The translations under genes and the position numbers were made by a program. Shown here piece after piece: positions 1 to 64,000 of a stretch of 64,000 nt of DNA (positions are counted from its first letter, which is position 1; each line of letters starts with the position of its first letter). A model generated the notes under the pieces. It worked only from the letters and a program-made list of their open reading frames with translations, searched no databases and was not told where the DNA came from. The stretch comes from Flavobacteriales bacterium (GTDB lineage Bacteria > Bacteroidota > Bacteroidia > CAIKAF01). The stretch is from the NCBI GenBank assembly GCA_025451235.1, contig JANWKT010000008.1, forward strand, positions 1-64,000. Direction: 5' to 3'.

Positions 1-163
1 ATAAAAACAGGGTTGAGATTCCTAATTTGCAATATCGTATTAAATACGTATCTCTCAGTTAGTCCGATTACAACCCTGCCTTGTTATCAAATAAATTTTG
101 TTTAGTACAAAGATAGGAGCAGTTAGCCACTTTGCATCCTGATCTGTATAAAATATGTTTACT

Positions 164-661
164 TTAAATATGGCACAGGTCAATCTTATATTGAGCAGGG
201 ATTAATTCATTAAAAAGATGAGCCATAATTGCCAGATGTTTACTATAGTAACAGTGAATAAAAATCTTCTTTTTATGGTCTTTTTTTTCATACTCTATTA
301 CAATTGCCTGTCCACTTGTTGTCACAAGATGAGAATTGTCATAAAAGTCATCAAATATGTCAAGATTCATTTTAGAAAATATTTGTAATGTCGTTGATGG
401 CTTAAGAGGCTGTGATATTAAAAGAGTTTCAACCTCACCTATGCTAGAAACATTTATTATTTGAAGCTTATTTTCGGTTAGTATGTATTTTGAATCCCCT
501 TCAAATAAATGCATGGAATAATTCCGTGTGACTATAGTTAATTTGAAAGGATCTATTTCAATTTTTTCTTGGGTCTGGTTATCGGATTGCTGTGTCCAGC
601 TTGTAGCAGCAGTCCAAACGAAAACAGTCAGTAAGAGATATACCCAATTGAACTTTAACAT
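164..661 (-). CDS. Hypothetical secreted protein (165 aa)
   Basis: I do not recognise this family. The protein begins with a short basic stretch and a hydrophobic segment (about residues 5-22, ending near TSWTQ) that reads as a Sec signal peptide without a lipobox, so export is likely. The rest is a mixed alpha/beta domain rich in I, L and K with no catalytic motif that I can name. I chose ATG at 661 rather than the in-frame TTG two codons earlier. The start overlaps the stop of the 62-aa ORF upstream by 7 nt, suggesting translational coupling. It lies in an accessory-looking stretch next to an attC-like site, so it may be a cassette gene. Function unknown. Confidence 0.6.
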   Translation of the reverse strand: MLKFNWVYLLLTVFVWTAATSWTQQSDNQTQEKIEIDPFKLTIVTRNYSMHLFEGDSKYILTENKLQIINVSSIGEVETLLISQPLKPSTTLQIFSKMNLDIFDDFYDNSHLVTTSGQAIVIEYEKKDHKKKIFIHCYYSKHLAIMAHLFNELIPAQYKIDLCHI

Positions 662-843
662 TCCCAATATCCTAGTTTTATTTTACAATGTCTACATTCG
701 AAAACCTGATACAAAGCATCCGACAGTTCACATGGTCGTTTGCCGTATTCAAGCCCATTTAGACTTGGAATGGGTGCATCCCAAAATCCCAATTTTAGAT
801 TTTGATCTGTAAGACGTTCTTTAACAATTCCTTGATCAATCAT
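655..843 (-). CDS. Small hypothetical protein with C-terminal CxxC (62 aa)
   Basis: Short reading frame whose product ends in a cysteine-containing tail (ECRHC, then a final Cys), a pattern that could bind metal. I know no matching family. Its stop overlaps the start of the following 165-aa gene by 7 nt, and its ATG lies only 12 nt from the end of the attC-like element, which is the spacing seen for first genes in integron cassettes. It has no signal peptide. Length and composition alone are weak proof of coding, so it is called mainly on context. Confidence 0.4.
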   Translation of the reverse strand: MIDQGIVKERLTDQNLKLGFWDAPIPSLNGLEYGKRPCELSDALYQVFECRHCKIKLGYWEC

Positions 844-855
844 TTTTTTGCATTG

Positions 856-1024
856 GCGCTAACGTAACCGCAATTGGCCACGTGCCTTGTTTAAAGGTAA
901 TAAACTTTAATCATTTCTCCAATGATAGCAGGCCGTAAATTTTTACAATACGGCCAAGCGGTTTATGTTCTAAAATCTTCAAATTTTACGGAATGCAAGG
1001 CATGTGGGCCATTGGGAGTTAGGT
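856..1024 (-). other. attC-like imperfect inverted repeat (possible integron cassette site)
   Basis: Read on the minus strand, the element opens with ACCTAAC (1024-1018), which fits the integron R'' consensus RYYYAAC, and closes with GTTAGCG (863-857), a partial match to GTTRRRY. Between them the outer arms pair imperfectly over about 27 bases (863-889 with 996-1022, including GCCTTG/CAAGGC), and an inner hairpin GGCCGTA/TACGGCC lies at 931-937/949-955. It starts 30 nt after the stop of the 432-aa gene and ends 12 nt before the next ATG, as in a gene cassette. At 169 bp it is longer than most attC sites, and no integrase is in the window. Confidence 0.4.
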
Positions 1025-1054
1025 GTAGTTTTTTTAACCAATCCAGAATCATTA

Positions 1055-2353
1055 TTATTGAATCATCAGCTTAACTCTTCCAAGAATTCTGTTGTGGTTT
1101 CTGAGTTCGCAAAAGTACAATCCAGGATGATAAGATTTTGCATCAATGAGAACTTGTCCATTTGATATGTCAGCGATAGTCTTAACCTCTTGTCCAATTG
1201 AATTGTAAATTATTAAAACATAATTGTCATTTGAATTGTAATCAAATTCAAATATGGCAAAATCAGTCGTTGGATTTGGATAGATTATAACATCGTATTC
1301 ATTTGAATTTTCAGGAATTCCAATGGATGTTGCTTGACCTCCACCATTTTCGGTTCTAAACACAGTTCCATAATCACCAACTGCAAAACATAATGAGTCA
1401 TTTATACATTCTACTGAGAATAAATAGAAGTAATCGTGTATAAATGTTCCCATAGCTGGTTGTCTACCCCAACTGATTCCTCCATCGGTAGTCTTTAAAA
1501 ATCTTTGGGAGGTGTCAGGTCCAGAACTAACAAGATACCCGGTAAATTCATCAACCATTTTAATGTCCCAAAATGAACTTACATATTCATTGAATGTTGT
1601 ATTCCATGTTAAACCTTCGTTTATGGACTGGGAAAGAATGCCGCAATTAAAGGAGAAACTGCAGCCTGCTCCCATTCCCGCCATCCAAACTTTGTCATTA
1701 ATGACATTTATTGTGTAAATCATGTTGGTAACAGAGGAATTGGGATATAAATCCCAATTAGCGCCATAATCTAAAGATTTAAGAAAATAATTTCCTCCGG
1801 TAAGATAGAGCGCATTATTGCTATATGCCATTTCTCTACCACCAATTACACTCATCCAACCTCCTAAGCTGGAATCAATCATTTGTGTCCATGAAACACC
1901 TCCATCAAATGTTCTATAGAAACCAGCATAATTGTCCTGATATGAATAAAATCCTGTGTCTGGATTGATAAAAAAAATGTCTCCCATATTTCCAAATGGT
2001 ATTGAATCATAAACAAGATTCCAATTCCATCCACCATCAGTTGTTTTATAAATGCCGGATGGGTCTACCGCTGCATATCCAATTAAATTTGTCGGGAAAG
2101 TAATATCATAACAGGTGTGACCAGCCAAAAGTGTCGTATCAAAGGAGTTGGCTAAATCCAAGGATCTCAAGATAACAGCTTGTAATCCTCTCATACCACC
2201 AACGAATACGATAGAGTCGTCAGTAACTTCAACTTCCCAATATCGGCAATAGAAGGTATCTTGAGTTTCAACTAAATTCCATTGTGCTTTCGCAATTGAA
2301 GGGAATGATAGAAGCCCTATCAACATGAATTTTATGATAATAATTTTTTTCAT
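1055..2353 (-). CDS. Secreted YCF48-like beta-propeller protein with T9SS sorting domain (432 aa)
   Basis: A signal peptide (about residues 1-23, ending SIAKAQ) is followed by repeated blades with motifs such as SLDLANSFDT, KTTDGGWNW, TFDGGVSW, SLDYGANW and KTTDGGISWG. This is the signature of the YCF48/BNR-type propeller (photosynthesis-system-II-assembly-like repeats) common in Bacteroidota exoproteins. The last ~80 residues form a T9SS type A domain: YPNPTTDFAIFEF, then a GLYFCEL motif and a short terminal strand. The protein is therefore exported by Sec, moved across the outer membrane by T9SS, and cell-attached or released. Ligand and role are unknown. The gene stands alone between an attC-like element and a strong hairpin, which suggests an accessory gene. 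Confidence 0.85.
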   Translation of the reverse strand: MKKIIIIKFMLIGLLSFPSIAKAQWNLVETQDTFYCRYWEVEVTDDSIVFVGGMRGLQAVILRSLDLANSFDTTLLAGHTCYDITFPTNLIGYAAVDPSGIYKTTDGGWNWNLVYDSIPFGNMGDIFFINPDTGFYSYQDNYAGFYRTFDGGVSWTQMIDSSLGGWMSVIGGREMAYSNNALYLTGGNYFLKSLDYGANWDLYPNSSVTNMIYTINVINDKVWMAGMGAGCSFSFNCGILSQSINEGLTWNTTFNEYVSSFWDIKMVDEFTGYLVSSGPDTSQRFLKTTDGGISWGRQPAMGTFIHDYFYLFSVECINDSLCFAVGDYGTVFRTENGGGQATSIGIPENSNEYDVIIYPNPTTDFAIFEFDYNSNDNYVLIIYNSIGQEVKTIADISNGQVLIDAKSYHPGLYFCELRNHNRILGRVKLMIQ

Positions 2354-2384
2354 AAATTACCCCTAACTACTATTTACCAATACT

Positions 2385-2429
2385 AAAGGTACGTTAATCC
2401 CTGGAATTTGCCGGGATTAACCTACCTTT
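2385..2429. repeat. Strong hairpin upstream of the propeller gene
   Basis: Arms 2385-2401 and 2413-2429 are complementary over 17 bases with one mismatch (C2392 opposite C2422), enclosing an 11-nt loop. There is no long T tract on either side, so it is not a typical intrinsic terminator. It lies 32 nt upstream of the minus-strand start at 2353, where it could act as an operator, attenuator or recombination fold. The rest of the 309-bp gap to accA holds only the heptamer array at 2592-2626 and otherwise nothing I can name. Confidence 0.6.
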
Positions 2430-2591
2430 TCTGTTCAAAACCTGTTGACAAAACAAAAAATCATTTATGAACAGCTTGCCAGAAATTTTGGCAAGGGATA
2501 AGGCGAGGAAAGAAGAATATGAAAGATCGGTATTTCCAATGTAGAATGATCCGTATTTCATTCAAAATATACATTTAAATAACTGATTAAC

Positions 2592-2626
2592 AGTCTAATG
2601 TCTAAAGTTGAGCGTCTAAAGTCGAA
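2592..2626. repeat. Heptamer-period array H1 (five NGTCTAA-like units)
   Basis: Five consecutive 7-nt units are visible: AGTCTAA, TGTCTAA, AGTTGAG, CGTCTAA and AGTCGAA. The consensus is NGTCTAA. The array ends 36 nt before the accA start codon. Unlike the other heptamer sites here, I see no inverted partner. Confidence 0.7.
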
Positions 2627-2662
2627 AAATACTACCTTTACCCTCCCAAAACGCTATAAGAT

Positions 2663-3619
2663 ATGGTATATCTTGATTTTGAATCTGATATTGAACAACT
2701 GGAGACGGAGCTGCAAAAGCTGAGAGAAGTAGGTGAGAAAACCGGAATTGATACCAACGCAGCCATTGTTGATCTCGAAAAACAATTGCTCGAAAAGAAA
2801 AAAGAAATTTACAGCCACTTATCTGCCTGGCAAAAAGTGCAGGTAAGTCGCCATCCCGAGCGTCCCTATACCATCGCTTATATGGATTATGTTACCGGTA
2901 ACAACTGGATAGAACTCCATGGTGATCGCAACGTAGCGGATGATAAAGCCATGGTAGGCGGACTCGGACAAATTGAAGGCCATAGCGTCATGATGATCGG
3001 CCAGCAAAAAGGGATCAATACAAAAATGCGCCAGATCCGTCGTTTCGGAATGGCCAATCCCGAAGGTTATAGAAAAGCTTTGCGCCTGATGCGAATGGCT
3101 GAAAAATTTAATATTCCTATCATTACTTTTATCGATACTCCCGGCGCTTACCCTGGATTGGAAGCAGAAGAAAGAGGACAAGGAGAGGCCATTGCCCGCA
3201 ATTTATTTGAAATGTTCCGAATTAAAGTCCCTATTATTTGTATCATCATTGGCGAAGGGGCCAGTGGAGGTGCTTTAGGGATCGGGATAGGTGATAAAGT
3301 ATTGATGCTGGAAAATACCTGGTACTCGGTGATCTCACCTGAATCATGTTCTTCTATTTTATGGAGAAGCTGGGACCATAAAGAAAAAGCTGCAGAAGCC
3401 TTGAAACTCACGGCGGATGATATGCTGAAGAATAAACTCATCGATGGGATCATTAAAGAACCATTGGGAGGAGCACATAGGGATATGAACCAGGCATTTG
3501 AATTTGTGAAAAAAGAAATTTTGAAACATTTACCTGCCCTGAAAAAAGAAAAGAAAGATAAACTCATCCAGAAACGAATTGAAAAATTTGCACAGATGGG
3601 GGTGTATACCGAGAAATAG
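2663..3619 (+). CDS. accA: Acetyl-CoA carboxylase carboxyltransferase subunit alpha
   Basis: AccA pairs with AccD to form the carboxyltransferase half of acetyl-CoA carboxylase, which moves the carboxyl group from carboxybiotin to acetyl-CoA to give malonyl-CoA for fatty acid synthesis in the cytoplasm. The 318-aa length is normal for the family. A charged N-terminal helix (about 1-60) precedes the crotonase-like core. Diagnostic stretches include the HGDRNVADD segment (86-94), the [10 protein letters not shown] motif (156-165) and [10 protein letters not shown] (197-206), which forms part of the acyl-CoA site. The start ATG at 2663 gives the usual N-terminus. It is monocistronic in appearance: a heptamer array lies on each side, and accD and the biotin subunit are not in this window. 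Confidence 0.97.
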
Positions 3620-3715
3620 TATTAAGTATTAAGATGTGAGTAGCAAGACTTCTACCGATATATCAATACTCATATCTTTATACTTAATACTCATATCTTA
3701 ATACTTAATACTGAA
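3618..3715. repeat. Heptamer-period inverted repeat H2 (AGTATTA word)
   Basis: Starting on the last two bases of the accA stop codon, units AGTATTA, AGTATTA and AGATGTG run forward (3618-3638). After a gap, seven units in the opposite sense (TACTCAT, ATCTTTA, TACTTAA, TACTCAT, ATCTTAA, TACTTAA, TACTGAA) run without a phase break from 3667 to 3715. Segments 3618-3642 and 3688-3712 are complementary at 24 of 25 positions, so the RNA could form a long hairpin just 3' of accA. It could act as a terminator-like or mRNA-protecting fold, but lacks a T tract. Confidence 0.85.
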
Positions 3716-3720
3716 ATAAC

Positions 3721-4608
3721 ATGCTCACGGTTGAACCTGGTAAAATTGCCACCGGACTTTTACATAGTCATTTATTAGCTGCTGTAGCACCTCGTCCCAT
3801 TGCTTTTGCCAGTACCATGGACAAGCATGGAAATCCGAATTTAAGCCCATTCAGTTTTTTTAATGTGTTTGGTGTGAATCCACCCATCGCCATTTTTTCT
3901 CCGGCACGCAGGGTGAAAAATAATACCATTAAGCATACCTTAGAAAATGCCATGGAAACCGGTGAAGTGGTGATCAATATTGTGAACTATGCCATGGTCC
4001 AACAAACTTCATTAGCCAGCACCGAATACCCAAAAGGAGTCAACGAATTTGAAAAATCCGGATTTACGGCTATTGAATCCATAAAAGTAAAACCATATAG
4101 AGTAAAAGAATCACCGGTACAGTTGGAATGTAAAGTGCAGGAAATTATTCATACGGGCACCGAAGGAGGTGCAGGGAATCTCATCATTTGCGAAATTTTA
4201 TTGATACATATCAGTGAAGACATCCTGGATGCCAATGGAAAAATAGACCAGAACAAAATTGATGTAGTAGGGAGATTGGGTGGCGACTGGTATGTACGTG
4301 CCAATGGGAATGCTTTGTTCGAGGTAGAAAAACCATTAACGACGTTGGGGGCAGGCGTAGATGCAATAGGGGAGGACATAAGATTGAGTGCTGTGCTTAC
4401 TGGAAATAATTTGGGTCAGTTAGGAAATATGGAACATATTCCAACCAAGGAAGAAAGTATGGTATTTCTTCAATCGGATGAATGGAAAAAACTCGTGGAT
4501 CAGTATGATTTAAATGTTCCCTCCACCGATGGTAATCATGAAATGGCCAAATTTTTATTGGACAGAGGTCATGTGAGGGAAGCATGGTTTTGGTTAATGG
4601 GGAGATAG
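3721..4608 (+). CDS. Flavin reductase family protein (DIM6/NTAB-like, 295 aa)
   Basis: FMN-binding split-barrel protein related to flavin reductases that supply reduced flavin to monooxygenases. The N-terminal third carries the family pattern: VAPRPIAFASTMD (about 23-35) followed by NLSPFSFFNVFGVNPP (40-55), which lines the FMN pocket. The remainder (WYVRANGNALFEVEKP and a C-terminal helical extension) is also found in the long Bacteroidota subgroup of about 290-300 aa. Substrate specificity cannot be told from sequence, and no partner oxygenase sits next to it. ATG 3721 follows the H2 repeat by only 5 nt, so any Shine-Dalgarno would lie inside the repeat. Confidence 0.9.
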   Translation: MLTVEPGKIATGLLHSHLLAAVAPRPIAFASTMDKHGNPNLSPFSFFNVFGVNPPIAIFSPARRVKNNTIKHTLENAMETGEVVINIVNYAMVQQTSLASTEYPKGVNEFEKSGFTAIESIKVKPYRVKESPVQLECKVQEIIHTGTEGGAGNLIICEILLIHISEDILDANGKIDQNKIDVVGRLGGDWYVRANGNALFEVEKPLTTLGAGVDAIGEDIRLSAVLTGNNLGQLGNMEHIPTKEESMVFLQSDEWKKLVDQYDLNVPSTDGNHEMAKFLLDRGHVREAWFWLMGR

Positions 4609-4616
4609 GTTCTTTA

Positions 4617-4695
4617 TGGTTGTTGGTTGATGGTTTTTAGTTATTGGTTCTCCTGCCATTCGGGGCTAACAACCAATAACCATCAACTAACAACT
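4617..4695. repeat. Heptamer-period inverted repeat H3 (TGGTTNT word)
   Basis: Beginning 9 nt after the upstream stop codon, five units run in strict 7-nt phase: TGGTTGT, TGGTTGA, TGGTTTT, TAGTTAT, TGGTTCT (4617-4651). Four units of the opposite sense follow at 4668-4695: AACAACC, AATAACC, ATCAACT, AACAACT. The two halves are imperfect reverse complements around a short GC-richer spacer. The layout matches H2 but the word is different. Confidence 0.85.
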
Positions 4696-4728
4696 AATCT
4701 ATAATTCAACTTTAAGAATAAAATAAAT

Positions 4729-5046
4729 ATGATCATATACAACGTAACCGTTAATATCGACGCAGATGTTCATGATGAATGGCTGCAATGGATGAAAGAA
4801 GTACATATACCCGAAGTATTAGCTACTGGTTTATTTGTAGAATCACGCATGAGTCGGATGTTGATTGAAGAAGAAGAGGGGGGGATTACCTATAGTATTC
4901 AATATACATTGGAGTCGATGGAGAAGATGAAGGAGTATGAAGAAAAATATGCACCTAAGTTAAGGGAAGAACATATCAAGAAATACGATGGTAAGTTTGG
5001 TGCGTTTCGGACCATGATGGAAGTAGTGGGGGTGATAAAGGCGTAG
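4729..5046 (+). CDS. DUF4286 family protein (105 aa)
   Basis: Small cytoplasmic protein of the DUF4286 family, a ferredoxin-like alpha/beta domain found almost only in Bacteroidota. The hallmark layout is visible: an N-terminal strand MIIYNVTVNID, a helix with DEWLQWMKEVHIPEVL (about 17-32), a strand with YSIQYTLES, and a C-terminal helix followed by FRTMMEVV. No enzymatic residue set is known to me. It is separated from the flavin reductase by the H3 repeat and followed by a GC-rich hairpin, so it is probably transcribed alone or by read-through. Confidence 0.9.
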   Translation: MIIYNVTVNIDADVHDEWLQWMKEVHIPEVLATGLFVESRMSRMLIEEEEGGITYSIQYTLESMEKMKEYEEKYAPKLREEHIKKYDGKFGAFRTMMEVVGVIKA

Positions 5047-5066
5047 CATTGTATTTCTTATTAAAG

Positions 5067-5091
5067 GGATGCCGCACTTGATCCGGCATCC
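5067..5091. terminator. GC-rich hairpin after DUF4286 (possible terminator or REP-like repeat)
   Basis: Arms GGATGCCG (5067-5074) and CGGCATCC (5084-5091) pair perfectly around a 9-nt loop, 20 nt after the DUF4286 stop. There is no T tract, so termination is only a guess. The GATGCCG...CGGCATC wording resembles dispersed intergenic palindromes, and a related phrase (ATGCC...GGCAT) occurs at 5921-5967. Confidence 0.5.
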
Positions 5092-5127
5092 TCCGGTCCG
5101 ATAGTCCATAACAAATTTCTTTTTAGT

Positions 5128-5135
5128 TATTTTTG
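5128..5135 (+). promoter_or_regulatory. Putative -7 box (TATTTTTG) upstream of the DUF481 gene
   Basis: TATTTTTG fits the Bacteroidota -7 consensus TAnnTTTG and lies 17 nt before the ATG at 5153. I see no clear -33 TTG at the usual distance, so this rests on one box. Confidence 0.45.
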
Positions 5136-5152
5136 ATTTCAAATACCTCTCT

Positions 5153-5908
5153 ATGAAAGAATATTTTTTTCTCTTAGGCTTTATCGCTTGTTCGATCATG
5201 TCATATTCCCAGATCGTGAACATCGAAGGACAACGCATCCACTCCGATACCACCGGATGGGATGGTACATTGGAAGCAGGTTTTGCCGTGAACCAAAACA
5301 ATAGTTTGCTGGTAAGCGCTACCTCCAATGCCCATGTTCAATACAAAACCAAAAAAGATGTATACATGGTACTCGGTAACTGGAGATTTACCAATGGAGG
5401 TACTTCACGTTTTGTGAATGATGGAATGGCTCACTTCCGCTATAACCATAAATTCACCAAATGGTTGCGACTGGAAGCATTTACACAGGTGCAATACAAT
5501 GAGTTGCTCAACCTACGGTTACGTTATTTGGTGGGCATGGGACCCAGATTTAAATTCCTGGACAAAAAATGGATCCATATGTATACCGGAACATTGTATA
5601 TGTTCGAATACGAGAACCAGGCCATTACTGATACGATGGAATATAATAACCGGCTCAGCACCTATATCTCCTGGACCATTGATCCGAATCCGAATTTTTC
5701 TTTTGTGGCGACTACGTATTATCAACCCAAGTTGACCGACTGGTCTGATTTCAGGATCAGCGGAAATTATTCGCTAAGGTTTAAAGCTTTTAAACGGTTG
5801 AGTTTTAAAATTGAATTTAATTTCTTGTATGACTCTGCACCTCCCGGAGGTATTAAACCCTTTGTTTTTAACGGGACTACGGGGATCATATTTAATTTGA
5901 GGAAATGA
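5153..5908 (+). CDS. DUF481 family outer-membrane protein (251 aa)
   Basis: Secreted protein with a signal peptide (about 1-19, ending MSYSQ) followed by a beta-strand-rich domain of the DUF481 type. Alternating aromatic strands such as HFRYNHKFTKWLRLEAFTQVQYNE (described here in parts: HFRYNHKFTKW then LRLEAFTQVQ) and LRYLVGMGPRFKF are typical of a small outer-membrane beta barrel, and it ends in a strand with a final aromatic/basic pattern (GIIFNLRK). The role is unknown; relatives are annotated only as membrane proteins. A -7-like box sits just upstream, and the gene faces the aquaporin gene tail to tail across a dispersed repeat. Confidence 0.85.
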   Translation: MKEYFFLLGFIACSIMSYSQIVNIEGQRIHSDTTGWDGTLEAGFAVNQNNSLLVSATSNAHVQYKTKKDVYMVLGNWRFTNGGTSRFVNDGMAHFRYNHKFTKWLRLEAFTQVQYNELLNLRLRYLVGMGPRFKFLDKKWIHMYTGTLYMFEYENQAITDTMEYNNRLSTYISWTIDPNPNFSFVATTYYQPKLTDWSDFRISGNYSLRFKAFKRLSFKIEFNFLYDSAPPGGIKPFVFNGTTGIIFNLRK

Positions 5909-5916
5909 TTGACATC

Positions 5917-5970
5917 TGTCATGCCGACCCGGGATGGGGTGATACGGCTTGTGGGGAGTGGAGGCATCTC
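5917..5970. repeat. TGTCATGCCGA...GGCATCTC dispersed intergenic repeat
   Basis: The gap between the convergent DUF481 and aquaporin genes is filled by a phrase that opens TGTCATGCCGACCC and closes GGAGGCATCTC, with ATGCC (5921-5925) and GGCAT (5963-5967) able to pair. This wording resembles an intergenic repeat I recall from several Bacteroidota genomes. No second full copy is in this window. Confidence 0.5.
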
Positions 5971-5980
5971 AAATGCATTG

Positions 5981-6625
5981 CTACTTCTCCTTCATCACTC
6001 CCCAAACAATGCCTGCTCCGAACATTCCAATAAAAGGAGCGGTTAAATAGATCCATAAATGTTCCAGGTGTTTACCTGTCACAATAGCGGGTGCTAGGCT
6101 GCGGGTGGGATTTAAGGAAGTTCCGGAAATGGGTCCACCAAATAAAACCAATACCAGAATAGTTCCACCAATGGCGAGTCCGGCTAAGATACCTGTTTCT
6201 TTTGCTCCTTGTGAAGTGAAAAGGATCACGATCATTAGAATAAAACCCATGATGATCTCCAATACGAAGGATTGCATGGGAGTACCTGCAGGTTTGGTTT
6301 CGCCCAATGAAGTTTCATCGGGGAAAAGAAATTTTAAGGCCAGGCTTGCTGCAAAAGCACCAATCAACTGGCATACCAAATAAGGGATCACATCCTTGCC
6401 CTTAAATAATTTTACCATCCAAAAACTAAGGGTAACTGCTGGGTTCAAATGTGCACCTGAAGTATTCCCGAAAGTATAGATCATGGCAGAAACCACCATT
6501 CCCCAGGTAACAGCTATACCTAGCAAACCCAATACCCCGTTTGTTTGGTGGTTCACGATTACTGAACCGGTACCCGCGAATATTAAAATAAAAGTTCCAA
6601 TGGTTTCTGCAAAATATCTTCTCAT
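5981..6625 (-). CDS. MIP-family aquaporin, last gene of the ars operon (214 aa)
   Basis: Six-helix channel of the major intrinsic protein family. The first pore motif is canonical NPA (residues 61-63, in SGAHLNPAVT); the second is NPT (172-174, in SGTSLNPTRS), with the selectivity-filter Arg kept at 175. ATG 6625 was chosen because it overlaps the methyltransferase stop as ATGA; the longer in-frame start 26 codons upstream lies inside that gene. Being last in an arsR-led operon without an arsenite pump suggests a role like AqpS of Sinorhizobium meliloti, which lets arsenite made by ArsC leave down its gradient. A glycerol or water role is the alternative. The NPT variant is worth noting. Confidence 0.9.
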   Translation of the reverse strand: MRRYFAETIGTFILIFAGTGSVIVNHQTNGVLGLLGIAVTWGMVVSAMIYTFGNTSGAHLNPAVTLSFWMVKLFKGKDVIPYLVCQLIGAFAASLALKFLFPDETSLGETKPAGTPMQSFVLEIIMGFILMIVILFTSQGAKETGILAGLAIGGTILVLVLFGGPISGTSLNPTRSLAPAIVTGKHLEHLWIYLTAPFIGMFGAGIVWGVMKEK

Positions 6626-7233
6626 GGTTGGTGTTTTTCGAAAGAACAAAATATAAAATTTTGTTGGGTATTGAAAGGAGTGGTATGATTTTCTGTTTGG
6701 CAACCTAGTTGAGTGAAACTTTGAAAAATATTGGACAAAGAGTTTTCACTGTATTGGGTAATTTCCAATCCGCTACATTTTAAAGGACCGTCGGTGGAAA
6801 AAGTTCCGATCACCAGGTATTTGTTCACCGATCGGTTCACCAATTCAACATATTTCCGGATATCTTCGGGAGCGGTTAAAAAGTGAAAGGCCGCCCTGTC
6901 GTGCCAGCAATCGTATGTTTGATCGGGTTGAAACTCCAGGATGTCGGATACGATCCAGGTTACCTTGGCTGCTTTTTCACCTAATCTTTTTTTAGCTCTT
7001 TCAATGGCATTGGCAGAAATGTCGAGCACCGTGATATTTTCAAATCCTTCTTCCAATAAAAAATCTACGAGCCTGCTTTCTCCACCACCTGCATCAATAA
7101 TACTGGCAGATTTAGGTAAACCGAGTGAATGGATAAGATCCAGGGAGATCTGAGGTACTTCCTGGGTCCAGCTTACCTCGTTGGGTTGTTTGTTCTGGTA
7201 AATATTTTCCCAATGTTGTTGTTTACTATTCAT
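6622..7233 (-). CDS. Class I SAM-dependent methyltransferase in the ars operon (203 aa)
   Basis: Rossmann-fold methyltransferase with the SAM-binding motif IIDAGGGESRLVD (45-57), acidic residue at the end of strand 2 (VLDIS), and DCWHDRAAFHFL as the post-motif segment. The start HWENIYQNKQPNEVSW and the later DGPLKCSGLEITQYS are features of a family whose substrate I cannot name. Four cysteines (in DCWHD, LKCSG, LGCQT, FIFCS) could bind a soft metalloid, but spacing does not obviously match ArsM. ATGA overlaps join it to arsC upstream and aquaporin downstream, so all three are translationally coupled. An arsenic- or thiol-related methyl transfer is inference from context only. Confidence 0.85.
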   Translation of the reverse strand: MNSKQQHWENIYQNKQPNEVSWTQEVPQISLDLIHSLGLPKSASIIDAGGGESRLVDFLLEEGFENITVLDISANAIERAKKRLGEKAAKVTWIVSDILEFQPDQTYDCWHDRAAFHFLTAPEDIRKYVELVNRSVNKYLVIGTFSTDGPLKCSGLEITQYSENSLSNIFQSFTQLGCQTENHTTPFNTQQNFIFCSFEKHQP

Positions 7234-7649
7234 ATATTTTCTTTCACAAAACTATTACAATATTCCTTGATCATTTCTCTTATCCTTCTAAATTCCTGCA
7301 GGATCTCCTCTTCCGTTCCGATACATTTAGCCGGATCGGGGAAATTATGGTGGAATTTTTTGGCGGCAGAAGGAAATACAGGGCATTTTTCATTGGCGTT
7401 GTCACAAACGGTTATCACCAGGTCGAAAGGGATATGCATATATTCAACCACATGGTTAGAGGTATGGTGCGAAATATCGATCCCGTCTTCTTTCATGATG
7501 GCGATAGCCATAGGGTTTACTCCGTGGGTCTCCACACCGGCGCTATAAATATGGGCATTGTTCCTGGCAAAGTGTTCCAGATAGCCATGAGCCATCTGGC
7601 TTCGGCAGCTATTGCCTGTGCATAAAACGAGGATGTTTTTTTTTACCAT
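7230..7649 (-). CDS. arsC: Arsenate reductase, thioredoxin-dependent (LMW-PTP type)
   Basis: Reduces arsenate to arsenite using a cysteine relay recharged by thioredoxin. The P-loop CTGNSCR gives Cys10, Cys15 and Arg16, the CX5R phosphatase signature, and the flexible segment VCDNANEKCP supplies Cys82 and Cys89. These are the four positions used by the pI258-type ArsC of Staphylococcus aureus. DPAKC with a C-terminal helix completes the fold; 139 aa is a normal length. It overlaps the methyltransferase start by ATGA and abuts the DUF486 gene with no gap, so it is in the middle of the operon. A tyrosine phosphatase role is unlikely given Cys82/Cys89. Confidence 0.96.
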   Translation of the reverse strand: MVKKNILVLCTGNSCRSQMAHGYLEHFARNNAHIYSAGVETHGVNPMAIAIMKEDGIDISHHTSNHVVEYMHIPFDLVITVCDNANEKCPVFPSAAKKFHHNFPDPAKCIGTEEEILQEFRRIREMIKEYCNSFVKENI

Positions 7650-8018
7650 TTATTTTTTAAAGATAAAGAATACTGCGAGGATGAGAAAAACAAAACCAAT
7701 TAAATGATTGAAACGAAGGGTATCTGTTTTAAAGACGAGCAAAGCAAAAATGGTAAAGACCACCAGGGTAATTACTTCCTGCAATACTTTTAATTGCCAG
7801 ATACTAAAAGGGCCACCATTGGCACTATACCCTATTTTATTGGCAGGTACCTGGAAAAAGTATTCAAAGAGAGCAATCCCCCAACTAATGAGAACGATGC
7901 CTACAAGTCCTACTTTCTGGAACCATTTCCATTCGGCAAATTTCAAATGCCCGTACCATGCCAATGTCATAAAAACATTGGATAGTACGAGCAATGAAAT
8001 GGTATAGAAAGACTTCAT
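7650..8018 (-). CDS. DUF486 (DMT-superfamily) small membrane protein (122 aa)
   Basis: Four hydrophobic segments (about 4-25, 32-50, 67-88, 97-118) and the stretch FEYFFQVPANKIGY identify the DUF486 family of small DMT-like membrane proteins. ATG 8018 was preferred over the TTG three codons upstream. It sits 2 nt after the ArsI-like stop and directly abuts arsC. Family members are uncharacterised. Because the operon lacks ArsB/Acr3, this protein is a candidate exporter or accessory permease for an arsenical, but that is inference. Confidence 0.85.
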   Translation of the reverse strand: MKSFYTISLLVLSNVFMTLAWYGHLKFAEWKWFQKVGLVGIVLISWGIALFEYFFQVPANKIGYSANGGPFSIWQLKVLQEVITLVVFTIFALLVFKTDTLRFNHLIGFVFLILAVFFIFKK

Positions 8019-8020
8019 CG

Positions 8021-8509
8021 TTAACAACAGGATTTTTCAGCACCCAGTTCTGCCAACGATTTATTTTCTTTATTTGCAGGCGTACAACAGGCAGAGGCTT
8101 CTTTATTTTCAAAATGAGGATCATTGAATTCCACATCTTCGTGAAAATAATAGACCTCCCATTGTACCCCATCCGGATCATTTACCCAGAATTTATCTTG
8201 TTTGGCATAACAGCAATTGGTTCCCGACTCTTCCTTAGCCACCAGGTTTTTCTTTTTGGCCTCCCATAATCTCATATTCAACTCTTCTTCCGATGCTACC
8301 TGAAAACCCAAATGGCCAAAATTTTCCTGTACCCGTTCTTTGTTTTCCACAAACGAAATAATTAAAGAAGGTTCTTCCAAAATGTATTTTGAATAATAGG
8401 GTTTTACTTTCGAGGGCTCTTGTCCGAAAAAGGAGTTATAGAACTCAATGGTTTTTTGAATGTCGCTTACATATAAGCTTACGTGCATTCTTGGAAACGG
8501 ATTTTGCAT
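8021..8509 (-). CDS. arsI: ArsI/CadI family protein, putative organoarsenical C-As lyase (162 aa)
   Basis: VOC-fold (vicinal oxygen chelate) protein. The metal ligands of ArsI are matched by His9 (MHVSLYVSD), His66 (FGHLGFQV) and Glu118 (DGVQWEVYY). The arsenic-binding cysteine pair is present as Cys99-Cys100 in GTNCCYAKQDKFWV. Known ArsI enzymes are Fe(II) dioxygenases that cleave the carbon-arsenic bond of trivalent methylarsenicals and aromatic arsenicals. The C-terminal extension adds two more vicinal pairs (ACC near 141 and terminal SCC), which may bind As(III). It lies between arsR and DUF486 in the operon. The CadI (cadmium-induced) branch is the alternative assignment; the full ligand set and neighbours favour ArsI. 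Confidence 0.88.
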   Translation of the reverse strand: MQNPFPRMHVSLYVSDIQKTIEFYNSFFGQEPSKVKPYYSKYILEEPSLIISFVENKERVQENFGHLGFQVASEEELNMRLWEAKKKNLVAKEESGTNCCYAKQDKFWVNDPDGVQWEVYYFHEDVEFNDPHFENKEASACCTPANKENKSLAELGAEKSCC

Positions 8510-8527
8510 GTTTGATTTATTTAAAGT

Positions 8528-8857
8528 TTAACAACAATTTTTTTTCTGTTCTATCTTATCGAATAGTTGGTGAAGGATCTTTTGAAACTTGGTCCAGGTT
8601 TTTTCATCAATACAATAACAAATGGAAGTCCCTTCAATGCTTCCTTTAATAAGTCCTGCATTTTTGAGTTCCTTTAAATGTTGGGAAACCGTTGGTTGGG
8701 CTAAAGGGAGTTCATCTACAATATCACCACAAATGCAATTATCTGTTTTGATCAACAGGTCGATAATGGCGATCCTTGCAGGATGGGCCAATGCCTTTAA
8801 CAGAACGGCCAATTCGTTTTGCTTATCGGTAAAATGATCTGTCTTGGTTAATCCCAT
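8528..8857 (-). CDS. arsR: ArsR-family metalloregulator
   Basis: Winged-helix repressor that releases DNA on binding As(III)/Sb(III). The recognition helix reads QPTVSQHLKEL (54-64). The inducer site is probably CIC at Cys41 and Cys43 in the alpha-3 region (DNCICGDIV), equivalent to the ELCVC site of classical ArsR. Further cysteines occur at 80, 82 (ICYC) and at the very C-terminus (Cys108-Cys109), so a second site is possible. ATG 8857 was chosen over the TTG seven codons upstream, which overlaps the palindrome at 8870-8881. It leads the minus-strand operon ending with the aquaporin and very likely regulates itself. Confidence 0.94.
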   Translation of the reverse strand: MGLTKTDHFTDKQNELAVLLKALAHPARIAIIDLLIKTDNCICGDIVDELPLAQPTVSQHLKELKNAGLIKGSIEGTSICYCIDEKTWTKFQKILHQLFDKIEQKKNCC

Positions 8858-8869
8858 CTTTATATTTAT

Positions 8870-8881
8870 ATATTGCAATAT
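8870..8881 (-). promoter_or_regulatory. Perfect 12-bp palindrome, likely ArsR operator
   Basis: ATATTGCAATAT is a perfect palindrome placed 12 nt upstream of the arsR ATG. ArsR-type repressors bind short AT-rich dyads overlapping their promoters, so this is a natural operator candidate. The flanking bases do not extend the symmetry. Confidence 0.5.
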
Positions 8882-8954
8882 TACGATAAAGTAAAAATAA
8901 GTTCCAAATTTATTTTGTTAAAAATGGCAGATGGTCGCTTCGCACCTCCGGGTC

Positions 8955-9082
8955 TCCCAGCTTCAGCTGGGAAACCGACTTGATTTTTTATTGCTGAGTT
9001 TCGAACCACCCAGTGGTTCGAAACTCAGCAATTGTTTTTACATGATTCCCAGCTCCAGCTGGGATCCCGTGCTACGAAGCAC
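8955..9082. repeat. Composite palindrome cluster between arsR and the thiolase
   Basis: Four hairpins sit side by side in a 288-bp gap: TCCCAGCT/AGCTGGGA with a 2-nt loop at 8955-8972; a 20-bp perfect stem with a 3-nt loop at 8990-9009/9013-9032; a second TCCCAGCT/AGCTGGGA at 9047-9064; and GTGCT/AGCAC at 9069-9082. Two nearly identical palindromes flanking a long stem give a MITE-like or REP-doublet look. The end phrase CCGTGCTACG recurs in altered form at 10935-10944. The long stem also lies between divergent genes, so a simple terminator role is unlikely. Confidence 0.75.
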
Positions 9083-9145
9083 AGTAATAACACCTCTACC
9101 TAATCTCCATTTTATTCTTACTTTTACCTCATAATTTTAATTCTT

Positions 9146-10354
9146 GTGAAACAAGCCTATATAATAGAAGGAGTCCGTACCCCTATCGGTAACTTTGGTG
9201 GAAGCCTATCTTCCATTCGTCCAGATGACATGGCGGCCCATGCGATCCTATCATTGGTCAAGAAATTTCCTGGTTTAGATCTGAAGGCCATCGAAGATGT
9301 GATCCTGGGTTGTGCCAACCAAGCCGGCGAAGACAACCGCAATATAGCACGTATGGCTCTATTGTTGGCTGATCTTCCCGTGGAAGTGGCTGGAGAAACG
9401 GTGAACCGTTTATGTGCTTCCGGTATGTCGGCCATAGCCAGTGCTGCCCGGTGCATACAAACCGATGGAGGCGAAATTTTTATTGCCGGTGGAGTGGAGA
9501 ATATGACACGGGGTCCTTGGGTGATCTCTAAAACCTCTACCCCTTATGGACGCGATGCCCAAATGTTCGATACCAGCTTTGGTTGGAGATTTGTTAATCC
9601 GAAAATGAAAGAAAAGTATGGGGTGGATGCTATGGGGGAGACGGCAGAAAATTTATTGACCCTCTATCCAGATATCAGCAGAGAAGACCAGGATAAGTTT
9701 GCATTATGGAGTCAGCAAAAATCAACGGCTGCCCAAAATAATGGACGGTTAGAAAAAGAAATTGTTCCGGTACCCATCCCCCAGAAAAAAGGGGACCCGA
9801 TATTATTTTCAAAAGACGAGTTTGTAAAAGCTAGTACCACATTAGAAATATTAGCAGGATTAAAACCCGCATTTAAAAAAGACGGATCAGTTACTGCAGG
9901 TAATGCAAGTGGATTGAATGACGGAGCTGCCGCCTTATTGATCGCCTCTGAAGATGCGGTTAAAAAATATAACCTCACTCCCAAGGTCAGGATAGTGGCT
10001 TCTGCGGTGGCAGGAGTAGAACCACGGATCATGGGGATCGGTCCGGTAAATGCCACCAAAAAAGTTTTACAAAGAGCCGGTCTTCGCCTCGATCAGATCG
10101 ATATTCTGGAGATCAATGAAGCCTTTGCCGCCCAGGTATTGAGTTGTACCCGCCAACTGGGGATTGCAGATAACGATCCAAGGATCAATATCAATGGAGG
10201 GGCCATCGCTTTAGGGCATCCACTTGGGATGAGTGGGGCCCGCATCACTTATTCAGCTGCGTTAGAGCTTCAGCTATCACAAAAACGCTATGCTCTATGT
10301 ACCATGTGCATAGGGGTAGGGCAAGGCTATGCAATAATTCTCGAGAAAGCATAG
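9146..10354 (+). CDS. Thiolase family protein (acetyl-CoA acyltransferase, PcaF/PaaJ-like, 402 aa)
   Basis: Catalyses thiolytic cleavage of 3-oxoacyl-CoA (or the reverse condensation). The nucleophile is Cys90 in NRLCASGMSA; the second catalytic pair lies near the C-terminus in GGAIALGHPLGMSG (His) and CTMCIGVGQG (Cys). NEAFAAQ is also present. Length and the stretch GGVENMTRGPW resemble the 3-oxoadipyl-CoA thiolase branch used in aromatic degradation, but general beta-oxidation is equally possible since no pathway partner is adjacent. The start codon is GTG at 9146, giving the normal N-terminus MKQAYIIEGVRTPIG. The next gene starts 1 nt after the stop, so the two are probably co-transcribed. 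Confidence 0.93.
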   Translation: MKQAYIIEGVRTPIGNFGGSLSSIRPDDMAAHAILSLVKKFPGLDLKAIEDVILGCANQAGEDNRNIARMALLLADLPVEVAGETVNRLCASGMSAIASAARCIQTDGGEIFIAGGVENMTRGPWVISKTSTPYGRDAQMFDTSFGWRFVNPKMKEKYGVDAMGETAENLLTLYPDISREDQDKFALWSQQKSTAAQNNGRLEKEIVPVPIPQKKGDPILFSKDEFVKASTTLEILAGLKPAFKKDGSVTAGNASGLNDGAAALLIASEDAVKKYNLTPKVRIVASAVAGVEPRIMGIGPVNATKKVLQRAGLRLDQIDILEINEAFAAQVLSCTRQLGIADNDPRININGGAIALGHPLGMSGARITYSAALELQLSQKRYALCTMCIGVGQGYAIILEKA

Positions 10355-10355
10355 G

Positions 10356-10895
10356 ATGAAAAAATTTACATTGGTATGGGTACTCTTCGCGGCCCTTATT
10401 GCTATTGTTACAACCGTTTTAGAAATACAGCCAGCCCTTACCTTTATCCATTTTTTTGCCGGTCCGGGAGGAAGCTACAATCTGGTGATTCCAGTTGGAC
10501 TTAGTTTTATTATACTGGTCATCCCTCTGTTCTTTATTCTTTTCATGTACAATTTGGTACAAAACAGAAAAAATAAACTTCCAGCCGATCTTACCGGAAA
10601 AACAGGGATCGTAGTGAAGCGTGAAAAAGAATTGACCAATGCAGCTCTTATGTACGATGTTTATATAAATGGAGAGAAAAAGATGAGGCTGGGTATGGGT
10701 AAATCCGTATTTATTGAATTAGAACCGGGCACACATTCCGTGCAAACCAGGTTAGGCAAGAAGATCTATAGTCCTGAACTTTCGGTTCAAATCGAAACCA
10801 ACGGTATTCGTAAATTTTATACCAAAACAGATTTTAATAAGAGTATGACCACCATGATCGCTAAGGGTGAAATGCTTTTATTGGTGCAGGTATAA
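10356..10895 (+). CDS. Hypothetical membrane protein with two N-terminal helices (179 aa)
   Basis: Unrecognised protein. Two hydrophobic helices (about 5-24 and 43-69) anchor it in the membrane; the remaining 110 residues form a beta-rich soluble domain with LTGKTGIVVKRE and LEPGTHSVQTRLGKKIYSPELSVQ (cited in parts), somewhat like the small beta-sandwich domains that present PEGA-type repeats. Its ATG begins one base after the thiolase stop, so translation is likely coupled, though a functional tie to thiolysis is not evident. Confidence 0.75.
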   Translation: MKKFTLVWVLFAALIAIVTTVLEIQPALTFIHFFAGPGGSYNLVIPVGLSFIILVIPLFFILFMYNLVQNRKNKLPADLTGKTGIVVKREKELTNAALMYDVYINGEKKMRLGMGKSVFIELEPGTHSVQTRLGKKIYSPELSVQIETNGIRKFYTKTDFNKSMTTMIAKGEMLLLVQV

Positions 10896-10976
10896 CAGCT
10901 GTTTGTCGGCCAAAAGGTTTTTAGGGGCTGCACTCCGTGCTTCGCAGTAGTGTCTTCCCAGCCGGTTGTCTTCCTA

Positions 10977-11014
10977 AGCTGCAAAAGAGCTTCGTTCCTC
11001 CGCTTTTTGCAGCT
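10977..11014. repeat. Hairpin in the 267-bp gap before the bestrophin gene
   Basis: AGCTGCAAAA (10977-10986) pairs with TTTTGCAGCT (11005-11014) around an 18-nt loop. The gap also contains CCGTGCTTCGCAGTAGTG (10935-10952), which echoes the hairpin phrase at 9067-9082, and a run of CAGCT/AGCTG words up to about 11060. It reads as degraded repeat debris rather than coding sequence; nothing else is recognised here. Confidence 0.55.
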
Positions 11015-11162
11015 AACTCATACAAAACCAGCTGATTCAGCCAGCTACTAGCTGCGCCCGGCAGCCTATCAAATAGCCTCTTCCTCCTATATCTCCTTCA
11101 CTTTTTCTTAGCAAATTCTCGGTTATAAATAGTATTTTAGCCACTCAAAAACTGCAGCATTT

Positions 11163-12035
11163 ATGGTAAAATACGATCCAAAGAATTGGTGGGGACTCAT
11201 TTTTCAGTTTCACAAGAGTGATACCTTTCGGAGGTTGTTTTGGATCATGCTGTCGATTGCCGTTTTCAGTTTGATCATTGCATATTTAACCCACGAAGAA
11301 TTAGGTGAAGGCGATTATAAAGGAACAACCGTGTTCCATAGTTTATTGGCCCTGGTTATTTCCATGTTATTGGTTTTTAGAACCAATACCGCCTACGATC
11401 GCTGGTGGGAAGGAAGAAGGCTATGGGGACAATTGGTGAATGATACTCGGACCATGAGTCTTAAGCTCGATACATTTCTGCCAAAAAGTGATCGCCAGTC
11501 GAGGACCGAACTTGCGGTGCTGATGGGAGATTTCCCAGCTATTTTAAAGGAGCATTTACGTAACAACAAAGTACCAGGTAAATATCCGATAGATGTGCAT
11601 CAGCCCAATTATGTAGCCAGCTGCATATTGAAAAGCATTACACAATTACACCGGGATGGCAAATTGCATGATCAAGAATACCTAACATTGATCAACGACT
11701 TCAATACATTCCAAACCGTTGCGGGTGCATGCGAAAGGGTAAAGAATACTCCAATCCCTTATTCATATAGCCTCTTTATTAAAAAATTTATTTTTATCTA
11801 TATCCTATCCATGCCTTTTGCCATGGTAATGGAATTTCATTATTGGACCGCGTTGATCGTTCCCTTTGTATTTTATGTATTCGCCAGTTTAGAGTTGATC
11901 GCAGAAGGAATTGAAGATCCATTCAGCACCGATAGCGATGACCTGCCAACTGATCAGATAGCTAAAAATATCCATATCAATTCCGTAGAAATATTTACCC
12001 CCTACGTTAAAACCGATGAAGAAGAGCCTGTTTAG
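11163..12035 (+). CDS. Bestrophin family ion channel (290 aa)
   Basis: Prokaryotic bestrophin (UPF0187) forming a pentameric ion channel in the inner membrane; characterised bacterial members conduct cations. Signature segments include VFHSLLALVISMLLVFRTNTAYDRWWEGR (cited in parts: ISMLLVFRTNTAYDRWWEGR, about 66-85), where NTAYDRWWE is the family hallmark, plus the late PFAMVMEFHYWTALIVPFVF helix and an acidic IEDPFSTDSDDLP loop (255-268) that matches the typical bestrophin C-terminal motif. Four transmembrane segments can be drawn. The last 20 nt overlap the M23 peptidase gene in another frame, so the pair is coupled. Confidence 0.95.
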   Translation: MVKYDPKNWWGLIFQFHKSDTFRRLFWIMLSIAVFSLIIAYLTHEELGEGDYKGTTVFHSLLALVISMLLVFRTNTAYDRWWEGRRLWGQLVNDTRTMSLKLDTFLPKSDRQSRTELAVLMGDFPAILKEHLRNNKVPGKYPIDVHQPNYVASCILKSITQLHRDGKLHDQEYLTLINDFNTFQTVAGACERVKNTPIPYSYSLFIKKFIFIYILSMPFAMVMEFHYWTALIVPFVFYVFASLELIAEGIEDPFSTDSDDLPTDQIAKNIHINSVEIFTPYVKTDEEEPV

Positions 12036-12891
12036 CATATTATGCATCACCACCATAATGGTGTACGGTCAATCAGCGGTAGATTCGTTGACCGAGGCTT
12101 CATCGCATACAATTAATATTGCACAATGGGATGATAATTTATTTTATTGTAACTGGAATACTACCCAAACCTATTGCTATTTTGTTCCATCACCTGATAC
12201 CATCGGAGGAAAAGCAGTGCAATTATTAAATGAACAAGAAACTTTCTGTTTACCCAGGTTTGGAACTTTATGGTCGGTTTTTAAAAAAACACATAAAGGA
12301 CTCGATATTGATCTTAAAACCGGAGATACTGTATTGAATATGTTCGACGGTATTGTTCGTTATGCGCAGTTCAACACCGGAGGTTTTGGCAATTTAGTGA
12401 TTGTTCGGCATTATAACGGACTGGAAACCTATTATGGACATTTATCCAAAATAAAAGTAAAAGTAGATCAAAAAGTAAAAGCAGGTGAATTGTTGGGATT
12501 AGGTGGCAGCACAGGCCGAAGTTATAATCCACATTTACATCTGGAGGTAAGGTACCAGGATCATCCACTGGACCCATTTACTTTTATTGATTGGGAAAAT
12601 AAAAAATTAAGCACCAATGTATTGATCCTTGATAAAAAAGCTTTTTCACCCTGGGACCTGGGAATTCAACCTGCTGAACTTTCAAAGCCCAATTATACCA
12701 CAGTGGCTAATACAAACACGAATACCGCACAGGAAACGGATCCGAATGCCACCTATTATGTCATCAAAAAGGGAGATACTTTATACTCCATTGCACGTGA
12801 TCATGGCACCACACTTCAACAGATCTGCAATTGGAATTCAATTACCAATCCGGATAAGATCTATCTGGGACAAAAGATCAGGGTGAAGTAG
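12016..12891 (+). CDS. M23 family metallopeptidase with C-terminal LysM domain (291 aa)
   Basis: Envelope peptidoglycan hydrolase. A signal peptide (about 1-18, ending VYGQ) leads into a LytM/M23 domain with zinc ligands His93 and Asp97 (HKGLDID), His142 (YYGHLSK) and His175 in the HLHLE motif (173-177), so the catalytic set looks intact and the enzyme should be active, likely as an endopeptidase. A linker rich in T, N and A precedes one LysM repeat (about 247-291: YVIKKGDTLYSIARDHG...IYLGQKIRVK) that binds glycan. The start overlaps the bestrophin gene by 20 nt and the stop is 3 nt before the next start, giving a three-gene unit. Confidence 0.94.
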   Translation: MKKSLFSILCITTIMVYGQSAVDSLTEASSHTINIAQWDDNLFYCNWNTTQTYCYFVPSPDTIGGKAVQLLNEQETFCLPRFGTLWSVFKKTHKGLDIDLKTGDTVLNMFDGIVRYAQFNTGGFGNLVIVRHYNGLETYYGHLSKIKVKVDQKVKAGELLGLGGSTGRSYNPHLHLEVRYQDHPLDPFTFIDWENKKLSTNVLILDKKAFSPWDLGIQPAELSKPNYTTVANTNTNTAQETDPNATYYVIKKGDTLYSIARDHGTTLQQICNWNSITNPDKIYLGQKIRVK

Positions 12892-12894
12892 GGT

Positions 12895-13698
12895 ATGAGC
12901 AATATTGCCTTCAGAGCTTCTGCATATTTGCAATACCTTACCAAAAGAAAAAGTATCCAGTACATTCATTCACCTTTTTTATTCTCATTGATGCAGGAAG
13001 TGTTTGTTGATTCGCCTGATACAACTCCCATTATTTTTAAGGGAATAGAAATGTTTAGAACAGGCCTCATCGGGATCAAAGAAGAAATTTCCTATGAAGA
13101 CTATGGAGCAGGTGGAGATAAGCAAAGAATAAAAAAAGTGACCATCGGGAGTATGGCGAAAAAGAGCCTCAAGCAGGCCCGGTATGCCCGTTTTTTATTT
13201 CGCCTTACCCGTTTTGTGGAAGCTAAAAATGTGGTAGAACTGGGAACCTCCTTTGGCATTACAACCCTTTATTTATCCGAGGCAGTAGGAAGGTTTGGAG
13301 CAGTACATACAGTGGAAGCGGATAAAAATATTTTAGCAGTTGCTCAAGACCATTGGCCCCAAACCCTGGAGGCTGCTCATCCGGTGTATGAGTATTGTTT
13401 TGATTTGAATGAAGAATGGAGTTCTTTATGCGAACATATAGGCAGGATCGACTTTTTATTCATTGATGCCAATCATCGCAAGGAAGCTATGATCCGGTAT
13501 GTTTTACAAGCCATGCCATATATGCATCAGAAATCAGTGGTGGTGGTGGATGATATTTATTGGAATAAAGATACGTTGGAGGGATGGGAGATTTTAAAGA
13601 ACAGAAAAGAAGTTACTTTATCATTCGATATTTTTCAAATGGGAGTATTGTTTTTTGATAAAAACCTGTCGAAAGAAGATTTTACATTGAAGTATTAG
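12895..13698 (+). CDS. SAM-dependent O-methyltransferase-like protein (267 aa)
   Basis: Class I methyltransferase of the O-methyltransferase type. An N-terminal helical region (1-95) precedes VVELGTSFGITTLYLSEAVG, whose ELGTSFGITT is SAM motif I (about residues 117-126). AVHTVEADKN gives the acidic ribose-binding residue, IDFLFIDANHRKEAM gives motif III, and VVVVDDIYW gives the metal/substrate loop. Catechol-OMT-like proteins share this order. The substrate cannot be inferred. It is the third gene of the bestrophin-M23 unit, with a 3-nt gap. It ends 15 nt from the convergent glpD stop; no clear terminator is visible in that gap. Confidence 0.88.
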   Translation: MSNIAFRASAYLQYLTKRKSIQYIHSPFLFSLMQEVFVDSPDTTPIIFKGIEMFRTGLIGIKEEISYEDYGAGGDKQRIKKVTIGSMAKKSLKQARYARFLFRLTRFVEAKNVVELGTSFGITTLYLSEAVGRFGAVHTVEADKNILAVAQDHWPQTLEAAHPVYEYCFDLNEEWSSLCEHIGRIDFLFIDANHRKEAMIRYVLQAMPYMHQKSVVVVDDIYWNKDTLEGWEILKNRKEVTLSFDIFQMGVLFFDKNLSKEDFTLKY

Positions 13699-13713
13699 CG
13701 GGGCGCCCGAAAA

Positions 13714-15279
13714 CTAAAAAATATAACCTTCGGCAAATTTTTCAAATGCCTTTACCTGCTCTTTGATCCAGGTATCATCCTTCTTCATTTTTTTTGCCAT
13801 AAATTCGGCAATTACCGGAGCCACCTCTTTTGCTGCCCGGGCATTTAATAATATACTACGGGTACGCCGGGCCAATACATCTTCCACCGTTACGGCCATT
13901 TCATTTTCCACGGCCCATTCAACCTCTGCAAAAGTATAAGGTAACAAAGGATGTATATATTCCTTGAGGGCCGGATGTTTTTGTTCCAGTGCATGGATCT
14001 TGTCAGAATCTAATCCATAGTTAAAATACGGATCATGTGGGTCACGTTGCCAGGCAAAGGCATGCAAAGCCAGATCTTTGGTCCTGCAATCACTGTGGAT
14101 CAACCTTCCGCTCCTGGCGGCAACATTTACTGTGTCCTCGGCCATCTTGCGATACGTGGTCCATTTACCACCCATAATATTTACCAAGCCCGAATTGGAA
14201 ACAGTGATCTTATGGCTCCTCGAGATCTCTTTGGTACTTTTTTGTTTTTCGGTAGGAGCAGCCAAGGGCCTGAGTCCTGCAAAGGCTGATAAAATATCAG
14301 CACGTGTTGGTGATGGATCAAGATATTTCTGGGCAGTATTGAGAATAAAATCAATTTCTTCTTGCAAAGGTTTTGGGTCGATCTCAATTTTATCCACTCG
14401 GTTATCGGTGGTCCCCAATAAACATTTTCCATACCATGGAATGGCAAACAAAACTCTTCCATCGGATGTTTTAGGGATCATCAGGGCTTTTTTACCTGGA
14501 AGGAATTTTTTATCCACTACAACATGACTTCCCTGACTGGCAACTACTGTAGGTGGAGTGGAAGGTTCGTCCATTTTTAAAATACTATCCACAAAAACGC
14601 CGGTAGCATTGATAACAGTTTTGGCCAGTATATGCATTTTTGTGCCGGTGATGGTATCTGTACACTGTAGTCCGGTTATTTTACCTTCTTCGTTCTTATT
14701 CAAACCGGTTACTTCTGTATAATTGATCACAGTGGCGTTATGGTCAACAGCGGTTAACATCAATTCCACCGCCAGTCTGGCATCATCGAATTGTCCATCC
14801 TGGTAAGAAATGCCCCCGTTGATTTTTTTTGATCGAATGGTGGGGATATCTGCTATCATTCTTTTTTTCGATAACCATTTGGAGTGACCGAAACTTAAAC
14901 TGGCAGAAAGAAATTCATAAATAAATAATCCTATATAATAATAGATCTTCTCAAAAATGGAATAAACAGGAATATTAAATGTAAGGTTGACGATCAGATG
15001 AGGTGCATTCTTAAATAGATATCCCCTTTCTTTCAATGCTTCGGTTACGAGTTTAAAATGACCCTGTTTCAAATACCTTACTCCTCCATGTACCAGCTTG
15101 GTGGCTTTGGATGAAGTGCCTTTGGCAAAATCGTATTTTTCTAACAACAAGGTTTTATATCCCCTGGATGCAGCATCTACAGCACAGCCTAAACCGGTAG
15201 CACCACCTCCTATGATCACCACATCCCATTTCTTTTTATCATGGGCGCCGATCATTGATAACATATCATCCCTGTTCAT
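13714..15279 (-). CDS. glpD: Aerobic glycerol-3-phosphate dehydrogenase/oxidase
   Basis: FAD enzyme that oxidises sn-glycerol 3-phosphate to dihydroxyacetone phosphate and passes electrons to the quinone pool at the inner membrane. The dinucleotide-binding motif VVIIGGGATGLGCAVDAASR (20-39) is followed by GTSSKATKLVHGGVRYL (55-71), the GlpD signature. The middle contains the second family block (IPWYGKCLLGTTDNR) and the C-terminus has the DAO_C helical domain with AEVEWAVENEMAVTVEDVLARR-type residues (cited in parts: VEWAVENEMAVTVEDVLARR). Length 521 aa is normal. Its start overlaps the stop of a 114-aa membrane protein by ATGA, so they are one operon. glpK is not nearby. Confidence 0.95.
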   Translation of the reverse strand: MNRDDMLSMIGAHDKKKWDVVIIGGGATGLGCAVDAASRGYKTLLLEKYDFAKGTSSKATKLVHGGVRYLKQGHFKLVTEALKERGYLFKNAPHLIVNLTFNIPVYSIFEKIYYYIGLFIYEFLSASLSFGHSKWLSKKRMIADIPTIRSKKINGGISYQDGQFDDARLAVELMLTAVDHNATVINYTEVTGLNKNEEGKITGLQCTDTITGTKMHILAKTVINATGVFVDSILKMDEPSTPPTVVASQGSHVVVDKKFLPGKKALMIPKTSDGRVLFAIPWYGKCLLGTTDNRVDKIEIDPKPLQEEIDFILNTAQKYLDPSPTRADILSAFAGLRPLAAPTEKQKSTKEISRSHKITVSNSGLVNIMGGKWTTYRKMAEDTVNVAARSGRLIHSDCRTKDLALHAFAWQRDPHDPYFNYGLDSDKIHALEQKHPALKEYIHPLLPYTFAEVEWAVENEMAVTVEDVLARRTRSILLNARAAKEVAPVIAEFMAKKMKKDDTWIKEQVKAFEKFAEGYIF

Positions 15280-15620
15280 TTATCTTCATCTAAATGGAAC
15301 TTATGTAACAATCGATGTAAGGCAGGTGCAATGATGACTGCAAAAGCGGATAGAAAACTCACTCCACTATAAAGTGCATAAAAAGAAATAAATATTTTAC
15401 CGCTATTATTTTTCACCATATCCACTTCACCCATGCCTCCCAGGATCATGGATGCGTTCACCAATGAATCGATCCAGGGTAAATGGCATATATAATGGTA
15501 GCCTAATACACCCAAAAGAAGCGAAAAGAGTATAAAAACGGCAGCGGCTATAAATGACCGGCCCAGCCTTTTATAAAAAACTTTTTTAGGAGCTAAAGGA
15601 TGTGTTTTCTTTTCGTACAC
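15276..15620 (-). CDS. Small three-helix membrane protein upstream of glpD (114 aa)
   Basis: Unnamed membrane protein. Three hydrophobic segments are visible (about 22-43, 55-64 weak, 77-101). The closing stretch FYALYSGVSFLSAFAVIIAP followed by HRLLHKFH resembles the C-terminal half of two-pore potassium-channel-like proteins, but no TVGYG filter is present, so it is not itself a channel. The ATGA overlap with glpD indicates co-translation. It might anchor or assist the dehydrogenase at the membrane, which is inference. Confidence 0.75.
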   Translation of the reverse strand: MYEKKTHPLAPKKVFYKRLGRSFIAAAVFILFSLLLGVLGYHYICHLPWIDSLVNASMILGGMGEVDMVKNNSGKIFISFYALYSGVSFLSAFAVIIAPALHRLLHKFHLDEDK

Positions 15621-15623
15621 AAT

Positions 15624-16193
15624 TTATTTTTTTTGTGTTTGAATATGCAATGCTTTATTCAATAATGAAACCAACTTTTTGGATTCATCTTCCGTAAGTT
15701 GTAACCCAAACCTGAAATCAGATTTATTGGACCCGAAACTAATGGTACCGCCGGTGGTGATCCAGAATGAATTGTAAAATAAATGATTAAGCCCCCCTTT
15801 TTTTTCTTCCACCAAACTAAAAGGATTTTTTTCATTTGCCTTGAACCACTTTGGTTTCCCTTTTTTTGAATGTACATCCCGCCTGATCATAAATTTGTCG
15901 TTGTTGATATAGATGGTTTCCATTCCATATTTACGGAAATAATACGCTTTGATCGCGATATAAAAAAAATAGACCCAGAATCCAATCAACCCAACAATAA
16001 AGAATTGAGCCTGCCCCAGGGAGTAGGGTAAAAACAATTGAACCACCAGCAACCCACCCGCTGCCGCCCAGAGAATGACCCAGGCTTTGAGGTAATTAAT
16101 TTTCTTGATGTCTGATTTTTTTGACCCTTTGATATATACAGTAAGATCTTCTGTAGTTCTAGTATATCCTACTCTTTCACTAATAAAATCCAT
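15624..16193 (-). CDS. Hypothetical membrane protein with PH-like domain (189 aa)
   Basis: Two transmembrane helices close to the middle of the N-terminal half (about 38-58 and 63-82) are followed by a soluble beta-rich domain containing IYINNDKFMIRRDVHSKKGK and TTGGTISFGSNKSDFRFGLQ, a pattern like bacterial PH-type domains that follow membrane hairpins. I cannot name a family. It begins the three-gene minus-strand unit that ends with glpD, 3 nt before the 114-aa gene. Confidence 0.7.
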   Translation of the reverse strand: MDFISERVGYTRTTEDLTVYIKGSKKSDIKKINYLKAWVILWAAAGGLLVVQLFLPYSLGQAQFFIVGLIGFWVYFFYIAIKAYYFRKYGMETIYINNDKFMIRRDVHSKKGKPKWFKANEKNPFSLVEEKKGGLNHLFYNSFWITTGGTISFGSNKSDFRFGLQLTEDESKKLVSLLNKALHIQTQKK

Positions 16194-16324
16194 GAGTGTT
16201 GTAAATACGCTGATTTCAGCAAATATACAGGTTGTAGTGGATATTCTGGCGAATAATGATGGATATTGATTATTTTTACGCTGAGCCTGATACTGATTAG
16301 ATCACCTTCAAACACCTGGTAATT

Positions 16325-17008
16325 ATGCGGATTGACATTATAACAGTATTGCCTGAACTATTGACCGGTCCCTTAACCAATTCGATTGTACAACGGGCTA
16401 TTGAAAAAAAAGTGATTGAATTGCAGATTCATCCTTTAAGGAATTATGGTATTGGGGCATATAAGCAAGTGGATGATTATCCTTATGGGGCAGGAGGAGG
16501 AATGGTGATGCGTTGCGAACCGCTGGCGGCATGCATTGAGGATTTATTAAAACTGAATACTTATGACGATGTTATTTATATGAGTCCTGATGGTGAACTT
16601 TTTGACCAGTCGATGGCCAACCAGTTATCTATGAAAAAAAACATCATGATCATTTGCGGACATTATAAAGGGATCGATCAACGTATACGGGATAAATATG
16701 TAACCCGGGAGATCAGCATTGGCAACTATGTTTTATCAGGAGGTGAAATTCCGGCAGCGGTGGTTTGCGATGCAATTATTCGTTTGATACCAGGTGCGAT
16801 ATCCGATGAAATGAGTGCTTTGAGTGATAGTTTCCAGGATGGTCTATTGGCTCCGCCTGTATATACCCGCCCGGAAGAGTGGAACGGAATGAAGGTTCCC
16901 GAGATCCTATTATCCGGAAACGACAAAGCCATCGCTGAATGGAGGCTCGAACAATCATTGGAGCTTACCAAGCAGCGAAGGCCTGATCTCTATAAAAAAA
17001 TGGATTGA
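16325..17008 (+). CDS. trmD: tRNA (guanine-37-N1)-methyltransferase
   Basis: Methylates N1 of G37 in tRNAs reading CUN, CCN and CGG codons, preventing +1 frameshifts. The SPOUT trefoil knot is recognised from MRIDIITVLPELL at the start, YPYGAGGGMVMRCEP (57-71), the glycine loop IMIICGHYKGID and the SAM-binding VLSGGEIPAAVV. The C-terminal helical domain ends with LELTKQRRPDLYKKMD, typical for TrmD. Length 227 aa is normal. It is not in the usual rpsP-rimM-trmD-rplS cluster here. Its TGA ends at 17008, immediately against the TAA of the opposite gene at 17009. Confidence 0.97.
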   Translation: MRIDIITVLPELLTGPLTNSIVQRAIEKKVIELQIHPLRNYGIGAYKQVDDYPYGAGGGMVMRCEPLAACIEDLLKLNTYDDVIYMSPDGELFDQSMANQLSMKKNIMIICGHYKGIDQRIRDKYVTREISIGNYVLSGGEIPAAVVCDAIIRLIPGAISDEMSALSDSFQDGLLAPPVYTRPEEWNGMKVPEILLSGNDKAIAEWRLEQSLELTKQRRPDLYKKMD

Positions 17009-17608
17009 TTATACCCCCATTACTGGCTGGGTAGTCGCAAAATATACAGGGATAAAGAATAAACCGATCAAACTTTGCTGGTGACTTTCAGGAACAACTC
17101 CTACAATTTCCCATCTATTCCATTCTCCCGTTTTTATAGTTTTAATGGTAAATAAATATTCATTGGCTGCCCCAAAGATTTCCCATTCGTTGGTATCATC
17201 CGGGCGAGCTGTTCTTATGAAATAGGTAATATTATAGGTAATGCTTCGGTATTCCCATTCGTTCCAGTTATCGTCCACTGATGCATCCATGCGGATCGCT
17301 TCCCCGCTTACATTTCCGGTCCAATGAAATCTATTATTGGCCTGTTCAATGTACCCACTGCTGCAGATCACATAAAATTCCCATGCAGTAAAATCATTGG
17401 GGGTTTGGGTTTCAATATTTCCGTATTGTGCAATGTTACCTAACAGCCAGTTGTTGTAGTCGCCAGCAACTGCCGGTTGAATGGTATTTTTAACGGTGGG
17501 GGAACTGGCATTGATGAAATCGCTTAAACCTCCGTCACTATCGTCACAGGAGGTAAGGGCAAGGCCAGCAAAAGCTATCGTAAATATGGGTAAAATGATA
17601 CGTTTCAT
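17009..17608 (-). CDS. Putative lipoprotein of unknown function (199 aa)
   Basis: The N-terminus MKRIILPIFTIAFAGLALTSC followed by DD is a lipoprotein signal with lipobox LTSC (Cys20), and the acidic residues after Cys could favour surface or periplasmic retention. The mature part is rich in W, N and E with recurrent motifs (NNWLLGN, TAWEFYVI, NEWEYRS, NEWEIFG, NRWEIVG), implying a beta-sandwich or barrel built from WE-containing strands. I know no family. It is tail-to-tail with trmD with no intergenic base, so mRNA ends must overlap. Confidence 0.75.
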   Translation of the reverse strand: MKRIILPIFTIAFAGLALTSCDDSDGGLSDFINASSPTVKNTIQPAVAGDYNNWLLGNIAQYGNIETQTPNDFTAWEFYVICSSGYIEQANNRFHWTGNVSGEAIRMDASVDDNWNEWEYRSITYNITYFIRTARPDDTNEWEIFGAANEYLFTIKTIKTGEWNRWEIVGVVPESHQQSLIGLFFIPVYFATTQPVMGV

Positions 17609-17710
17609 AACTTGGTTTTTTTGGATTGATACTTCAAATTTACTGAACAGGTTTCAATTATTATGCCATGAACTGTTAAAAATGGGAAATATAAGGGTTA
17701 ACCATGAGGA

Positions 17711-17773
17711 GGTTATTCGTTAACTGTTCATCGAATCCAAATAACGAATAACGATAACGGTTAACGAATAACC
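17711..17773. repeat. Heptamer-period inverted repeat H4 (GTTATTC / AATAACG words)
   Basis: GTTATTC, GTTAACT, GTTCATC run in 7-nt phase from 17712, then AATAACG twice, a 6-nt ATAACG, GTTAACG and AATAACC up to 17773. The outer 14 nt, 17711-17724 and 17760-17773, are perfect reverse complements. It lies between the divergent lipoprotein and TonB receptor genes, so unlike H2, H3, H5 and H6 it does not follow a stop codon. Confidence 0.8.
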
Positions 17774-17822
17774 CAATCCCAAAATACCCTAAATAGGCGA
17801 TAGGTAAAAACTTATTAGCCAG

Positions 17823-17830
17823 TACCTTTG
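17823..17830 (+). promoter_or_regulatory. Putative -7 box (TACCTTTG) for the FecA-like receptor
   Basis: TACCTTTG matches TAnnTTTG exactly and lies 26 nt upstream of the ATG at 17857. No TTG is found about 20 nt before it, so only the -7 half is supported. The sequence resembles the TACCTTCG boxes before the two giant T9SS genes. Confidence 0.5.
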
Positions 17831-17856
17831 CCCCAGAGAATCATTCTGTCTTCACC

Positions 17857-20025
17857 ATGAAAAAAATATTTGTCCTTTTAGCTGCTTGTACTGCTCCTGC
17901 ATACATCCTGGCTCAGATAGTTACCGAAAATACCGATTCAATTAAACAACAGGATTTAAAGACCTTTACACTTCTGGATAAGAATGATGGTTTGTTCACC
18001 TATTTGCCGGGATCAGTTTCAAAAATTGATTTGGCAAGATTAAATGCTATTCAGCCATTTACATTGAACGAGGTTTTAAGAAGAATACCCGGTGTTCATG
18101 TGGCAGATGAGGAAGGGGTGGGTATGAGATTGAATATAGGGATCAGAGGTATGGACCCAGATAGAAGCCGAGGCGTGCATATGATGGAAGACGGAATTCC
18201 TGTGGCGATGGGTCCCTATGGAGAAAACGAATCTTATTATAGTCCATTTGTTGACAGGATGAGTGGAATTGAGATCATCAAAGGAAGCGGGCAAGTATTA
18301 TATGGACCTCAAACGGTAGGAGGGATTATCAACTTTATTACGCTTGATCCGCCTGATAAAACCAGGTTGAATGTGAAATTTATGGGAGGTACAGGATTGA
18401 ATTTTTTAGGTGCTGTAACGTATGGACAGGGTTTTAAAAATGGAGGATTTACCATTAGTTATATTAGAAAACAAGGAGAACAAGCAGGACCTACCTGGTA
18501 TAGGATCAATGATGTGGTAGCAAAACTGGTATTGAATACTTCAGAAAAAACCAGATTGATCTTTAAGGCAGGTTTTTATAATGAATTGTCGAATGCTACA
18601 TATATTGGGCTTACCCAAAACATGTGGGAAAATGGACAGAACTTATTTGTACAAATGGCTCCTGATGATAGGATGCAGGTAAACAGGTTTTCGGGTTCCA
18701 TGATCCATGAATGGAAAATGAAAAAAAATATTTTGATGACGACCTCGGTATTTGGATATACTACTTCCAGGGAATGGAGGCGCCAGGAGTTTTCGTCCAC
18801 TCCAACCACCAATATGTCGGGTGTAGTATGGGGTGATACAGCTATCTCGGGAGGGGCAGTATATATGCGTAATACCACCGGTATACAAAACAGGTATTTT
18901 CATGTAGCCGGAATCGAAAACAAATTCACGTGGAATTTTAAGACCGGTAAAGTAGGTCAAAGAATCGATGCAGGTGTTAGGTTTATTTATGAAAGAGCCA
19001 ATGAAGATCATATGCGTGGCGCAACTCCTTCTTCGGAAGTAGGGACACCTACCTCCAATGAGTTCAGAAATGGATATGGATTAGCCGTTTATGCTCAGGA
19101 CAGGATTTTTATACATAAAAAACTTACCGCTACCATAGGCGTAAGAGGGGAATTCTTTTGGTTCGACAGAACCTTTAACATGATCAATAGCTTAGATACT
19201 TTATATGGCAGTCAAAATTTTATTGGAGCAGTTATTCCAGGGATTGGGTTGAACTATAAGCCTGCAGAATGGGTAAATATTTTTACCGGACTCCATAGAG
19301 GCTTTTCACCTCCACGTGTAAAGGATGCCATTAACACATCAGGTGTGGCAGTGCAGTTAGATCCGGAAGATAGCTGGAACGTTGAGTTGGGCGCAAGATT
19401 TAAAGTAAAAGATTTTTTAACTGCGGAGGTTACCGGATTTTATATGGATTTCCTTAATCAGGTAGTGCCTCAAAGTGTTTCCAGCGGTAGCTCTTCTTCG
19501 GCACTTGTAAATGGAGGAGCCACCCGACATGCAGGAGTTGAATTAGCGGTTTCTTATGACCTGGCTAAACATGTGGGTTGGAAAAAAATGAGTTTGGGAC
19601 TGGAAGGAGGATTTACTTATCAATATGCAGCTTATGCCAGAGATAGATTTGCATTCCAGTCAGGTGACACCCTGAACCTAGTGAACAACCAACTTCCCTA
19701 TGCTCCGACAATGATGGCCAATATGGCCTTGTTTTTCCAAACCGGCTTTGGATTGAACATGAGGTTGAGTGGGAATTATATAGGCGACCAATTTTCTGAC
19801 GATTTAAATACCATCACCCCAACAGCAGATGGAAGAAAAGGGCAGATCCCTGGATATTTTATAATGGATGCCAATGTTTCCTATAAAATCCCCAAAATAA
19901 GAACCACCGTTCGTTTATCTTTGAAGAACATGACCGATCAGAGATATATAGTAAGCCGAAGGCCCACTGGAATTAAAGTTGGGCTTCCACTATTGTTCAT
20001 GGCTGGGCTCGAGTTTCAACTTTGA
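17857..20025 (+). CDS. TonB-dependent receptor, FecA-like (722 aa)
   Basis: Outer-membrane active transporter powered by TonB-ExbBD. A signal peptide (1-19, ending YILAQ) is followed by a plug domain with VLRRIPGVHVADEEG, IRGMDPDRSRGVHMMEDGIP and GSGQVLYGPQTVGGIINFIT (each cited separately), the pattern of the FecA/iron-siderophore branch. The rest is a 22-strand barrel ending LFMAGLEFQL with a terminal hydrophobic pattern. It lacks the N-terminal CarboxypepD-like domain of SusC proteins, and no SusD partner follows, which favours an iron-chelate or small-molecule substrate. A -7 box and the H4 repeat lie upstream. The substrate is not determinable. Confidence 0.92.
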   Translation: MKKIFVLLAACTAPAYILAQIVTENTDSIKQQDLKTFTLLDKNDGLFTYLPGSVSKIDLARLNAIQPFTLNEVLRRIPGVHVADEEGVGMRLNIGIRGMDPDRSRGVHMMEDGIPVAMGPYGENESYYSPFVDRMSGIEIIKGSGQVLYGPQTVGGIINFITLDPPDKTRLNVKFMGGTGLNFLGAVTYGQGFKNGGFTISYIRKQGEQAGPTWYRINDVVAKLVLNTSEKTRLIFKAGFYNELSNATYIGLTQNMWENGQNLFVQMAPDDRMQVNRFSGSMIHEWKMKKNILMTTSVFGYTTSREWRRQEFSSTPTTNMSGVVWGDTAISGGAVYMRNTTGIQNRYFHVAGIENKFTWNFKTGKVGQRIDAGVRFIYERANEDHMRGATPSSEVGTPTSNEFRNGYGLAVYAQDRIFIHKKLTATIGVRGEFFWFDRTFNMINSLDTLYGSQNFIGAVIPGIGLNYKPAEWVNIFTGLHRGFSPPRVKDAINTSGVAVQLDPEDSWNVELGARFKVKDFLTAEVTGFYMDFLNQVVPQSVSSGSSSSALVNGGATRHAGVELAVSYDLAKHVGWKKMSLGLEGGFTYQYAAYARDRFAFQSGDTLNLVNNQLPYAPTMMANMALFFQTGFGLNMRLSGNYIGDQFSDDLNTITPTADGRKGQIPGYFIMDANVSYKIPKIRTTVRLSLKNMTDQRYIVSRRPTGIKVGLPLLFMAGLEFQL

Positions 20026-20163
20026 GGAGCTTGTTAGCAAGATCTGAACAACTTCAACCTATGTTAAGCCAATATTAAGTCCTTAATATGGGAGTAATAC
20101 AGCCGTAATCATTTCATGATGTTTCCATAAAGAACCAGTAATTACTTATGGATCAACACCGAG

Positions 20164-20171
20164 TAACTTTG
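20164..20171 (+). promoter_or_regulatory. Putative -7 box (TAACTTTG) for the second TonB receptor
   Basis: TAACTTTG fits the Bacteroidota -7 consensus and ends 28 nt before the ATG at 20200. A convincing -33 element was not seen. Confidence 0.45.
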
Positions 20172-20199
20172 TAGTGTATTTATATCCACTATAAATTAT

Positions 20200-23046
20200 A
20201 TGAAAAAAATAACCTTACTCCTCCTCGCAATTCTTACCACTCAATTCGCTTATCTTCAAAAAACCGGAACCATCACTGGAAAAGTGGTGGATGAAAAAAC
20301 GGGTGAAGACCTGATCGGGGTTTCGGTATGGATCAAAGGAACCACCAAAGGGACCGCCACAGATATTGATGGAACTTTTAAACTTGAAGTAGAGCCAGGG
20401 GTTTATGACTTACAGATCACCTATATTACCTACCAGTCCAAGTTGGTGGAGAAAATAGAAGTGTTGGCGGGGCAGGTTACCGACCCTATACATATTACCT
20501 TACCTGAATCAGTAAATACGTTAGGAGGCTATGAGGTAAAAAGCGACGCCGTACGTGGAACCAGCACCGCATTGATCCTGGAGCAAAAAAATAGTGCTGT
20601 GATGTTCGACGGAATTTCATCCGACCAGATGAGGAGAACAGCTGATAGGACTACCGCCGATATTTTGCGCAGGGTAAGTGGAGCTACTATACAGGATAAT
20701 TTTGTGATCGTTCGTGGATTACCGGATAGGTATAATGCCGCGTTTTTAAATGGTTCTCCATTACCAAGCTCTGAACCTGATAGAAAAGCTTTCTCTTTTG
20801 ATATTTTCCCTGCTGCACTGTTGAGTGATCTGAAAGTAATTAAAACGGCCATGCCCAGCTTATCGGGTGAATTTGCCGGAGGATTGATCCAGGTACGTAC
20901 CAAAGATATTCCCGAAAAAAATTATTACCAGTTTTCATTGGGGGCTACTTTCGATCTCATAACCACTTTCAGCGATTTCAAAACTTCACAAGGTGGGAAC
21001 ACCGATTTTTTCGGAATTGATGATGGCACCAGAGGATTACCGTCAGTGTTTCCTACAAATGAACAACTCACTGCAGACCAAAATAATTTTCTAAAAGATA
21101 CTTTGGTTCGTTATGCAAGAATGCTTAACAATAACTTTACTACTTATAATAGATTAGCTTCTCCTGGTTCTAGCTTTCAGTATTCCATGGGACATAATAT
21201 CAACCTGATAAAAAAAGCGAATAGGTCCATTGCCACCCATAAATCTGAAATGGGAAGTGTGTTTGCATTAACCTATACCAATCGCCAGACTTACAGAGAA
21301 GTTGAAAGAAATGATTATGATGGAAGCGGACAGATCTTACATTATGATGACCAACAATACAATTCCAATACCTCCTGGGGAGCTATATGGAACTTGGCTT
21401 TTTTATATTCCAAGAAGAATGGAGCCAATACACGGATCTCACTGAAGAATTTATTCAATGTAAATTCGAACGATACTTATATCTACAGAGATGGGCAGGA
21501 TATTGTCAACGGATCTGATCTAAGATCATACAATATGATGTATTCGGAAAATTCATTGTTCTCCACCCAATTGAATGGAGAACATGTTCTTCCTAAATCA
21601 AAAATAAAATTTGAATGGAGTGGAGGATATAGCAGGATGAGTAGGATCGTTCCTGATTATAGAATTGTGGAATACCGCAGGGCTTTGGGAGATACTACCC
21701 AGCTTTTTTCAGTTCCATTTTCAAATGGGGTTCAATTAGATAAGGCCGGAAGATTTTATTCCTCTCAATTAGACAATGCGTATTCTGGTTCTTTTGATTT
21801 TACCTTACCTTTTAAGATCGGTCCGAGCAGACATGATTTTAAAGCCGGGGTATATTTAATGGACAAAGAAAGAGAATTTTCTGCCCGCCAGTTGGGATAT
21901 GTAAAATACAAAACCTCCTCCGCCGATATACCTGCCATATCAGTGATGGGGATCGATACCATCTTTATGGACAGGAATATGGGAGTGGAAGGATTGATGA
22001 TCAAAGAAGGTACCCGAAAATCTGATACCTATCAATCTTCTCAGAAATTAATTGCAGGATATGTTCAATTTGAACATGCTTTATTTGAAAACAAATTTAA
22101 GATCATTTGGGGAGCAAGGTTGGAAAGTTTTCGTCAGCAATTAAACACTTTTGATTATGCTACTGGTGCACCCATTAAACTGGATTCAAATGTAATTGAT
22201 GTGCTGCCTTCCATTAACTTGATCTATGGCTTCAACGAAAAAATGAACCTGAGGTTATCCGGATCACAAACCGTTTGTCGTCCTGAATCAAGGGAGTTAG
22301 CACCCTTTACCTTTTACGATTATGCATTGTATGCGTATGCCACAGGTAACCAAAATTTAAAAAGAACCAGGATCACCAATGCGGATCTGCGCTATGAATG
22401 GTATCCTGCAGGTGGACAATTGATCTCCATAACCGGCTTTTTCAAGTATTTTGAAAATCCGGTTGAAAAAGTATTGTATTCTTCAGGCAGCACCAGGTTG
22501 TTTACTTATTTCAATGTACCCAGTGCATATGCAGTTGGGGGAGAGTTGGAGTACAGGTTTACCATTGGTTCGTTCATTAAAAACAAGCATGCCCGGTTCC
22601 TGGATGATTTAAGTTTTACCGGAAATTTTGCCATCATCCATTCTGAGGTAAACCTGGATAGTGTTGCAGGAGTGAATCAAAAAAGAGCTCTGCAAGGACA
22701 ATCCCCATATATCATCAATGCCGGATTATCTTATAATGATAGTAAATTCGATTTTGGAGTGAACCTGGCTGTGAATTATATAGGACAAAGAATATTTACA
22801 GTGGGTAACGATCAGTACGGGGCTATCTGGGAAAATCCAAGATTCATCATGGATCTTCAGATCACCAAAACTTTCCTAAAGAAAAAACTGGAGCTCAGGT
22901 TGAATTTCACCGACCTACTGGCCCAAACAGCTTATTTCTACCAGGATGTAAATGGCAATCATACCTATGAAGATGGAGTGGATAGCAAGATCATTGCACG
23001 CAGAATGGGTCAGCAAATTTCTTTCTCAGTAGGGTATAAATTTTAG
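20200..23046 (+). CDS. TonB-dependent receptor with N-terminal carboxypeptidase-regulatory-like domain (948 aa)
   Basis: Large outer-membrane transporter. After a signal peptide (about 1-19) comes a CarboxypepD-reg-like beta domain (about 22-110: TGTITGKVVDEKTGEDLIGV, then GTTKGTATDIDG), then a plug with TADILRRVSGATIQDNFVIV and RGLPDRYNAAFLNGSPLPSS, and a long barrel ending MGQQISFSVGYKF. The plug wording (RGLxDRYNxxxLNGxxLPSxEPD) is typical of a receptor group often paired in Bacteroidota with a beta-helix T9SS protein, as here with the gene at 23210. No SusD-like partner is present. A clear terminator follows, so the pair may be separately expressed. The substrate is unknown. Confidence 0.92.
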   Translation: MKKITLLLLAILTTQFAYLQKTGTITGKVVDEKTGEDLIGVSVWIKGTTKGTATDIDGTFKLEVEPGVYDLQITYITYQSKLVEKIEVLAGQVTDPIHITLPESVNTLGGYEVKSDAVRGTSTALILEQKNSAVMFDGISSDQMRRTADRTTADILRRVSGATIQDNFVIVRGLPDRYNAAFLNGSPLPSSEPDRKAFSFDIFPAALLSDLKVIKTAMPSLSGEFAGGLIQVRTKDIPEKNYYQFSLGATFDLITTFSDFKTSQGGNTDFFGIDDGTRGLPSVFPTNEQLTADQNNFLKDTLVRYARMLNNNFTTYNRLASPGSSFQYSMGHNINLIKKANRSIATHKSEMGSVFALTYTNRQTYREVERNDYDGSGQILHYDDQQYNSNTSWGAIWNLAFLYSKKNGANTRISLKNLFNVNSNDTYIYRDGQDIVNGSDLRSYNMMYSENSLFSTQLNGEHVLPKSKIKFEWSGGYSRMSRIVPDYRIVEYRRALGDTTQLFSVPFSNGVQLDKAGRFYSSQLDNAYSGSFDFTLPFKIGPSRHDFKAGVYLMDKEREFSARQLGYVKYKTSSADIPAISVMGIDTIFMDRNMGVEGLMIKEGTRKSDTYQSSQKLIAGYVQFEHALFENKFKIIWGARLESFRQQLNTFDYATGAPIKLDSNVIDVLPSINLIYGFNEKMNLRLSGSQTVCRPESRELAPFTFYDYALYAYATGNQNLKRTRITNADLRYEWYPAGGQLISITGFFKYFENPVEKVLYSSGSTRLFTYFNVPSAYAVGGELEYRFTIGSFIKNKHARFLDDLSFTGNFAIIHSEVNLDSVAGVNQKRALQGQSPYIINAGLSYNDSKFDFGVNLAVNYIGQRIFTVGNDQYGAIWENPRFIMDLQITKTFLKKKLELRLNFTDLLAQTAYFYQDVNGNHTYEDGVDSKIIARRMGQQISFSVGYKF

Positions 23047-23081
23047 TAACTGGTTGCTTAATACTCAGGTAATCTTATTTT

Positions 23082-23112
23082 AAAAATGCAGTAGTTTTTG
23101 CTGCATTTTTTG
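23082..23112 (+). terminator. Intrinsic terminator after the second TonB receptor
   Basis: AAAAATGCAG (23082-23091) pairs with CTGCATTTTT (23101-23110) around a 9-nt loop, and the second arm runs into a T tract, 35 nt after the receptor stop. Confidence 0.8.
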
Positions 23113-23209
23113 TTGAAAACACGGAGCTACTTAATTCAAAGTTAATTTAAGATTTCAATCAAGGTAACATGGGAGCTATATCATTGCATCAAAATATAAA
23201 ATCAAAATC

Positions 23210-24862
23210 ATGAAAAAAGTTTTATCCATTCTCGCTGGAACTATCTTATCAGTTTCTGCCTATTCGCAAGCTTTCTGGGAGTACACATCTTATGCAGGAG
23301 CATTTGCTCCCTCTCCTGCTAATCGTTGGACAGATACCTGGACTAATTTCGATCCGCAAAATGCTGCTTATCCTTCAACAACTGTAAATGTAACGGGGGA
23401 TATTACAACTAATACGACCTGGACCGCAAGCAATGTTTACTATATCAATAATATATTTGTATATGTAGACAGTGCTGTTACTTTAACTATTGAGCCAGGA
23501 ACAGTGATCCGTGCTTCTGGAAATGGAGCTCTTATCGTTAACCGTCATGGGAATATTATGGCACAGGGCACAGCCGCACAACCCATTGTATTTACCTCCA
23601 ATGCCCCTATTGGATCAAGAGATTATGGAGACTGGGGAGGATTGGTGATCTGTGGTGCCGCTTTAAACAACCTGTCCACCAGCCCAAATGCATTGGCTGA
23701 AGGTGGAATTGGAAGTTTGGCTACTAGAGATGGTTTGCATGGTGGAACTGACAATGCAGATAACTCCGGTGTATTGCAATATGTACGCATCGAGTATGCA
23801 GGCATCCCTTTAGGAGGAGCGAACTCTGAGTTGAATGGCCTTTCTTTATATTCTGTTGGAAGTGGAACAACTATTGACCATATACAAGTTTCTTTTTCTG
23901 GTGACGATTCATTTGAGTGGTTTGGTGGTGTTGTTGATTGCAAAAATTTAGTTGCTTTCCACGGCTGGGACGATGATTTTGACAGCGATAACGGATTTAG
24001 CGGAAGAGTTCAATTCGCTTATTCAGTTCGTGATTCACGTTATGCCGATCAATCAAGCTCAAACGGTTTTGAATCAGACAATGATGCTGCAGGATCTACC
24101 AGGGCACCTAAAACCAAAGCAGAATTTTCGAATGTAACTATTATTGGTCCTAACTGGACCGGTAATCCTGATACTACCAATGCCCTTTACAGAAGAGCTT
24201 TACACTTACGTCGTAATACAGGTATCAGTGTTTACAATTCTATTTTTACCGGTTATCCATCATCAGGTGGGGGTTTTTATTTGGATGCAAGAAAAACTTC
24301 CGCTAACTATTGCCTGGATACCATGGAGTTCTGCGGAAATATATTAGCCCAAATGGCCCCAACACGTTTTTTCAGGCTTGCTTCCAGCAGCGATACACTT
24401 TGTATTACCGGTACAAGTGCTTTTACTACCATAGCCATGGGAGATAACAATGATACCTTAAATACAACTACAGAATTGTTGTTGAGCACCACTTTTGGGA
24501 ATTCATTAACGGATTATGATGCCCGTCCATTGGCCCTTTCCCCTGCTTTGAACCATTCTTGCTGGAGTTGGAACACTTCCTTTGTTGGTGTTGAAGATGA
24601 GGTAGAAATATTAGGTCTTTCATTATATCCTAACCCAACCGATGGATTTACTACACTTTCATTTGATGCCAAAGACAATGGGGATGTAAACATTCAGATC
24701 ATTGACTTAACAGGTAAAGTGGTAAGAACCCTTAACAATATTACTTATGAAACAGGTAAGAACTCTTATACACTCGATGTACAAGGTTTAGCTACCGGCA
24801 TATATGTTGTGAATATCAACATGGGAAGCACTGTAAATACTCAAAAGCTTATCGTAAGATAA
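23210..24862 (+). CDS. Secreted beta-helix-like protein with T9SS sorting domain (550 aa)
   Basis: Signal peptide (1-19, ending SAYSQ), then a region with VDSAVTLTIEPGTVIRASG and PIVFTSNAPIGSRDYGDWGG that resembles right-handed parallel beta-helix exoproteins of Bacteroidota (sometimes mislabelled multidrug transporter). Further rungs include YVRIEYAGIPLGGANSELNG and SFSGDDSFEWFGGVVDCKNL. Asp-rich turns (DDDFDSDNGFSG) could hold calcium. A T9SS type A domain closes the protein (SLYPNPTDGFTTLSFD...GIYVVNINMGSTVNTQKLIVR, cited in parts). Exported and surface-linked by T9SS. Standing next to a TonB receptor of the matching group suggests that both act on the same ligand, but no experiment is known to me. 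Confidence 0.88.
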   Translation: MKKVLSILAGTILSVSAYSQAFWEYTSYAGAFAPSPANRWTDTWTNFDPQNAAYPSTTVNVTGDITTNTTWTASNVYYINNIFVYVDSAVTLTIEPGTVIRASGNGALIVNRHGNIMAQGTAAQPIVFTSNAPIGSRDYGDWGGLVICGAALNNLSTSPNALAEGGIGSLATRDGLHGGTDNADNSGVLQYVRIEYAGIPLGGANSELNGLSLYSVGSGTTIDHIQVSFSGDDSFEWFGGVVDCKNLVAFHGWDDDFDSDNGFSGRVQFAYSVRDSRYADQSSSNGFESDNDAAGSTRAPKTKAEFSNVTIIGPNWTGNPDTTNALYRRALHLRRNTGISVYNSIFTGYPSSGGGFYLDARKTSANYCLDTMEFCGNILAQMAPTRFFRLASSSDTLCITGTSAFTTIAMGDNNDTLNTTTELLLSTTFGNSLTDYDARPLALSPALNHSCWSWNTSFVGVEDEVEILGLSLYPNPTDGFTTLSFDAKDNGDVNIQIIDLTGKVVRTLNNITYETGKNSYTLDVQGLATGIYVVNINMGSTVNTQKLIVR

Positions 24863-24877
24863 AAAGAAGCGAGTAAG

Positions 24878-24897
24878 GTTGTTTCAATTGAAACAAC
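24878..24897. repeat. Perfect 20-bp palindrome after the beta-helix gene
   Basis: GTTGTTTCAATTGAAACAAC is a perfect palindrome 15 nt after the stop codon and directly in front of the terminator stem at 24901. It may add to termination or bind a dimeric protein. Confidence 0.7.
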
Positions 24898-24900
24898 GAG

Positions 24901-24938
24901 AGCCGCCTCGGGAAACTGGGGCGGTTTCTTTTTTTTTA
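24901..24938 (+). terminator. Intrinsic terminator after the beta-helix T9SS gene
   Basis: A GC-rich stem (AGCCGCCTC with GGGGCGGTT, including G-T pairs) is followed by an uninterrupted run of about ten T residues. Confidence 0.85.
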
Positions 24939-25020
24939 AAATCATGGATCTTCGACCTGGATTAAAAAAAAGGATGCCCACCCTTACCCAACGATAAAGC
25001 ATAAACCTCAAATAACGTTC

Positions 25021-25160
25021 CTTGCCGTTGCACCCCGACAGGCAGTCCTGCCAGGTTGGATCCTGGCGAAACGCAATGCCAGCCACCGATCCGGGGCGAT
25101 AATCCCCCTCCGGTATCCCCCTGGATGAGCTGGGCCCAGGTCCCTGATCTTAGGCCCTAA
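25021..25160. other. GC-rich structured non-coding stretch before parC
   Basis: Within the 392-bp gap this segment is clearly GC-richer than its surroundings and contains tandem hairpins: GGCAG/CTGCC at 25041-25052 and CCAGG/CCTGG at 25051-25066. The phrase ACCCCGACAGG (25033-25042 region) is the reverse complement of CCTGTCGGGGT found again near 57236. It looks like a dispersed repeat or a small structured RNA. I compared it by eye with SRP RNA, tmRNA and RNase P consensus motifs and saw no match. The remaining gap holds only the terminator and the promoter box. Confidence 0.4.
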
Positions 25161-25227
25161 GTCTTGTTAATAACAACCTGTTAGCAACTAAATCGCCCAA
25201 AAATGCCCCAACATTCACCTGCCTGAT

Positions 25228-25235
25228 TATTTTTG
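25228..25235 (+). promoter_or_regulatory. Putative -7 box (TATTTTTG) upstream of parC
   Basis: TATTTTTG fits TAnnTTTG, 19 nt before the ATG at 25255. The same octamer occurs at nearly the same distance before the DUF481 gene (5128). No -33 TTG is evident. Confidence 0.45.
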
Positions 25236-25254
25236 CCTGATTTAGTTCGCAGCA

Positions 25255-27807
25255 ATGGCCGAAGAACACGATACTCTTTTTAGCGGGGATGGGGAGGCAA
25301 CTCTTCCCGGAATGTACCAGACCTATTTCCTGGATTATGCTTCTTATGTTATTTTGGAAAGGGCTGTACCGGCTATTGAAGATGGATTAAAGCCCGTCCA
25401 AAGACGCATCCTGCATTCGATGTATGAGCTGGAGGACGGAAGGTATAATAAGGTGGCCAATGTAATTGGTAATACAATGAAATACCATCCCCATGGCGAT
25501 GCTTCTATTAATGACGCCATGGTCCAAATGGGACAGAAAGACCTTTTGATCGATTGTCAGGGAAACTGGGGAAATATTCTTACCGGCGACAGTGCTGCTG
25601 CCAGCCGTTATATTGAAGCCCGCTTGACTAAATTTGGACTGGATGTGGTTTTTAATGACAAAACCACCGACTGGGCCATGAGTTATGATGGAAGGAACAA
25701 AGAGCCAGTTACATTACCGGTGAAATTCCCCTTGTTGCTTGCACAAGGAGTGGAAGGGATCGCTGTAGGGTTGGCTTGTAAGATCATGCCACATAATTTT
25801 ATCGAATTGATCGATGCTTCGGTAGACATTCTAAGGAATAGAAAAACCCATATCATGCCTGATTTCCCAACCGGAGGAATGGCTGATTTTACTAAATATA
25901 ATAGCGGAATCAGGGGTGGTAAGATCCGGGTAAGGGCCAAATTATCGATCGTGGATAACAAAACGATCATGATCACCGAAATTCCTTTTGGAACTACTAC
26001 GGGTCAACTGATCGATTCAATTGTGAGTGCAGGTGATAAAGGGAAAATAAAGATCAAGAAGGTAGAAGATAATACCGCCGAGCATGTTGAAATATTGATC
26101 CATCTAACACCAGGCATCAGTCCGGATGTAACTGTGGATGCCTTGTACGCATTTACGGATTGTGAAATGAGCATTTCTCCCAACTCATGTGTAATTGTGG
26201 AGAACAAGCCCATCTTCATGCCGGTGGATGAAATATTAAGAGTATCTACCCGAAACACCGTTGAATTATTAAAGCAAGAGCTGGAGATCAATTTATCCGA
26301 GCTTCAGGAAAAATGGCATTATACTTCGTTGGAAAAAATATTCTTCGAAGAAAAAATATATAAGGAGCTTGAAAAGAAGTATGGTACCTGGGAGAAAGTA
26401 CTGGAAGGAATTGCCAAAGCATTTGTTCCTTACCGTAAAAAACTGAAAAGGGATATTAGTCAAGAAGATATTATTAAGCTAACGGAGAAACCTGTTCGCA
26501 GGATCTATAAACTGGATATCGAAGATCTGAATGCACAGATCAAAGAACTGGAGAAAAAGATCAAAGACGTTAAAGACAAGCTTAAAAACCTCATTCCATA
26601 TGCAATAGAATATTTTAAAGAGCTCAAAAAGAAATATGGAAAAGGCAGGGAAAGAAAGACCGAGATCAGAAGTTTTGAAACCATTGAGGTAAAACAAATT
26701 GTTATCCGCAGTGCAAAATTATATGTGGATTATGAAAATGGTTTTGCCGGAACAGGTTTAAAAGGAGCTACCTTTATTGATGATTGCGCTGACGTGGATG
26801 ATATCATCGTGTTCAGAGATGATGGTACCATGGTAGTATCTAAGGTGAGTGATAAAGCCTATATAGGTAAGGGTATTTTACATGTAGCCATCTGGCATAA
26901 GGATGATGAAAGGACCATTTATCATATGGTGTACAGGGATGGTGTGAATGGACCTATTATGATGAAAAGGTTCAATGTAACCGGTATCATAAGAGACAAG
27001 GATTATGATCTTACCAAGGGTGGAAAAGGAAGCAAGGTTTTATATTTCAGTGTAAATCCAAATGGGGAGTCGGAAATTCTTACCATATTCTTAAAGCCCC
27101 GACCTAAGTTGAAAAAGCAGGTGTTTGATGTTGATCTAACGGAATTAGGTGTTAAAGGAAGGAATTCTCAGGGAAATGTGTTGAGCAAATTTCCGATACG
27201 TAAAATTGTTAGCAAATCGAAAGGCGAATCGACATTGGAATTACAAAAATACTGGTACGATCCGGCTGTGAAGCGAATTAATACTGAGCAGAGAGGAATT
27301 TCTTTAGGAGGATTTAAAGAAGAAGAGAAGATCATTAACATAAGTGCCAACGGAATTTACAGGGTGATTAAACCGGGTACTATTTTACAGTTCGATGATG
27401 ATCCGATGGTGATCATGAAACATAGTCAGCAGAAGATCATTACCGCAGTTTATTACGATGGATCGAAAAAAGAATATTGGGTAAAAAGATTTCAACCCGA
27501 AGTACATGATAAAAACGTGAATTTTATTACGGAACATGATAAAAGCAAAGTATTGTTACTAAGCTTTGATACTTTCCCGATGTTGAGGGTGACCTATGGA
27601 ATTTTTAAGGGTAAGATGACCCAGGATATCAATATCAACGATTTTTGCCCTTCAAAAACTGAAAAAGCCAAAGGCACAAAATTGAACTTTAAAGACATTA
27701 AGCAGCTGGATTGGCTGCCTCCGAAGCCCGAACCGAAGGAAAAAAAAACGGGAACCGGTAAAGTAGTGGATTTAGAGAAGGATGATGACCAAAAAAAGCT
27801 ATTTTAG
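25255..27807 (+). CDS. parC: DNA topoisomerase IV subunit A (type IIA, ParC/GyrA family, 850 aa)
   Basis: Cuts and rejoins both DNA strands as part of a ParC2ParE2 tetramer to decatenate chromosomes. The catalytic tyrosine is Tyr119 in AAASRYIEARLT, preceded by the helix-turn-helix segment GLKPVQRRILHSM (44-56) and KYHPHGDASI (76-85), and by GNWGNI. A long coiled-coil (about 340-480, rich in K and E: LEKKIKDVKDKLKNL) forms the gate, and the C-terminal domain has degenerate beta-pinwheel blades. The C-terminal tail is strongly acidic/basic. Bacteroidota ParC proteins are often annotated gyrA; this sequence starts at MAEEHDTLFS and lacks an obvious GyrA box, so ParC is preferred. parE is not next door. 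Confidence 0.9.
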   Translation: MAEEHDTLFSGDGEATLPGMYQTYFLDYASYVILERAVPAIEDGLKPVQRRILHSMYELEDGRYNKVANVIGNTMKYHPHGDASINDAMVQMGQKDLLIDCQGNWGNILTGDSAAASRYIEARLTKFGLDVVFNDKTTDWAMSYDGRNKEPVTLPVKFPLLLAQGVEGIAVGLACKIMPHNFIELIDASVDILRNRKTHIMPDFPTGGMADFTKYNSGIRGGKIRVRAKLSIVDNKTIMITEIPFGTTTGQLIDSIVSAGDKGKIKIKKVEDNTAEHVEILIHLTPGISPDVTVDALYAFTDCEMSISPNSCVIVENKPIFMPVDEILRVSTRNTVELLKQELEINLSELQEKWHYTSLEKIFFEEKIYKELEKKYGTWEKVLEGIAKAFVPYRKKLKRDISQEDIIKLTEKPVRRIYKLDIEDLNAQIKELEKKIKDVKDKLKNLIPYAIEYFKELKKKYGKGRERKTEIRSFETIEVKQIVIRSAKLYVDYENGFAGTGLKGATFIDDCADVDDIIVFRDDGTMVVSKVSDKAYIGKGILHVAIWHKDDERTIYHMVYRDGVNGPIMMKRFNVTGIIRDKDYDLTKGGKGSKVLYFSVNPNGESEILTIFLKPRPKLKKQVFDVDLTELGVKGRNSQGNVLSKFPIRKIVSKSKGESTLELQKYWYDPAVKRINTEQRGISLGGFKEEEKIINISANGIYRVIKPGTILQFDDDPMVIMKHSQQKIITAVYYDGSKKEYWVKRFQPEVHDKNVNFITEHDKSKVLLLSFDTFPMLRVTYGIFKGKMTQDININDFCPSKTEKAKGTKLNFKDIKQLDWLPPKPEPKEKKTGTGKVVDLEKDDDQKKLF

Positions 27808-27825
27808 TATTGGAATTTCAGGACC

Positions 27826-29571
27826 ATGAAAAAACAGTCTAAACAAAATCCAAAACCTAAGGCGAAGCCGGTAGCAAAACCATTGGCCAAGCAAAAGGAA
27901 ATAAAAGTTTTAGGCCCGACCCTTTTCGAAAAATTTGAAATTTTTGTCAGCAAACACGAAAAGCGCTTCATGTGGGGCATGTTGGGGTTCTCGATTATTT
28001 GCAGCATCTTACTTTTCGACATGAAGGTTTCCATTGGTGGAGATGACAGTGCTTATATTGAACGAGCCTATAATTTTCTTCACGATGGTATTTACCCTTA
28101 TTATCAGGGACCGGGTTATCCTCTGGTTTTGGCCTCTCTTATGAAAATTTTTGGGTTTAAGATCGGGGTTTTCAAACTCTTTTCATTGTTATTCTACACA
28201 GCGCATATTCTTCTTACCTGGGTTACATTTAGAAAAAAACTCCCCTATTTTATTTTGGTATTTATGGTCGGCTTTGCCGTGGTAAGCGATTATATGCAAT
28301 ACTATGCAAGCCAAACCTGGAGTGAAGCATTTTATATGTTCATACAAGCCGTTGTACTTTGGTTGATCATGAAAGTAGTATCCATTGAAAAATATGAATC
28401 TTCCGTTTGGGGGGATTTGAAAAAAAGATGGTATATATGGTTGGGAATAGGGCTTGCATTTACCTTTCTTACGATGACAAAGACCGTGGCGATCTTCGGG
28501 ATCGTTGCCCCGTTGTTATATTTTATTATTCAAAAAAAATACCGGTTTACACTCTATATCCTGATAAGTTTTGTATTGATAAAAGTGGGAGTAGGGCAAC
28601 TTGAAAAATCTCTCTACGGACCCAACTCTTCCAATCAATGGGAGCAAATGATGCTGAAGGATGCTTATAAGCCCGATCAAGGAACCCTGGATGCTGCAGG
28701 GTTTATTGGAAGGTTTGGAGAAAATCTGAAGACCTATTCCAGCATGCATTTCTTCAGGTTCCTTCATATTATACCTCAGGACCGATATAAATTGAGTGAG
28801 GATGGAGCTACCATTAATGATGAAAAACAGCTGGCCTGGGTGGTTACCATTTTTATCACTGCATTGATCTTATACAGCAGTTTCCGGATCTATAAGGAGA
28901 ATAAACAGGTATTTTTCCTGGTATTATACACGCTGGTGATGTGTGGAGGAATATTTTTTGGCATCCATGCAAATAACAGGCAGGATCGGCTGATCATTAT
29001 TCTCTTCCCGTTTTTGTTGATGATCATAGGATATGGAGGATACCTGATCGTGAAAAAAATTGGCATGCTGCAAGGATTGGTGGGTGCCGTTTTGGGTGTT
29101 ATACTCTTGGCGAGTTTTTATCATACATTGGCCAAAGCACCTGAGAGTTTAACGGTTTTGCAAAAGAATCTTGGAAGCGAACCTTATTATGGGTATACGC
29201 AAGATTGGGTAAATTATGTGGAAATGGGGGAGTGGTGTGCCGAAAATTTACCGGCAGGAAGCGTGGTAGCATGCAGGAAACCTACCATTTCATTTGTAAC
29301 CACACATAAAAAAATGTGGTATGGAGTGTATGTGATAGATTCACAAGACGGTGATGTTTGGAGAAAAAAATTCAAAGAAGCAGGGGTGACCCATTTACTG
29401 GAAGCCGATATAAGAGCTATTCCTACCAAAAAAACGAATCGATTGATCTCTACCATGCATAAGATCCACGCTTTTATTGAATATAAAATACGCAGGTATC
29501 TAAAACTGGTAAAAGTAATAGGTACCGATGAATCAGCCCGCCTTTACGAAATGGACTATGGAGGTCTTTGA
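27826..29571 (+). CDS. Multi-pass membrane glycosyltransferase-like protein (GT39/ArnT-like, 581 aa)
   Basis: A basic cytoplasmic tail (first 35 residues, many K and P) precedes about ten transmembrane helices. The first outer loop holds GGDDSAYIERAYNFLHDGIY followed by GPGYPLVL, where the acidic pair (DD) and GYPL are typical of GT-C fold enzymes that use polyprenyl-phosphate sugars. The C-terminal soluble part contains WCAENLPAGSVVACRKP, a motif common in the same Bacteroidota group. It probably transfers a sugar to a lipid or protein on the periplasmic side, with unknown acceptor. It follows parC by 18 nt and may be read from the same transcript. Confidence 0.8.
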   Translation: MKKQSKQNPKPKAKPVAKPLAKQKEIKVLGPTLFEKFEIFVSKHEKRFMWGMLGFSIICSILLFDMKVSIGGDDSAYIERAYNFLHDGIYPYYQGPGYPLVLASLMKIFGFKIGVFKLFSLLFYTAHILLTWVTFRKKLPYFILVFMVGFAVVSDYMQYYASQTWSEAFYMFIQAVVLWLIMKVVSIEKYESSVWGDLKKRWYIWLGIGLAFTFLTMTKTVAIFGIVAPLLYFIIQKKYRFTLYILISFVLIKVGVGQLEKSLYGPNSSNQWEQMMLKDAYKPDQGTLDAAGFIGRFGENLKTYSSMHFFRFLHIIPQDRYKLSEDGATINDEKQLAWVVTIFITALILYSSFRIYKENKQVFFLVLYTLVMCGGIFFGIHANNRQDRLIIILFPFLLMIIGYGGYLIVKKIGMLQGLVGAVLGVILLASFYHTLAKAPESLTVLQKNLGSEPYYGYTQDWVNYVEMGEWCAENLPAGSVVACRKPTISFVTTHKKMWYGVYVIDSQDGDVWRKKFKEAGVTHLLEADIRAIPTKKTNRLISTMHKIHAFIEYKIRRYLKLVKVIGTDESARLYEMDYGGL

Positions 29572-29773
29572 TTTTAAGTATTTGATTTACAGAATTTTGT
29601 TATCAACAGTCATAACCTCGGAAATCATGCCCACTTAATAAATTCTATGATAAGTTTATCCATTTTGAGGCTTGCTATTTCAATAATTTATATAAATTAG
29701 TCGCAAAATATTGACCAACTGGGCATGCCGAAAACCAATAAAAGAGTAGGCAACAACTATTAATCTATTTACT

Positions 29774-30022
29774 ATGGCAGACGAAACAACAAACACAACA
29801 AGTGGCGAGCAAAAACCACCACAGAAAAAAATGATGATGGCAATCCTTGCTTTTATCATTCCATGGGGAATTCACCGTTACTTGATGGGCTATAAAAACT
29901 GGTGGCTTCAATTAGTGTTAGCGATATTCTGTGTAGTTGGAATTTTCTGGTCTTATTATGATGCAATCATGATCCTTACCGGAAAAATGAAAATGGCAGA
30001 TGGTCGCGACTTAGAGGCCTAA
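29774..30022 (+). CDS. TM2 domain-containing protein (82 aa)
   Basis: After a polar N-terminus (about 1-22) the TM2 domain follows: KMMMAILAFIIPWGIHRYLM, then GYKNWWLQLVLAIFCVVGIF, i.e. two helices joined by the HRYLMGY turn that defines the family (pfam TM2). Function is not established in bacteria. It is the first of seven small membrane-protein genes in the same direction. A strong terminator lies just after it, so its level may differ from that of the downstream genes. Confidence 0.9.
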   Translation: MADETTNTTSGEQKPPQKKMMMAILAFIIPWGIHRYLMGYKNWWLQLVLAIFCVVGIFWSYYDAIMILTGKMKMADGRDLEA

Positions 30023-30043
30023 AAGTCCAATGAATCATATACA

Positions 30044-30077
30044 AGAGAAAGGGCTGAAAAGCCCTTTCTCTATTTTT
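30044..30077 (+). terminator. Intrinsic terminator with GAAA loop after the first TM2 gene
   Basis: A 12-bp perfect stem (30044-30055 with 30060-30071) closes on a GAAA tetraloop and is followed by TATTTTT. It ends directly at the ATG of the DUF2752 gene (30078), which is why I reject the longer in-frame start at 30030. Partial read-through would be needed to express that gene from the TM2 promoter. Confidence 0.85.
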
Positions 30078-30389
30078 ATGAAAACCGTATCCGGATATTT
30101 AAAGAAAAGATGGTTGCCTGCTGCTGTGATAGGCTATATGATCTTTGCTTGCATTCTTAAATTAACCACCGGATTCAATATTACTGTACCATGTCTGTAT
30201 AATAAAATATTCAATATTCATTGTCCGGGCTGTGGTTTAACCACCGCTTTTATCAATCTATTGAAGCTTGATTTTAGAGCAGCCTGGAACTTAAATCCCC
30301 TCATATATATAGTTATTCCCTTCGGTAGTTACTTGATTATAAGGGATTACCTTAAATTTAAAAAAGTAACCTCCACCGTTGTTTCGTAA
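30078..30389 (+). CDS. DUF2752 family membrane protein (103 aa)
   Basis: Small membrane protein of DUF2752, whose hallmark is a CPxCG motif: here HCPGCGLTTAF (about 52-62) between two hydrophobic helices (20-36 and 72-95). Start ATG 30078 was chosen since the upstream in-frame ATG at 30030 would put the terminator hairpin inside the gene. The CPGCG motif could bind metal or take part in thiol chemistry; function unknown. A second DUF2752 protein (CPGCGVQRSF) closes the same cluster at 32137. Confidence 0.85.
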   Translation: MKTVSGYLKKRWLPAAVIGYMIFACILKLTTGFNITVPCLYNKIFNIHCPGCGLTTAFINLLKLDFRAAWNLNPLIYIVIPFGSYLIIRDYLKFKKVTSTVVS

Positions 30390-30432
30390 TTATTTTTATT
30401 ACATTTACTTCATCAACTAAACAACTATTATT

Positions 30433-30762
30433 ATGGAAACTAATGATCCAAATCAATTACCTCCAAACCAATTTACCGGCCTTCCGGAAAAACCAGCAGA
30501 AAATAAAAAAATGGCAGCCGGTTTATGCGCCATATTATTAGGTTCTTTAGGCGTTCATAAATTTGTGTTGGGGTATAATGTAGAAGGTGCCATCATGCTC
30601 GCAGTTACACTCATTGGATATGCCACCATGTGTTTCTTTATTGGTTTTCTCTTCTTTTGGATCCCAGGCGTGATCGCCTTGATTGAAGGAATTATTTATC
30701 TTACTAAAACCGATGAGGAGTTTTATGAAACTTATCAGAAAAACAAAAGAGCCTGGTTTTAA
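30433..30762 (+). CDS. TM2 domain-containing protein (109 aa)
   Basis: Proline/asparagine-rich cytosolic N-terminus (about 1-26), then a TM2 domain: KMAAGLCAILLGSLGVHKFV followed by LGYNVEGAIML. A third hydrophobic stretch (FFIGFLFFWIPGVIALIEGI) follows, longer than in the 82-aa paralogue, ending in a charged tail (EEFYETYQKNKRAWF). Function unknown; a member of the small membrane-protein cluster. Confidence 0.9.
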   Translation: METNDPNQLPPNQFTGLPEKPAENKKMAAGLCAILLGSLGVHKFVLGYNVEGAIMLAVTLIGYATMCFFIGFLFFWIPGVIALIEGIIYLTKTDEEFYETYQKNKRAWF

Positions 30763-30795
30763 AATATATAAATTAATATAACTAACATAAACATT

Positions 30796-31188
30796 ATGGA
30801 AAACAACACAGAGAACACAAATTGGACACCGCCACCTGCGGATATGGGCACCGGTGGTTTGAAGGAACTTCCAGGCGGGAAGAGCAGTTATACCCTCGGA
30901 TTAGTGGGAATGATCTTATCCTTTATTTGCTGCTGCTTTATTCACGTAGTTGGTTTAATATTGGGAATTGTAGCTTTGATGAAAAGCAAAGAAGCAATGG
31001 CCTTATATGAATCTGATCCAAGTTCTTATGACGAAACCATGTACAAAAAAGCTAAAACAGCCAAAACTTTTGCGATGATCGCCATCATTGTTGGAGCTTT
31101 ATGGACTGTATGGGCCATAGTGAATCTGATCTTCCACCCATTCGGTAATTCTTACGATTACCAGGAAATGATGAGAAGATATAAATAA
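30796..31188 (+). CDS. CCC-motif membrane protein with NWTPPP N-terminus (130 aa)
   Basis: The N-terminal 30 residues are polar and contain NTNWTPPPADMG. The first helix holds three adjacent cysteines (SFICCCFIHVVGLILGIVAL), which define the Bacteroidota CCC-motif membrane-protein family. A charged loop with YESDPSSYDETMYKKAKTAK precedes the second helix (FAMIAIIVGALWTVWAIVNL). Two helices with a helical cytosolic loop suggest a scaffold, not a transporter, but the function is unknown. It resembles the genes at 31280 and 31699. Confidence 0.85.
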   Translation: MENNTENTNWTPPPADMGTGGLKELPGGKSSYTLGLVGMILSFICCCFIHVVGLILGIVALMKSKEAMALYESDPSSYDETMYKKAKTAKTFAMIAIIVGALWTVWAIVNLIFHPFGNSYDYQEMMRRYK

Positions 31189-31213
31189 GCTTCATGATTA
31201 AAACTCATTCAAT

Positions 31214-31250
31214 AAAATCCTCCGTTAGCAATAATGGAGGATTTTTATTT
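31214..31250 (+). terminator. Intrinsic terminator inside the small membrane-protein cluster
   Basis: AAAATCCTCC (31214-31223) pairs with GGAGGATTTT (31236-31245) around a 12-nt loop and is followed by a T-rich tract. It splits the cluster into two transcription units or tunes the level of the second half. Confidence 0.75.
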
Positions 31251-31279
31251 GTATTACTTATCAATTAATCTTTCGCTTC

Positions 31280-31642
31280 ATGGACAACGAAAATGAGCAT
31301 ATAGGGAATTCCAATTGGACCCCTCCCGTACCCCCCCAAATGGGCAATCAAGACCTGCCAGATGCAACACTCAGTTTGACTTTGGGAATTATTGGATTGG
31401 TCCTCTCCATTTTTGTTGGATGTGGGATCGTAGGTTTTTTCTTCAGCATATTCGCATTTACAAAAGGCAGGGCGGCTGAAAGGGAATTCCAGGCCAGCCC
31501 TGGAATGTATACCGACAGTTCGCATACCCTGGCAAAAATTGGAAAGATCCTGGGACTTATAGGTATTATATTTGGGGGCCTGGGGATTTTATTGATACTA
31601 GTTATTATAGTAATGGTGATCGTTGGAGCAGCTGCTGGATAG
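31280..31642 (+). CDS. Small membrane protein of the CCC/DUF4190-like type, NWTPP N-terminus (120 aa)
   Basis: N-terminus with NSNWTPPVPPQMG, as in its two neighbours. The first helix (LTLGIIGLVLSIFVGCGIVG) has one Cys where the relatives have CCC or CC; the loop RAAEREFQASPGMYTDSSHT resembles their DP...Y loop, and a second helix (ILGLIGIIFGGLGILLILVI) ends the protein. It is probably a diverged member of the CCC-motif group. Function unknown. Confidence 0.8.
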   Translation: MDNENEHIGNSNWTPPVPPQMGNQDLPDATLSLTLGIIGLVLSIFVGCGIVGFFFSIFAFTKGRAAEREFQASPGMYTDSSHTLAKIGKILGLIGIIFGGLGILLILVIIVMVIVGAAAG

Positions 31643-31698
31643 GACCATTATGAATATCCAAGAAAATATATAATTTTAACCCATCAAACCTATTAACC

Positions 31699-32124
31699 AT
31701 GAATAACGAAAATTATAACAGCGGGAATACCAACTGGACACCACCACCACCTATGACCGACCCCAACGCTGGTCCGAATGTTCCTAATTCAGGCGGAGCT
31801 TTTATATTAGGAATCATTTCCGTATGTGTAAGCACGGTCTGTTGTATTTGCTATGGATCTTTTGCCGGGGTGATCACCAGTATCATTGGTTTGGTGCTTG
31901 GGAACAAAGCGATACGGGCATACGAAGAAAATCCTTCAGCATACAACGAGAAATCATATAAGAAGGCGAAAACCGGAAGGATACTCAATATGATTGGCTT
32001 AATTGTTTCCATTATCGTCTGCTTGATCATTATTACTTACTTCTATTTGGGCTTTACAGGTCAACTTCCGCATGAACTTCAGAGGGACTTTAGAAGGACC
32101 ATGCGACGATACGATCTGGATTAA
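31699..32124 (+). CDS. CCC-type membrane protein with NWTPPPP N-terminus (141 aa)
   Basis: The opening NSGNTNWTPPPPMTDPNAG repeats the NWTPP motif, then a helix with TVCCICYGSFAGVITSIIGL (Cys-rich as in the family), the loop AYEENPSAYNEKSYKKAKTG, and a second helix (IGLIVSIIVCLIIITYFYLG). The basic tail FRRTMRRYDLD resembles the MMRRYK end of the 130-aa paralogue, so the two are likely duplicates. Function unknown. Confidence 0.85.
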   Translation: MNNENYNSGNTNWTPPPPMTDPNAGPNVPNSGGAFILGIISVCVSTVCCICYGSFAGVITSIIGLVLGNKAIRAYEENPSAYNEKSYKKAKTGRILNMIGLIVSIIVCLIIITYFYLGFTGQLPHELQRDFRRTMRRYDLD

Positions 32125-32136
32125 GCTGAACCACAT

Positions 32137-32442
32137 ATGCTCACCTGCTTCTCAAAATATTATTTTGGTATTGAGTGCCCAGGTTGTGGAGTGCAAAGAT
32201 CTTTTATTTGCCTGATCAGGGGGGATTTCATGGATTCTCTGGCGTTATATCCAGCCCTGTTACCCTTTATCCTGTTTTCTGTAGTTGGTACCTTGTCCTT
32301 ATTTAAAAATATTCATATCAACTCAAAATGGATCGTAGGTCTGGCTCTTGGAACCACGATTATTATGTTGGGTCATTATGTTTTAAAGGTGACTGGAAAT
32401 GCTCCCTGGTATGACCATGCGGCGGCCTGTTTTCATTTATAG
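32137..32442 (+). CDS. DUF2752 family membrane protein (101 aa)
   Basis: Starts 12 nt after the previous gene. It carries the DUF2752 motif ECPGCGVQRSFICLI (residues 12-26, CPGCG at 13-17) followed by two hydrophobic helices (about 38-57 and 66-85). It is shorter at the N-terminus than the paralogue at 30078 because it lacks the first transmembrane helix. The last 10 nt overlap the convergent deiodinase-like gene. Function unknown. Confidence 0.85.
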   Translation: MLTCFSKYYFGIECPGCGVQRSFICLIRGDFMDSLALYPALLPFILFSVVGTLSLFKNIHINSKWIVGLALGTTIIMLGHYVLKVTGNAPWYDHAAACFHL

Positions 32443-33113
32443 ACCACCATCATTTCATCCAACATTTTTCTTTCCAGTTTGGGCACATAAGTTTCTACTG
32501 GTTTTCCTACCGGTACCAGCAGAAATGCCCTTTCGTTTTCAGGACGGTTTAGGATCTTGGCTAAAAAATTCATAGGACTGGGTGTATGGGTCAATGCAAC
32601 CAGTCCGGCTTCATGAATGGCGGCCAACAAAAATCCACAAGCAATTCCAACAGATTCCGGAACATAATAATTCTGATGTTTATGTCCTCCTGCTTCTATT
32701 TCGTAAATACGTTTAAAGACAACGATGAGATAAGGAGCCGTTTCTAAAAAAGGTTTTTGCCAATTTGTTCCTAAGGGAGCAAGATCCTTCAGCCATTCTT
32801 CACTCATCCTTTTGTTATAACTTTCATATTCTTCTTTTTCCGCAGCTTCCCTGATCTTTTTTTTGATCGCCGGATGTTTTACCACGCAAAATGTCCAGGG
32901 TTGTTTATTCGCTCCGGAAGGGGCTGTTGAAGCGGCTTTAATGATGTTCTCTATAATGCTGATATCAAAATCTTCAGAGGAAAATTCACGTACCGTTCTT
33001 CTTTTGTTCATCCATTCATAAAATTCTTCGGAGCGTTCTTTCATTTCTTTTGCAGAAAACTGAAAATGATGGTAGGAAGTATAAGGATGCCCTTCAATGA
33101 TCTTGTCTTTCAT
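32433..33113 (-). CDS. Nitroreductase-fold flavoprotein, iodotyrosine deiodinase-like (226 aa)
   Basis: FMN enzyme of the nitroreductase fold. RRTVREFSS (38-46) gives the FMN-phosphate arginines, and ASTAPSGANKQPWTFCVV (61-78) the flavin loop. The substrate lid matches vertebrate iodotyrosine deiodinase (IYD): Glu95-x3-Tyr99, then Lys120 exactly 21 residues after the Tyr, as in human Glu157/Tyr161/Lys182, with TNWxK conserved. IYD homologues reductively remove halogens from halotyrosines, and bacterial examples are known. Later blocks ACGFLLAAIHEAGLVALTHTPSP and FLLVPVGKPVE also fit. It overlaps the DUF2752 gene tail by 10 nt, an odd convergent arrangement. A general nitroreductase is the alternative. 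Confidence 0.85.
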   Translation of the reverse strand: MKDKIIEGHPYTSYHHFQFSAKEMKERSEEFYEWMNKRRTVREFSSEDFDISIIENIIKAASTAPSGANKQPWTFCVVKHPAIKKKIREAAEKEEYESYNKRMSEEWLKDLAPLGTNWQKPFLETAPYLIVVFKRIYEIEAGGHKHQNYYVPESVGIACGFLLAAIHEAGLVALTHTPSPMNFLAKILNRPENERAFLLVPVGKPVETYVPKLERKMLDEMMVVYK

Positions 33114-33203
33114 ATTGCTTTCATTTAACCGGAGCGAAATATAGGAAAACTTTTCCCCAATGGAGATTTGAATCCGTAAGTAATCAGGAATAATAATACT
33201 TTA

Positions 33204-33893
33204 TTAAAATTTCTGTTTGAGCACCTGGTTTAGAGCCAGCGGTTTATTTTTGGCGGCCAATTTAGAAGCTTTGCCCCCCAGAAACAATGCAAAGGTTTCC
33301 AGGCTGGTCGGATTGGAGTGATCCCGCCCTCCGCAGCTATTCAATTTTTCATTTCTGCCAATATCAGCTGTTACAATGATCTTATATGGGTCTTTGTAAA
33401 AATATTTTGAAAGTTCACTAAAGAATAGTTCAAGGCTTTCTTTGTAAAGCTTATTGCTTGAATGGCCGATTTCGGAATGATGGAGATAAAAAACATGTGA
33501 AGAAGCTACATTGGAAGAATTCCATACTGGACTATCTATACTCGAGAAAACATCTTCCAGTAAATGTGGTATGGTATGCCTGTCCTGCAATTGCGTTTCA
33601 ACGATCCCCAACATTTTTTCACCCATTAAACCTTTGAGCCCTTCGAGGTGGGTATATGAATGGTTTGTACACGATACTTTTTGAAGATGAAAATTGAGAT
33701 CGGGCTGAATATCAAATTTTTTGAAGGCATGAAAGGCATCCGCATAAGCCACCCCACGGAAAATAAAAACAAACTTTTTGATGAGCATCACCGGATCGGT
33801 GGAGGAGCCGGCGGCCAATGACTGGAGACCCGGACCAAGTCCCACAAAGGCAGCCCCGAGGGCAGAGTTTTTGATGAATTTCCGTCTATCCAT
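33204..33893 (-). CDS. Secreted protein with twin-arginine-like signal (229 aa)
   Basis: The N-terminus MDRRKFIKNSALGAAFVGLG reads as a Tat signal (RRKFIK) with a hydrophobic core ending near SLAAGS. The mature part has HSYTHLEG, HHSEIGHSSNKLYKESLELF, and DIGRNEKLNSCGGRDHSNP, of which the last block (acidic and His residues) resembles the metal-site end of alkaline-phosphatase-superfamily proteins such as sulfatases or DUF1501 members. At 229 aa it is much shorter than these, so it may be a truncated or minimal relative. Export with a folded cofactor is implied by the Tat motif. Function uncertain. Confidence 0.65.
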   Translation of the reverse strand: MDRRKFIKNSALGAAFVGLGPGLQSLAAGSSTDPVMLIKKFVFIFRGVAYADAFHAFKKFDIQPDLNFHLQKVSCTNHSYTHLEGLKGLMGEKMLGIVETQLQDRHTIPHLLEDVFSSIDSPVWNSSNVASSHVFYLHHSEIGHSSNKLYKESLELFFSELSKYFYKDPYKIIVTADIGRNEKLNSCGGRDHSNPTSLETFALFLGGKASKLAAKNKPLALNQVLKQKF

Positions 33894-33960
33894 GTGAATA
33901 GTTCATAAATACAACCGACAAGATATAAAATATGTTCATGTATTTATTCGTTGAATACGT

Positions 33961-33968
33961 TAAATTTG
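33961..33968 (+). promoter_or_regulatory. Putative -7 box (TAAATTTG) upstream of the PorT-like gene
   Basis: TAAATTTG matches TAnnTTTG and ends 19 nt before the GTG start at 33988. The -33 half is not convincing. Confidence 0.45.
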
Positions 33969-33987
33969 TAGAATAAACAACATAGTT

Positions 33988-34794
33988 GTGGGATTCAAAA
34001 GATGTCTTGTTTTCGGTTTTATTCTCTTCACTGGTCTTTCAATGAATGCCCAAAAGAACAAAAAGATCAAGGGAGGGGTTTCGCCTGATGATGAGAAAAA
34101 ACAAAAAGTATTTGTTACCATAGGTCCGGAGCTGAGTTTGATCATCCCTACGGATTTTGGTGCCCGACCCAATGTGTTTTACCAGGATACGATGTATAAA
34201 TTTTCTCCGAATTTTAGCTACCGCTTCGGTGCTTGCCTTCGGTTTGATTTTAGCAAGACCTTTTCTTTTCAAACGGGACTTTATTATATATCTAGGAATT
34301 ATAGTTCCCAGGTGGGAAGGGCAAATCCCATCCATACCGAAATAGAGGAAGACTATTATAACCGATCGATGAATTATACGGGTTTCGAAATACCGATGAT
34401 GGCTTTATTTTATGTACAACTAGGCCGGAAATGGTTCATGAATAATGCGGTGGGAATATCCATTGATTTTTTCCCCAGCAGCATCGTGAAGAATGCAGAA
34501 GATACCACCATCCAATATGTTTCTTATGGAGGTCGTAATTCATGGTGTGTACCCTCTATGAAAGCGGCCATTGGATTTGAATTCAGAACCGATAATGCAG
34601 GATATTTTTATTTAGGAGGACAATTCCATCGCCCCTTCTTTGCTATTTTCGATGGTTTTGCTGAACGCTCCAATCCGCAACCCTATGGATATCAACCCTC
34701 ACAGATCCCACAATCCGGAACCTATTTTTCGGTTGACTTCAAATATTTCTTTCCCCCTGGTAAAAAGAATAAATGGACTGAAAACTCCCGATGA
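33988..34794 (+). CDS. Outer-membrane beta-barrel protein (268 aa)
   Basis: Signal peptide (about 1-22, ending GLSMNAQ) followed by a lysine-rich spacer and alternating beta strands: VFVTIGPELSLIIPTDFGAR, FSYRFGACLRFDF, FSFQTGLYYISRNYSS and a final strand TYFSVDFKYFFPPGKK. This is the layout of the PorT-type outer-membrane beta-barrel group in Bacteroidota. It starts with GTG at 33988. The next gene's ATG overlaps the stop (ATGA), so a link to the alpha/beta hydrolase is likely. Role unknown; true PorT belongs to T9SS, but the similarity here is only architectural. Confidence 0.78.
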   Translation: MGFKRCLVFGFILFTGLSMNAQKNKKIKGGVSPDDEKKQKVFVTIGPELSLIIPTDFGARPNVFYQDTMYKFSPNFSYRFGACLRFDFSKTFSFQTGLYYISRNYSSQVGRANPIHTEIEEDYYNRSMNYTGFEIPMMALFYVQLGRKWFMNNAVGISIDFFPSSIVKNAEDTTIQYVSYGGRNSWCVPSMKAAIGFEFRTDNAGYFYLGGQFHRPFFAIFDGFAERSNPQPYGYQPSQIPQSGTYFSVDFKYFFPPGKKNKWTENSR

Positions 34795-35651
34795 AACTGA
34801 TCAAAGTTTTATACTATTTCGTTTTTACACTTTTTCTGGCATTGTTCAGCTTTTCTTATTTTATTGAATTGTTTTTTATGCCCACCGAAAAGCAAATTCA
34901 AAAAACGATTAGCAAAACTCCGGGATATGAATTAAAATTCGGCTCCTATACCTGGAATGATACCAAGATGGGATATGTGTCCGTAGGGAACGATACCGCC
35001 CAAAGGGTGATCATGGTGCATGGGTCGCCAGGGGCATGGGGAAATTACAGTGAGGTGTTAGAATACGCTGCTTTTTATAACAAGTTTAACTTGATTGCGG
35101 TAGACCGGTATGGATATGGGATTTCAGGGGGTGACCAGGGAGAGCCCGATCTTGGATTAAATGCTTCTTCCATCAGGGAATTATGTAAGCCATCAAAGGG
35201 AGGAAGAAAACCTATTTTGGTGGGGCATTCCATGGGAGGGCCCATCGTTATTAAATCAGCGATTGATTACGGAGATGAACTGGAAGGGGTGATCAGCGTA
35301 GCAGGATCTTTTGATCCTGATCTGGAGTTCAACGAATTCTATCGGGGGATATACAAGGTATTTCCCATCAATTTATTTTTTAGCCGGGAATTGCAAGCCA
35401 GCAATGATGAATTGTTTACCCATCGGTTGGAGTTGAAAAAAATGAGTACCGAATGGGATAGGATCAATTGTAAGGTAACGATCATTCAGGGGGGTAAAGA
35501 CAACCTGGTAGACCCAGGGAATTTTGAATTTGCCAAAGGAAAATTAACAGGTAAAGACGCCATACTTACATATATTCCTGAAGAAGATCATTTCATCCCT
35601 TTTATGCGTCCGGAGCCTATGCTCATGGCCATTGAGCAAATGGGGAAATAG
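34791..35651 (+). CDS. Alpha/beta hydrolase with N-terminal membrane anchor (286 aa)
   Basis: A single hydrophobic helix (about 8-26, FTLFLALFSFSYFI) anchors the enzyme, with the catalytic domain outside or in the periplasm. The oxyanion segment MVHGSPGAWGNY (about 74-85), the nucleophile elbow GHSMGGP (Ser in LVGHSMGGPIV), an acid in IIQGGKDNLVDP and the final His in EEDHFIPF give a complete Ser-Asp-His set. It may be an esterase or lipase. The ATGA overlap couples it to the barrel protein, and the H5 heptamer array begins 6 nt after the stop codon. Confidence 0.9.
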   Translation: MKLIKVLYYFVFTLFLALFSFSYFIELFFMPTEKQIQKTISKTPGYELKFGSYTWNDTKMGYVSVGNDTAQRVIMVHGSPGAWGNYSEVLEYAAFYNKFNLIAVDRYGYGISGGDQGEPDLGLNASSIRELCKPSKGGRKPILVGHSMGGPIVIKSAIDYGDELEGVISVAGSFDPDLEFNEFYRGIYKVFPINLFFSRELQASNDELFTHRLELKKMSTEWDRINCKVTIIQGGKDNLVDPGNFEFAKGKLTGKDAILTYIPEEDHFIPFMRPEPMLMAIEQMGK

Positions 35652-35656
35652 AAGAA

Positions 35657-35710
35657 TTTGAGGTTTGAAATGTTGGAGGTTTGAAGTTTAGTAAAGCATC
35701 AACCTTGAAC
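35657..35710. repeat. Heptamer-like array H5 (TTTGAGG / TTTGAAG word)
   Basis: Beginning 6 nt after the hydrolase stop, TTTGAGG and TTTGAAA follow in phase; after a 9-nt slip come TTTGAAG (35680-35686) and TTTAGTA. A weak opposite-sense copy (CAACCTTGAAC, 35700-35710) closes the region just before the convergent DUF4293 stop. The pattern is like H2 and H3 but with a broken phase. Confidence 0.55.
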
Positions 35711-35712
35711 TT

Positions 35713-36141
35713 TTAACGTATTCTATCGATACTTTTTACCAGGTCATCGTCTTTTTTTATCCTTCTGGCAGCAACATAACATAGGATGATGCTGATGAGC
35801 TGTAAATAGATGCCCAGGCTTTTGCCCGGCAAAAGAACATATTCATTTTGAAAGGTAAATTTGATCATATATACCATCCCTAGTCCTATATATAAAACAA
35901 TGATAATGGCCAGAATAAGGGTGTAGGACCGTTGCTTTTTACGATTTTTAAATTGGGTAATAATAAATATACTAAACAGAATAACAACTACGTTTACCAC
36001 TATAAAGGGAGGGTTAAACAGGGCAGTAATCTTGATCACTTCACCCCCGGCGTTGTTCCAGGCAAAAACAGGGATAAAAAACAATAAAACGTGGAACAGG
36101 GCCACTAACCCCAGTAACAGACTTTGAACTCGTTGTAGCAT
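35713..36141 (-). CDS. DUF4293 family membrane protein (142 aa)
   Basis: Bacteroidota-specific four-helix membrane protein: MLQRVQSLLLGLVALFHVLL begins with the conserved IQRxQTxxLL-type start of DUF4293, followed by a loop with the partially hydrophobic segment ITALFNPPFIVVNVVVILFS and two further helices. The cytosolic C-terminus is positively charged (ARRIKKDDDLVKSIDRIR). Function unknown. It faces rho head to head, sharing an inverted-repeat promoter region, and rho/DUF4293 adjacency may be a conserved neighbourhood (inference). Confidence 0.85.
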   Translation of the reverse strand: MLQRVQSLLLGLVALFHVLLFFIPVFAWNNAGGEVIKITALFNPPFIVVNVVVILFSIFIITQFKNRKKQRSYTLILAIIIVLYIGLGMVYMIKFTFQNEYVLLPGKSLGIYLQLISIILCYVAARRIKKDDDLVKSIDRIR

Positions 36142-36159
36142 AAACAGGCTAATTTACCA

Positions 36160-36225
36160 CAATAATACAAAGGATTAAAAAAATATACCAAAACATTTGT
36201 ATTACAAATATTATTTGTATTATTG
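36160..36225. promoter_or_regulatory. Inverted repeat in the divergent DUF4293/rho promoter region
   Basis: CAATAATACAAA (36160-36171) and TTTGTATTATTG (36214-36225) are perfect reverse complements, each arm facing one of the divergent genes, with a further partial TTTGTATTACAAA symmetry between them (36196-36208). This could be a shared control site or two mirrored promoters. Confidence 0.4.
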
Positions 36226-36318
36226 TACTATCATTTCATTACATATATCCGTAACATTTCCCCCGTCTTTATTTTATTGAATCGCAAAAACTAAAATAAT
36301 TTTTATTTCATGTAGGAT

Positions 36319-36412
36319 GTGGATTTGCTCAAAAGCAAACCATTGAATGAGTTAAGCGACCTGGTAAAGCGAACGGGATGAATAGAAAAAAAAGAATTAA
36401 TTATACAAATTT
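36319..36412 (+). pseudogene. Rho N-terminal-domain-like leader, interrupted (remnant or recoded 5' part of rho)
   Basis: From GTG 36319 a frame reads MDLLKSKPLNELSDLVKRTG, stops at TGA (36379-36381), then continues [10 protein letters not shown] up to the rho start. The LKxKPLxELxxLxKRTGI...KKELIxxI pattern resembles the helical Rho_N (SAP-like) domain that opens most Rho proteins. The annotated rho ORF begins right after it (ATG 36413) but one base out of frame, and lacks this domain. So the domain appears separated by a stop plus a +1 shift, either a real erosion, sequence errors, or recoding. A GTG or reinitiation product of 20 codons is possible. Confidence 0.4.
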
Positions 36413-37972
36413 ATGGAAGGTCCAGAAGAAAACTCTTTATCCGGAACGAACGGAAATGGGGACGAAGGAAAGAAAAAAAGAAGCCGTATCAATCCTCAGA
36501 AAGTAGTTATTGGCAAGCATAAAAAGCAAGTGCCTAAGGTGGAAGAGGAAGACCTAGGGGTAGGTGGTCTGTTTGATGACGATGAAAAAAAATATTCAGA
36601 TTCAGAGCCTACCGAAGAGGAGATCCTGGCTGCCATCACTGCATCAGAAAATCCTGAGGCCCTGAATACGGATGAATCCTCTGATAAAACAGAAGAAACA
36701 GAAGAGTCGGATGATACCTATACCGAAAGTGAGGAGAAGGAACCTGGGGATAAAAAAGAAACGTCTGACGTTCCGGTAATGGAAGAAAACCCGCAGCAGA
36801 ATGTTCAGAAACAACAATACGATAAACGTAATTTTGAGTTCTATAATTTCGATGGCCATGTGGAAAGTGAAGGAGTGTTGGAGATCATGCCGGATGGGTA
36901 TGGATTTTTACGCAGTTCTGATTATAATTACCTGAGCTCACCTGATGATGTTTACGTTTCTCAATCACAAATAAAATTATTTGGATTAAAAACAGGGGAT
37001 ACCGTAGTAGGTACCATCCGGCCACCCAAAGAAGGGGAAAAATATTTCCCGTTGATCAAGATCAGCGAGATCAATGGATATACTCCGGATGAGATCAGAG
37101 ACCGTGTACCCTTTGATTATTTAACACCTTTGTTTCCTCACGAAAAAATTCACTTAACCAGTAGTGGTGCCAAAAAAGATTCTTTGTCATTAAGGATCGT
37201 GGATCTTTTTACTCCGATAGGAAAAGGTCAGCGTGGATTGATCGTTGCTCAGCCTAAAGTGGGTAAAACTGTTTTGTTGAAAGAGGTAGCGAATGCCATC
37301 GCAGCCAACCATCCGGAAATTTACCTGATCATTTTATTGATCGATGAAAGGCCGGAAGAGGTAACCGATATGGCCAGAAGCGTGAAAGCAGAAGTAGTGG
37401 CTTCTACTTTCGATGAACCCGCCGAACGACATGTAAAGATTGCCAATATTGTATTGGAAAAGGCCAAAAGAATGACGGAATGTGGACAGGATGTAGTGAT
37501 CCTGCTCGACTCTATTACACGTTTGGCCCGTGCATTCAATACATGTGCACCTGCATCCGGTAAAATTTTAACGGGCGGTGTGGATAGCAATGCATTGCAA
37601 AAACCTAAAAAATTCTTTGGTGCTGCACGTAAAATTGAAGACGGAGGCTCGTTGACTATTTTGGCAACCGCATTGATCGAAACCGGATCGAGGATGGATG
37701 AAGTGATCTTCGAAGAGTTCAAAGGAACCGGTAATATGGAATTACAATTGGATCGTAAATTGGCGAACAAACGTATGTTCCCGGCGATCGATCTCACGGT
37801 TTCCAGCACCCGGAGAGATGATCTGTTGGAAAGTCCAAATACCATAGCGAGGATGCATTTATTAAGAAATCTATTGGCTGATTTCAATGTGGTGGAAGCC
37901 ATGGAGTTTGTAATGGATCGTATCCGGACCACACAAAACAACGACGAATTCCTCATTTCAATGAATGCGTAA
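36413..37972 (+). CDS. rho: Transcription termination factor Rho (519 aa)
   Basis: Hexameric RNA-dependent ATPase/helicase ending transcription at Rho-dependent sites. A low-complexity acidic/basic insert fills roughly residues 1-140, as is common in Bacteroidota Rho. The CSD-like RNA-binding domain follows ([20 protein letters not shown], about 156-175), then the ATPase core with Walker A AQPKVGKT (about 281-288), [14 protein letters not shown], Walker [17 protein letters not shown], and the Q/R loops through [14 protein letters not shown]. The usual N-terminal Rho_N helical domain is absent from this ORF; a broken counterpart lies immediately upstream. The H6 heptamer array starts one base after the stop. 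Confidence 0.96.
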
Positions 37973-37973
37973 A

Positions 37974-38177
37974 CCGGTAACTGGTAACCGGTAATTGGTA
38001 CCCTAATCATAGTCTGAATAGAAAAATGGAGAATTTAGGAGGTTTTGAAACTTGGGAAGTTTGGAAGGAGTCCAGAAATCTGAAGTTGAAAATAAACAAA
38101 CCAATAAATCTGATGAAATATAAAACTTCCGAATTAATCTGTTTTCCCCACATCCCAGTTACTAATTACTAATTACC
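37974..38177. repeat. Nested heptamer-period inverted repeats H6 (GGTAACC / AATTACC words)
   Basis: One base after the rho stop, four units run in 7-nt phase: CCGGTAA, CTGGTAA, CCGGTAA, TTGGTAC (37974-38001). Opposite-sense units AGTTACT, AATTACT, AATTACC fill 38157-38177, 5 nt before the next ATG. Between them a second pair of words (GGGAAGTTTGG near 38054, AAAACTTCC near 38122) also inverts, giving a nested hairpin. The array thus bridges the whole gap between rho and the DUF4199 gene. Confidence 0.75.
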
Positions 38178-38182
38178 AATCC

Positions 38183-38674
38183 ATGAAACCAAGTTATGTA
38201 GGTTTAGCAGTAGCCGGTTTATATATCATTTTTAAAATGGTATTATTCATAGCCGGAATTCAAAATACAGTCATGGTCAATTCACAATGGAGCATTTTAT
38301 TGATCCTGGTGTTGATTGGTATTTTTTATTCTATCAATCAATATATCCGATCAAGTACCGGTTACGATTGGATGGCCGCTTTTAAGAAAGGACTTACCGT
38401 AGCATTGGTAGCTGGGGTGATCGCAGGTATTTTTCTCTATATATATTATTCGGCCATCGATACCTATTATTTAGAATTAAGGCAAGTGGAATGGTATAAC
38501 CAATTCAAAGGTCAGATTCCCAAAGACCAGATGGAGGAATCCCAAAAATCCATGAAAGCCGCTTTTCGTCCAACTACTTACGCGGTAGTTACTGTATCCA
38601 TTGTAAATATTCTTGGATTATTGGGGAGCCTTGTGGTAGCTTTAATTGGCAGATTTACCATCAAGAGAAAATAA
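38183..38674 (+). CDS. DUF4199 family membrane protein (163 aa)
   Basis: Four predicted helices (about 6-26, 32-52, 70-92 and 130-155) with the typical DUF4199 layout: a long soluble loop (residues 96-128) between helices three and four, containing YNQFKGQIPKDQMEESQKSM and ending in FRPTTYAVVTV. Bacteroidota-specific; function unknown. It begins 5 nt after the H6 repeat. Confidence 0.88.
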   Translation: MKPSYVGLAVAGLYIIFKMVLFIAGIQNTVMVNSQWSILLILVLIGIFYSINQYIRSSTGYDWMAAFKKGLTVALVAGVIAGIFLYIYYSAIDTYYLELRQVEWYNQFKGQIPKDQMEESQKSMKAAFRPTTYAVVTVSIVNILGLLGSLVVALIGRFTIKRK

Positions 38675-38819
38675 TTCACCTGTTTGACATATTATCAAAA
38701 GTGTCGAACATATTACCTAAACAGTTTTAACCATTTGAAATTCAATGTACTGTCCTAGTGTAAATGATTTCAATCAAGGAATATGGTGGCAAATATTATC
38801 CAAATTGCTATTCAGTTGA

Positions 38820-38850
38820 TTGACCGGTTTATATCTTTTGAGTACCTTCG
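38820..38850 (+). promoter_or_regulatory. Promoter of the first giant T9SS gene (TTG-N20-TACCTTCG)
   Basis: TTG (38820-38822), a 20-nt spacer and TACCTTCG (38843-38850) give a complete Bacteroidota -33/-7 pair. The same arrangement with closely similar flanks recurs before the paralogous gene at 43738-43768, which supports function. Confidence 0.65.
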
Positions 38851-38878
38851 CCCCCTACTAAAAATTCACAACATAATC

Positions 38879-41800
38879 ATGAAGAAGATTTACCTCTACA
38901 TTAGTTTACTCGGCCTATTGTTTTTCGCCAACATTCCATCTGCAATGAGTCAGGTGAACGTGGTTGCCTCAGCAGGTGTTCCCTTTGCACCTTATCCAAC
39001 ATTAAATGCGGCTTTTGCAGCTATCAATGCAGGAACCCATCAGGGAGTCATTCGCATAGGCATTTCTGCCAGTGTTGTGGAACCAGGTCCTGCAGTATTG
39101 CATAGCAATGGATCAGGAACCGCTCTTTACCAATCAGTGATCATAGGACCCATAGTTGATGGGGTGAGTATTTCCGGACCTACCGCAACGGGAAGAGGTT
39201 TGATAGAATTTAACGGATGTGACAGTGTGGTAGTAGAAGGTGATAATCCTAATACCGGAGGCGTTAACCGGAATTTGACCATTCAGAATACTGCTGTGAA
39301 TACCATTACTTTTACATCTTGTGTACGATTTGCCAATTCGGCTGCTGTAACAACTTCTAATGATGTAGCGGTAAGAAATTGTATATTGATAGGAAGTGCT
39401 ACCAGCAGAAATGCCGTTGGAATTACATCCACTGCAGGCAGTGAAAATACCACCTTTGGCGTATATGCAGGAGGTAATGGAGGTGCTACAGCAACCACCG
39501 CACCTGCTGCTCTTACCAGCGTAACAGCTAATACAGCTCCAGCGGGAACTACTATTAATAATTTTTCAGTCACCAATTGTTCGGTTATTTCCTGTGCCCG
39601 TGGTATTGTATTTTTAGGAGCCAATGCGACGGTATCTACCGGAGTTACGGTTAGCAATAATACTATTGGCGATCAAACGGCTTTGGTGGGTACACCACCC
39701 TTCACATCACCTGCAAATACAGTATATACTAAAGGTATATATGTAGGAGGAACAACAGCAGTTACCATCACCGGAAATAGTATAAGAAATATCCTTACTT
39801 ATGTAGGTATCCTCATGACAGGTATTGAGTTACCAAACAACATAGGCGCCGGTGCTATTAACATTAATAATAACACCATTAATGGGATGTGTCAGAACAA
39901 TTCGCTTGCCTTTCCGGTTAAAGCCATCTTAATTTCTAACGCGGGTGCCCCCTATACCATTAGCGGTAATACTATCACCAATATTCAGGGAATACTAACT
40001 GGTTTTGCTGGTGCAACTACTACAGTAGGAGTTGAGGTAAACACCACTGCTGCTTCAGGTACTATTGAACTGAACAATATTTCTCAAGTATATAATAGGA
40101 ACCCTGGTACAACTGCTGCTTATGGTATCAATGTATTAGGAGGAAATAACGTAACCATGCGCAATAATTTTATTTCTGATATCAACCAGAATATTACAGG
40201 GGGGTTTAGTTTTGACCCTTTGTATGGAGTTTTTGGAATTCGCATCAATGCAGGTACTGGTCATAGGATGTATTATAATTCCATCAATTTATTTGGAGCA
40301 TTGTTGGGAACAGCAAATAGCAATTTGCTTACTTCATGTATTGCAGTTGCTGGTACTGGTCAAACAGGACTTGATATAAGGAATAACATACTGGCGAATA
40401 ATTTAACCGGTGGTACAACAAGTATTGCCCACGTTTCAATTTATCTCCCTTCAGGTGGTACTTCAGCAATGAACCTTACTTTGAACAACAATACTTACTA
40501 TTGTGGAACAGATGTGGCGAGACAAGGAATTGGGCAAGCAGGATTGACTGCCGGAACTAATTTCTATTTGCCGGGGAACTTTAATCCTGCAACAACTGCA
40601 CCAGCTACTAATATGCGTGCCTATACAAGTACTTTAAGTGTTGCGGGCACAAATGACAATGCGTCTTTTGCATCAAATGTAGTTCCACCATTTATTTCTA
40701 ACACCGATCTTCATATAAATAACGGTGCGATCAATGCGGTGGATGTAGATGCGAAAGCAACTCCTATTGCGGGCATAACTACTGATATAGATGCCAACGT
40801 AAGAGACGCTGTTACTCCGGATATCGGAGGTGATGAATTTTCAGCCCCGAATTGCAGCACTGCCACAGGGGGTACCATTACTCCGGCATCTTATACAAGG
40901 TGCAGTGGGCAAACAGTAACCTTAACATCTACCGGTGCTACCGGTGGAGCTGGTATCACGTATCAATGGATGGTAGGAGCAACATCTGGTGGACCTTATG
41001 TAAATGTTTCTGGTGGTTCTGGAGCAACAACCACTTCTTATACTTCCGGTGCTTTAACCGCAGGGACCTATTACTATGTTTTGCAAACCACTTGTTCTTT
41101 TGGCCCGCTTACAGGCTTGTCAAATGAAGCAACCGTTACGGTGAATGCAAATCCTTCGGCTTCTGCATCAACTAACTCTCCTATCTGTGTAGGTGATACA
41201 ATACTATTAAATGGTACCACGGATATTGGAACTTCTTTTACATGGTCCGGACCTAACGGCTTCAGTTCTACCTCACAAAACGACATGGTCCTTTTGGCTC
41301 CACTGGCAGCTGCGGGAACATATTCATTTACGGCTATTGCAAATGGTTGTTCATCGCTGGTAGCTACCACGAATGTAATTGTAGGAGTTGCGCCAACAGG
41401 AGCAACAGCCTCAGTGAGCAATGATACAGTTTGTAACGGAACACCTATCGATTTAAATTCATCAGCTAATCCATATTCAATTATTTTACTTACTGAGAAT
41501 TTTAATTCAGGTGCTCCTACATGGACCAGGTTCAACAGTTCTACAGGAGGAACTCCTGCCAATGCAGCATGGACCGACAGACCCAATGGATTTGTTTATG
41601 CAGGGGGAACAGCTTATAGCACCAACGATGCTTCTCAGTTTATACAATCTAATAGCGATGCGCAAGGGTCTGGAAGTACTACCAGGACCAATATACAATC
41701 CCCGGTATTCAGTACCTCAGGATATTCCAATGTCAATGTTAATTTTTATCATTTTTACAGAGATATTGGTGATGCAGGAGATTCAGCCATCGTAGAAGCT

Positions 41801-43519
41801 TCTTTGGATGGAATTAGCTGGACAGTTGCCAACGCCTTTACCGCCACCACTGGAACAGAAAATAACTTTACAAATTCCAATGTGGCTTTACCTGCCCTTT
41901 TTGATAACCAACCAAATGTATACGTAAGGTTCAGGTATATTGGAACCTGGGATTGGTACTGGTCTATTGACAATGTTACCATCTCATCAAACTCAACAAA
42001 CTTTACTTATAACTGGACCTCGGCCCCGGCAGGATTTACTTCTACTTCTCAAAATCCAACCGGTGTTATACCAACTACTACCACTGCCTATACGGTTGCA
42101 ATCACCAATATTTTTGGATGCTCCGCTACAGCAGGTGATACGGTTACTGTTCTGTCTCCAGCGGTGAGCTATACTGCCTCTCCTAACGATACGATTTGCG
42201 CAGGTGATAACGTTACCTTAAGCGGAACAGGAGCTGTAAGCTACAGCTGGACCGGTGGGATTACGGATGGTGTAGCATTTACACCTCCATCTAGTGGTTC
42301 ATATACAGTTACAGGTACTGATATCGGTGGATGTACCAACACTGCATCTGCATTTATCCAGGTGAATTCACTTCCGGTAGTAACTGTAAGTGGTGACACT
42401 ACCTTATGTCCGGGAGATACTGTAACACTTACTGGAACATCTGGCGGAACCAGTCAATGGTATTTAAATGGTTCACCCATCGGAGGTGCTACCTCAAATA
42501 CGTATATGGCTAGTTTGCCCGGTCATTATAATATGGTAAAAACAAATCTGAACGGTTGTGCGGATTCATCAGTAGTTGGATTGGATATTATATCTTATCC
42601 AAACCCTGTTGTAAGTTATACCGTTTCACCTAACGATACAGTATGTGCCGGAACCATGCTTACTTTAAGTGGAACCGGAGCAAGTTCTTATGGCTGGACA
42701 GGCGGAATTACTGATGCGGTCCCATTTGCCGCATCCGGATCAACTACTTATACAGTAACCGGAACCGATGTAAATGGATGTACTAATACAGCTTCAGCAC
42801 CGATCGTAGTGAATACTTCCCCAACCGTAGGTTATACAGTTAGTCCGAATGATACCATTTGTCCCGGTGGATCTGTTACCTTATCAGGAACAGGTGCGGT
42901 TTCTTATTCATGGACTGGTGGAATTACCAATGCAGTTTCATTTACTCCAGCAAGTTCAGGAACCTATACAGTAACCGGAACAGGGGCCAATGGTTGTTCA
43001 AGCACTGCCTCAGCTCCAATCGTTGTGGGAACTAATCCAACTGTGAACCTGGGTGCTGATATAGTTCAGGCAAATCCACCGGCGGTATTGGATGCAGGTG
43101 CAGGATTTACCAGTTATTTATGGAGTACATCTGAATCTACCCAAACCATTTCTGTAAATACCAATGGAACTTATATCGTAACAGTTACTAATATATTTGG
43201 TTGTACCGATAGCGATACCATCCAGGTAAACTTTACAAGTGGAATTTCAAATCCTGATGGAAGTACAACCACCATGATGTTATATCCAAATCCAAACACG
43301 GGTCCATTCAATGTAAGAATTGATAACCTGGAGACCAACAACCTGGTGCTGGATATACTTGATATGACAGGAAGAGTTGTGTATAACCAATATGTTGGTT
43401 CCGTAAGTGGAAATACCATTCTACCATTTGATCTTACGAATTTAAGAGTAGGAACTTATGTATTGAGAATGACTGCGAATGGAAACTCAGCACAACTAAG
43501 ATTCATCATTAGTAACTAA
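38879..43519 (+). CDS. Giant T9SS surface protein with beta-helix and Ig-like repeats (1546 aa)
   Basis: The first in-frame ATG lies 32 codons further upstream, but ATG 38879 gives a good signal peptide (MKKIYLYISLLGLLFFANIP, cleaved near SAMSQ) and matches the paralogue. Residues about 30-650 form a parallel beta-helix-like region (many N/T/G turns, e.g. NNTINGMCQNNSL). It is followed by an Ig-like domain (YTRCSGQTVTLTSTGATGG), a jelly-roll-like block (ILLTENFNSGAPTWTRFNSS, DIGDAGDSAIVEASLDGISW), and several Ig-like repeats with motif PNDTxCxGxxVTLSGTGAxSYxWTGGI. A T9SS type A domain ends it (MMLYPNPNTGPFNVRIDNLE). Likely an adhesin on the surface. It forms a tandem pair with the next gene. 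Confidence 0.9.
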   Translation: MKKIYLYISLLGLLFFANIPSAMSQVNVVASAGVPFAPYPTLNAAFAAINAGTHQGVIRIGISASVVEPGPAVLHSNGSGTALYQSVIIGPIVDGVSISGPTATGRGLIEFNGCDSVVVEGDNPNTGGVNRNLTIQNTAVNTITFTSCVRFANSAAVTTSNDVAVRNCILIGSATSRNAVGITSTAGSENTTFGVYAGGNGGATATTAPAALTSVTANTAPAGTTINNFSVTNCSVISCARGIVFLGANATVSTGVTVSNNTIGDQTALVGTPPFTSPANTVYTKGIYVGGTTAVTITGNSIRNILTYVGILMTGIELPNNIGAGAININNNTINGMCQNNSLAFPVKAILISNAGAPYTISGNTITNIQGILTGFAGATTTVGVEVNTTAASGTIELNNISQVYNRNPGTTAAYGINVLGGNNVTMRNNFISDINQNITGGFSFDPLYGVFGIRINAGTGHRMYYNSINLFGALLGTANSNLLTSCIAVAGTGQTGLDIRNNILANNLTGGTTSIAHVSIYLPSGGTSAMNLTLNNNTYYCGTDVARQGIGQAGLTAGTNFYLPGNFNPATTAPATNMRAYTSTLSVAGTNDNASFASNVVPPFISNTDLHINNGAINAVDVDAKATPIAGITTDIDANVRDAVTPDIGGDEFSAPNCSTATGGTITPASYTRCSGQTVTLTSTGATGGAGITYQWMVGATSGGPYVNVSGGSGATTTSYTSGALTAGTYYYVLQTTCSFGPLTGLSNEATVTVNANPSASASTNSPICVGDTILLNGTTDIGTSFTWSGPNGFSSTSQNDMVLLAPLAAAGTYSFTAIANGCSSLVATTNVIVGVAPTGATASVSNDTVCNGTPIDLNSSANPYSIILLTENFNSGAPTWTRFNSSTGGTPANAAWTDRPNGFVYAGGTAYSTNDASQFIQSNSDAQGSGSTTRTNIQSPVFSTSGYSNVNVNFYHFYRDIGDAGDSAIVEASLDGISWTVANAFTATTGTENNFTNSNVALPALFDNQPNVYVRFRYIGTWDWYWSIDNVTISSNSTNFTYNWTSAPAGFTSTSQNPTGVIPTTTTAYTVAITNIFGCSATAGDTVTVLSPAVSYTASPNDTICAGDNVTLSGTGAVSYSWTGGITDGVAFTPPSSGSYTVTGTDIGGCTNTASAFIQVNSLPVVTVSGDTTLCPGDTVTLTGTSGGTSQWYLNGSPIGGATSNTYMASLPGHYNMVKTNLNGCADSSVVGLDIISYPNPVVSYTVSPNDTVCAGTMLTLSGTGASSYGWTGGITDAVPFAASGSTTYTVTGTDVNGCTNTASAPIVVNTSPTVGYTVSPNDTICPGGSVTLSGTGAVSYSWTGGITNAVSFTPASSGTYTVTGTGANGCSSTASAPIVVGTNPTVNLGADIVQANPPAVLDAGAGFTSYLWSTSESTQTISVNTNGTYIVTVTNIFGCTDSDTIQVNFTSGISNPDGSTTTMMLYPNPNTGPFNVRIDNLETNNLVLDILDMTGRVVYNQYVGSVSGNTILPFDLTNLRVGTYVLRMTANGNSAQLRFIISN

Positions 43520-43533
43520 GAATGAATTGATAA

Positions 43534-43575
43534 AAATAAAGGCCATCCACTTCGGTGTGATGGCCTTTTATTTTT
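43534..43575 (+). terminator. Intrinsic terminator after the first giant T9SS gene
   Basis: AAAGGCCATCCAC pairs with the following arm around TTCGG and runs into TTTTATTTTTTTT. The stem is repeated almost base for base after the second giant gene. Confidence 0.9.
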
Positions 43576-43737
43576 TTTGACAATCTGGCAGTTCAAGTCG
43601 AATGTTAACCGAAAAGGGCCTTTTCTCAGCCTTCACCGCGCTTTAATTTAACTATTTGAAAATCATAATTTTAAAAACTAAACACAGTATTTGACACTAA
43701 ACTTTAGGTCATATATTACTAAATTGTTACCAGTAGG

Positions 43738-43768
43738 TTGACTGGCTCCAGTCTTTTCAGTACCTTCG
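43738..43768 (+). promoter_or_regulatory. Promoter of the second giant T9SS gene (TTG-N20-TACCTTCG)
   Basis: TTG (43738-43740), a 20-nt spacer, then TACCTTCG (43761-43768), 30 nt before the ATG. The box and its surroundings match the promoter at 38820-38850. Confidence 0.65.
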
Positions 43769-43798
43769 CCACCTAATTAAAATACTCGTAACATAATC

Positions 43799-46700
43799 AT
43801 GAAGAAAATTTATCTCTACATCAGTTTACTGGGCATATTGTTTTTTGCGAATATTCCATCTGCCATGAGCCAGGTGAATGTGAATGCAACCGCAGGAGTT
43901 CCTGTAGGAGCTTATCCCAATATAAGTGCAGCATTTACAGCAATTAATGCAGGTACCCACCAGGGTATGATCTTTATTTCTATTACAGCCAATGTTATTG
44001 AACCCGGTTCTGCGGTTTTAAACTCATCAGGTGCAGGTCCAACCCTGTATCAGTCTGTAAGAATATTTCCGGTTAGTGATGGTATACTGGTTTCAGGAAC
44101 AACAGCTGCGGGCAGAGGCTTGATAGAGCTGAATGGAGCCGATAGCGTTATCATTGATGGTGATAATCCATTAACCGGAGGCACCAATCAGAATTTGACC
44201 TTTACAAATACTGCCGCAAGCACGGTCAATTATACCAGTGTTATCCGTATTGCTTTATCCACATTGGTTACCAGCGGAAATACCAATACCGTTAGGAATT
44301 GTATCCTGAATGGTAGTGCTACGGGTCGAAATACAGCAGCTTTTACCAGTACAACAGGTCCGGAAAATACTACCTATGGTTTATTAGTGGGTGGAGGTGC
44401 ATCAACCGTTGATCCTTCAACTGCCCCATCCGCCATTGCTTCTGTTACAACAGTTGTTGGTGCTGGGATCACAGCTACTGCTTTTGTTGCCAATAACAAT
44501 ATGATCAATGTTTGTGCAAGAGGTATTGCTGTACAAGGTTCATCCACTACTGTTGCAAATAACTTATCTATTACCAATAATGTGATTGGAAGTGCAACAG
44601 CAGGAAATACTACCACAGTTTATTCACGTGGTATGACCTTGCAGGGATTTGATAATGCAATGATTTCTGGAAATACCATTAGAAATATAGAGTGGTTTGT
44701 AACGAGCGCCACTATGGGGATTGCCTTAGGTGATGCCTCCGCAACCGGAACAAATGCCATTATAGAAAAAAACACCATTGCCGGAATGAACAACAACAAT
44801 ACCGGAACTTATGGAGCTTATGGGATCAATGTGAACTGCGGTCCTAACCAAACTATGAGAAATAATTTCATATATGGTATCACCGGAAACATGCAAGGTG
44901 GTGCAGCATTTTCAACCACCTTCGGCTTATTTGGGATCCGTGTATCTGGTTCTACCAATCATAAAATCTACAATAATTCGGTTTCAATGAGTGGCCTCCG
45001 CGCAGGTACACCTGCAACAAGTCTGCTTGCAGCCTGTTGTGCTATTGTAAATACCGGCCAGACAGGTATGGATATAAGAAATAATATTTTTTCAAATACA
45101 ATGACCGGTGGTACCACCCAACTTGCATATGTTTCTCTTTACCTGCCAGTAGGAGGTACGTCAGCCATGAACCTAACATTGAATAACAATGCATACTATT
45201 GCGGACCTACTGCAGCAAGCCAGGGAATTGCGCAGGTAAGTACAACCTCTAGTGTTGCCAATTTATATTTACCTGGAAACTTCAATCCGGGATCCACGGC
45301 TCCTGCCACCAATTTAAGAGCTTATACCAGTACTTTAAGTGTAGCAGGTACCAACGACAATGCCTCTTATGCATCATCGAATGCTGCGCCATTCATTTCA
45401 TTGACCAACCTTCACCTTGACCTTGCTTCACTGGAGTTACCAAATGTTGAGCAAAAAGGAGATGCTACTGTACCGGTAGCGGTCGATTTTGATAATGATG
45501 TTCGTCCAAACGTATCTACTGTATTACCTGATATAGGAGCTGATGAGGTGGCAGTTGCCGCTTGTTCTTCAGCAAGTGGTGGTACCATTGCTCCTTCGTC
45601 TTATACAAGATGTGAGAACCAAACGGTGAATTTGGTTTCTACCGGAGCTACTACCGGTACCGGAATTACCTATCAATGGATGGTATCAACAGTTTCCGGG
45701 GGACCTTATGTAAACGTTTCAGGCGGTACAGGAGCTAATAGTACCTCCTATACTTCCGGACCTTTAACCCCGGCAGGAACTTATTTTTATGTACTCCAAA
45801 CCACTTGTTCGTTTGGACCAATTGTCGGTTTATCAAATGAAGCAACTGTTACGGTGAATACACTTCCAGTAGTTGGAGTGAGTCCTTCCGTTTCTTCTTA
45901 TTGCACTCCAGGAGGTGCTCCTGTTACCTTAACTGCTACAGGTGCTTCTACGTATTCATGGGGACCTGCCGCAGGATTGAGCGCTACTACGGGTGCCATC
46001 GTAGATGCAACTCCAGCAGTGGGAACAACCTATACTGTTACCGGAACTGATGGAAATGGTTGCACTGCAACTGCTACAGCATTGGTAAACGTTAGCACGA
46101 TGCCAACAGCTTTCGCAACAGCTAATCCTGCTACTATATGTCCTGGATCAAACTCTTTATTAATCGGTTCAGGATCTTTTAGTTTCAATTACTGTCAGCC
46201 TGTATATACGAATGGTACAGGTTTTGGTGATTTTGTGAGTCTTGTTCAATTGAACACCCTTAATAATCCTACCGGAGCATCAGCTGCGCCATATTATACT
46301 TTATATCCTGCTTCCGGAAGCACTACCACCACTTTGGTTGCCGGAAATAGTTATACGATCACATTGAGTCCAGGTACTTATACGATTAATGACCTTGCTG
46401 CATGGATAGATTATAACCAGAACGGAATTTTAAATGACCCGGGTGAAAAACTGGGAGAAACGGATAATCTGGGAGCCATGCCTGCCACCACCGCATTTAA
46501 TTTTACAGTTCCTGCAGGAGCATTCAACGGGACCACCCGCTTAAGAGTAAGAGATGTTGACCATGCAACAACCAATGATATGGATCCATGCGCAGCACAA
46601 TCTACCTATGGTGAAACAGAAGATTATATCATTACAATTGTAGGAGGTGCTGATCCATTTGCTTCTTATGCATGGACCCCTTCCACCTTCCTGACTACAA

Positions 46701-48937
46701 CAACCAATGATACTACCAATGCAGTGGGTGTTACTTCCACCACTACTTATATTTTTAGTGCTACCAGTGCTGGAGGTTGTACCGATACTGCAAGTGTAAC
46801 TGTACTGATTGATCCATTGTCGTCTACCAATTCAGCTACTCCAAATGATACGGTTTGTGAAACAACAAGTTTAACCTTGAATAGTATTCCTTCTGCCGGC
46901 GGAGCACCTTATTCTTTTTCATGGTCTGGTCCAAACAGCTTTACTTCAACTTCTCAAAATCCTGTGATCCCTGCCATTACTTTGGCGGATGCAGGAGTTT
47001 ATACGGTAACTGTTACGGATAATTGTGGATCGATGAGTACCACCACACTTACCATAACAGTTAACCCTGCACCTTCTATTTCTGTAAGTCCAAATGTTGC
47101 CAGTTATTGTACACCTGGTCCTGCGGTTACTTTAACCGCTTCCGGATCTTCTGTATCTTATTCATGGGCTCCGGCTGCAGGCTTGAGTGCTACTACCGGT
47201 AGTACCGTAGATGCAAGTCCATCTGCTCCTACAGTTTATATTGTAACAGGAACTGGTGCGAATGGTTGTTTAAATTCTGATACTGCTACCATTGCTTCTG
47301 GAGGATTCCCAACGGCTTCGGCAACTGCTACGCCATCCTGGATCTGTCCTGGTGATAGCTCACAACTGATTGGTGTTGGAAGTCCTGCTGCATTCACTTA
47401 TTGTCAGCCTGTGTATGGCACAGGAACCGGCTTTGGTGACTATATTAGCCTGGTACAGTTGGACAACATCAACAATGCAACGGTAGGTGAGCCAACTCCA
47501 TACTATATCTTGTATCCTGCTGCGGGTAGTACAACTACTACTTTGGTTGCAGGTAGCTCATATAATATTACGCTAAGTCCTGGAACATATAACATCAACG
47601 ATGTTGCTGCATGGATTGACTTCAACATGAATGGAGTGCTGAATGATGCTGGTGAAAAATTAGGTGAAACGGATGATTTGGGAGCAGCACCAGCTACTAC
47701 CGTTTTCAACTTTACTGTTCCTGTAAATGCAATTAATGGTCCTACAAGATTAAGAGTAAGAGATGTGGATCATGCTGGTACGAATGATATGGATCCATGT
47801 GCTCCTCAATCTGTATATGGTGAAACGGAAGATTATATTGTAACCATTGTAGGTGGTGTAGATGCCATGACCTATTCCTGGTCGCCTTCTACATTCCTTA
47901 GCTCAACCACCAACGATACAGTGGCTGCTAACGGAGTAACCAGTACCACCAATTATATATTTACTGCGATCACCGATCAGGGTTGTACTACAAACGATAC
48001 CGTTGCTGTGAACACGTTTACTTTACCTTCGGTGGTGGCGAATGCAACGAGTACTTCTATTTGTCCTGCTGATTCAGTTACATTGTATGGAACGGGTGCT
48101 ACTTCCTATTCATGGGATAATGGGGTAGTGGACAGTGTGGGATTTGTTCCTGCATCTACATTGACCTATATAGTGGTAGGTACCGATACCAATAGCTGTG
48201 TAAATATGGATACGATTACCGTAACCGTTAATCCGCTTCCTACTGTTGGATATACCGCTACACCTAATGATACCGTTTGTCCAGGTGGATCTGTTACTTT
48301 ATCTGGAACAGGAGCTACCTCTTATGTATGGTCGGGTGGAATTACAAATGGAGTTTCATTTAATCCAGGCTCATCCACAACATATACCGTTACCGGAACA
48401 GATGCGAATGGTTGCATGAATACCGCCACAGCCCCAATTGTTGTTGGTACGAACCCAACAGTGAACCTGGGTGCTGATATCGTTCAGGCAAATCCACCAG
48501 CGGTATTGGATGCAGGTGCAGGATTTACCAGCTATTTGTGGAGTACAACTGAAACCACCCAAACCATTTCTGTAAATGCCAATGGAACTTATATTGTAAC
48601 TGTAACCAATATATTTGGTTGTACCGATAGCGATACTATCCAGGTGAACTTTACAAGTGGAATTTCAAATCCTGATGGAAGTACAACCACCATGATGTTG
48701 TATCCAAATCCAAACACAGGTCCGTTCAATGTAAGAATTGATAACCTGGAGACCAACAACCTGGTGCTGGATGTGCTTGACATGACAGGAAGAGTTGTAC
48801 ATCAACTATATGTTGGTTCCGTAAGTGGAAATACCATTCTGCCATTTGATCTTACGAATTTAAGAGTAGGAACTTATGTATTGAGAATGACCGCGAATGG
48901 AAGCTCAACACAATTAAGATTCATCATTCACAAATAA
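43799..48937 (+). CDS. Giant T9SS surface protein with beta-helix, GEVED and Ig-like domains (1712 aa)
   Basis: Tandem paralogue of the previous gene, with near-identical signal peptide and matching N-terminal beta-helix region (to about 620). An Ig-like module (YTRCENQTVNLVSTGATTGT) follows. The middle differs: two GEVED-type domains (about 795-955 and 1195-1360) with motifs GFGDFVSLVQL, INDLAAWIDYNQNGILNDPG and CAAQSTYGETEDYIITI, separated by Ig-like domains. The C-terminal repeats and the sorting domain (MMLYPNPNTGPFNVRIDNLE) are almost identical to the first copy. Secreted by T9SS and probably surface-attached. The 3' kilobase and terminator look recently copied or converted. Confidence 0.9.
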   Translation: MKKIYLYISLLGILFFANIPSAMSQVNVNATAGVPVGAYPNISAAFTAINAGTHQGMIFISITANVIEPGSAVLNSSGAGPTLYQSVRIFPVSDGILVSGTTAAGRGLIELNGADSVIIDGDNPLTGGTNQNLTFTNTAASTVNYTSVIRIALSTLVTSGNTNTVRNCILNGSATGRNTAAFTSTTGPENTTYGLLVGGGASTVDPSTAPSAIASVTTVVGAGITATAFVANNNMINVCARGIAVQGSSTTVANNLSITNNVIGSATAGNTTTVYSRGMTLQGFDNAMISGNTIRNIEWFVTSATMGIALGDASATGTNAIIEKNTIAGMNNNNTGTYGAYGINVNCGPNQTMRNNFIYGITGNMQGGAAFSTTFGLFGIRVSGSTNHKIYNNSVSMSGLRAGTPATSLLAACCAIVNTGQTGMDIRNNIFSNTMTGGTTQLAYVSLYLPVGGTSAMNLTLNNNAYYCGPTAASQGIAQVSTTSSVANLYLPGNFNPGSTAPATNLRAYTSTLSVAGTNDNASYASSNAAPFISLTNLHLDLASLELPNVEQKGDATVPVAVDFDNDVRPNVSTVLPDIGADEVAVAACSSASGGTIAPSSYTRCENQTVNLVSTGATTGTGITYQWMVSTVSGGPYVNVSGGTGANSTSYTSGPLTPAGTYFYVLQTTCSFGPIVGLSNEATVTVNTLPVVGVSPSVSSYCTPGGAPVTLTATGASTYSWGPAAGLSATTGAIVDATPAVGTTYTVTGTDGNGCTATATALVNVSTMPTAFATANPATICPGSNSLLIGSGSFSFNYCQPVYTNGTGFGDFVSLVQLNTLNNPTGASAAPYYTLYPASGSTTTTLVAGNSYTITLSPGTYTINDLAAWIDYNQNGILNDPGEKLGETDNLGAMPATTAFNFTVPAGAFNGTTRLRVRDVDHATTNDMDPCAAQSTYGETEDYIITIVGGADPFASYAWTPSTFLTTTTNDTTNAVGVTSTTTYIFSATSAGGCTDTASVTVLIDPLSSTNSATPNDTVCETTSLTLNSIPSAGGAPYSFSWSGPNSFTSTSQNPVIPAITLADAGVYTVTVTDNCGSMSTTTLTITVNPAPSISVSPNVASYCTPGPAVTLTASGSSVSYSWAPAAGLSATTGSTVDASPSAPTVYIVTGTGANGCLNSDTATIASGGFPTASATATPSWICPGDSSQLIGVGSPAAFTYCQPVYGTGTGFGDYISLVQLDNINNATVGEPTPYYILYPAAGSTTTTLVAGSSYNITLSPGTYNINDVAAWIDFNMNGVLNDAGEKLGETDDLGAAPATTVFNFTVPVNAINGPTRLRVRDVDHAGTNDMDPCAPQSVYGETEDYIVTIVGGVDAMTYSWSPSTFLSSTTNDTVAANGVTSTTNYIFTAITDQGCTTNDTVAVNTFTLPSVVANATSTSICPADSVTLYGTGATSYSWDNGVVDSVGFVPASTLTYIVVGTDTNSCVNMDTITVTVNPLPTVGYTATPNDTVCPGGSVTLSGTGATSYVWSGGITNGVSFNPGSSTTYTVTGTDANGCMNTATAPIVVGTNPTVNLGADIVQANPPAVLDAGAGFTSYLWSTTETTQTISVNANGTYIVTVTNIFGCTDSDTIQVNFTSGISNPDGSTTTMMLYPNPNTGPFNVRIDNLETNNLVLDVLDMTGRVVHQLYVGSVSGNTILPFDLTNLRVGTYVLRMTANGSSTQLRFIIHK

Positions 48938-48953
48938 GATTGAATTGATAAAA

Positions 48954-48990
48954 ATAAAAGGCCATCCACTTCGGTGTGATGGCCTTTTTT
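48954..48990. terminator. Bidirectional terminator between the second giant gene and ytxJ
   Basis: The AAAGGCCATCCAC...GTGATGGCCTTTTTT hairpin of 43534-43575 recurs here. Its A- and T-rich flanks would suit both converging genes, and its last bases overlap the ytxJ stop codon. Confidence 0.85.
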
Positions 48991-49357
48991 ATTTTAGATG
49001 TTTTTTAACCTCGTCTACTTTGATCATCTGATGAGACCCATGATAAACCACCTGGTTATCGACAAGAATGATCACCTGCGGAGATTCATGTTCAACCTTC
49101 CACTTACTTTCAATTTCGTTTGAAATACTTCGATAACGGAGCAGATCCAGGTAATATACATCCGCATATTCTTTTAGCTCGTTCATGCCATCTTCCATTC
49201 TGTTTTTCGCCATGGAGCTAATAGAACAACGGGTACTATGTTTAAAAATGATCTGCGGTTTTGTAAAAGAAGCTGATTCGATCTGGTCGAGTTGCTCCAT
49301 ACGAATGAGATGGAGCCAGGGATCTTCTTTTGTATGTTTTCGATCTGAGCCAAACAT
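48989..49357 (-). CDS. ytxJ: Bacillithiol system redox-active protein YtxJ (122 aa)
   Basis: Thioredoxin-fold monothiol protein proposed to act as a bacilliredoxin. The hallmark is the active-site segment IIFKHSTRCSISSMA (about 36-50) with a single reactive Cys, followed by YYLDLLRYRSISNEI and SPQVIILVDNQVVYHGSH, which match the family. It implies the cell makes bacillithiol as its low-molecular-weight thiol. The biosynthesis genes (bshABC) are not in this window. Its 3' end overlaps the shared terminator. Confidence 0.9.
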   Translation of the reverse strand: MFGSDRKHTKEDPWLHLIRMEQLDQIESASFTKPQIIFKHSTRCSISSMAKNRMEDGMNELKEYADVYYLDLLRYRSISNEIESKWKVEHESPQVIILVDNQVVYHGSHQMIKVDEVKKHLK

Positions 49358-49410
49358 GATTGTACAAAGTTAATGGTTTAACAGTATCTTCAAGGATATG
49401 AGTGGCACCC

Positions 49411-49442
49411 CAAAAAAAATGCCCTTCTAAACAGAAGGGCAT
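49411..49442 (-). terminator. Intrinsic terminator of the T9SS alpha/beta hydrolase gene
   Basis: On the minus strand, ATGCCCTTCT pairs with AGAAGGGCAT (49419-49428 with 49433-49442) and is followed by eight T residues. Confidence 0.9.
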
Positions 49443-49464
49443 CCATTTTCTATTGATAAAAATT

Positions 49465-50694
49465 TTATTTGATGAGGATCTTCTGACTGGCTTTTCGAAC
49501 ACCTGAATGAATATTCACCACATACATTCCGGTTTCCAAACCTACCACATCCAGGTTATATACCTTCTGGCCTTTTGGAATGATCCCTGTTTTTACTTCC
49601 TGCCCCACCATATTGGTTACAGAAAAATTCCACTCTGTATCGTTACCTGGGATATCAATCACCATTTGCTCAGTGGTAGGGTTAGGATAAGCGGTAAAGA
49701 AAACAGAATTCGGATACTGTTGGGTATACAAATGTTGAATACATAATTGATCATATAAAAAATCAGCGGCAAATTGATAGGTAGTATCTGATTGCTGAGG
49801 AGTTTGCCAGAACTCACAATGATCGGCGTTCCAATAGGTCTTTAAAGGATTATCTACCCCAACATTTAATGCCCTTTTATGGATAGATCCACTTCCACTT
49901 ACCACCATTACAGGTATCCCGGGATTGGCCATGGCAGTTCCATAAGGAACCGTACCATCCTGGTATCCATGAATGCTCATGACTGGTACATCTCCTGCGT
50001 TCATATAGATGGTATCGGCCAATGCGCCGCAATAATTGAGGACCGCCTGTGGGTTTACCGGATAACCCGGGTTACCACTGGCACCATAGAATCCACCATC
50101 GTCTGCTTGTACAATATCAGGATGTAATTCAGAAGGTTGGTCCATGTAAGCTAAGTGAAGAGCCATGATGGAGCCTGCGCTAAAACCACCCACGATCACC
50201 AGATCAGGATTTACCTGATAAGGATTTCCATCCACTGCCACAGATTTACGAAGGTAACGAACAGCCGCCATTTGATCATGCACTGCTTTATAAACGATAT
50301 TTACATACGTAGATTCTACATCAGAACTAAGAATGATCTCAATAGGATTTGCCAAGCGGTAATCAATAGTTACAGCCACATATCCCATGCTGGCCAGCCA
50401 TCTGCAATGGCTTGCCATTCCTGGATCAGCTTTAGTACCTCCGATAAAACTTCCGCCATGGGCCAATACCACTACGGGTCTGTATTGTACCGCATCGCCT
50501 GCTGGATACCACATGTCCATTTTGAGGTCCTGGAAATTTCCTGCTGTGAACTCAGCATTTCCATAAACAATGTTCATGGTAGAGTCAATATTGGAAAAAA
50601 TAGGGGTATAGTACCGGCCTCCGGCGCAATCAACCTGCGCAAAAGAATTAGCAATTAATAGAACAGGTACGATCGAGAGTAAGGTTCTTTTCAT
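49465..50694 (-). CDS. Secreted alpha/beta hydrolase with T9SS sorting domain (409 aa)
   Basis: Signal peptide (1-19, ending NSFAQ) and an alpha/beta-hydrolase domain of the BD-FAE/esterase type. The oxyanion segment is VVVLAHGGSFIGG (about 73-85) and the nucleophile elbow is GGFSAGSIMAL (Ser in FSAGS). The acid and the His, needed for catalysis, may be the Asp of SIHGYQDGTVP and the His in YWNADHCEFW. A T9SS type A domain closes the protein (AYPNPTTEQMVIDIP...GMYVVNIHSGVRKASQKILIK, cited in parts). Probably an extracellular esterase or carbohydrate esterase; substrate unknown. It is followed by its own terminator. Confidence 0.9.
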   Translation of the reverse strand: MKRTLLSIVPVLLIANSFAQVDCAGGRYYTPIFSNIDSTMNIVYGNAEFTAGNFQDLKMDMWYPAGDAVQYRPVVVLAHGGSFIGGTKADPGMASHCRWLASMGYVAVTIDYRLANPIEIILSSDVESTYVNIVYKAVHDQMAAVRYLRKSVAVDGNPYQVNPDLVIVGGFSAGSIMALHLAYMDQPSELHPDIVQADDGGFYGASGNPGYPVNPQAVLNYCGALADTIYMNAGDVPVMSIHGYQDGTVPYGTAMANPGIPVMVVSGSGSIHKRALNVGVDNPLKTYWNADHCEFWQTPQQSDTTYQFAADFLYDQLCIQHLYTQQYPNSVFFTAYPNPTTEQMVIDIPGNDTEWNFSVTNMVGQEVKTGIIPKGQKVYNLDVVGLETGMYVVNIHSGVRKASQKILIK

Positions 50695-50751
50695 ACATTT
50701 TTGTTTAGTATTACAATGTACAAAAATTTACTATATCATGATTTCCTAAAC

Positions 50752-52380
50752 TTATTTCCTGTTTAGGTATTTCAGTGCTGAATGGATATATTGATCATCT
50801 TTATTGATGATATAATAGAAGCCTTCGTTCTTCCAGAGATTCCGGGCAATCAAGGATTGCAGGCGGTTGATGAGCCACAACCTTGACTTCCTGATCTGGG
50901 CATCTTTCCGAGCCACTCCATTTTTGTCTGCATAGTCCACAAATTCCACCAGGATCTTATCCGCCAGGTTTATATCCCTTCCAAATTCTCTATAATCCTT
51001 GTATTTTTTCAACAGGGTATTTCTGTTCTTATCTGCATAATTAAAACAGAAATCATAAGAGACCCCTTTGCTGATCACATCGCTATAATATTTTGAATAA
51101 CCACTGGTATCTACCGGAACATATACGTCGGGTGAAATACCTCCTCCGCCATATACTGTGCGCCCGGATTTGGTTTTGTATTTATGTAAGGTATCGCCTG
51201 GATTTGATTGATGGTTTGGATCGGTATTCAGGATCTCTGAATATGCTTCTTCATAATATTTTTCTGTTCCTTCGGTATAAGGGCGCTGGATGGATCTATT
51301 AGATGCCGTATAATACCTGGCCACCGTTAACCGGATGGCTGATCCATCTTTAAATTCAAACTGTTCCTGCACCAATCCTTTACCGAATGATCTTCGCCCA
51401 ATAATTGCGGCCCTGTCATTGTCCTGCATGGAGCCGGCAATGATTTCTGAGGCAGAGGCTGATCCTTCATCGATGAGGATCACCAATGCACCATCTTCAA
51501 ATTCACCTTCGCTGGTAGCTTTATAATCTTCTCTTTTTCTGGCTCTCCCTTCGGTATAAACGATCATTTCTTTATTCTTCAGGAATTCATCTGCAATGGC
51601 GATGGCCACGCTTAAATATCCACCAGGATTTCCTCTCAGGTCAAGGATCATTTTTTCCATTCCAAGGCCTTTTAGTTTTTTGAAGGCATCCATGTATTCT
51701 TCATATGTTTTTTCGGCAAAGCGGTTAAGCTTGATATAACCTGTCTGCTCGTTGATCATATAAGATGCATCCAAACTATAGATAGGAATTTTATCCCTGG
51801 TAATGGTATATGGGATCAATTCTTTTACCGTCCGGCGGGCAATATCCACTTTAACTTTGGTCCCTTTTTTACCCCTTAATTTTTTGATCACTTCTTCATT
51901 CTTGATCTTTGTACCTGCAACTAACTGTCCATCGATTTTCACGATCCTATCTCCGGAACGGATACCTAATGCTTCTGAAGGTCCACCTGAGATGGCAGCT
52001 ACCACCACAATGGTATCGTTCACAATATTGAACTCAACTCCGATCCCGTCAAAATTTCCTTCCATGTCTTCGTTTACCCCTTGCAGATCTACCGGTGGGA
52101 TATAGGCACTGTGTGGATCCAATTGTTCCAGCAAGGCAGCAATGGCTTCGTCGGTAAGCTTGTCTGTATTTACCGTGTCCACATATTCCTCGTCGATTAA
52201 ACTCAATATCTGGTTGATCTTTTCATTTTGATTTCCATTGGAATAAAAAATATTCTTGCTGCCACCGGTTCCTCCCCCGGAGGTGGATAGATTTTTTCCT
52301 ATGAACACTCCAAAGATCGTGGCGATTGCCATGAGGATAGGCATGAAAACAATCAGCCTCGAATTCTTATTCATTGACAT
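50752..52380 (-). CDS. S41 family C-terminal processing peptidase (CtpA-like, 542 aa)
   Basis: Membrane-anchored (TM about 9-28) periplasmic serine protease. Order: a short N-terminal helical region, PDZ domain (about 112-190, with GIGVEFNIVNDTIVVVAAI and RSGDRIVKIDG), then the S41 core with LDLRGNPGG (247-255) and the catalytic Ser309/Lys334 dyad in DEGSASASE and SFGKGLVQE. Long C-terminal extension beyond residue 430 holds helices. CtpA-type enzymes degrade misfolded or tagged periplasmic proteins and process lipoproteins or C-termini. It is transcribed divergently from nothing close, and no partner lipoprotein was seen next to it. Confidence 0.93.
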   Translation of the reverse strand: MSMNKNSRLIVFMPILMAIATIFGVFIGKNLSTSGGGTGGSKNIFYSNGNQNEKINQILSLIDEEYVDTVNTDKLTDEAIAALLEQLDPHSAYIPPVDLQGVNEDMEGNFDGIGVEFNIVNDTIVVVAAISGGPSEALGIRSGDRIVKIDGQLVAGTKIKNEEVIKKLRGKKGTKVKVDIARRTVKELIPYTITRDKIPIYSLDASYMINEQTGYIKLNRFAEKTYEEYMDAFKKLKGLGMEKMILDLRGNPGGYLSVAIAIADEFLKNKEMIVYTEGRARKREDYKATSEGEFEDGALVILIDEGSASASEIIAGSMQDNDRAAIIGRRSFGKGLVQEQFEFKDGSAIRLTVARYYTASNRSIQRPYTEGTEKYYEEAYSEILNTDPNHQSNPGDTLHKYKTKSGRTVYGGGGISPDVYVPVDTSGYSKYYSDVISKGVSYDFCFNYADKNRNTLLKKYKDYREFGRDINLADKILVEFVDYADKNGVARKDAQIRKSRLWLINRLQSLIARNLWKNEGFYYIINKDDQYIHSALKYLNRK

Positions 52381-52459
52381 TATATATCTGGTTTATCTGC
52401 TAATCATGCAAATTTAAGGGAATTTACAGGGAGTTGATAATGATCCCGTTTAAAAAACT

Positions 52460-53557
52460 CTAATTCCTGGTTTTTATTAGTTCATCGATGGCTAAATCCA
52501 GCAAATTTGGATTATTTATGAATTGTGAATGAAAAGTGGAGGCCAGTGCAAGGTCTCTTCCCAGATCCAGCTGGTCCTGAAGGGTACTATAAAAATTACC
52601 TGCTTCTGTATGATACCTGGCGAGGTATTCCTGCTCTGTTTGACCTGGCGTAGGCACCAGCAACGCCTTTGACCCAGCAACCAGATAATCCATGATGGAA
52701 GAATAACCGGCCCTGCTTACCACCATTTCCGAAGCATGAATGACCTCATTGGTAAAAACCGAATCGGAGATATCCACCACCTCTAAATTTTCAGGGACCT
52801 GTTTTTTAATATGCTGGTTGGTCCCTCTGATCAGGATATATTTTCCTTCTGTCAAACGATCCATTTGGTCGATGATGAGATGTTCGAATTCAGTTCTTAA
52901 AGGTTCTAAACCGGATAGAATAAAAGCCGCTTGGTACCTGCCTACCGGCAAGGCAGGCCTTTTTTTGTGTTGCTGACTGGGTGTTAACCTCGACAACAAT
53001 CCTATAAAAGCATGTGGAAATGGAATAGCCAATTTATGGGATAATTTGCCCGACGCATTGGTTTCACCAGGAAGATCTGGGATCCAGCACATGTTAAAAT
53101 TTTCGATATAGGATCGGTTGATCTTCCAAAGCACGGGTTCGAGCAAATCATTGCTGCCGGATGAAATAAATAATTGATGTGCCATGAAAATACAATGTGC
53201 ATTTTTATGGTGAAGTCCATACCGATGGTCTGAGATCACCACATCTATTTCCTCCCTTTCCATTTTTTCTTCCAGCCATTTCCTTTCCTGTTGTATGGAT
53301 CTTAAAATTCCGGGTGCCTGGCGAAGCATAGCGATCGACATAGGCAGCTTTGTGGAGTAGGTGACCTCATATCCCGGAATTTCTTCATAAGGAAGATCAG
53401 GGAATTCCATTTGTAATAACTTTCCTGAAATACCCGATCCGCCCAATTTTACTTCGAAATCTTTTTCAATTAATTTTTTAATCAAAGGAATACACCTGGC
53501 AGCATGACCCAAACCCCAATCCAAGGGAGCAACCAATATTCTTTTTTTTCCTAACAA
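52460..53557 (-). CDS. MurG-like glycosyltransferase (GT28-type fold, 365 aa)
   Basis: Two Rossmann domains. The N-terminal one carries ILVAPLDWGLGHAARCIPLI (7-26), a glycine-rich loop as in MurG and related UDP-sugar transferases. The C-terminal one has FILSGLEPLRTEFE, IIDQMDRLTEG, and SRAGYSSIMDYLVAGSKALL followed by VPTPGQTEQEYLA, the donor-binding region. Residues 200-208 (RPALPVGRY) derive from a palindromic DNA repeat. It lies 12 nt downstream of the AI-2E exporter gene and may share an operon. The acceptor is unknown; it is not necessarily in peptidoglycan synthesis. Confidence 0.85.
   Translation of the reverse strand: MLGKKRILVAPLDWGLGHAARCIPLIKKLIEKDFEVKLGGSGISGKLLQMEFPDLPYEEIPGYEVTYSTKLPMSIAMLRQAPGILRSIQQERKWLEEKMEREEIDVVISDHRYGLHHKNAHCIFMAHQLFISSGSNDLLEPVLWKINRSYIENFNMCWIPDLPGETNASGKLSHKLAIPFPHAFIGLLSRLTPSQQHKKRPALPVGRYQAAFILSGLEPLRTEFEHLIIDQMDRLTEGKYILIRGTNQHIKKQVPENLEVVDISDSVFTNEVIHASEMVVSRAGYSSIMDYLVAGSKALLVPTPGQTEQEYLARYHTEAGNFYSTLQDQLDLGRDLALASTFHSQFINNPNLLDLAIDELIKTRN
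52937..52957. repeat. CCTGCCT...AGGCAGG palindrome inserted in the glycosyltransferase gene
   Basis: CCTGCCT (52937-52943) and AGGCAGG (52951-52957) are perfect arms around ACCGGCA. It encodes part of RPALPVGRY in frame. The wording is that of a palindromic repeat I recall as widespread in Bacteroidota, here inside a gene rather than between genes. Confidence 0.7.
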
Positions 53558-53569
53558 TTGATGTTGTTC

Positions 53570-54901
53570 TTAATCCACATCCATATTCTGCGTAAGCGAC
53601 CTAATAATTTTGAAATGGTTAAAGAATTGTTTTGCAATAATTCGAAGTACCGTATATACCGGAACGGCCAGGATCATTCCTACCAATCCGAACAGACTGC
53701 CTGACAGAACAATCACCAGGAATATTTCTATGGGATGTGCCTTGACGCTTTTGGAAAAAATAACGGTTTGAAAAATGTTGTTATCTAATACCTGTACAAT
53801 GGAAAATACAATGGCCATTTTTCCTATGAGAGGTAAAATAACGGTATATACATCCATTTCAAGATGGTTTGAAATGCCTAGAAAAATTCCAACCGTAGCA
53901 CCGATAATTGGTCCTAAATAGGGAATAGCATTAAAAAGTCCTGCAAAAAAGCCAATGGTAATAGCGAGCTCAAGATTCATTCCAATGATCAAGAGTCCGA
54001 TCATCGTACATAACATTACCAGCAATAATTCGAGTAAAAGTCCTATAAAATATCTTGATAGCATTTTTCTACTTTCAGTCATGATCACCAAGGTTTGCTT
54101 TTCGTACTTCGCCGGCATAATGGTAATGATGATGTTTTTGAACAGGCTTTTATCCCTTAAAAAGAAAAAGGCAAGAAAGGATGCCGAAACAATGGTGGCT
54201 AATATATTTCCTAACGTTGTAAAAGCCGATCCAAACCATTTACTTAAACTCTGCACGTTGATATACTTCAACCAAAATGTTTTGATCATACCTTCCAGTT
54301 CCTTTCTATGAACAATTCCTGGTTCAATTGAATCCTTGTTGACTGCTGGCAAGGTCTTGGACATTTTTATCAAGGTATCCGTTTCAGGTTCAAAAATCCC
54401 TCCTTTATTGTATACGGCATTGTAAATACTATCGCATGGCAATTTGTATACAATGGTCCGTTCAATAATTTTTACGGGTTCTCTTGGAACCGTATCTATT
54501 GGTTCAAAGTTGATCAGACCCAGCATTTCCATTTCTCTCACTGTACGGTTGATGGGTTTTTCCAACTGAGTGATCAGTTTTTCAGGATCCACCTTCGAAA
54601 TTTTTACACCTTCCTTTACAATGATGGGGAATATGACTGCACCAATCCCTCCTAAAAATGCCCAGATTAAAAAAATACTGAGCAATGCATTGACAAACCC
54701 CGGGATCTTGAACTTACGGATATGGATTCTTTCCAATTGCATATAAAGCGGACGGGCAATCAATGTAAGTATTACTCCGGTTACAATATAAATGGTAATA
54801 CTCATAAAATACCATAGCAAGAAAACAACCAGTGCCACCGTTGCAATGGTGAGGATATTTTTAAAGAGCTTGTTGATATTAAGGGGTGACTTTTCTGCCA
54901 T
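53570..54901 (-). CDS. AI-2E family transporter (443 aa)
   Basis: Eight predicted transmembrane helices and the family's long soluble insert (about 100-225, between helices three and four). Helix one is VALVVFLLWYFMSITIYIVT, the later VILSFGLFNAIPYLGPIIGA-type segment appears here as GLFNAIPYLGPIIGATVGI, and ends IIRSLTQNMDVD. The superfamily name comes from AI-2 export in one member; other members carry Na+ (Li+)/H+ exchange, so the solute is uncertain. Its start lies 1 nt from the stop of the esterase upstream, so these are translationally coupled. Confidence 0.9.
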   Translation of the reverse strand: MAEKSPLNINKLFKNILTIATVALVVFLLWYFMSITIYIVTGVILTLIARPLYMQLERIHIRKFKIPGFVNALLSIFLIWAFLGGIGAVIFPIIVKEGVKISKVDPEKLITQLEKPINRTVREMEMLGLINFEPIDTVPREPVKIIERTIVYKLPCDSIYNAVYNKGGIFEPETDTLIKMSKTLPAVNKDSIEPGIVHRKELEGMIKTFWLKYINVQSLSKWFGSAFTTLGNILATIVSASFLAFFFLRDKSLFKNIIITIMPAKYEKQTLVIMTESRKMLSRYFIGLLLELLLVMLCTMIGLLIIGMNLELAITIGFFAGLFNAIPYLGPIIGATVGIFLGISNHLEMDVYTVILPLIGKMAIVFSIVQVLDNNIFQTVIFSKSVKAHPIEIFLVIVLSGSLFGLVGMILAVPVYTVLRIIAKQFFNHFKIIRSLTQNMDVD

Positions 54902-54902
54902 C

Positions 54903-55562
54903 TTATTTCTTTTCTACTGTTTTCACGAGATTGAACAAAATGGATTCAACTATTTCGTGTCTACCTTCAAATGTAAGAATATTTGGCTTCTTTTTAAGAC
55001 TAAGCATCACCTTTTCCATTTGTTTTTTTAATTCCTCATTTACATATTCATCCTGTAAACCGTATAATAAATATGTTTTCATGTCATCACTCAGGTATTT
55101 GGGTGAGTTCCATTGCATATCGGGCGGAAAAAAACCGGCCCAGGATACCAGGGTTTTTATCGGATACCCGGTATGCAAAGCCCATCTGCAGGCAGTTGCA
55201 GCGCCTTGAGAAAACCCCAGCACATGTATTTCACAATTATTAGGAATTTTCAATTCACCCATCAGCAAGTCCAAGTAGTTTAAATAATCTTCTATTTCAT
55301 TTTCCCGGTCTTCTTTTGTCATCCAGCTGGCGCCTATCCTCCCCGTGGTTTCATTCAGGTAATATCTCGACAATGCATCGGGGGCAACAATAAAATTACC
55401 TGCATGCTGAACAGCTTTAAAATTTTTTATAAAATATTCTCCCAACTGGCCATAACCATGTAGCACAAGCCATACATGTTTTGTTTGCTCAGTGAATGTG
55501 CCCATGGTAAAATACCGGGCCGTTTTTGTGGTTTTAATATGGTGCTCTGATGTTTCGGCCAT
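54903..55562 (-). CDS. Alpha/beta hydrolase, carboxylesterase/phospholipase-like (219 aa)
   Basis: Serine esterase of the YpfH/carboxylesterase type. The nucleophile elbow GFSQGAATACRW (about 109-120), LYGLQDEYVNEE (Asp, about 165) and the C-terminal EGRHEIVES (His) form the triad. LVLHGYGQLGEYF gives the oxyanion hole. ATG 55562 was chosen: the longer in-frame start at 55625 would run into the divergent P450 gene. It forms a unit with the AI-2E and glycosyltransferase genes. The substrate is unknown. Confidence 0.88.
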   Translation of the reverse strand: MAETSEHHIKTTKTARYFTMGTFTEQTKHVWLVLHGYGQLGEYFIKNFKAVQHAGNFIVAPDALSRYYLNETTGRIGASWMTKEDRENEIEDYLNYLDLLMGELKIPNNCEIHVLGFSQGAATACRWALHTGYPIKTLVSWAGFFPPDMQWNSPKYLSDDMKTYLLYGLQDEYVNEELKKQMEKVMLSLKKKPNILTFEGRHEIVESILFNLVKTVEKK

Positions 55563-55594
55563 TTTTAGTAATTTTCGCCTAAATCTACAATTTA

Positions 55595-56938
55595 ATGTCA
55601 AAACCCCCTGGTCTACCGAGCGCAAAACCTATATTCGGACATATCCTTGAGTTTCGCAAGGGACCCATGGAGTTCATGAAGAAATGCCATAGTGAATTGG
55701 GAGATATTACCTGGCTTCAATCCCCTTTTCGGGATATTACCCTGGTCTTCAAACCTGATTATATTAAATATATCTTACAGGAGAACAATAAGAATTTTCG
55801 AAAAAGTTTTGGCTATGATGAACTCAAAGTTTTATTGGGCCATGGTTTGTTAACCAGTGAAGGAGAAACCTGGCGCAAACAACGCCGGCTGGCACAACCT
55901 GCTTTTCATAAAGAAAGGATTGCTTACCTGGTAAATATCATGGGGGATGTGGTATTGGATACCGTGAAGCAATGGAAAGAACAATATAAGGATGGAGATG
56001 AGGTAAATATTACTTTCGAAACCAATAAACTGGCGTTGGAAATTGTGAGCCGAACCCTTTTCCAGTCGGATATTTCTGCTGCCGGTATTGATGAACTCAA
56101 CCATGCATTGGGAGTGGTAATAGAAGTAGGGGCGAAGCGGATCCGTGATCCTTTTCAACCGCCACGTTGGGTGCCAACACAATCCAATCGTTCATCTGCC
56201 AAAGCAGTAAAAAAAGTTCATGAAATTGTTTCTGCTATCATCGAAAAAAGATTGAAGAGCAATGAAAGGTTTGATGATCTGCTCGATATGTTTGTACATA
56301 CCATCGACGAGGAAACAGGTGAAAAGATGACCAAGGAGGATCTGATGGATGAAGTACTTACCATTTTTATTGCTGGGCATGAAACTACCGCCAATGCCCT
56401 AGCTTTTACCTGGTATTTGTTGGGGGCATATCCCGCAGAAAAAGAAAAATTATTAATTGAGATAAGCACATTGAATGCCGAAAAGCCATCGATGCATCAA
56501 TTGCGTGAACTGAAATTTCACCGGATGGTGATCGATGAATCACTGAGGTTATATCCTCCTGCATGGATCATTGGCAGGCAAGGATTGAAAGAAGATAAGT
56601 TAGGTGAGTATACTTTACCTGCTTTATGCACGTATGGAATTCCTGTGTACGTGATTCAACGAAGCAAAACTTATTGGAAAGACCCGGATGATTTTATACC
56701 GGAAAGGTTCAATGAAGAAAATATTGGGAGCATTCCTAAGTTTGCCTATTTCCCATTTGGGGGAGGACCCCGTTTATGTATCGGACAAATGTTTGCCATT
56801 TACGAAATGCAAATCGCTATGTATGTTCTATGGAAACATTTCGATTTTTCGCTAAAGGAAAATTTTCACTTGGAAATTGAACCTTTGATCACCCTTCGGA
56901 CCAAAAAACCAATCATGATGAAAATTCATTTCAAGTAG
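55595..56938 (+). CDS. Cytochrome P450 (447 aa)
   Basis: Haem-thiolate monooxygenase. The I-helix has AGHETTANALAFTWY (about 258-272), the K-helix ExxR is ESLRLYPPAWI, and the haem loop FGGGPRLCIGQMFA places the cysteine ligand at residue 395. No N-terminal membrane anchor is present, so the enzyme is soluble and needs a ferredoxin or flavodoxin partner not encoded nearby. The overall pattern is closer to CYP102/CYP4-type fatty-acid hydroxylases than to actinobacterial class I members. It is divergent from the esterase gene with a 32-nt gap, so their promoters must overlap. Confidence 0.95.
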   Translation: MSKPPGLPSAKPIFGHILEFRKGPMEFMKKCHSELGDITWLQSPFRDITLVFKPDYIKYILQENNKNFRKSFGYDELKVLLGHGLLTSEGETWRKQRRLAQPAFHKERIAYLVNIMGDVVLDTVKQWKEQYKDGDEVNITFETNKLALEIVSRTLFQSDISAAGIDELNHALGVVIEVGAKRIRDPFQPPRWVPTQSNRSSAKAVKKVHEIVSAIIEKRLKSNERFDDLLDMFVHTIDEETGEKMTKEDLMDEVLTIFIAGHETTANALAFTWYLLGAYPAEKEKLLIEISTLNAEKPSMHQLRELKFHRMVIDESLRLYPPAWIIGRQGLKEDKLGEYTLPALCTYGIPVYVIQRSKTYWKDPDDFIPERFNEENIGSIPKFAYFPFGGGPRLCIGQMFAIYEMQIAMYVLWKHFDFSLKENFHLEIEPLITLRTKKPIMMKIHFK

Positions 56939-57044
56939 GTTTTAGTTTCAGCAGATTCACCTGAAGCTTCGCTGGCTCATCTGTTTAGTTCCCGCAGATC
57001 TCGCAGATCTTCGCCGATTCCTATTCTATGATTTACGCCATCCG

Positions 57045-57104
57045 GCGGCTTTCATCTCGCTGATTAGAGGCGCCACAGCGCCTCATCTGCGAGATGGAAA
57101 CCGC
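57045..57104. repeat. Nested hairpin element between P450 and the LuxR-type regulator
   Basis: CATCTCGC (57053-57060) pairs with GCGAGATG (57089-57096), extending imperfectly outward through GCGG/CCGC, and encloses a second stem GAGGCGC/GCGCCTC (57067-57073 with 57078-57084, CACA loop). It sits in a 421-bp gap that also contains two copies of GCTAAGCGCAGCGC (57173-57186, 57219-57232) and CCTGTCGGGGT near 57236. The gap reads as a patchwork of repeat fragments (words such as GCAGATCTCGCAGATCT recur) with no ORF. Confidence 0.7.
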
Positions 57105-57172
57105 TGAATAGGGTAGCAGAGGCAAAGCAAAAAAATTAGCGCGAATCTGCGTAATCTGCGGGAAACTTAACT

Positions 57173-57232
57173 GCTAAGCGCAGCGCAGCAGTTTGTAAAA
57201 ACCGCGGGAACCATTCTCGCTAAGCGCAGCGC
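57173..57232. repeat. Direct repeat GCTAAGCGCAGCGC (two copies)
   Basis: The 14-mer GCTAAGCGCAGCGC occurs at 57173-57186 and 57219-57232, the first copy inside a CTGCT/AGCAG hairpin (57171-57191). Likely a fragment of a dispersed intergenic repeat. Confidence 0.7.
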
Positions 57233-57297
57233 CTACCTGTCGGGGTACATTCTTCTTATATAATTGATAAATAAGCATTTAAAAATTTAACCTTTCC

Positions 57298-57340
57298 TTT
57301 ATTTAGAATCTTTCTAAATAAATAAAAAGCTCTATATTTG
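57298..57340 (+). promoter_or_regulatory. Promoter with 11-bp dyad for the LuxR-type regulator
   Basis: TATATTTG (57333-57340) fits TAnnTTTG. The -33 position falls inside a dyad whose 11-bp arms, 57298-57308 and 57312-57322, pair perfectly around TCT. The start ATG at 57360 lies 19 nt downstream. The dyad is a plausible operator for auto-control. Confidence 0.5.
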
Positions 57341-57359
57341 TGCAGAATTGATTGAAAAC

Positions 57360-58025
57360 ATGAGTACACCCGTGAATATCCTTATTGCAGACTCACATTA
57401 CTTGGTGAGACAAGGTTTGCGTCATATTTTCGACAATAAGGAAGAGTTCAGGGTGGTAGCAGATACCGATGATTACCAGGCAGCCGTTGCCTTATCTCTT
57501 ACTTATCAACCTGATGTAATTATCATCGGATTAAATGTATTAGGTGCAAAGGCCATCGACACCATTGCCTATATCATGAAGAATCTTCCTAAACAAAAGA
57601 TCCTTGTATTAGACAGCAATGAAAACGTAACGGATATTGTTCAGATCTTAAAGCTAGGTGTTCACGGATATATTTTAAAACAATGTGATGAGCCCGAGAT
57701 CATCGATGCCATTCATGTTATATTAAGAGGAAAGAATTTCTTTTGTTCAAATGTATTGAAGTTGAACAACGATGAAGCCAATTGTTGTGGCAACGAGTTG
57801 GATTGCAAACATGGAGTGATCAATTTAAGTGACCGTGAAATTGAAGTATTGGAATTGATCTCTCAGGGGTTGACCAATAAAGAAATTGCAGATAAAATAT
57901 TTTTAAGTTCTCATACCATCGCCACCCATCGCAAGAACCTGATGAAAAAATTCCAGGCAAAAAACAATGTGGACCTGGTGATTTCCGCTATCAAAGAGAA
58001 CTTCATAGCGCTTACACAATCGTAA
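57360..58025 (+). CDS. LuxR-family regulator with degenerate receiver domain (221 aa)
   Basis: NarL/FixJ-type layout: receiver domain (1-125), linker, and a GerE/LuxR helix-turn-helix (about 150-215: LSDREIEVLELISQGLTNKE, IADKIFLSSHTIATHRKNLM). ATG 57360 restores the usual N-terminus MSTPVNILIADSH; an earlier TTG start would add four residues. In PDVIIIGLNVLG the phospho-accepting Asp is replaced by Gly57, while Lys107 (GYILKQ) is kept; acidic Asp11 remains. So phosphorylation at the normal site is not possible and regulation must be otherwise. A cysteine group (NCCGNELDC, about 141-149) in the linker could sense redox or metal. No histidine kinase is nearby. Confidence 0.88.
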   Translation: MSTPVNILIADSHYLVRQGLRHIFDNKEEFRVVADTDDYQAAVALSLTYQPDVIIIGLNVLGAKAIDTIAYIMKNLPKQKILVLDSNENVTDIVQILKLGVHGYILKQCDEPEIIDAIHVILRGKNFFCSNVLKLNNDEANCCGNELDCKHGVINLSDREIEVLELISQGLTNKEIADKIFLSSHTIATHRKNLMKKFQAKNNVDLVISAIKENFIALTQS

Positions 58026-58039
58026 TTGATTCTTGATTT

Positions 58040-59197
58040 TTAATAAATAACGATCCGTTTGATCGTTAATTCCTCATTCGATCGGATGCGGAGAAAGTAT
58101 ATACCCGTGGGAATTCCGATAAGATCCATGGTTGAATTGGAATTCAAGGAAGACTTCACCACTGTTCCCATTTCATCTAATAACTCAAATAGATCATGGG
58201 CATCGTAATTTCCTTGAACCGTAATGGTGTTGTTTTTTAAGATGGGATTCGGATAAACCAATACCGCTTCCTCTTCGGAAATGGTAACTGAGGTCATCTC
58301 AGAATATTGAAACAATCCATCATAATCCGTTTGCTTCAAACGATAAAAACTGGTTCCCGATAGTGGATCTTGGTCCACATCGGAATAATGCACAACGGCA
58401 TTGCTGTTACCTGCTCCAACGATTCTTGCGATCTCTTCAAAATGGATCGCATCAGAAGACCTTTCGATCGTAAAATAGTCATTGTTGATCTCTGTTGCGG
58501 TGGACCAGGACAATTCAACCTGGTGATCTTTATACTGTGCGTCGAAGGCTATCAATTCAATCGGAAGTGGGGAAAACGGATCCAGTTCTACACTGTCAAT
58601 TCCCATTCTTACTCCATCCGGACTTACAATATTGGCATCATCATCCATGGGTAAAAACTTGATCAAATGTGTTGCAGCCGTTGCTGTAAAAGTCATATAC
58701 CTTTTTTCCCATACCCTGCTGGTGCTTCCTACCGGTAAAGTACTGGTGGTAGGTGCAGAAACTGCAATGAGCACGCCGTCTCTGTAAACCGCCCAGGAAC
58801 CGGTATTGTCTGTTGCATTGGATTGCTTGGTAACTGTTTGCCAAAAAGATATCCGGTAAGTATTTCCAATGGTGAAGCCTGCCACGGATTGCTGCATCCC
58901 TTCGTGCCATACACTGGTACCAATACTCATATGAAGTCCTGTTACAACCGTAGTTCCTGAATAGGGATTCACGCAGATATTACCTGCAATTGGCCCGGTA
59001 GATCCAGTAACATCTGAGGTAGCCCCGGTAGCCACATCTGCCTGGGATAAAGGATCATTAAAAGGGACCTGGGCCCAGTTGGTAGGTGTAGAACTCACTC
59101 CTATGGTGCCTGCAAGCTCACCATTTAAAAAGTTCTGGGCGTAAATACCCACTCCCATCAACAGGTAAAAGAATATGAATGGAAAAATTTTATTCAT
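58040..59197 (-). CDS. Secreted T9SS-sorted protein with N-terminal carbohydrate-binding-like domain (385 aa)
   Basis: Signal peptide (about 1-20, ending GIYAQ). The N-terminal half is a jelly-roll-like sandwich (GNICVNPYSGTTVVTGLHMS, YRISFWQTVTKQS, THLIKFLPMDDDAN), the second half a fibronectin-III-like module (PIELIAFDAQYKDHQVELSW, then TATEINNDYFTIERSSD) that precedes T9SS domains in many Bacteroidota exoproteins. The sorting domain ends it (AVLVYPNPILKNNTITVQGN, then GIYFLRIRSNEELTIKRIVI). Exported to the surface; function unknown. It converges with the LuxR-type regulator, with only 14 nt between stops. Confidence 0.85.
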   Translation of the reverse strand: MNKIFPFIFFYLLMGVGIYAQNFLNGELAGTIGVSSTPTNWAQVPFNDPLSQADVATGATSDVTGSTGPIAGNICVNPYSGTTVVTGLHMSIGTSVWHEGMQQSVAGFTIGNTYRISFWQTVTKQSNATDNTGSWAVYRDGVLIAVSAPTTSTLPVGSTSRVWEKRYMTFTATAATHLIKFLPMDDDANIVSPDGVRMGIDSVELDPFSPLPIELIAFDAQYKDHQVELSWSTATEINNDYFTIERSSDAIHFEEIARIVGAGNSNAVVHYSDVDQDPLSGTSFYRLKQTDYDGLFQYSEMTSVTISEEEAVLVYPNPILKNNTITVQGNYDAHDLFELLDEMGTVVKSSLNSNSTMDLIGIPTGIYFLRIRSNEELTIKRIVIY

Positions 59198-59358
59198 GCT
59201 AGAAAGGGGTCTTATAAAAGCAAAATGGTGAAGTGAAATTAATCATAATTATGGAGTGACCAAGTTAAATCACCCCATGGTTAATAACTCATGAATTGCT
59301 CCCTAAATAGCTGTAAATCAAAATATTTTTAATTAGTACGCTCTTCTGGACCCAGGAT

Positions 59359-59712
59359 TTATTTAAGGGTAAACCAATAGAAATAGAGTTTGTTTTCACT
59401 CCTGGTAGGAAAAAGATCGGAGTCGGTTATGCCATTCATATCTACGAATACGATGCATCCTTTAGACTTCGCTACCCGTTTTTTTATTTTCTCCAACTCA
59501 TCCCTGCTCAGATCCTCCATTTTTTTTACCTTCGGTGAAACCGTGATCACCGCTTCTCCAGTGGGGCTAAACCCATTCACCTTTTCTTCTCTTGTATTCA
59601 TCAACCGCACTTCTACTTTTTCCCAATCCTCTTCACCGGAGATCTCGCAGGTTTGTGAGAAAGAATAGGAGAGAAGCAAAAAAGAAACCAGGGTGAAGCA
59701 TATTTTTTTCAT
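59359..59712 (-). CDS. Small secreted hypothetical protein (117 aa)
   Basis: Signal peptide MKKICFTLVSFLLLSYSFSQ (start at 59712; an in-frame ATG 19 codons earlier lies upstream and is rejected) followed by an 97-residue soluble part with EVRLMNTREEKVNGF and GEAVITVSPKVKKMEDLSRD. I know no family. The ISGEEDWEKVEVRL opening suggests a periplasmic alpha/beta domain. It lies 12 nt downstream of the membrane-protein gene that closes the five-gene operon (59724), so it may be its sixth member. Confidence 0.65.
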   Translation of the reverse strand: MKKICFTLVSFLLLSYSFSQTCEISGEEDWEKVEVRLMNTREEKVNGFSPTGEAVITVSPKVKKMEDLSRDELEKIKKRVAKSKGCIVFVDMNGITDSDLFPTRSENKLYFYWFTLK

Positions 59713-59723
59713 TCGAATTAGTT

Positions 59724-60119
59724 TTAGTTCCAGAATACAAGGAAAAATACCGTAGTCAAATATAACCAAAGTATGGAAAATAAAATATGAATAAAGGTCT
59801 CAAATCTTTTTCCCTTCCAAAGTTTGGGAGAATAACCCACAAACTGGACCACCAACCTGCAAAACCAGAAAATGCAGATACCTAAGCATACCTGATGTCC
59901 CAGCATTGTCGTCACCAATTCTTCAGCAGAGCTTACACATAGGAGTCCGATCAAAAAAACCATGATCCCAATGAACAGGGTATGGATATACATCATTTGC
60001 CGGTTGATCAGGCTTACTTCGGCGAATTCTTTCTTCCAATGAAAATATTTGGGAAAGAAGCCATGAATAAGTGCCAGACCCATCAACAATACGCCGATGA
60101 ATTTAAGTTGAAGTACCAT
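59724..60119 (-). CDS. Four-helix membrane protein (131 aa)
   Basis: Helices at about 4-22, 42-62, 75-95 and 106-128 and a loop with FPKYFHWKKEFAEVSLINRQ. ATG 60119 (MVLQLKFIGVLL) overlaps the methyltransferase end by 17 nt and is preferred over a start 25 codons earlier. It is unlike any family I can name. It is the last member of the overlapping VOC-DoxX-DUF2071-methyltransferase run. Confidence 0.7.
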   Translation of the reverse strand: MVLQLKFIGVLLMGLALIHGFFPKYFHWKKEFAEVSLINRQMMYIHTLFIGIMVFLIGLLCVSSAEELVTTMLGHQVCLGICIFWFCRLVVQFVGYSPKLWKGKRFETFIHILFSILWLYLTTVFFLVFWN

Positions 60120-60867
60120 ATTTTTCCAGTATAAAAACAGAAATAAAAGGAGTGATCTTGATGGAGTCGGAGATCCCAAGTCTTGAATTTTCAAAAGTAC
60201 TTAACCAGGACGACTTGGGCATGAAGTGAAAAAATCCAATATTATATGCCAAAAAATTAGGAAGGTTCCTCAAATGTTCCGTTACCAATATTTTTCCGGA
60301 TGGTTTTAAGATCCTATGCAGTTCTTTAAAAAAAAGATCCCTTTCATTTTTATTTCTTATTTCATGGGCTGCCAGCGTAACAAAAATACCATCGGCCTCC
60401 TCGTTACCCATAGGAATATGAGAAGTGTTGATGGATTCCGTTTTTACCGGGACCGGATATGCTTTTCTTGCACGACGGATGGATACTTCCGTATGTTTTA
60501 CAGGATCATAAAAATCAAAGACCTGTAAACTGGCATTTGGAAATTTTGCCTGCAATAATAAACTGGTCTCATCAAACCCGGCATGCACATTCACGAACTT
60601 ACCATCGGTGGGGATCGAAATACGGTCCAGCCAATTCAATTGATAAAGATCAGAACCATCGTATACATAACAGGAAACCAGGAGAGAAATAGAAAGGGTT
60701 AGAAATATCAGGAGAGATAAAACAAACAGAAGATAAGGATAAGGGGAATAGAAAATCAGGTCAATTATATTCAATATTAGGATGGAAACGATGGCGATCA
60801 CATAAAAATGCCAGTTGAACCGGATGATATTCGTTACTCCCTGGAAGGGTTTTCTTATCCTTTCCAT
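60103..60867 (-). CDS. Membrane-anchored class I SAM-dependent methyltransferase (254 aa)
   Basis: Two N-terminal hydrophobic segments (about 17-38 and 42-65) anchor the protein. The catalytic domain follows: GKFVNVHAGFDETSLLLQ takes the place of SAM motif I (unusually VHAGFDE for the common GxGxG), then an acidic helix, and AHEIRNKNERDLFFKELHRI with LKPSGKILVTEHLRN as the Methyltransf_11-like end. The missing glycines in motif I make SAM binding doubtful; it could be a degenerate or divergent methyltransferase. It overlaps the DUF2071 gene by 13 nt and the next membrane gene by 17 nt. Confidence 0.8.
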   Translation of the reverse strand: MERIRKPFQGVTNIIRFNWHFYVIAIVSILILNIIDLIFYSPYPYLLFVLSLLIFLTLSISLLVSCYVYDGSDLYQLNWLDRISIPTDGKFVNVHAGFDETSLLLQAKFPNASLQVFDFYDPVKHTEVSIRRARKAYPVPVKTESINTSHIPMGNEEADGIFVTLAAHEIRNKNERDLFFKELHRILKPSGKILVTEHLRNLPNFLAYNIGFFHFMPKSSWLSTFENSRLGISDSIKITPFISVFILEKYGTST

Positions 60868-61598
60868 AGATCTTTTTTACCTTTTTTCCAATAATAAGGA
60901 ATGTCCTGGATAATAAAAGTATTGGCCAAGATAGGTTGCTTTAATTCCAGTTTTTTTAAAAATGAAACATTGTAGTTGATCACTTGCACCGGCGCCGGTT
61001 TCCAGTTCTGCCTCACCCCTTCAATGATGAGCACCGTTTTTGTCTTGGCATTGTAAGTAAATGTAAAAGGGAGAGGGCCGGCAAATCTTCTGGCCTCTTT
61101 CCAATCGGCAAAGGGAGAACCCAAGGGTAGGGGAATATTTTCTTCGTTCCCTGTTTTCACTTCCACCTGAAAATCAGATTGTGTAGAGGAGATCTTTCTT
61201 GTGCCATTTTCGTTCACCTGGCTAATATCGGTAGTGGTATAATTATAATGGGTAAAAATATTTCCCATTACTTCCATTTTCTTTTTATCGGTTTGTGATT
61301 TGATGATATATAAACCCCTCAATCTTTTGCCTGCACTGGTATAGTATTTCACGAAGATCCGAAAACCGATTAGAAAAAAATCATTGCCCATGAATTTTGG
61401 AAAACCTTTGGGTCGCAGTCCGCTGGTTTGCACCATGGCCATGGCCACAAAAGCATATTTATCTTGAAAAGTGTCCAGCTCTAAACATTCGGGGATGAGA
61501 GGTTGCAATTCTTCTTTTGGAAGTGCAAAGGTGAGGACCAATGAGCTTTCGAAAAAAGCTTCAACTGCAAAAGGATGATTTTTCAGGAATCCGAACAT
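60855..61598 (-). CDS. DUF2071/acetoacetate-decarboxylase-like protein (247 aa)
   Basis: Soluble beta-rich protein of the DUF2071 (YqjF-like) group, related in fold to acetoacetate decarboxylase. Typical stretches are LVLTFALPKEELQPLIPECL (about 20-39), MGNDFFLIGFRIFVKYYTSA, and GLYIIKSQTDKKKMEVMGNI. No lysine nucleophile equivalent can be asserted. It begins where the DoxX-like gene ends (zero gap) and overlaps the methyltransferase gene by 13 nt, so it belongs to the operon. Substrate unknown. Confidence 0.82.
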   Translation of the reverse strand: MFGFLKNHPFAVEAFFESSLVLTFALPKEELQPLIPECLELDTFQDKYAFVAMAMVQTSGLRPKGFPKFMGNDFFLIGFRIFVKYYTSAGKRLRGLYIIKSQTDKKKMEVMGNIFTHYNYTTTDISQVNENGTRKISSTQSDFQVEVKTGNEENIPLPLGSPFADWKEARRFAGPLPFTFTYNAKTKTVLIIEGVRQNWKPAPVQVINYNVSFLKKLELKQPILANTFIIQDIPYYWKKGKKDLWKG

Positions 61599-61982
61599 TT
61601 ACCGACGTATTTTTTTCTTCAGGATAAATTCATTGTAGAAAATTACACAAATAAAGAGGAAAGCAAAAAGAGAATTGAATTTTCCCCAAAGGAGCAGGTC
61701 GGGAGCCAATATAAACTCCAGGGTATTCATGGTGCCGATGATGATGATCTGCAGGAAGGCATTCAGCCGGCGCTTGATCCCGCTGAGGATCCAGACAGCC
61801 ATGCATATTTCCGAAATCCCGATGGCAATGGTAATGGGTCGTGCAAGATCATCTCCTAAGATCCTGGCTACGATCTCTCCATGCCTGGGTACCAGGTTCA
61901 ATACTTTGCAGAAAAGTCCATTGGCGATCCAAACCGCCGCCACCAGGTAATTGATGGCAGTATATAGTTTTTTATAATTCAT
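61599..61982 (-). CDS. DoxX-like family membrane protein (127 aa)
   Basis: Four transmembrane helices (about 5-25, 47-65, 71-89, 97-119) with the DoxX-like arrangement YLVAAVWIANGLFCKVLNLV and AIGISEICMAVWILSG. The basic tail (LKKKIRR) is cytosolic. DoxX-family proteins are tied loosely to redox and sulfur metabolism; no activity is known here. It overlaps the VOC gene by 11 nt and abuts the DUF2071 gene. Confidence 0.83.
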   Translation of the reverse strand: MNYKKLYTAINYLVAAVWIANGLFCKVLNLVPRHGEIVARILGDDLARPITIAIGISEICMAVWILSGIKRRLNAFLQIIIIGTMNTLEFILAPDLLLWGKFNSLFAFLFICVIFYNEFILKKKIRR

Positions 61983-62379
61983 GGTAAGGTAATTCCATCA
62001 GCACTATTCTGCATTGATCCGGATCTTCAATGGTGATCCCATGTTTTTTCCAATAGGGATTTTCAGGCTCCACTTCCCCATAACCCATTTTGAATAACCG
62101 TTGAGCGATCAAATCCCTTTCTTCCTGATTCGATAAATAAAAGACCAATAAATGGTCTTTGGTGGGTGCAGGGCAAGGATCTCCATTTTTATGCTGGGTA
62201 AATTCCAAATGATACGCTTCGGTGGGTAATCCCAACATCACTCCACTATATCCTTCATGGTTGGTAAAACTTCCGACCTCGGTTAGACCCAATCCGTTTT
62301 TATAAAAATCCACCACCTTTTCCAACTGGTTGGTGGGCCGGGCAATCCTGATCTGGGTATAAGGGAAAGCGTTTGTCAT
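61972..62379 (-). CDS. VOC-fold glyoxalase-like protein (135 aa)
   Basis: Two beta-alpha-beta-beta-beta modules (residues 8-62 and 72-130). The family pattern includes QIRIARPTNQLEKVVDFYKN, GLGLTEVGSFTNHEGYSGVM, and ENPYWKKHGITIEDPDQCRI near the C-terminus. A likely metal-site pair is His58 (YHLEFTQH) with Glu60; the other ligands are unclear. Glyoxalase, dioxygenase and bleomycin-resistance-type activities all use this fold, so the reaction is unknown. It opens the five-gene overlapping minus-strand operon. Confidence 0.85.
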   Translation of the reverse strand: MTNAFPYTQIRIARPTNQLEKVVDFYKNGLGLTEVGSFTNHEGYSGVMLGLPTEAYHLEFTQHKNGDPCPAPTKDHLLVFYLSNQEERDLIAQRLFKMGYGEVEPENPYWKKHGITIEDPDQCRIVLMELPYHEL

Positions 62380-62425
62380 AAAAACAATATTTGAAAATAA
62401 AGTTAATCATAATCATCAAAGTAAT

Positions 62426-62576
62426 TGACCCTGGAAGGGTCATATATTGGTAGAAATAAAATTAACGCGAAATTGGACGACCCCAGCGGGGTCGAATGTT
62501 CTGGATATTCGACCCCGCTGGGGTCGTTATTTTTTTTTGTTATCATTTTTACCAATATATGACCCCTCCGGGGTCA
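62426..62576. repeat. BIME-like palindrome group (four REP-like units) upstream of the RAYT gene
   Basis: Four 17-nt palindromes occur: TGACCCT-GGA-AGGGTCA (62426-62442), CGACCCC-AGC-GGGGTCG (62478-62494), CGACCCC-GCT-GGGGTCG (62510-62526) and TGACCCC-TCC-GGGGTCA (62560-62576). The loops GGA/TCC and AGC/GCT are reverse complements, so units one and four, and two and three, are inverted partners. Flanks CATATATTGGTA (62441-62452) and TACCAATATATG (62550-62561) also pair, making the whole block one large nested inverted repeat. The pattern resembles the paired REP units of BIMEs in other bacteria. Confidence 0.85.
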
Positions 62577-62607
62577 GCTAAAGCAGGTCCAATTCTTTTT
62601 GAAGGTG

Positions 62608-62784
62608 CGACCTCGCTGGGGTCATTTTTGCTTATACTATTTTTTGTTACTGATATTCGACTCTTATGGAGTCGATTGATAAGCAAGCTTTATTAGCATC
62701 GAACCATACATAGTTCTTGACCTCAGAGAGGTCAAACATTGGTAACAAAAAGCAATCAATTGAATCCCGACTCCAGAGGAGTCG
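62608..62784. repeat. Further REP-like palindromes with compensatory stem changes
   Basis: Units at 62608-62624 (CGACCTC-GCT-GGGGTCA, imperfect), 62658-62674 (CGACTCT-TAT-GGAGTCG), 62717-62735 (TTGACCTC-AGA-GAGGTCAA, perfect) and 62768-62784 (CGACTCC-AGA-GGAGTCG, perfect). Relative to the upstream units the stem letters change on both sides together (CCC/GGG to CTC/GAG to TCC/GGA), so pairing is maintained. They fill the space up to 83 nt before the transposase start. Other than these the 487-bp gap from the VOC gene contains no gene. Confidence 0.8.
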
Positions 62785-62866
62785 CACCTCATTGGCATTT
62801 TTTTTCATTTTTTGGCTAGATTTTCAATTTTTCTTTATATTAAAGAAACTAAAATTGCTAAAAAAT

Positions 62867-63328
62867 ATGTCAGATACATTTTCGCAAATCCATATCCAGG
62901 TCATTTTTGCTGTAAAACATAGGCAAAGCCTTATTCATCAATCGTGGGAGGCTAAATTACATGGATACATTACCGGAATTGTTCAAAATAAAGGCCAGAA
63001 AATGTTGGCAATAAATGGAGTAGCTAATCATATTCATTTTCTTATTGGTTTAAGGCCTAATTGTTGTTTATCTGACTTAGTCAGAGAAGTAAAAAAATCA
63101 AGTACCGAGATGATTAATGATTATAGGCTAGTATCCAACCATTTTCAATGGCAGGAGGGATTCGGTGCTTTCTCATACAGCAAAGCGTCAATGGGGAATG
63201 TCTGCACATATATTCAAAATCAAAAAGAACATCACCGAAAAATAACATTTCGGGAAGAGTATATTTCGCTTCTCAAGGAATTTGAAATTGATTTTAAGGA
63301 AGAGTATTTGTTTGATTGGATAGGTTGA
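62867..63328 (+). CDS. Y1 transposase, REP-associated (RAYT-like), IS200/IS605 superfamily (153 aa)
   Basis: Small HUH single-strand endonuclease. The metal-binding motif is His55-Ile-His57 in ANHIHFLIGL, and the nucleophile is probably Tyr115 in CTYIQNQKEHH, with Gln119 as helper. The opening SQIHIQVIFAVKHRQSLI is typical. ATG 62867 was chosen; the longer in-frame frame to 62717 translates palindromic DNA. The family cuts hairpin-bearing single strands, and RAYTs mobilise or maintain REP palindromes. Here the gene lies within a cluster of such palindromes and alone (no TnpB), fitting a RAYT rather than an IS200 copy. All visible catalytic residues are intact. Confidence 0.9.
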   Translation: MSDTFSQIHIQVIFAVKHRQSLIHQSWEAKLHGYITGIVQNKGQKMLAINGVANHIHFLIGLRPNCCLSDLVREVKKSSTEMINDYRLVSNHFQWQEGFGAFSYSKASMGNVCTYIQNQKEHHRKITFREEYISLLKEFEIDFKEEYLFDWIG

Positions 63329-63339
63329 TTTTGAAAGTG

Positions 63340-63410
63340 CGACCCCGCTGGGGTCGATGAATTCCTTCATCAATTTTGTTTCTATAAACATCTGACCCTT
63401 CCAGGGTCAG
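63340..63410. repeat. REP-like palindrome pair downstream of the RAYT gene
   Basis: CGACCCC-GCT-GGGGTCG (63340-63356, identical to 62510-62526) starts 12 nt after the transposase stop, followed 35 nt later by CTGACCCT-TCC-AGGGTCAG (63392-63410), which ends at the stop codon of the HD gene. The order GCT unit then TCC unit repeats the arrangement at 62510-62576. Confidence 0.85.
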
Positions 63411-64000
63411 CTAAAGCAGGTCTATTTCTTTTTCTAAGTTTTGTTTGGCTTGTGCTTCCAACTTATCAAAAAAATATTCGGTCTTGAAGATCCTTTCCAT
63501 GGCTAAAAAATGTTGAAGCACTTTTTTACGTCCCGGGTTATAGATCAGATCCGGGTACATGGAATACTCTTTCCGAACATTTTTATAATAGGTGGAATAG
63601 ACCTCCCAACTTTGTCCAAGGATAGAAAGATCCGCATCGGTAAAATAATTGGTATCCATATCCGCATTGGGTAGATGTTGCTTGGTGGCCAGGATCTGGA
63701 CCTTGCAATTTTCAATGATTTCGGAGGGGACACCTATAGATTGCATTCTTTTCTCCGCTAGCTCTGCACTTCTCTCTTCATTGTCTTTTTTCAATGCATT
63801 GTAAACCACATCATGATAGAAAAGGGAGAATAAAACCGTATTCCAGTGCTTGATCTGAGGTTTTACTTCCTTCAATTCCTTCAGCAAATTAGCCAAATGC
63901 TCCAGGCTATGGTAATACCTTTTCTTTTTTGAATAATTCTTTTCAATTTCATTCCATAGCTCCTTGGCTAACGAATGGTAGTTCGAATAATTTTCGATCA
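63411..64000 (-). CDS. HD-superfamily phosphohydrolase, cut by the window edge (196+ aa)
   Basis: The reading frame enters from the right edge, so the start is not seen; a TTG at 63896 is only an internal Leu codon. The protein reads ...RYYHSLEHLANLLKELKEVKP, then LFSLFYHDVVYN (HD motif) with NEERSAELAEKRM, and TDADLSILG. YHSLEH and the HDVVY/NEERSA pattern fit the predicted metal-dependent HD phosphohydrolase group (COG4339-like). The metal set of two His, His-Asp and a final Asp is visible. The 3' end includes part of the REP-like palindrome region. Substrate unknown. Confidence 0.85.
   Translation of the reverse strand, partial: IENYSNYHSLAKELWNEIEKNYSKKKRYYHSLEHLANLLKELKEVKPQIKHWNTVLFSLFYHDVVYNALKKDNEERSAELAEKRMQSIGVPSEIIENCKVQILATKQHLPNADMDTNYFTDADLSILGQSWEVYSTYYKNVRKEYSMYPDLIYNPGRKKVLQHFLAMERIFKTEYFFDKLEAQAKQNLEKEIDLL

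Follow-up and report, generated by a model that had tools for sequence, protein, structure and literature searches.

The window, by which we mean the whole 64-kb stretch of DNA that was analysed, contains a gene for a Y1 (HUH) transposase with ten short palindromes on both sides of it at 62426-63409. The original prediction had taken these palindromes for ten single REPs with 3-nt loops around an intact transposase. The open reading frame is indeed complete, and all ten palindromes are present with a loop of 3 nt, but only eight of them are perfect over the 6-bp core while two contain one G-T wobble each (62609-62623 and 62659-62673). The actual element is not the single palindrome: the ten make up five copies of a unit of about 73 nt (65-68 nt from the first to the last core base), each consisting of two different hairpins with a tag at a fixed distance. 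The typical sequence of the C-type hairpin is CGACCCC-GCT-GGGGTCG, and the T-type hairpin has the sequence TGACCYC-TCY-GRGGTCA. The features of the region are:

62426..62495, minus strand: unit 1 (inverted; single-stranded DNA fold z -4.9), T-type hairpin 62426-62442 and C-type hairpin 62478-62494
62450-62453, plus strand: tag of unit 1, GTAG
62510..62576, plus strand: unit 2, C-type hairpin 62510-62526 and T-type hairpin 62560-62576
62549-62552, minus strand: tag of unit 2, GTAA
62577..62600, no strand given: second copy of the 24 bp at 63410-63433, where the neighbouring minus-strand gene has its 3' end
62608..62674, plus strand: unit 3 (degenerate), C-type hairpin 62609-62623 with one wobble
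62658-62674: hairpin in the T position of unit 3, one wobble
62647-62650, minus strand: tag of unit 3, GTAA
62718..62784, minus strand: unit 4 (inverted), T-type hairpin 62718-62734 and C-type hairpin 62768-62784
62742-62745, plus strand: tag of unit 4, GTAA
62867..63328, plus strand: Y1 (HUH) transposase gene, 153 aa, TnpAY1 subclass 1.2 as judged from its motifs; H55, H57 and Y115 present
63340..63409, plus strand: unit 5, C-type hairpin 63340-63356 and T-type hairpin 63393-63409
63382-63385, minus strand: tag of unit 5, ATAG

Unit 4 ends 82 nt before the start codon of the transposase gene, and the C-type hairpin of unit 5 begins 11 nt past its stop codon. Units 1 and 2 are arranged head to head and form a four-hairpin composite. 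The folds of the five window units, computed for single-stranded DNA, are 4.4-6.5 standard deviations better than those of shuffled sequences. RTAR is found at the exact tag position of all five T-type hairpins of the window (RTAG in two of the five) and at the tag position of none of its C-type hairpins. Loops had been described as coming in complementary pairs; the pairs AGC/GCT and GGA/TCC are real and result from the units lying in both orientations, but the window has no loop complementary to TAT or AGA. The region had been drawn up to 63433, but the last hairpin ends at 63409 and the extra 24 bp duplicate the 3' end of the neighbouring gene. The other copy of these 24 bp follows directly after unit 2, and both copies adjoin T-type hairpins. 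Together with the T hairpin, the 24-bp copy forms a direct repeat bracketing a block of 833 bp (units 3-5 and the gene), which is the trace of a local duplication or insertion.

The claim that stem changes are compensated on both arms was borne out. The 18 units compared, taken from the source genome and a congener, have a two-hairpin fold, and across them we counted 18 double-changed cells in comparison to a mean of 5.2 in shuffled units, with none of 500 shuffles being as high. The compensatory changes are concentrated in the T hairpin, and sliding the partner by one column abolishes the signal. Genome-wide numbers were obtained with pattern searches and covariance-model searches. Single palindromes are not rare (37 in the source genome versus 30 in the reversed control), and their count alone is uninformative. 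Palindrome pairs 15-45 nt apart occur 20 times in the source genome and not once in its reversed control, and the reversed-control pair count was 0 in all but one of 119 genomes.

The palindromes were also expected to recur beyond the window, and they do: the covariance model of the unit found 20 copies in the source genome and matches in 40 of 119 relatives. Presence of the gene tracks presence of the units, as had been proposed, with the Y1 gene found in 36 of the 40 genomes with units compared with 29 of the 79 without (Fisher p=1.6e-8, uncorrected for ancestry). In the four genomes with units whose gene search stayed below the strict cut-off, a degraded copy with three stop codons is left in G077 and a weak fragment in G112, and in G103 and G118 no transposase gene was detected. 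Six hairpin units lie in G103 (L070) without a detectable gene and are possibly orphaned.

The window protein matches Pfam Y1_Tnp and the IS200/IS605 transposase model NF033573 of NCBIfam (61.3 bits, cut-off 55), and profile search gave no match to RAYT models. Its AlphaFold model has a pLDDT of 92.4; the nearest solved folds in the PDB are the TnpA proteins of ISDra2 and IS608, with the E. coli REP transposase 4er8 ranking lower. The catalytic motif H55-I-H57 (NHIH, residues 54-57) is accompanied by W95-Q96 and by YIQNQKEHH starting at residue 115, and WQ and YIxNQ[KE]xHH are found in nearly all of 74 aligned homologues. Subclass 1.2 of TnpAY1 is characterized by Y---Q--HH, W then Q and a median length of 148 aa (Table 1, PMC6006769). 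By Y motif, WQ and length, and thus on sequence grounds, we assign the window protein to this subclass, although it has N where the DH[IV]H motif has D before the first H. The name RAYT given to it originally does not fit, since it is not a class 2 protein (Y---NP) but closer to IS200 TnpA. The source genome encodes five homologues, the best of them 66% identical to the window protein, which agrees with the low intragenomic copy number and divergent copies of the Bacteroidetes proteins of subclass 1.2. Two orthologous Y1 proteins (L110 and L112; G011:C51, G013:C1) carry Ala where the catalytic Tyr should be (AIQxQExYH), and an array of GCTTCC hairpins still flanks at least L112.

We compared 74 loci from relatives and 80 from named genomes, a set with 151 distinct proteins, nearly all from Bacteroidota. 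In the 1-kb flanks of the named-genome set there are 161 perfect GC-rich hairpins, while 8.6 are expected from shuffles. Their stems vary between genomes (GACCCC, GATGCC, TGTCCC, TGCTCC, CGTTCC and others), and most of them end at the loop as CC-loop-GG. In hairpins chosen without reference to the tag, RTAG is enriched at one position only, exactly 14 nt past the loop and 8 nt past the 6-bp stem. Across 285 kb of flank it stands there in 315-316 hairpins, which belong to 107 of the 151 loci; this rule was discovered and counted on one locus set in which many copies per locus are related. Other offsets have 4-18 each and shuffles about 2. The background is 2 such hairpins in 400 kb of the source genome away from the gene. 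In 273 of 315 hairpins the loop ends in A on the RTAG strand and hence begins with T on the CTAY strand. A second hairpin about 50-53 nt away (loop-to-loop distance 46-58 nt) was found in 224 cases in comparison to 2 in shuffles. The nearest tagged hairpin lies a median of about 80 nt away and points at the gene in 60 of 74 cases upstream and 52 of 78 downstream.

The strict tagged hairpin is absent at 44 of 151 loci. An early perfect-stem survey scored about half of the loci as negative; in many of these the same tag accompanies a shorter stem. No tagged hairpins lie near three distant Y1 paralogues of the source genome (C28:27794, C1:236023, C28:116893; L018-L020, L026-L028), nor within 3 kb to each side of the plasmid relatives L245 and L246 from Bernardetia and Persicobacter (54% and 39% identity). 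At L060 and L092 (G013:C1, G011:C44), Y1 genes in the window's family adjoin tandem arrays of about 51 bp, whose copy number differs between the two species. Nearly all GAC, GAT and GAA stems fall into one clade of the protein tree, which comprises 35 rows (SH-aLRT 99) and includes the window protein. Scored as GAC/GAT/GAA versus other, stem type changes 6 times on the tree, compared with a mean of 22 and a minimum of 14 in shuffles, and it thus follows the protein clade.

Units are not confined to the gene. Several sites in the source genome carry units without it (C7, C13, C17, C28), with tail-to-tail (C17), tandem (C13, C26) and single (C7) arrangements, and wherever this was checked the units are intergenic. 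The four-hairpin composite of units 1 and 2 recurs at C28:124237-124388 between unlike flanks. In G067, a discrete 228-bp composite of the form C-T-T'-C' lies at a site whose two flanks adjoin directly in the congener G023, an empty site; the insertion reaches beyond its outermost hairpins by about 6 nt at the start and about 7 nt at the end, with an alignment doubt of a few bases. The neighbour of this insertion (L069, ~1200-1342) is an unrelated repeat, about 140 bp long and dispersed in about ten copies over G067 and its congeners. The unit cluster at G103:C5 is missing from the orthologous intergenic region in G067 and G023, and the C7 unit of the source genome is missing in G001. The Y1 gene occupies an orthologous position in three Flavobacterium species, in whose genomes the strict unit pattern was found only beside the gene and no dispersed units were seen; dispersal is thus not universal. 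In the locus pairs L177/L195 and L101/L102, gene plus hairpins are common to both members, the flanks are mostly unlike and the ends imprecise. Because units are absent from orthologous sites in congeners, and because the gene is low-copy, divergent and fixed in position in the three Flavobacterium species, the units rather than the gene look mobile.

We consider it likely that the locus belongs to a REPtron-like system of subclass 1.2, in which a low-copy HUH enzyme acts on, and probably spreads, tagged hairpin pairs. Judging from sequence patterns, we infer that this enzyme would bind and cleave the units, choose the strand and mobilise them. A probably domesticated HUH/Y1 enzyme would recognise hairpins in single-stranded DNA, presumably on the lagging-strand template, with the two-hairpin unit 5'-NTNC-[C hairpin]-about 20 nt-CTAY-N8-[T hairpin]-3' as putative substrate. 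CTAY (RTAG on the other strand), fixed at 14 nt from the loop, may serve the enzyme for docking, as a guide or as a signal for cleavage. If IS608 and REP transposases are taken as models (PMC8266576), the tag might either guide the enzyme or itself be the site of cleavage, and the strand bearing CTAY, whose loop begins with T, would be the likelier substrate. The probable activity of the enzyme is to cut one strand next to the hairpins and join it again, which would yield inverted or tandem composites that may occasionally be inserted into intergenic DNA, while the gene itself would stay in place, held between inverted units.

The locus could instead be an ordinary IS200/IS605 element, with the gene and its nearest hairpins as the ends and the other units as decayed or miniature copies. 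Such an origin would explain the score above the NF033573 cut-off, the closeness of the fold to ISDra2 and IS608 TnpA, and the T first in the loop on the CTAY strand, which recalls the loop T contacted in IS608 and ISDra2 (PMC8266576). It is nevertheless unlikely in our view. The gene copies are few and divergent, near-identical full-element copies were not found in the source genome, the gene sits at an orthologous place in three Flavobacterium species, and units spread without it. The hairpins across the gene face each other, whereas the ends of IS200 are not known to be inverted repeats. Moreover, subclass 1.2 was described as being without IS properties (Quentin 2018, PMC6006769).

Hairpins in intergenic DNA, often between convergent genes, could also be transcription terminators or RNA regulatory structures to which the transposase is incidental or by which it is merely regulated, and the region has eight terminator-like sites where 0.8 are expected. 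This explanation leaves the fixed 14-nt tag distance, the fixed two-hairpin spacing, both orientations and the linkage to one transposase family across the phylum unaccounted for. Since the T run is also missing from most hairpins and no Rfam family reached its gathering score, we regard it as improbable. Matches to eukaryotic microRNA families of Rfam were far below the gathering scores and reflect an inverted repeat of about 155 nt. Least credible of all is that the locus is a class-2 RAYT/REP system of the standard Bacteroidetes kind (subclass 2.4 or 2.6). The closeness of a Y1 gene to hairpins that bear a GTAG-like tag recalls such a system, and the WQ motif is common to subclasses 2.4-2.7 (Table 1, PMC6006769), but the Y motif is Y---Q--HH and not the defining Y---NP, and the tag lies 8 nt from the stem on its 3' side on the GTAG strand, while REPs have GTAG 0-2 nt 5'.

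The REPtron-like system that we favour shares much with the class-2 REPtrons of RAYT/TnpAREP and REP, BIME/REPIN: a Y1 gene in low copy number with short hairpins on its flanks, stems specific to the lineage, a GTAG-like tag, and paired and inverted units dispersed in intergenic DNA apart from the transposase, as in REPINs and BIMEs. In contrast to these, the window protein belongs to class 1 (YIQNQ), RTAG follows the loop at +14 on the 3' side as the tag, in place of GT[AG]G 0-2 nt 5' of the hairpin foot, the unit consists of two different hairpins about 50 nt apart, and copies number tens rather than hundreds. IS200/IS605 elements (IS608, ISDra2; class 1.1) are closest in protein family and fold and have small-loop hairpins as substrates, but here there is no conserved gene-carrying mobile element with high-identity copies, and the flanking hairpins are inverted. 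CGTC-tagged palindromes are likewise short and were reported also from Bacteroidetes, but they have loops of 4-5 nt and a CGTC tag, and flank no RAYT (Di Nocera 2013, PMC3733652). RAYT/REP systems, originally said to be known mainly from Gammaproteobacteria, had already been described outside them, including subclasses 2.4 and 2.6 of Bacteroidetes (PMC6006769).

Subclass 1.2, the sister of IS200 TnpA, was listed with REP "no" by Quentin et al. 2018 (PMC6006769). The published automatic REP search accepted only stems of 7 or more pairs with GTAG or GTGG no further than 2 nt away on their 5' side (PMC6006769), and window-type units would fail it. The window protein shares with the published subclass the length, DH[IV]H/NHIH, WQ and YIxNQKEHH, but most Bacteroidota members studied here carry tagged hairpin units. 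The published description thus needs amending, rather than the membership of the window protein. Our searches of the open-licence literature yielded no account linking REP-like sequences to subclass 1.2, and judged on that literature the new element is most likely a REPtron-like system in a transposase group previously without a REP link. Whether subclass 1.2 even constitutes a third single-strand hairpin lineage beside IS200/IS605 and RAYT/REP, defined by a fixed loop-to-tag reading, an obligatory unlike pair and stems co-evolved throughout Bacteroidota, seems to us evenly balanced.

Subclass 1.2 was published as being without REPs, and the fixed tag distance now offers a directly testable candidate substrate for a widespread uncharacterised group of enzymes. 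The system would represent a second, independent case of a domesticated TnpA maintaining short hairpins in genomes, and it bears on the question why bacteria keep RAYT-like genes.
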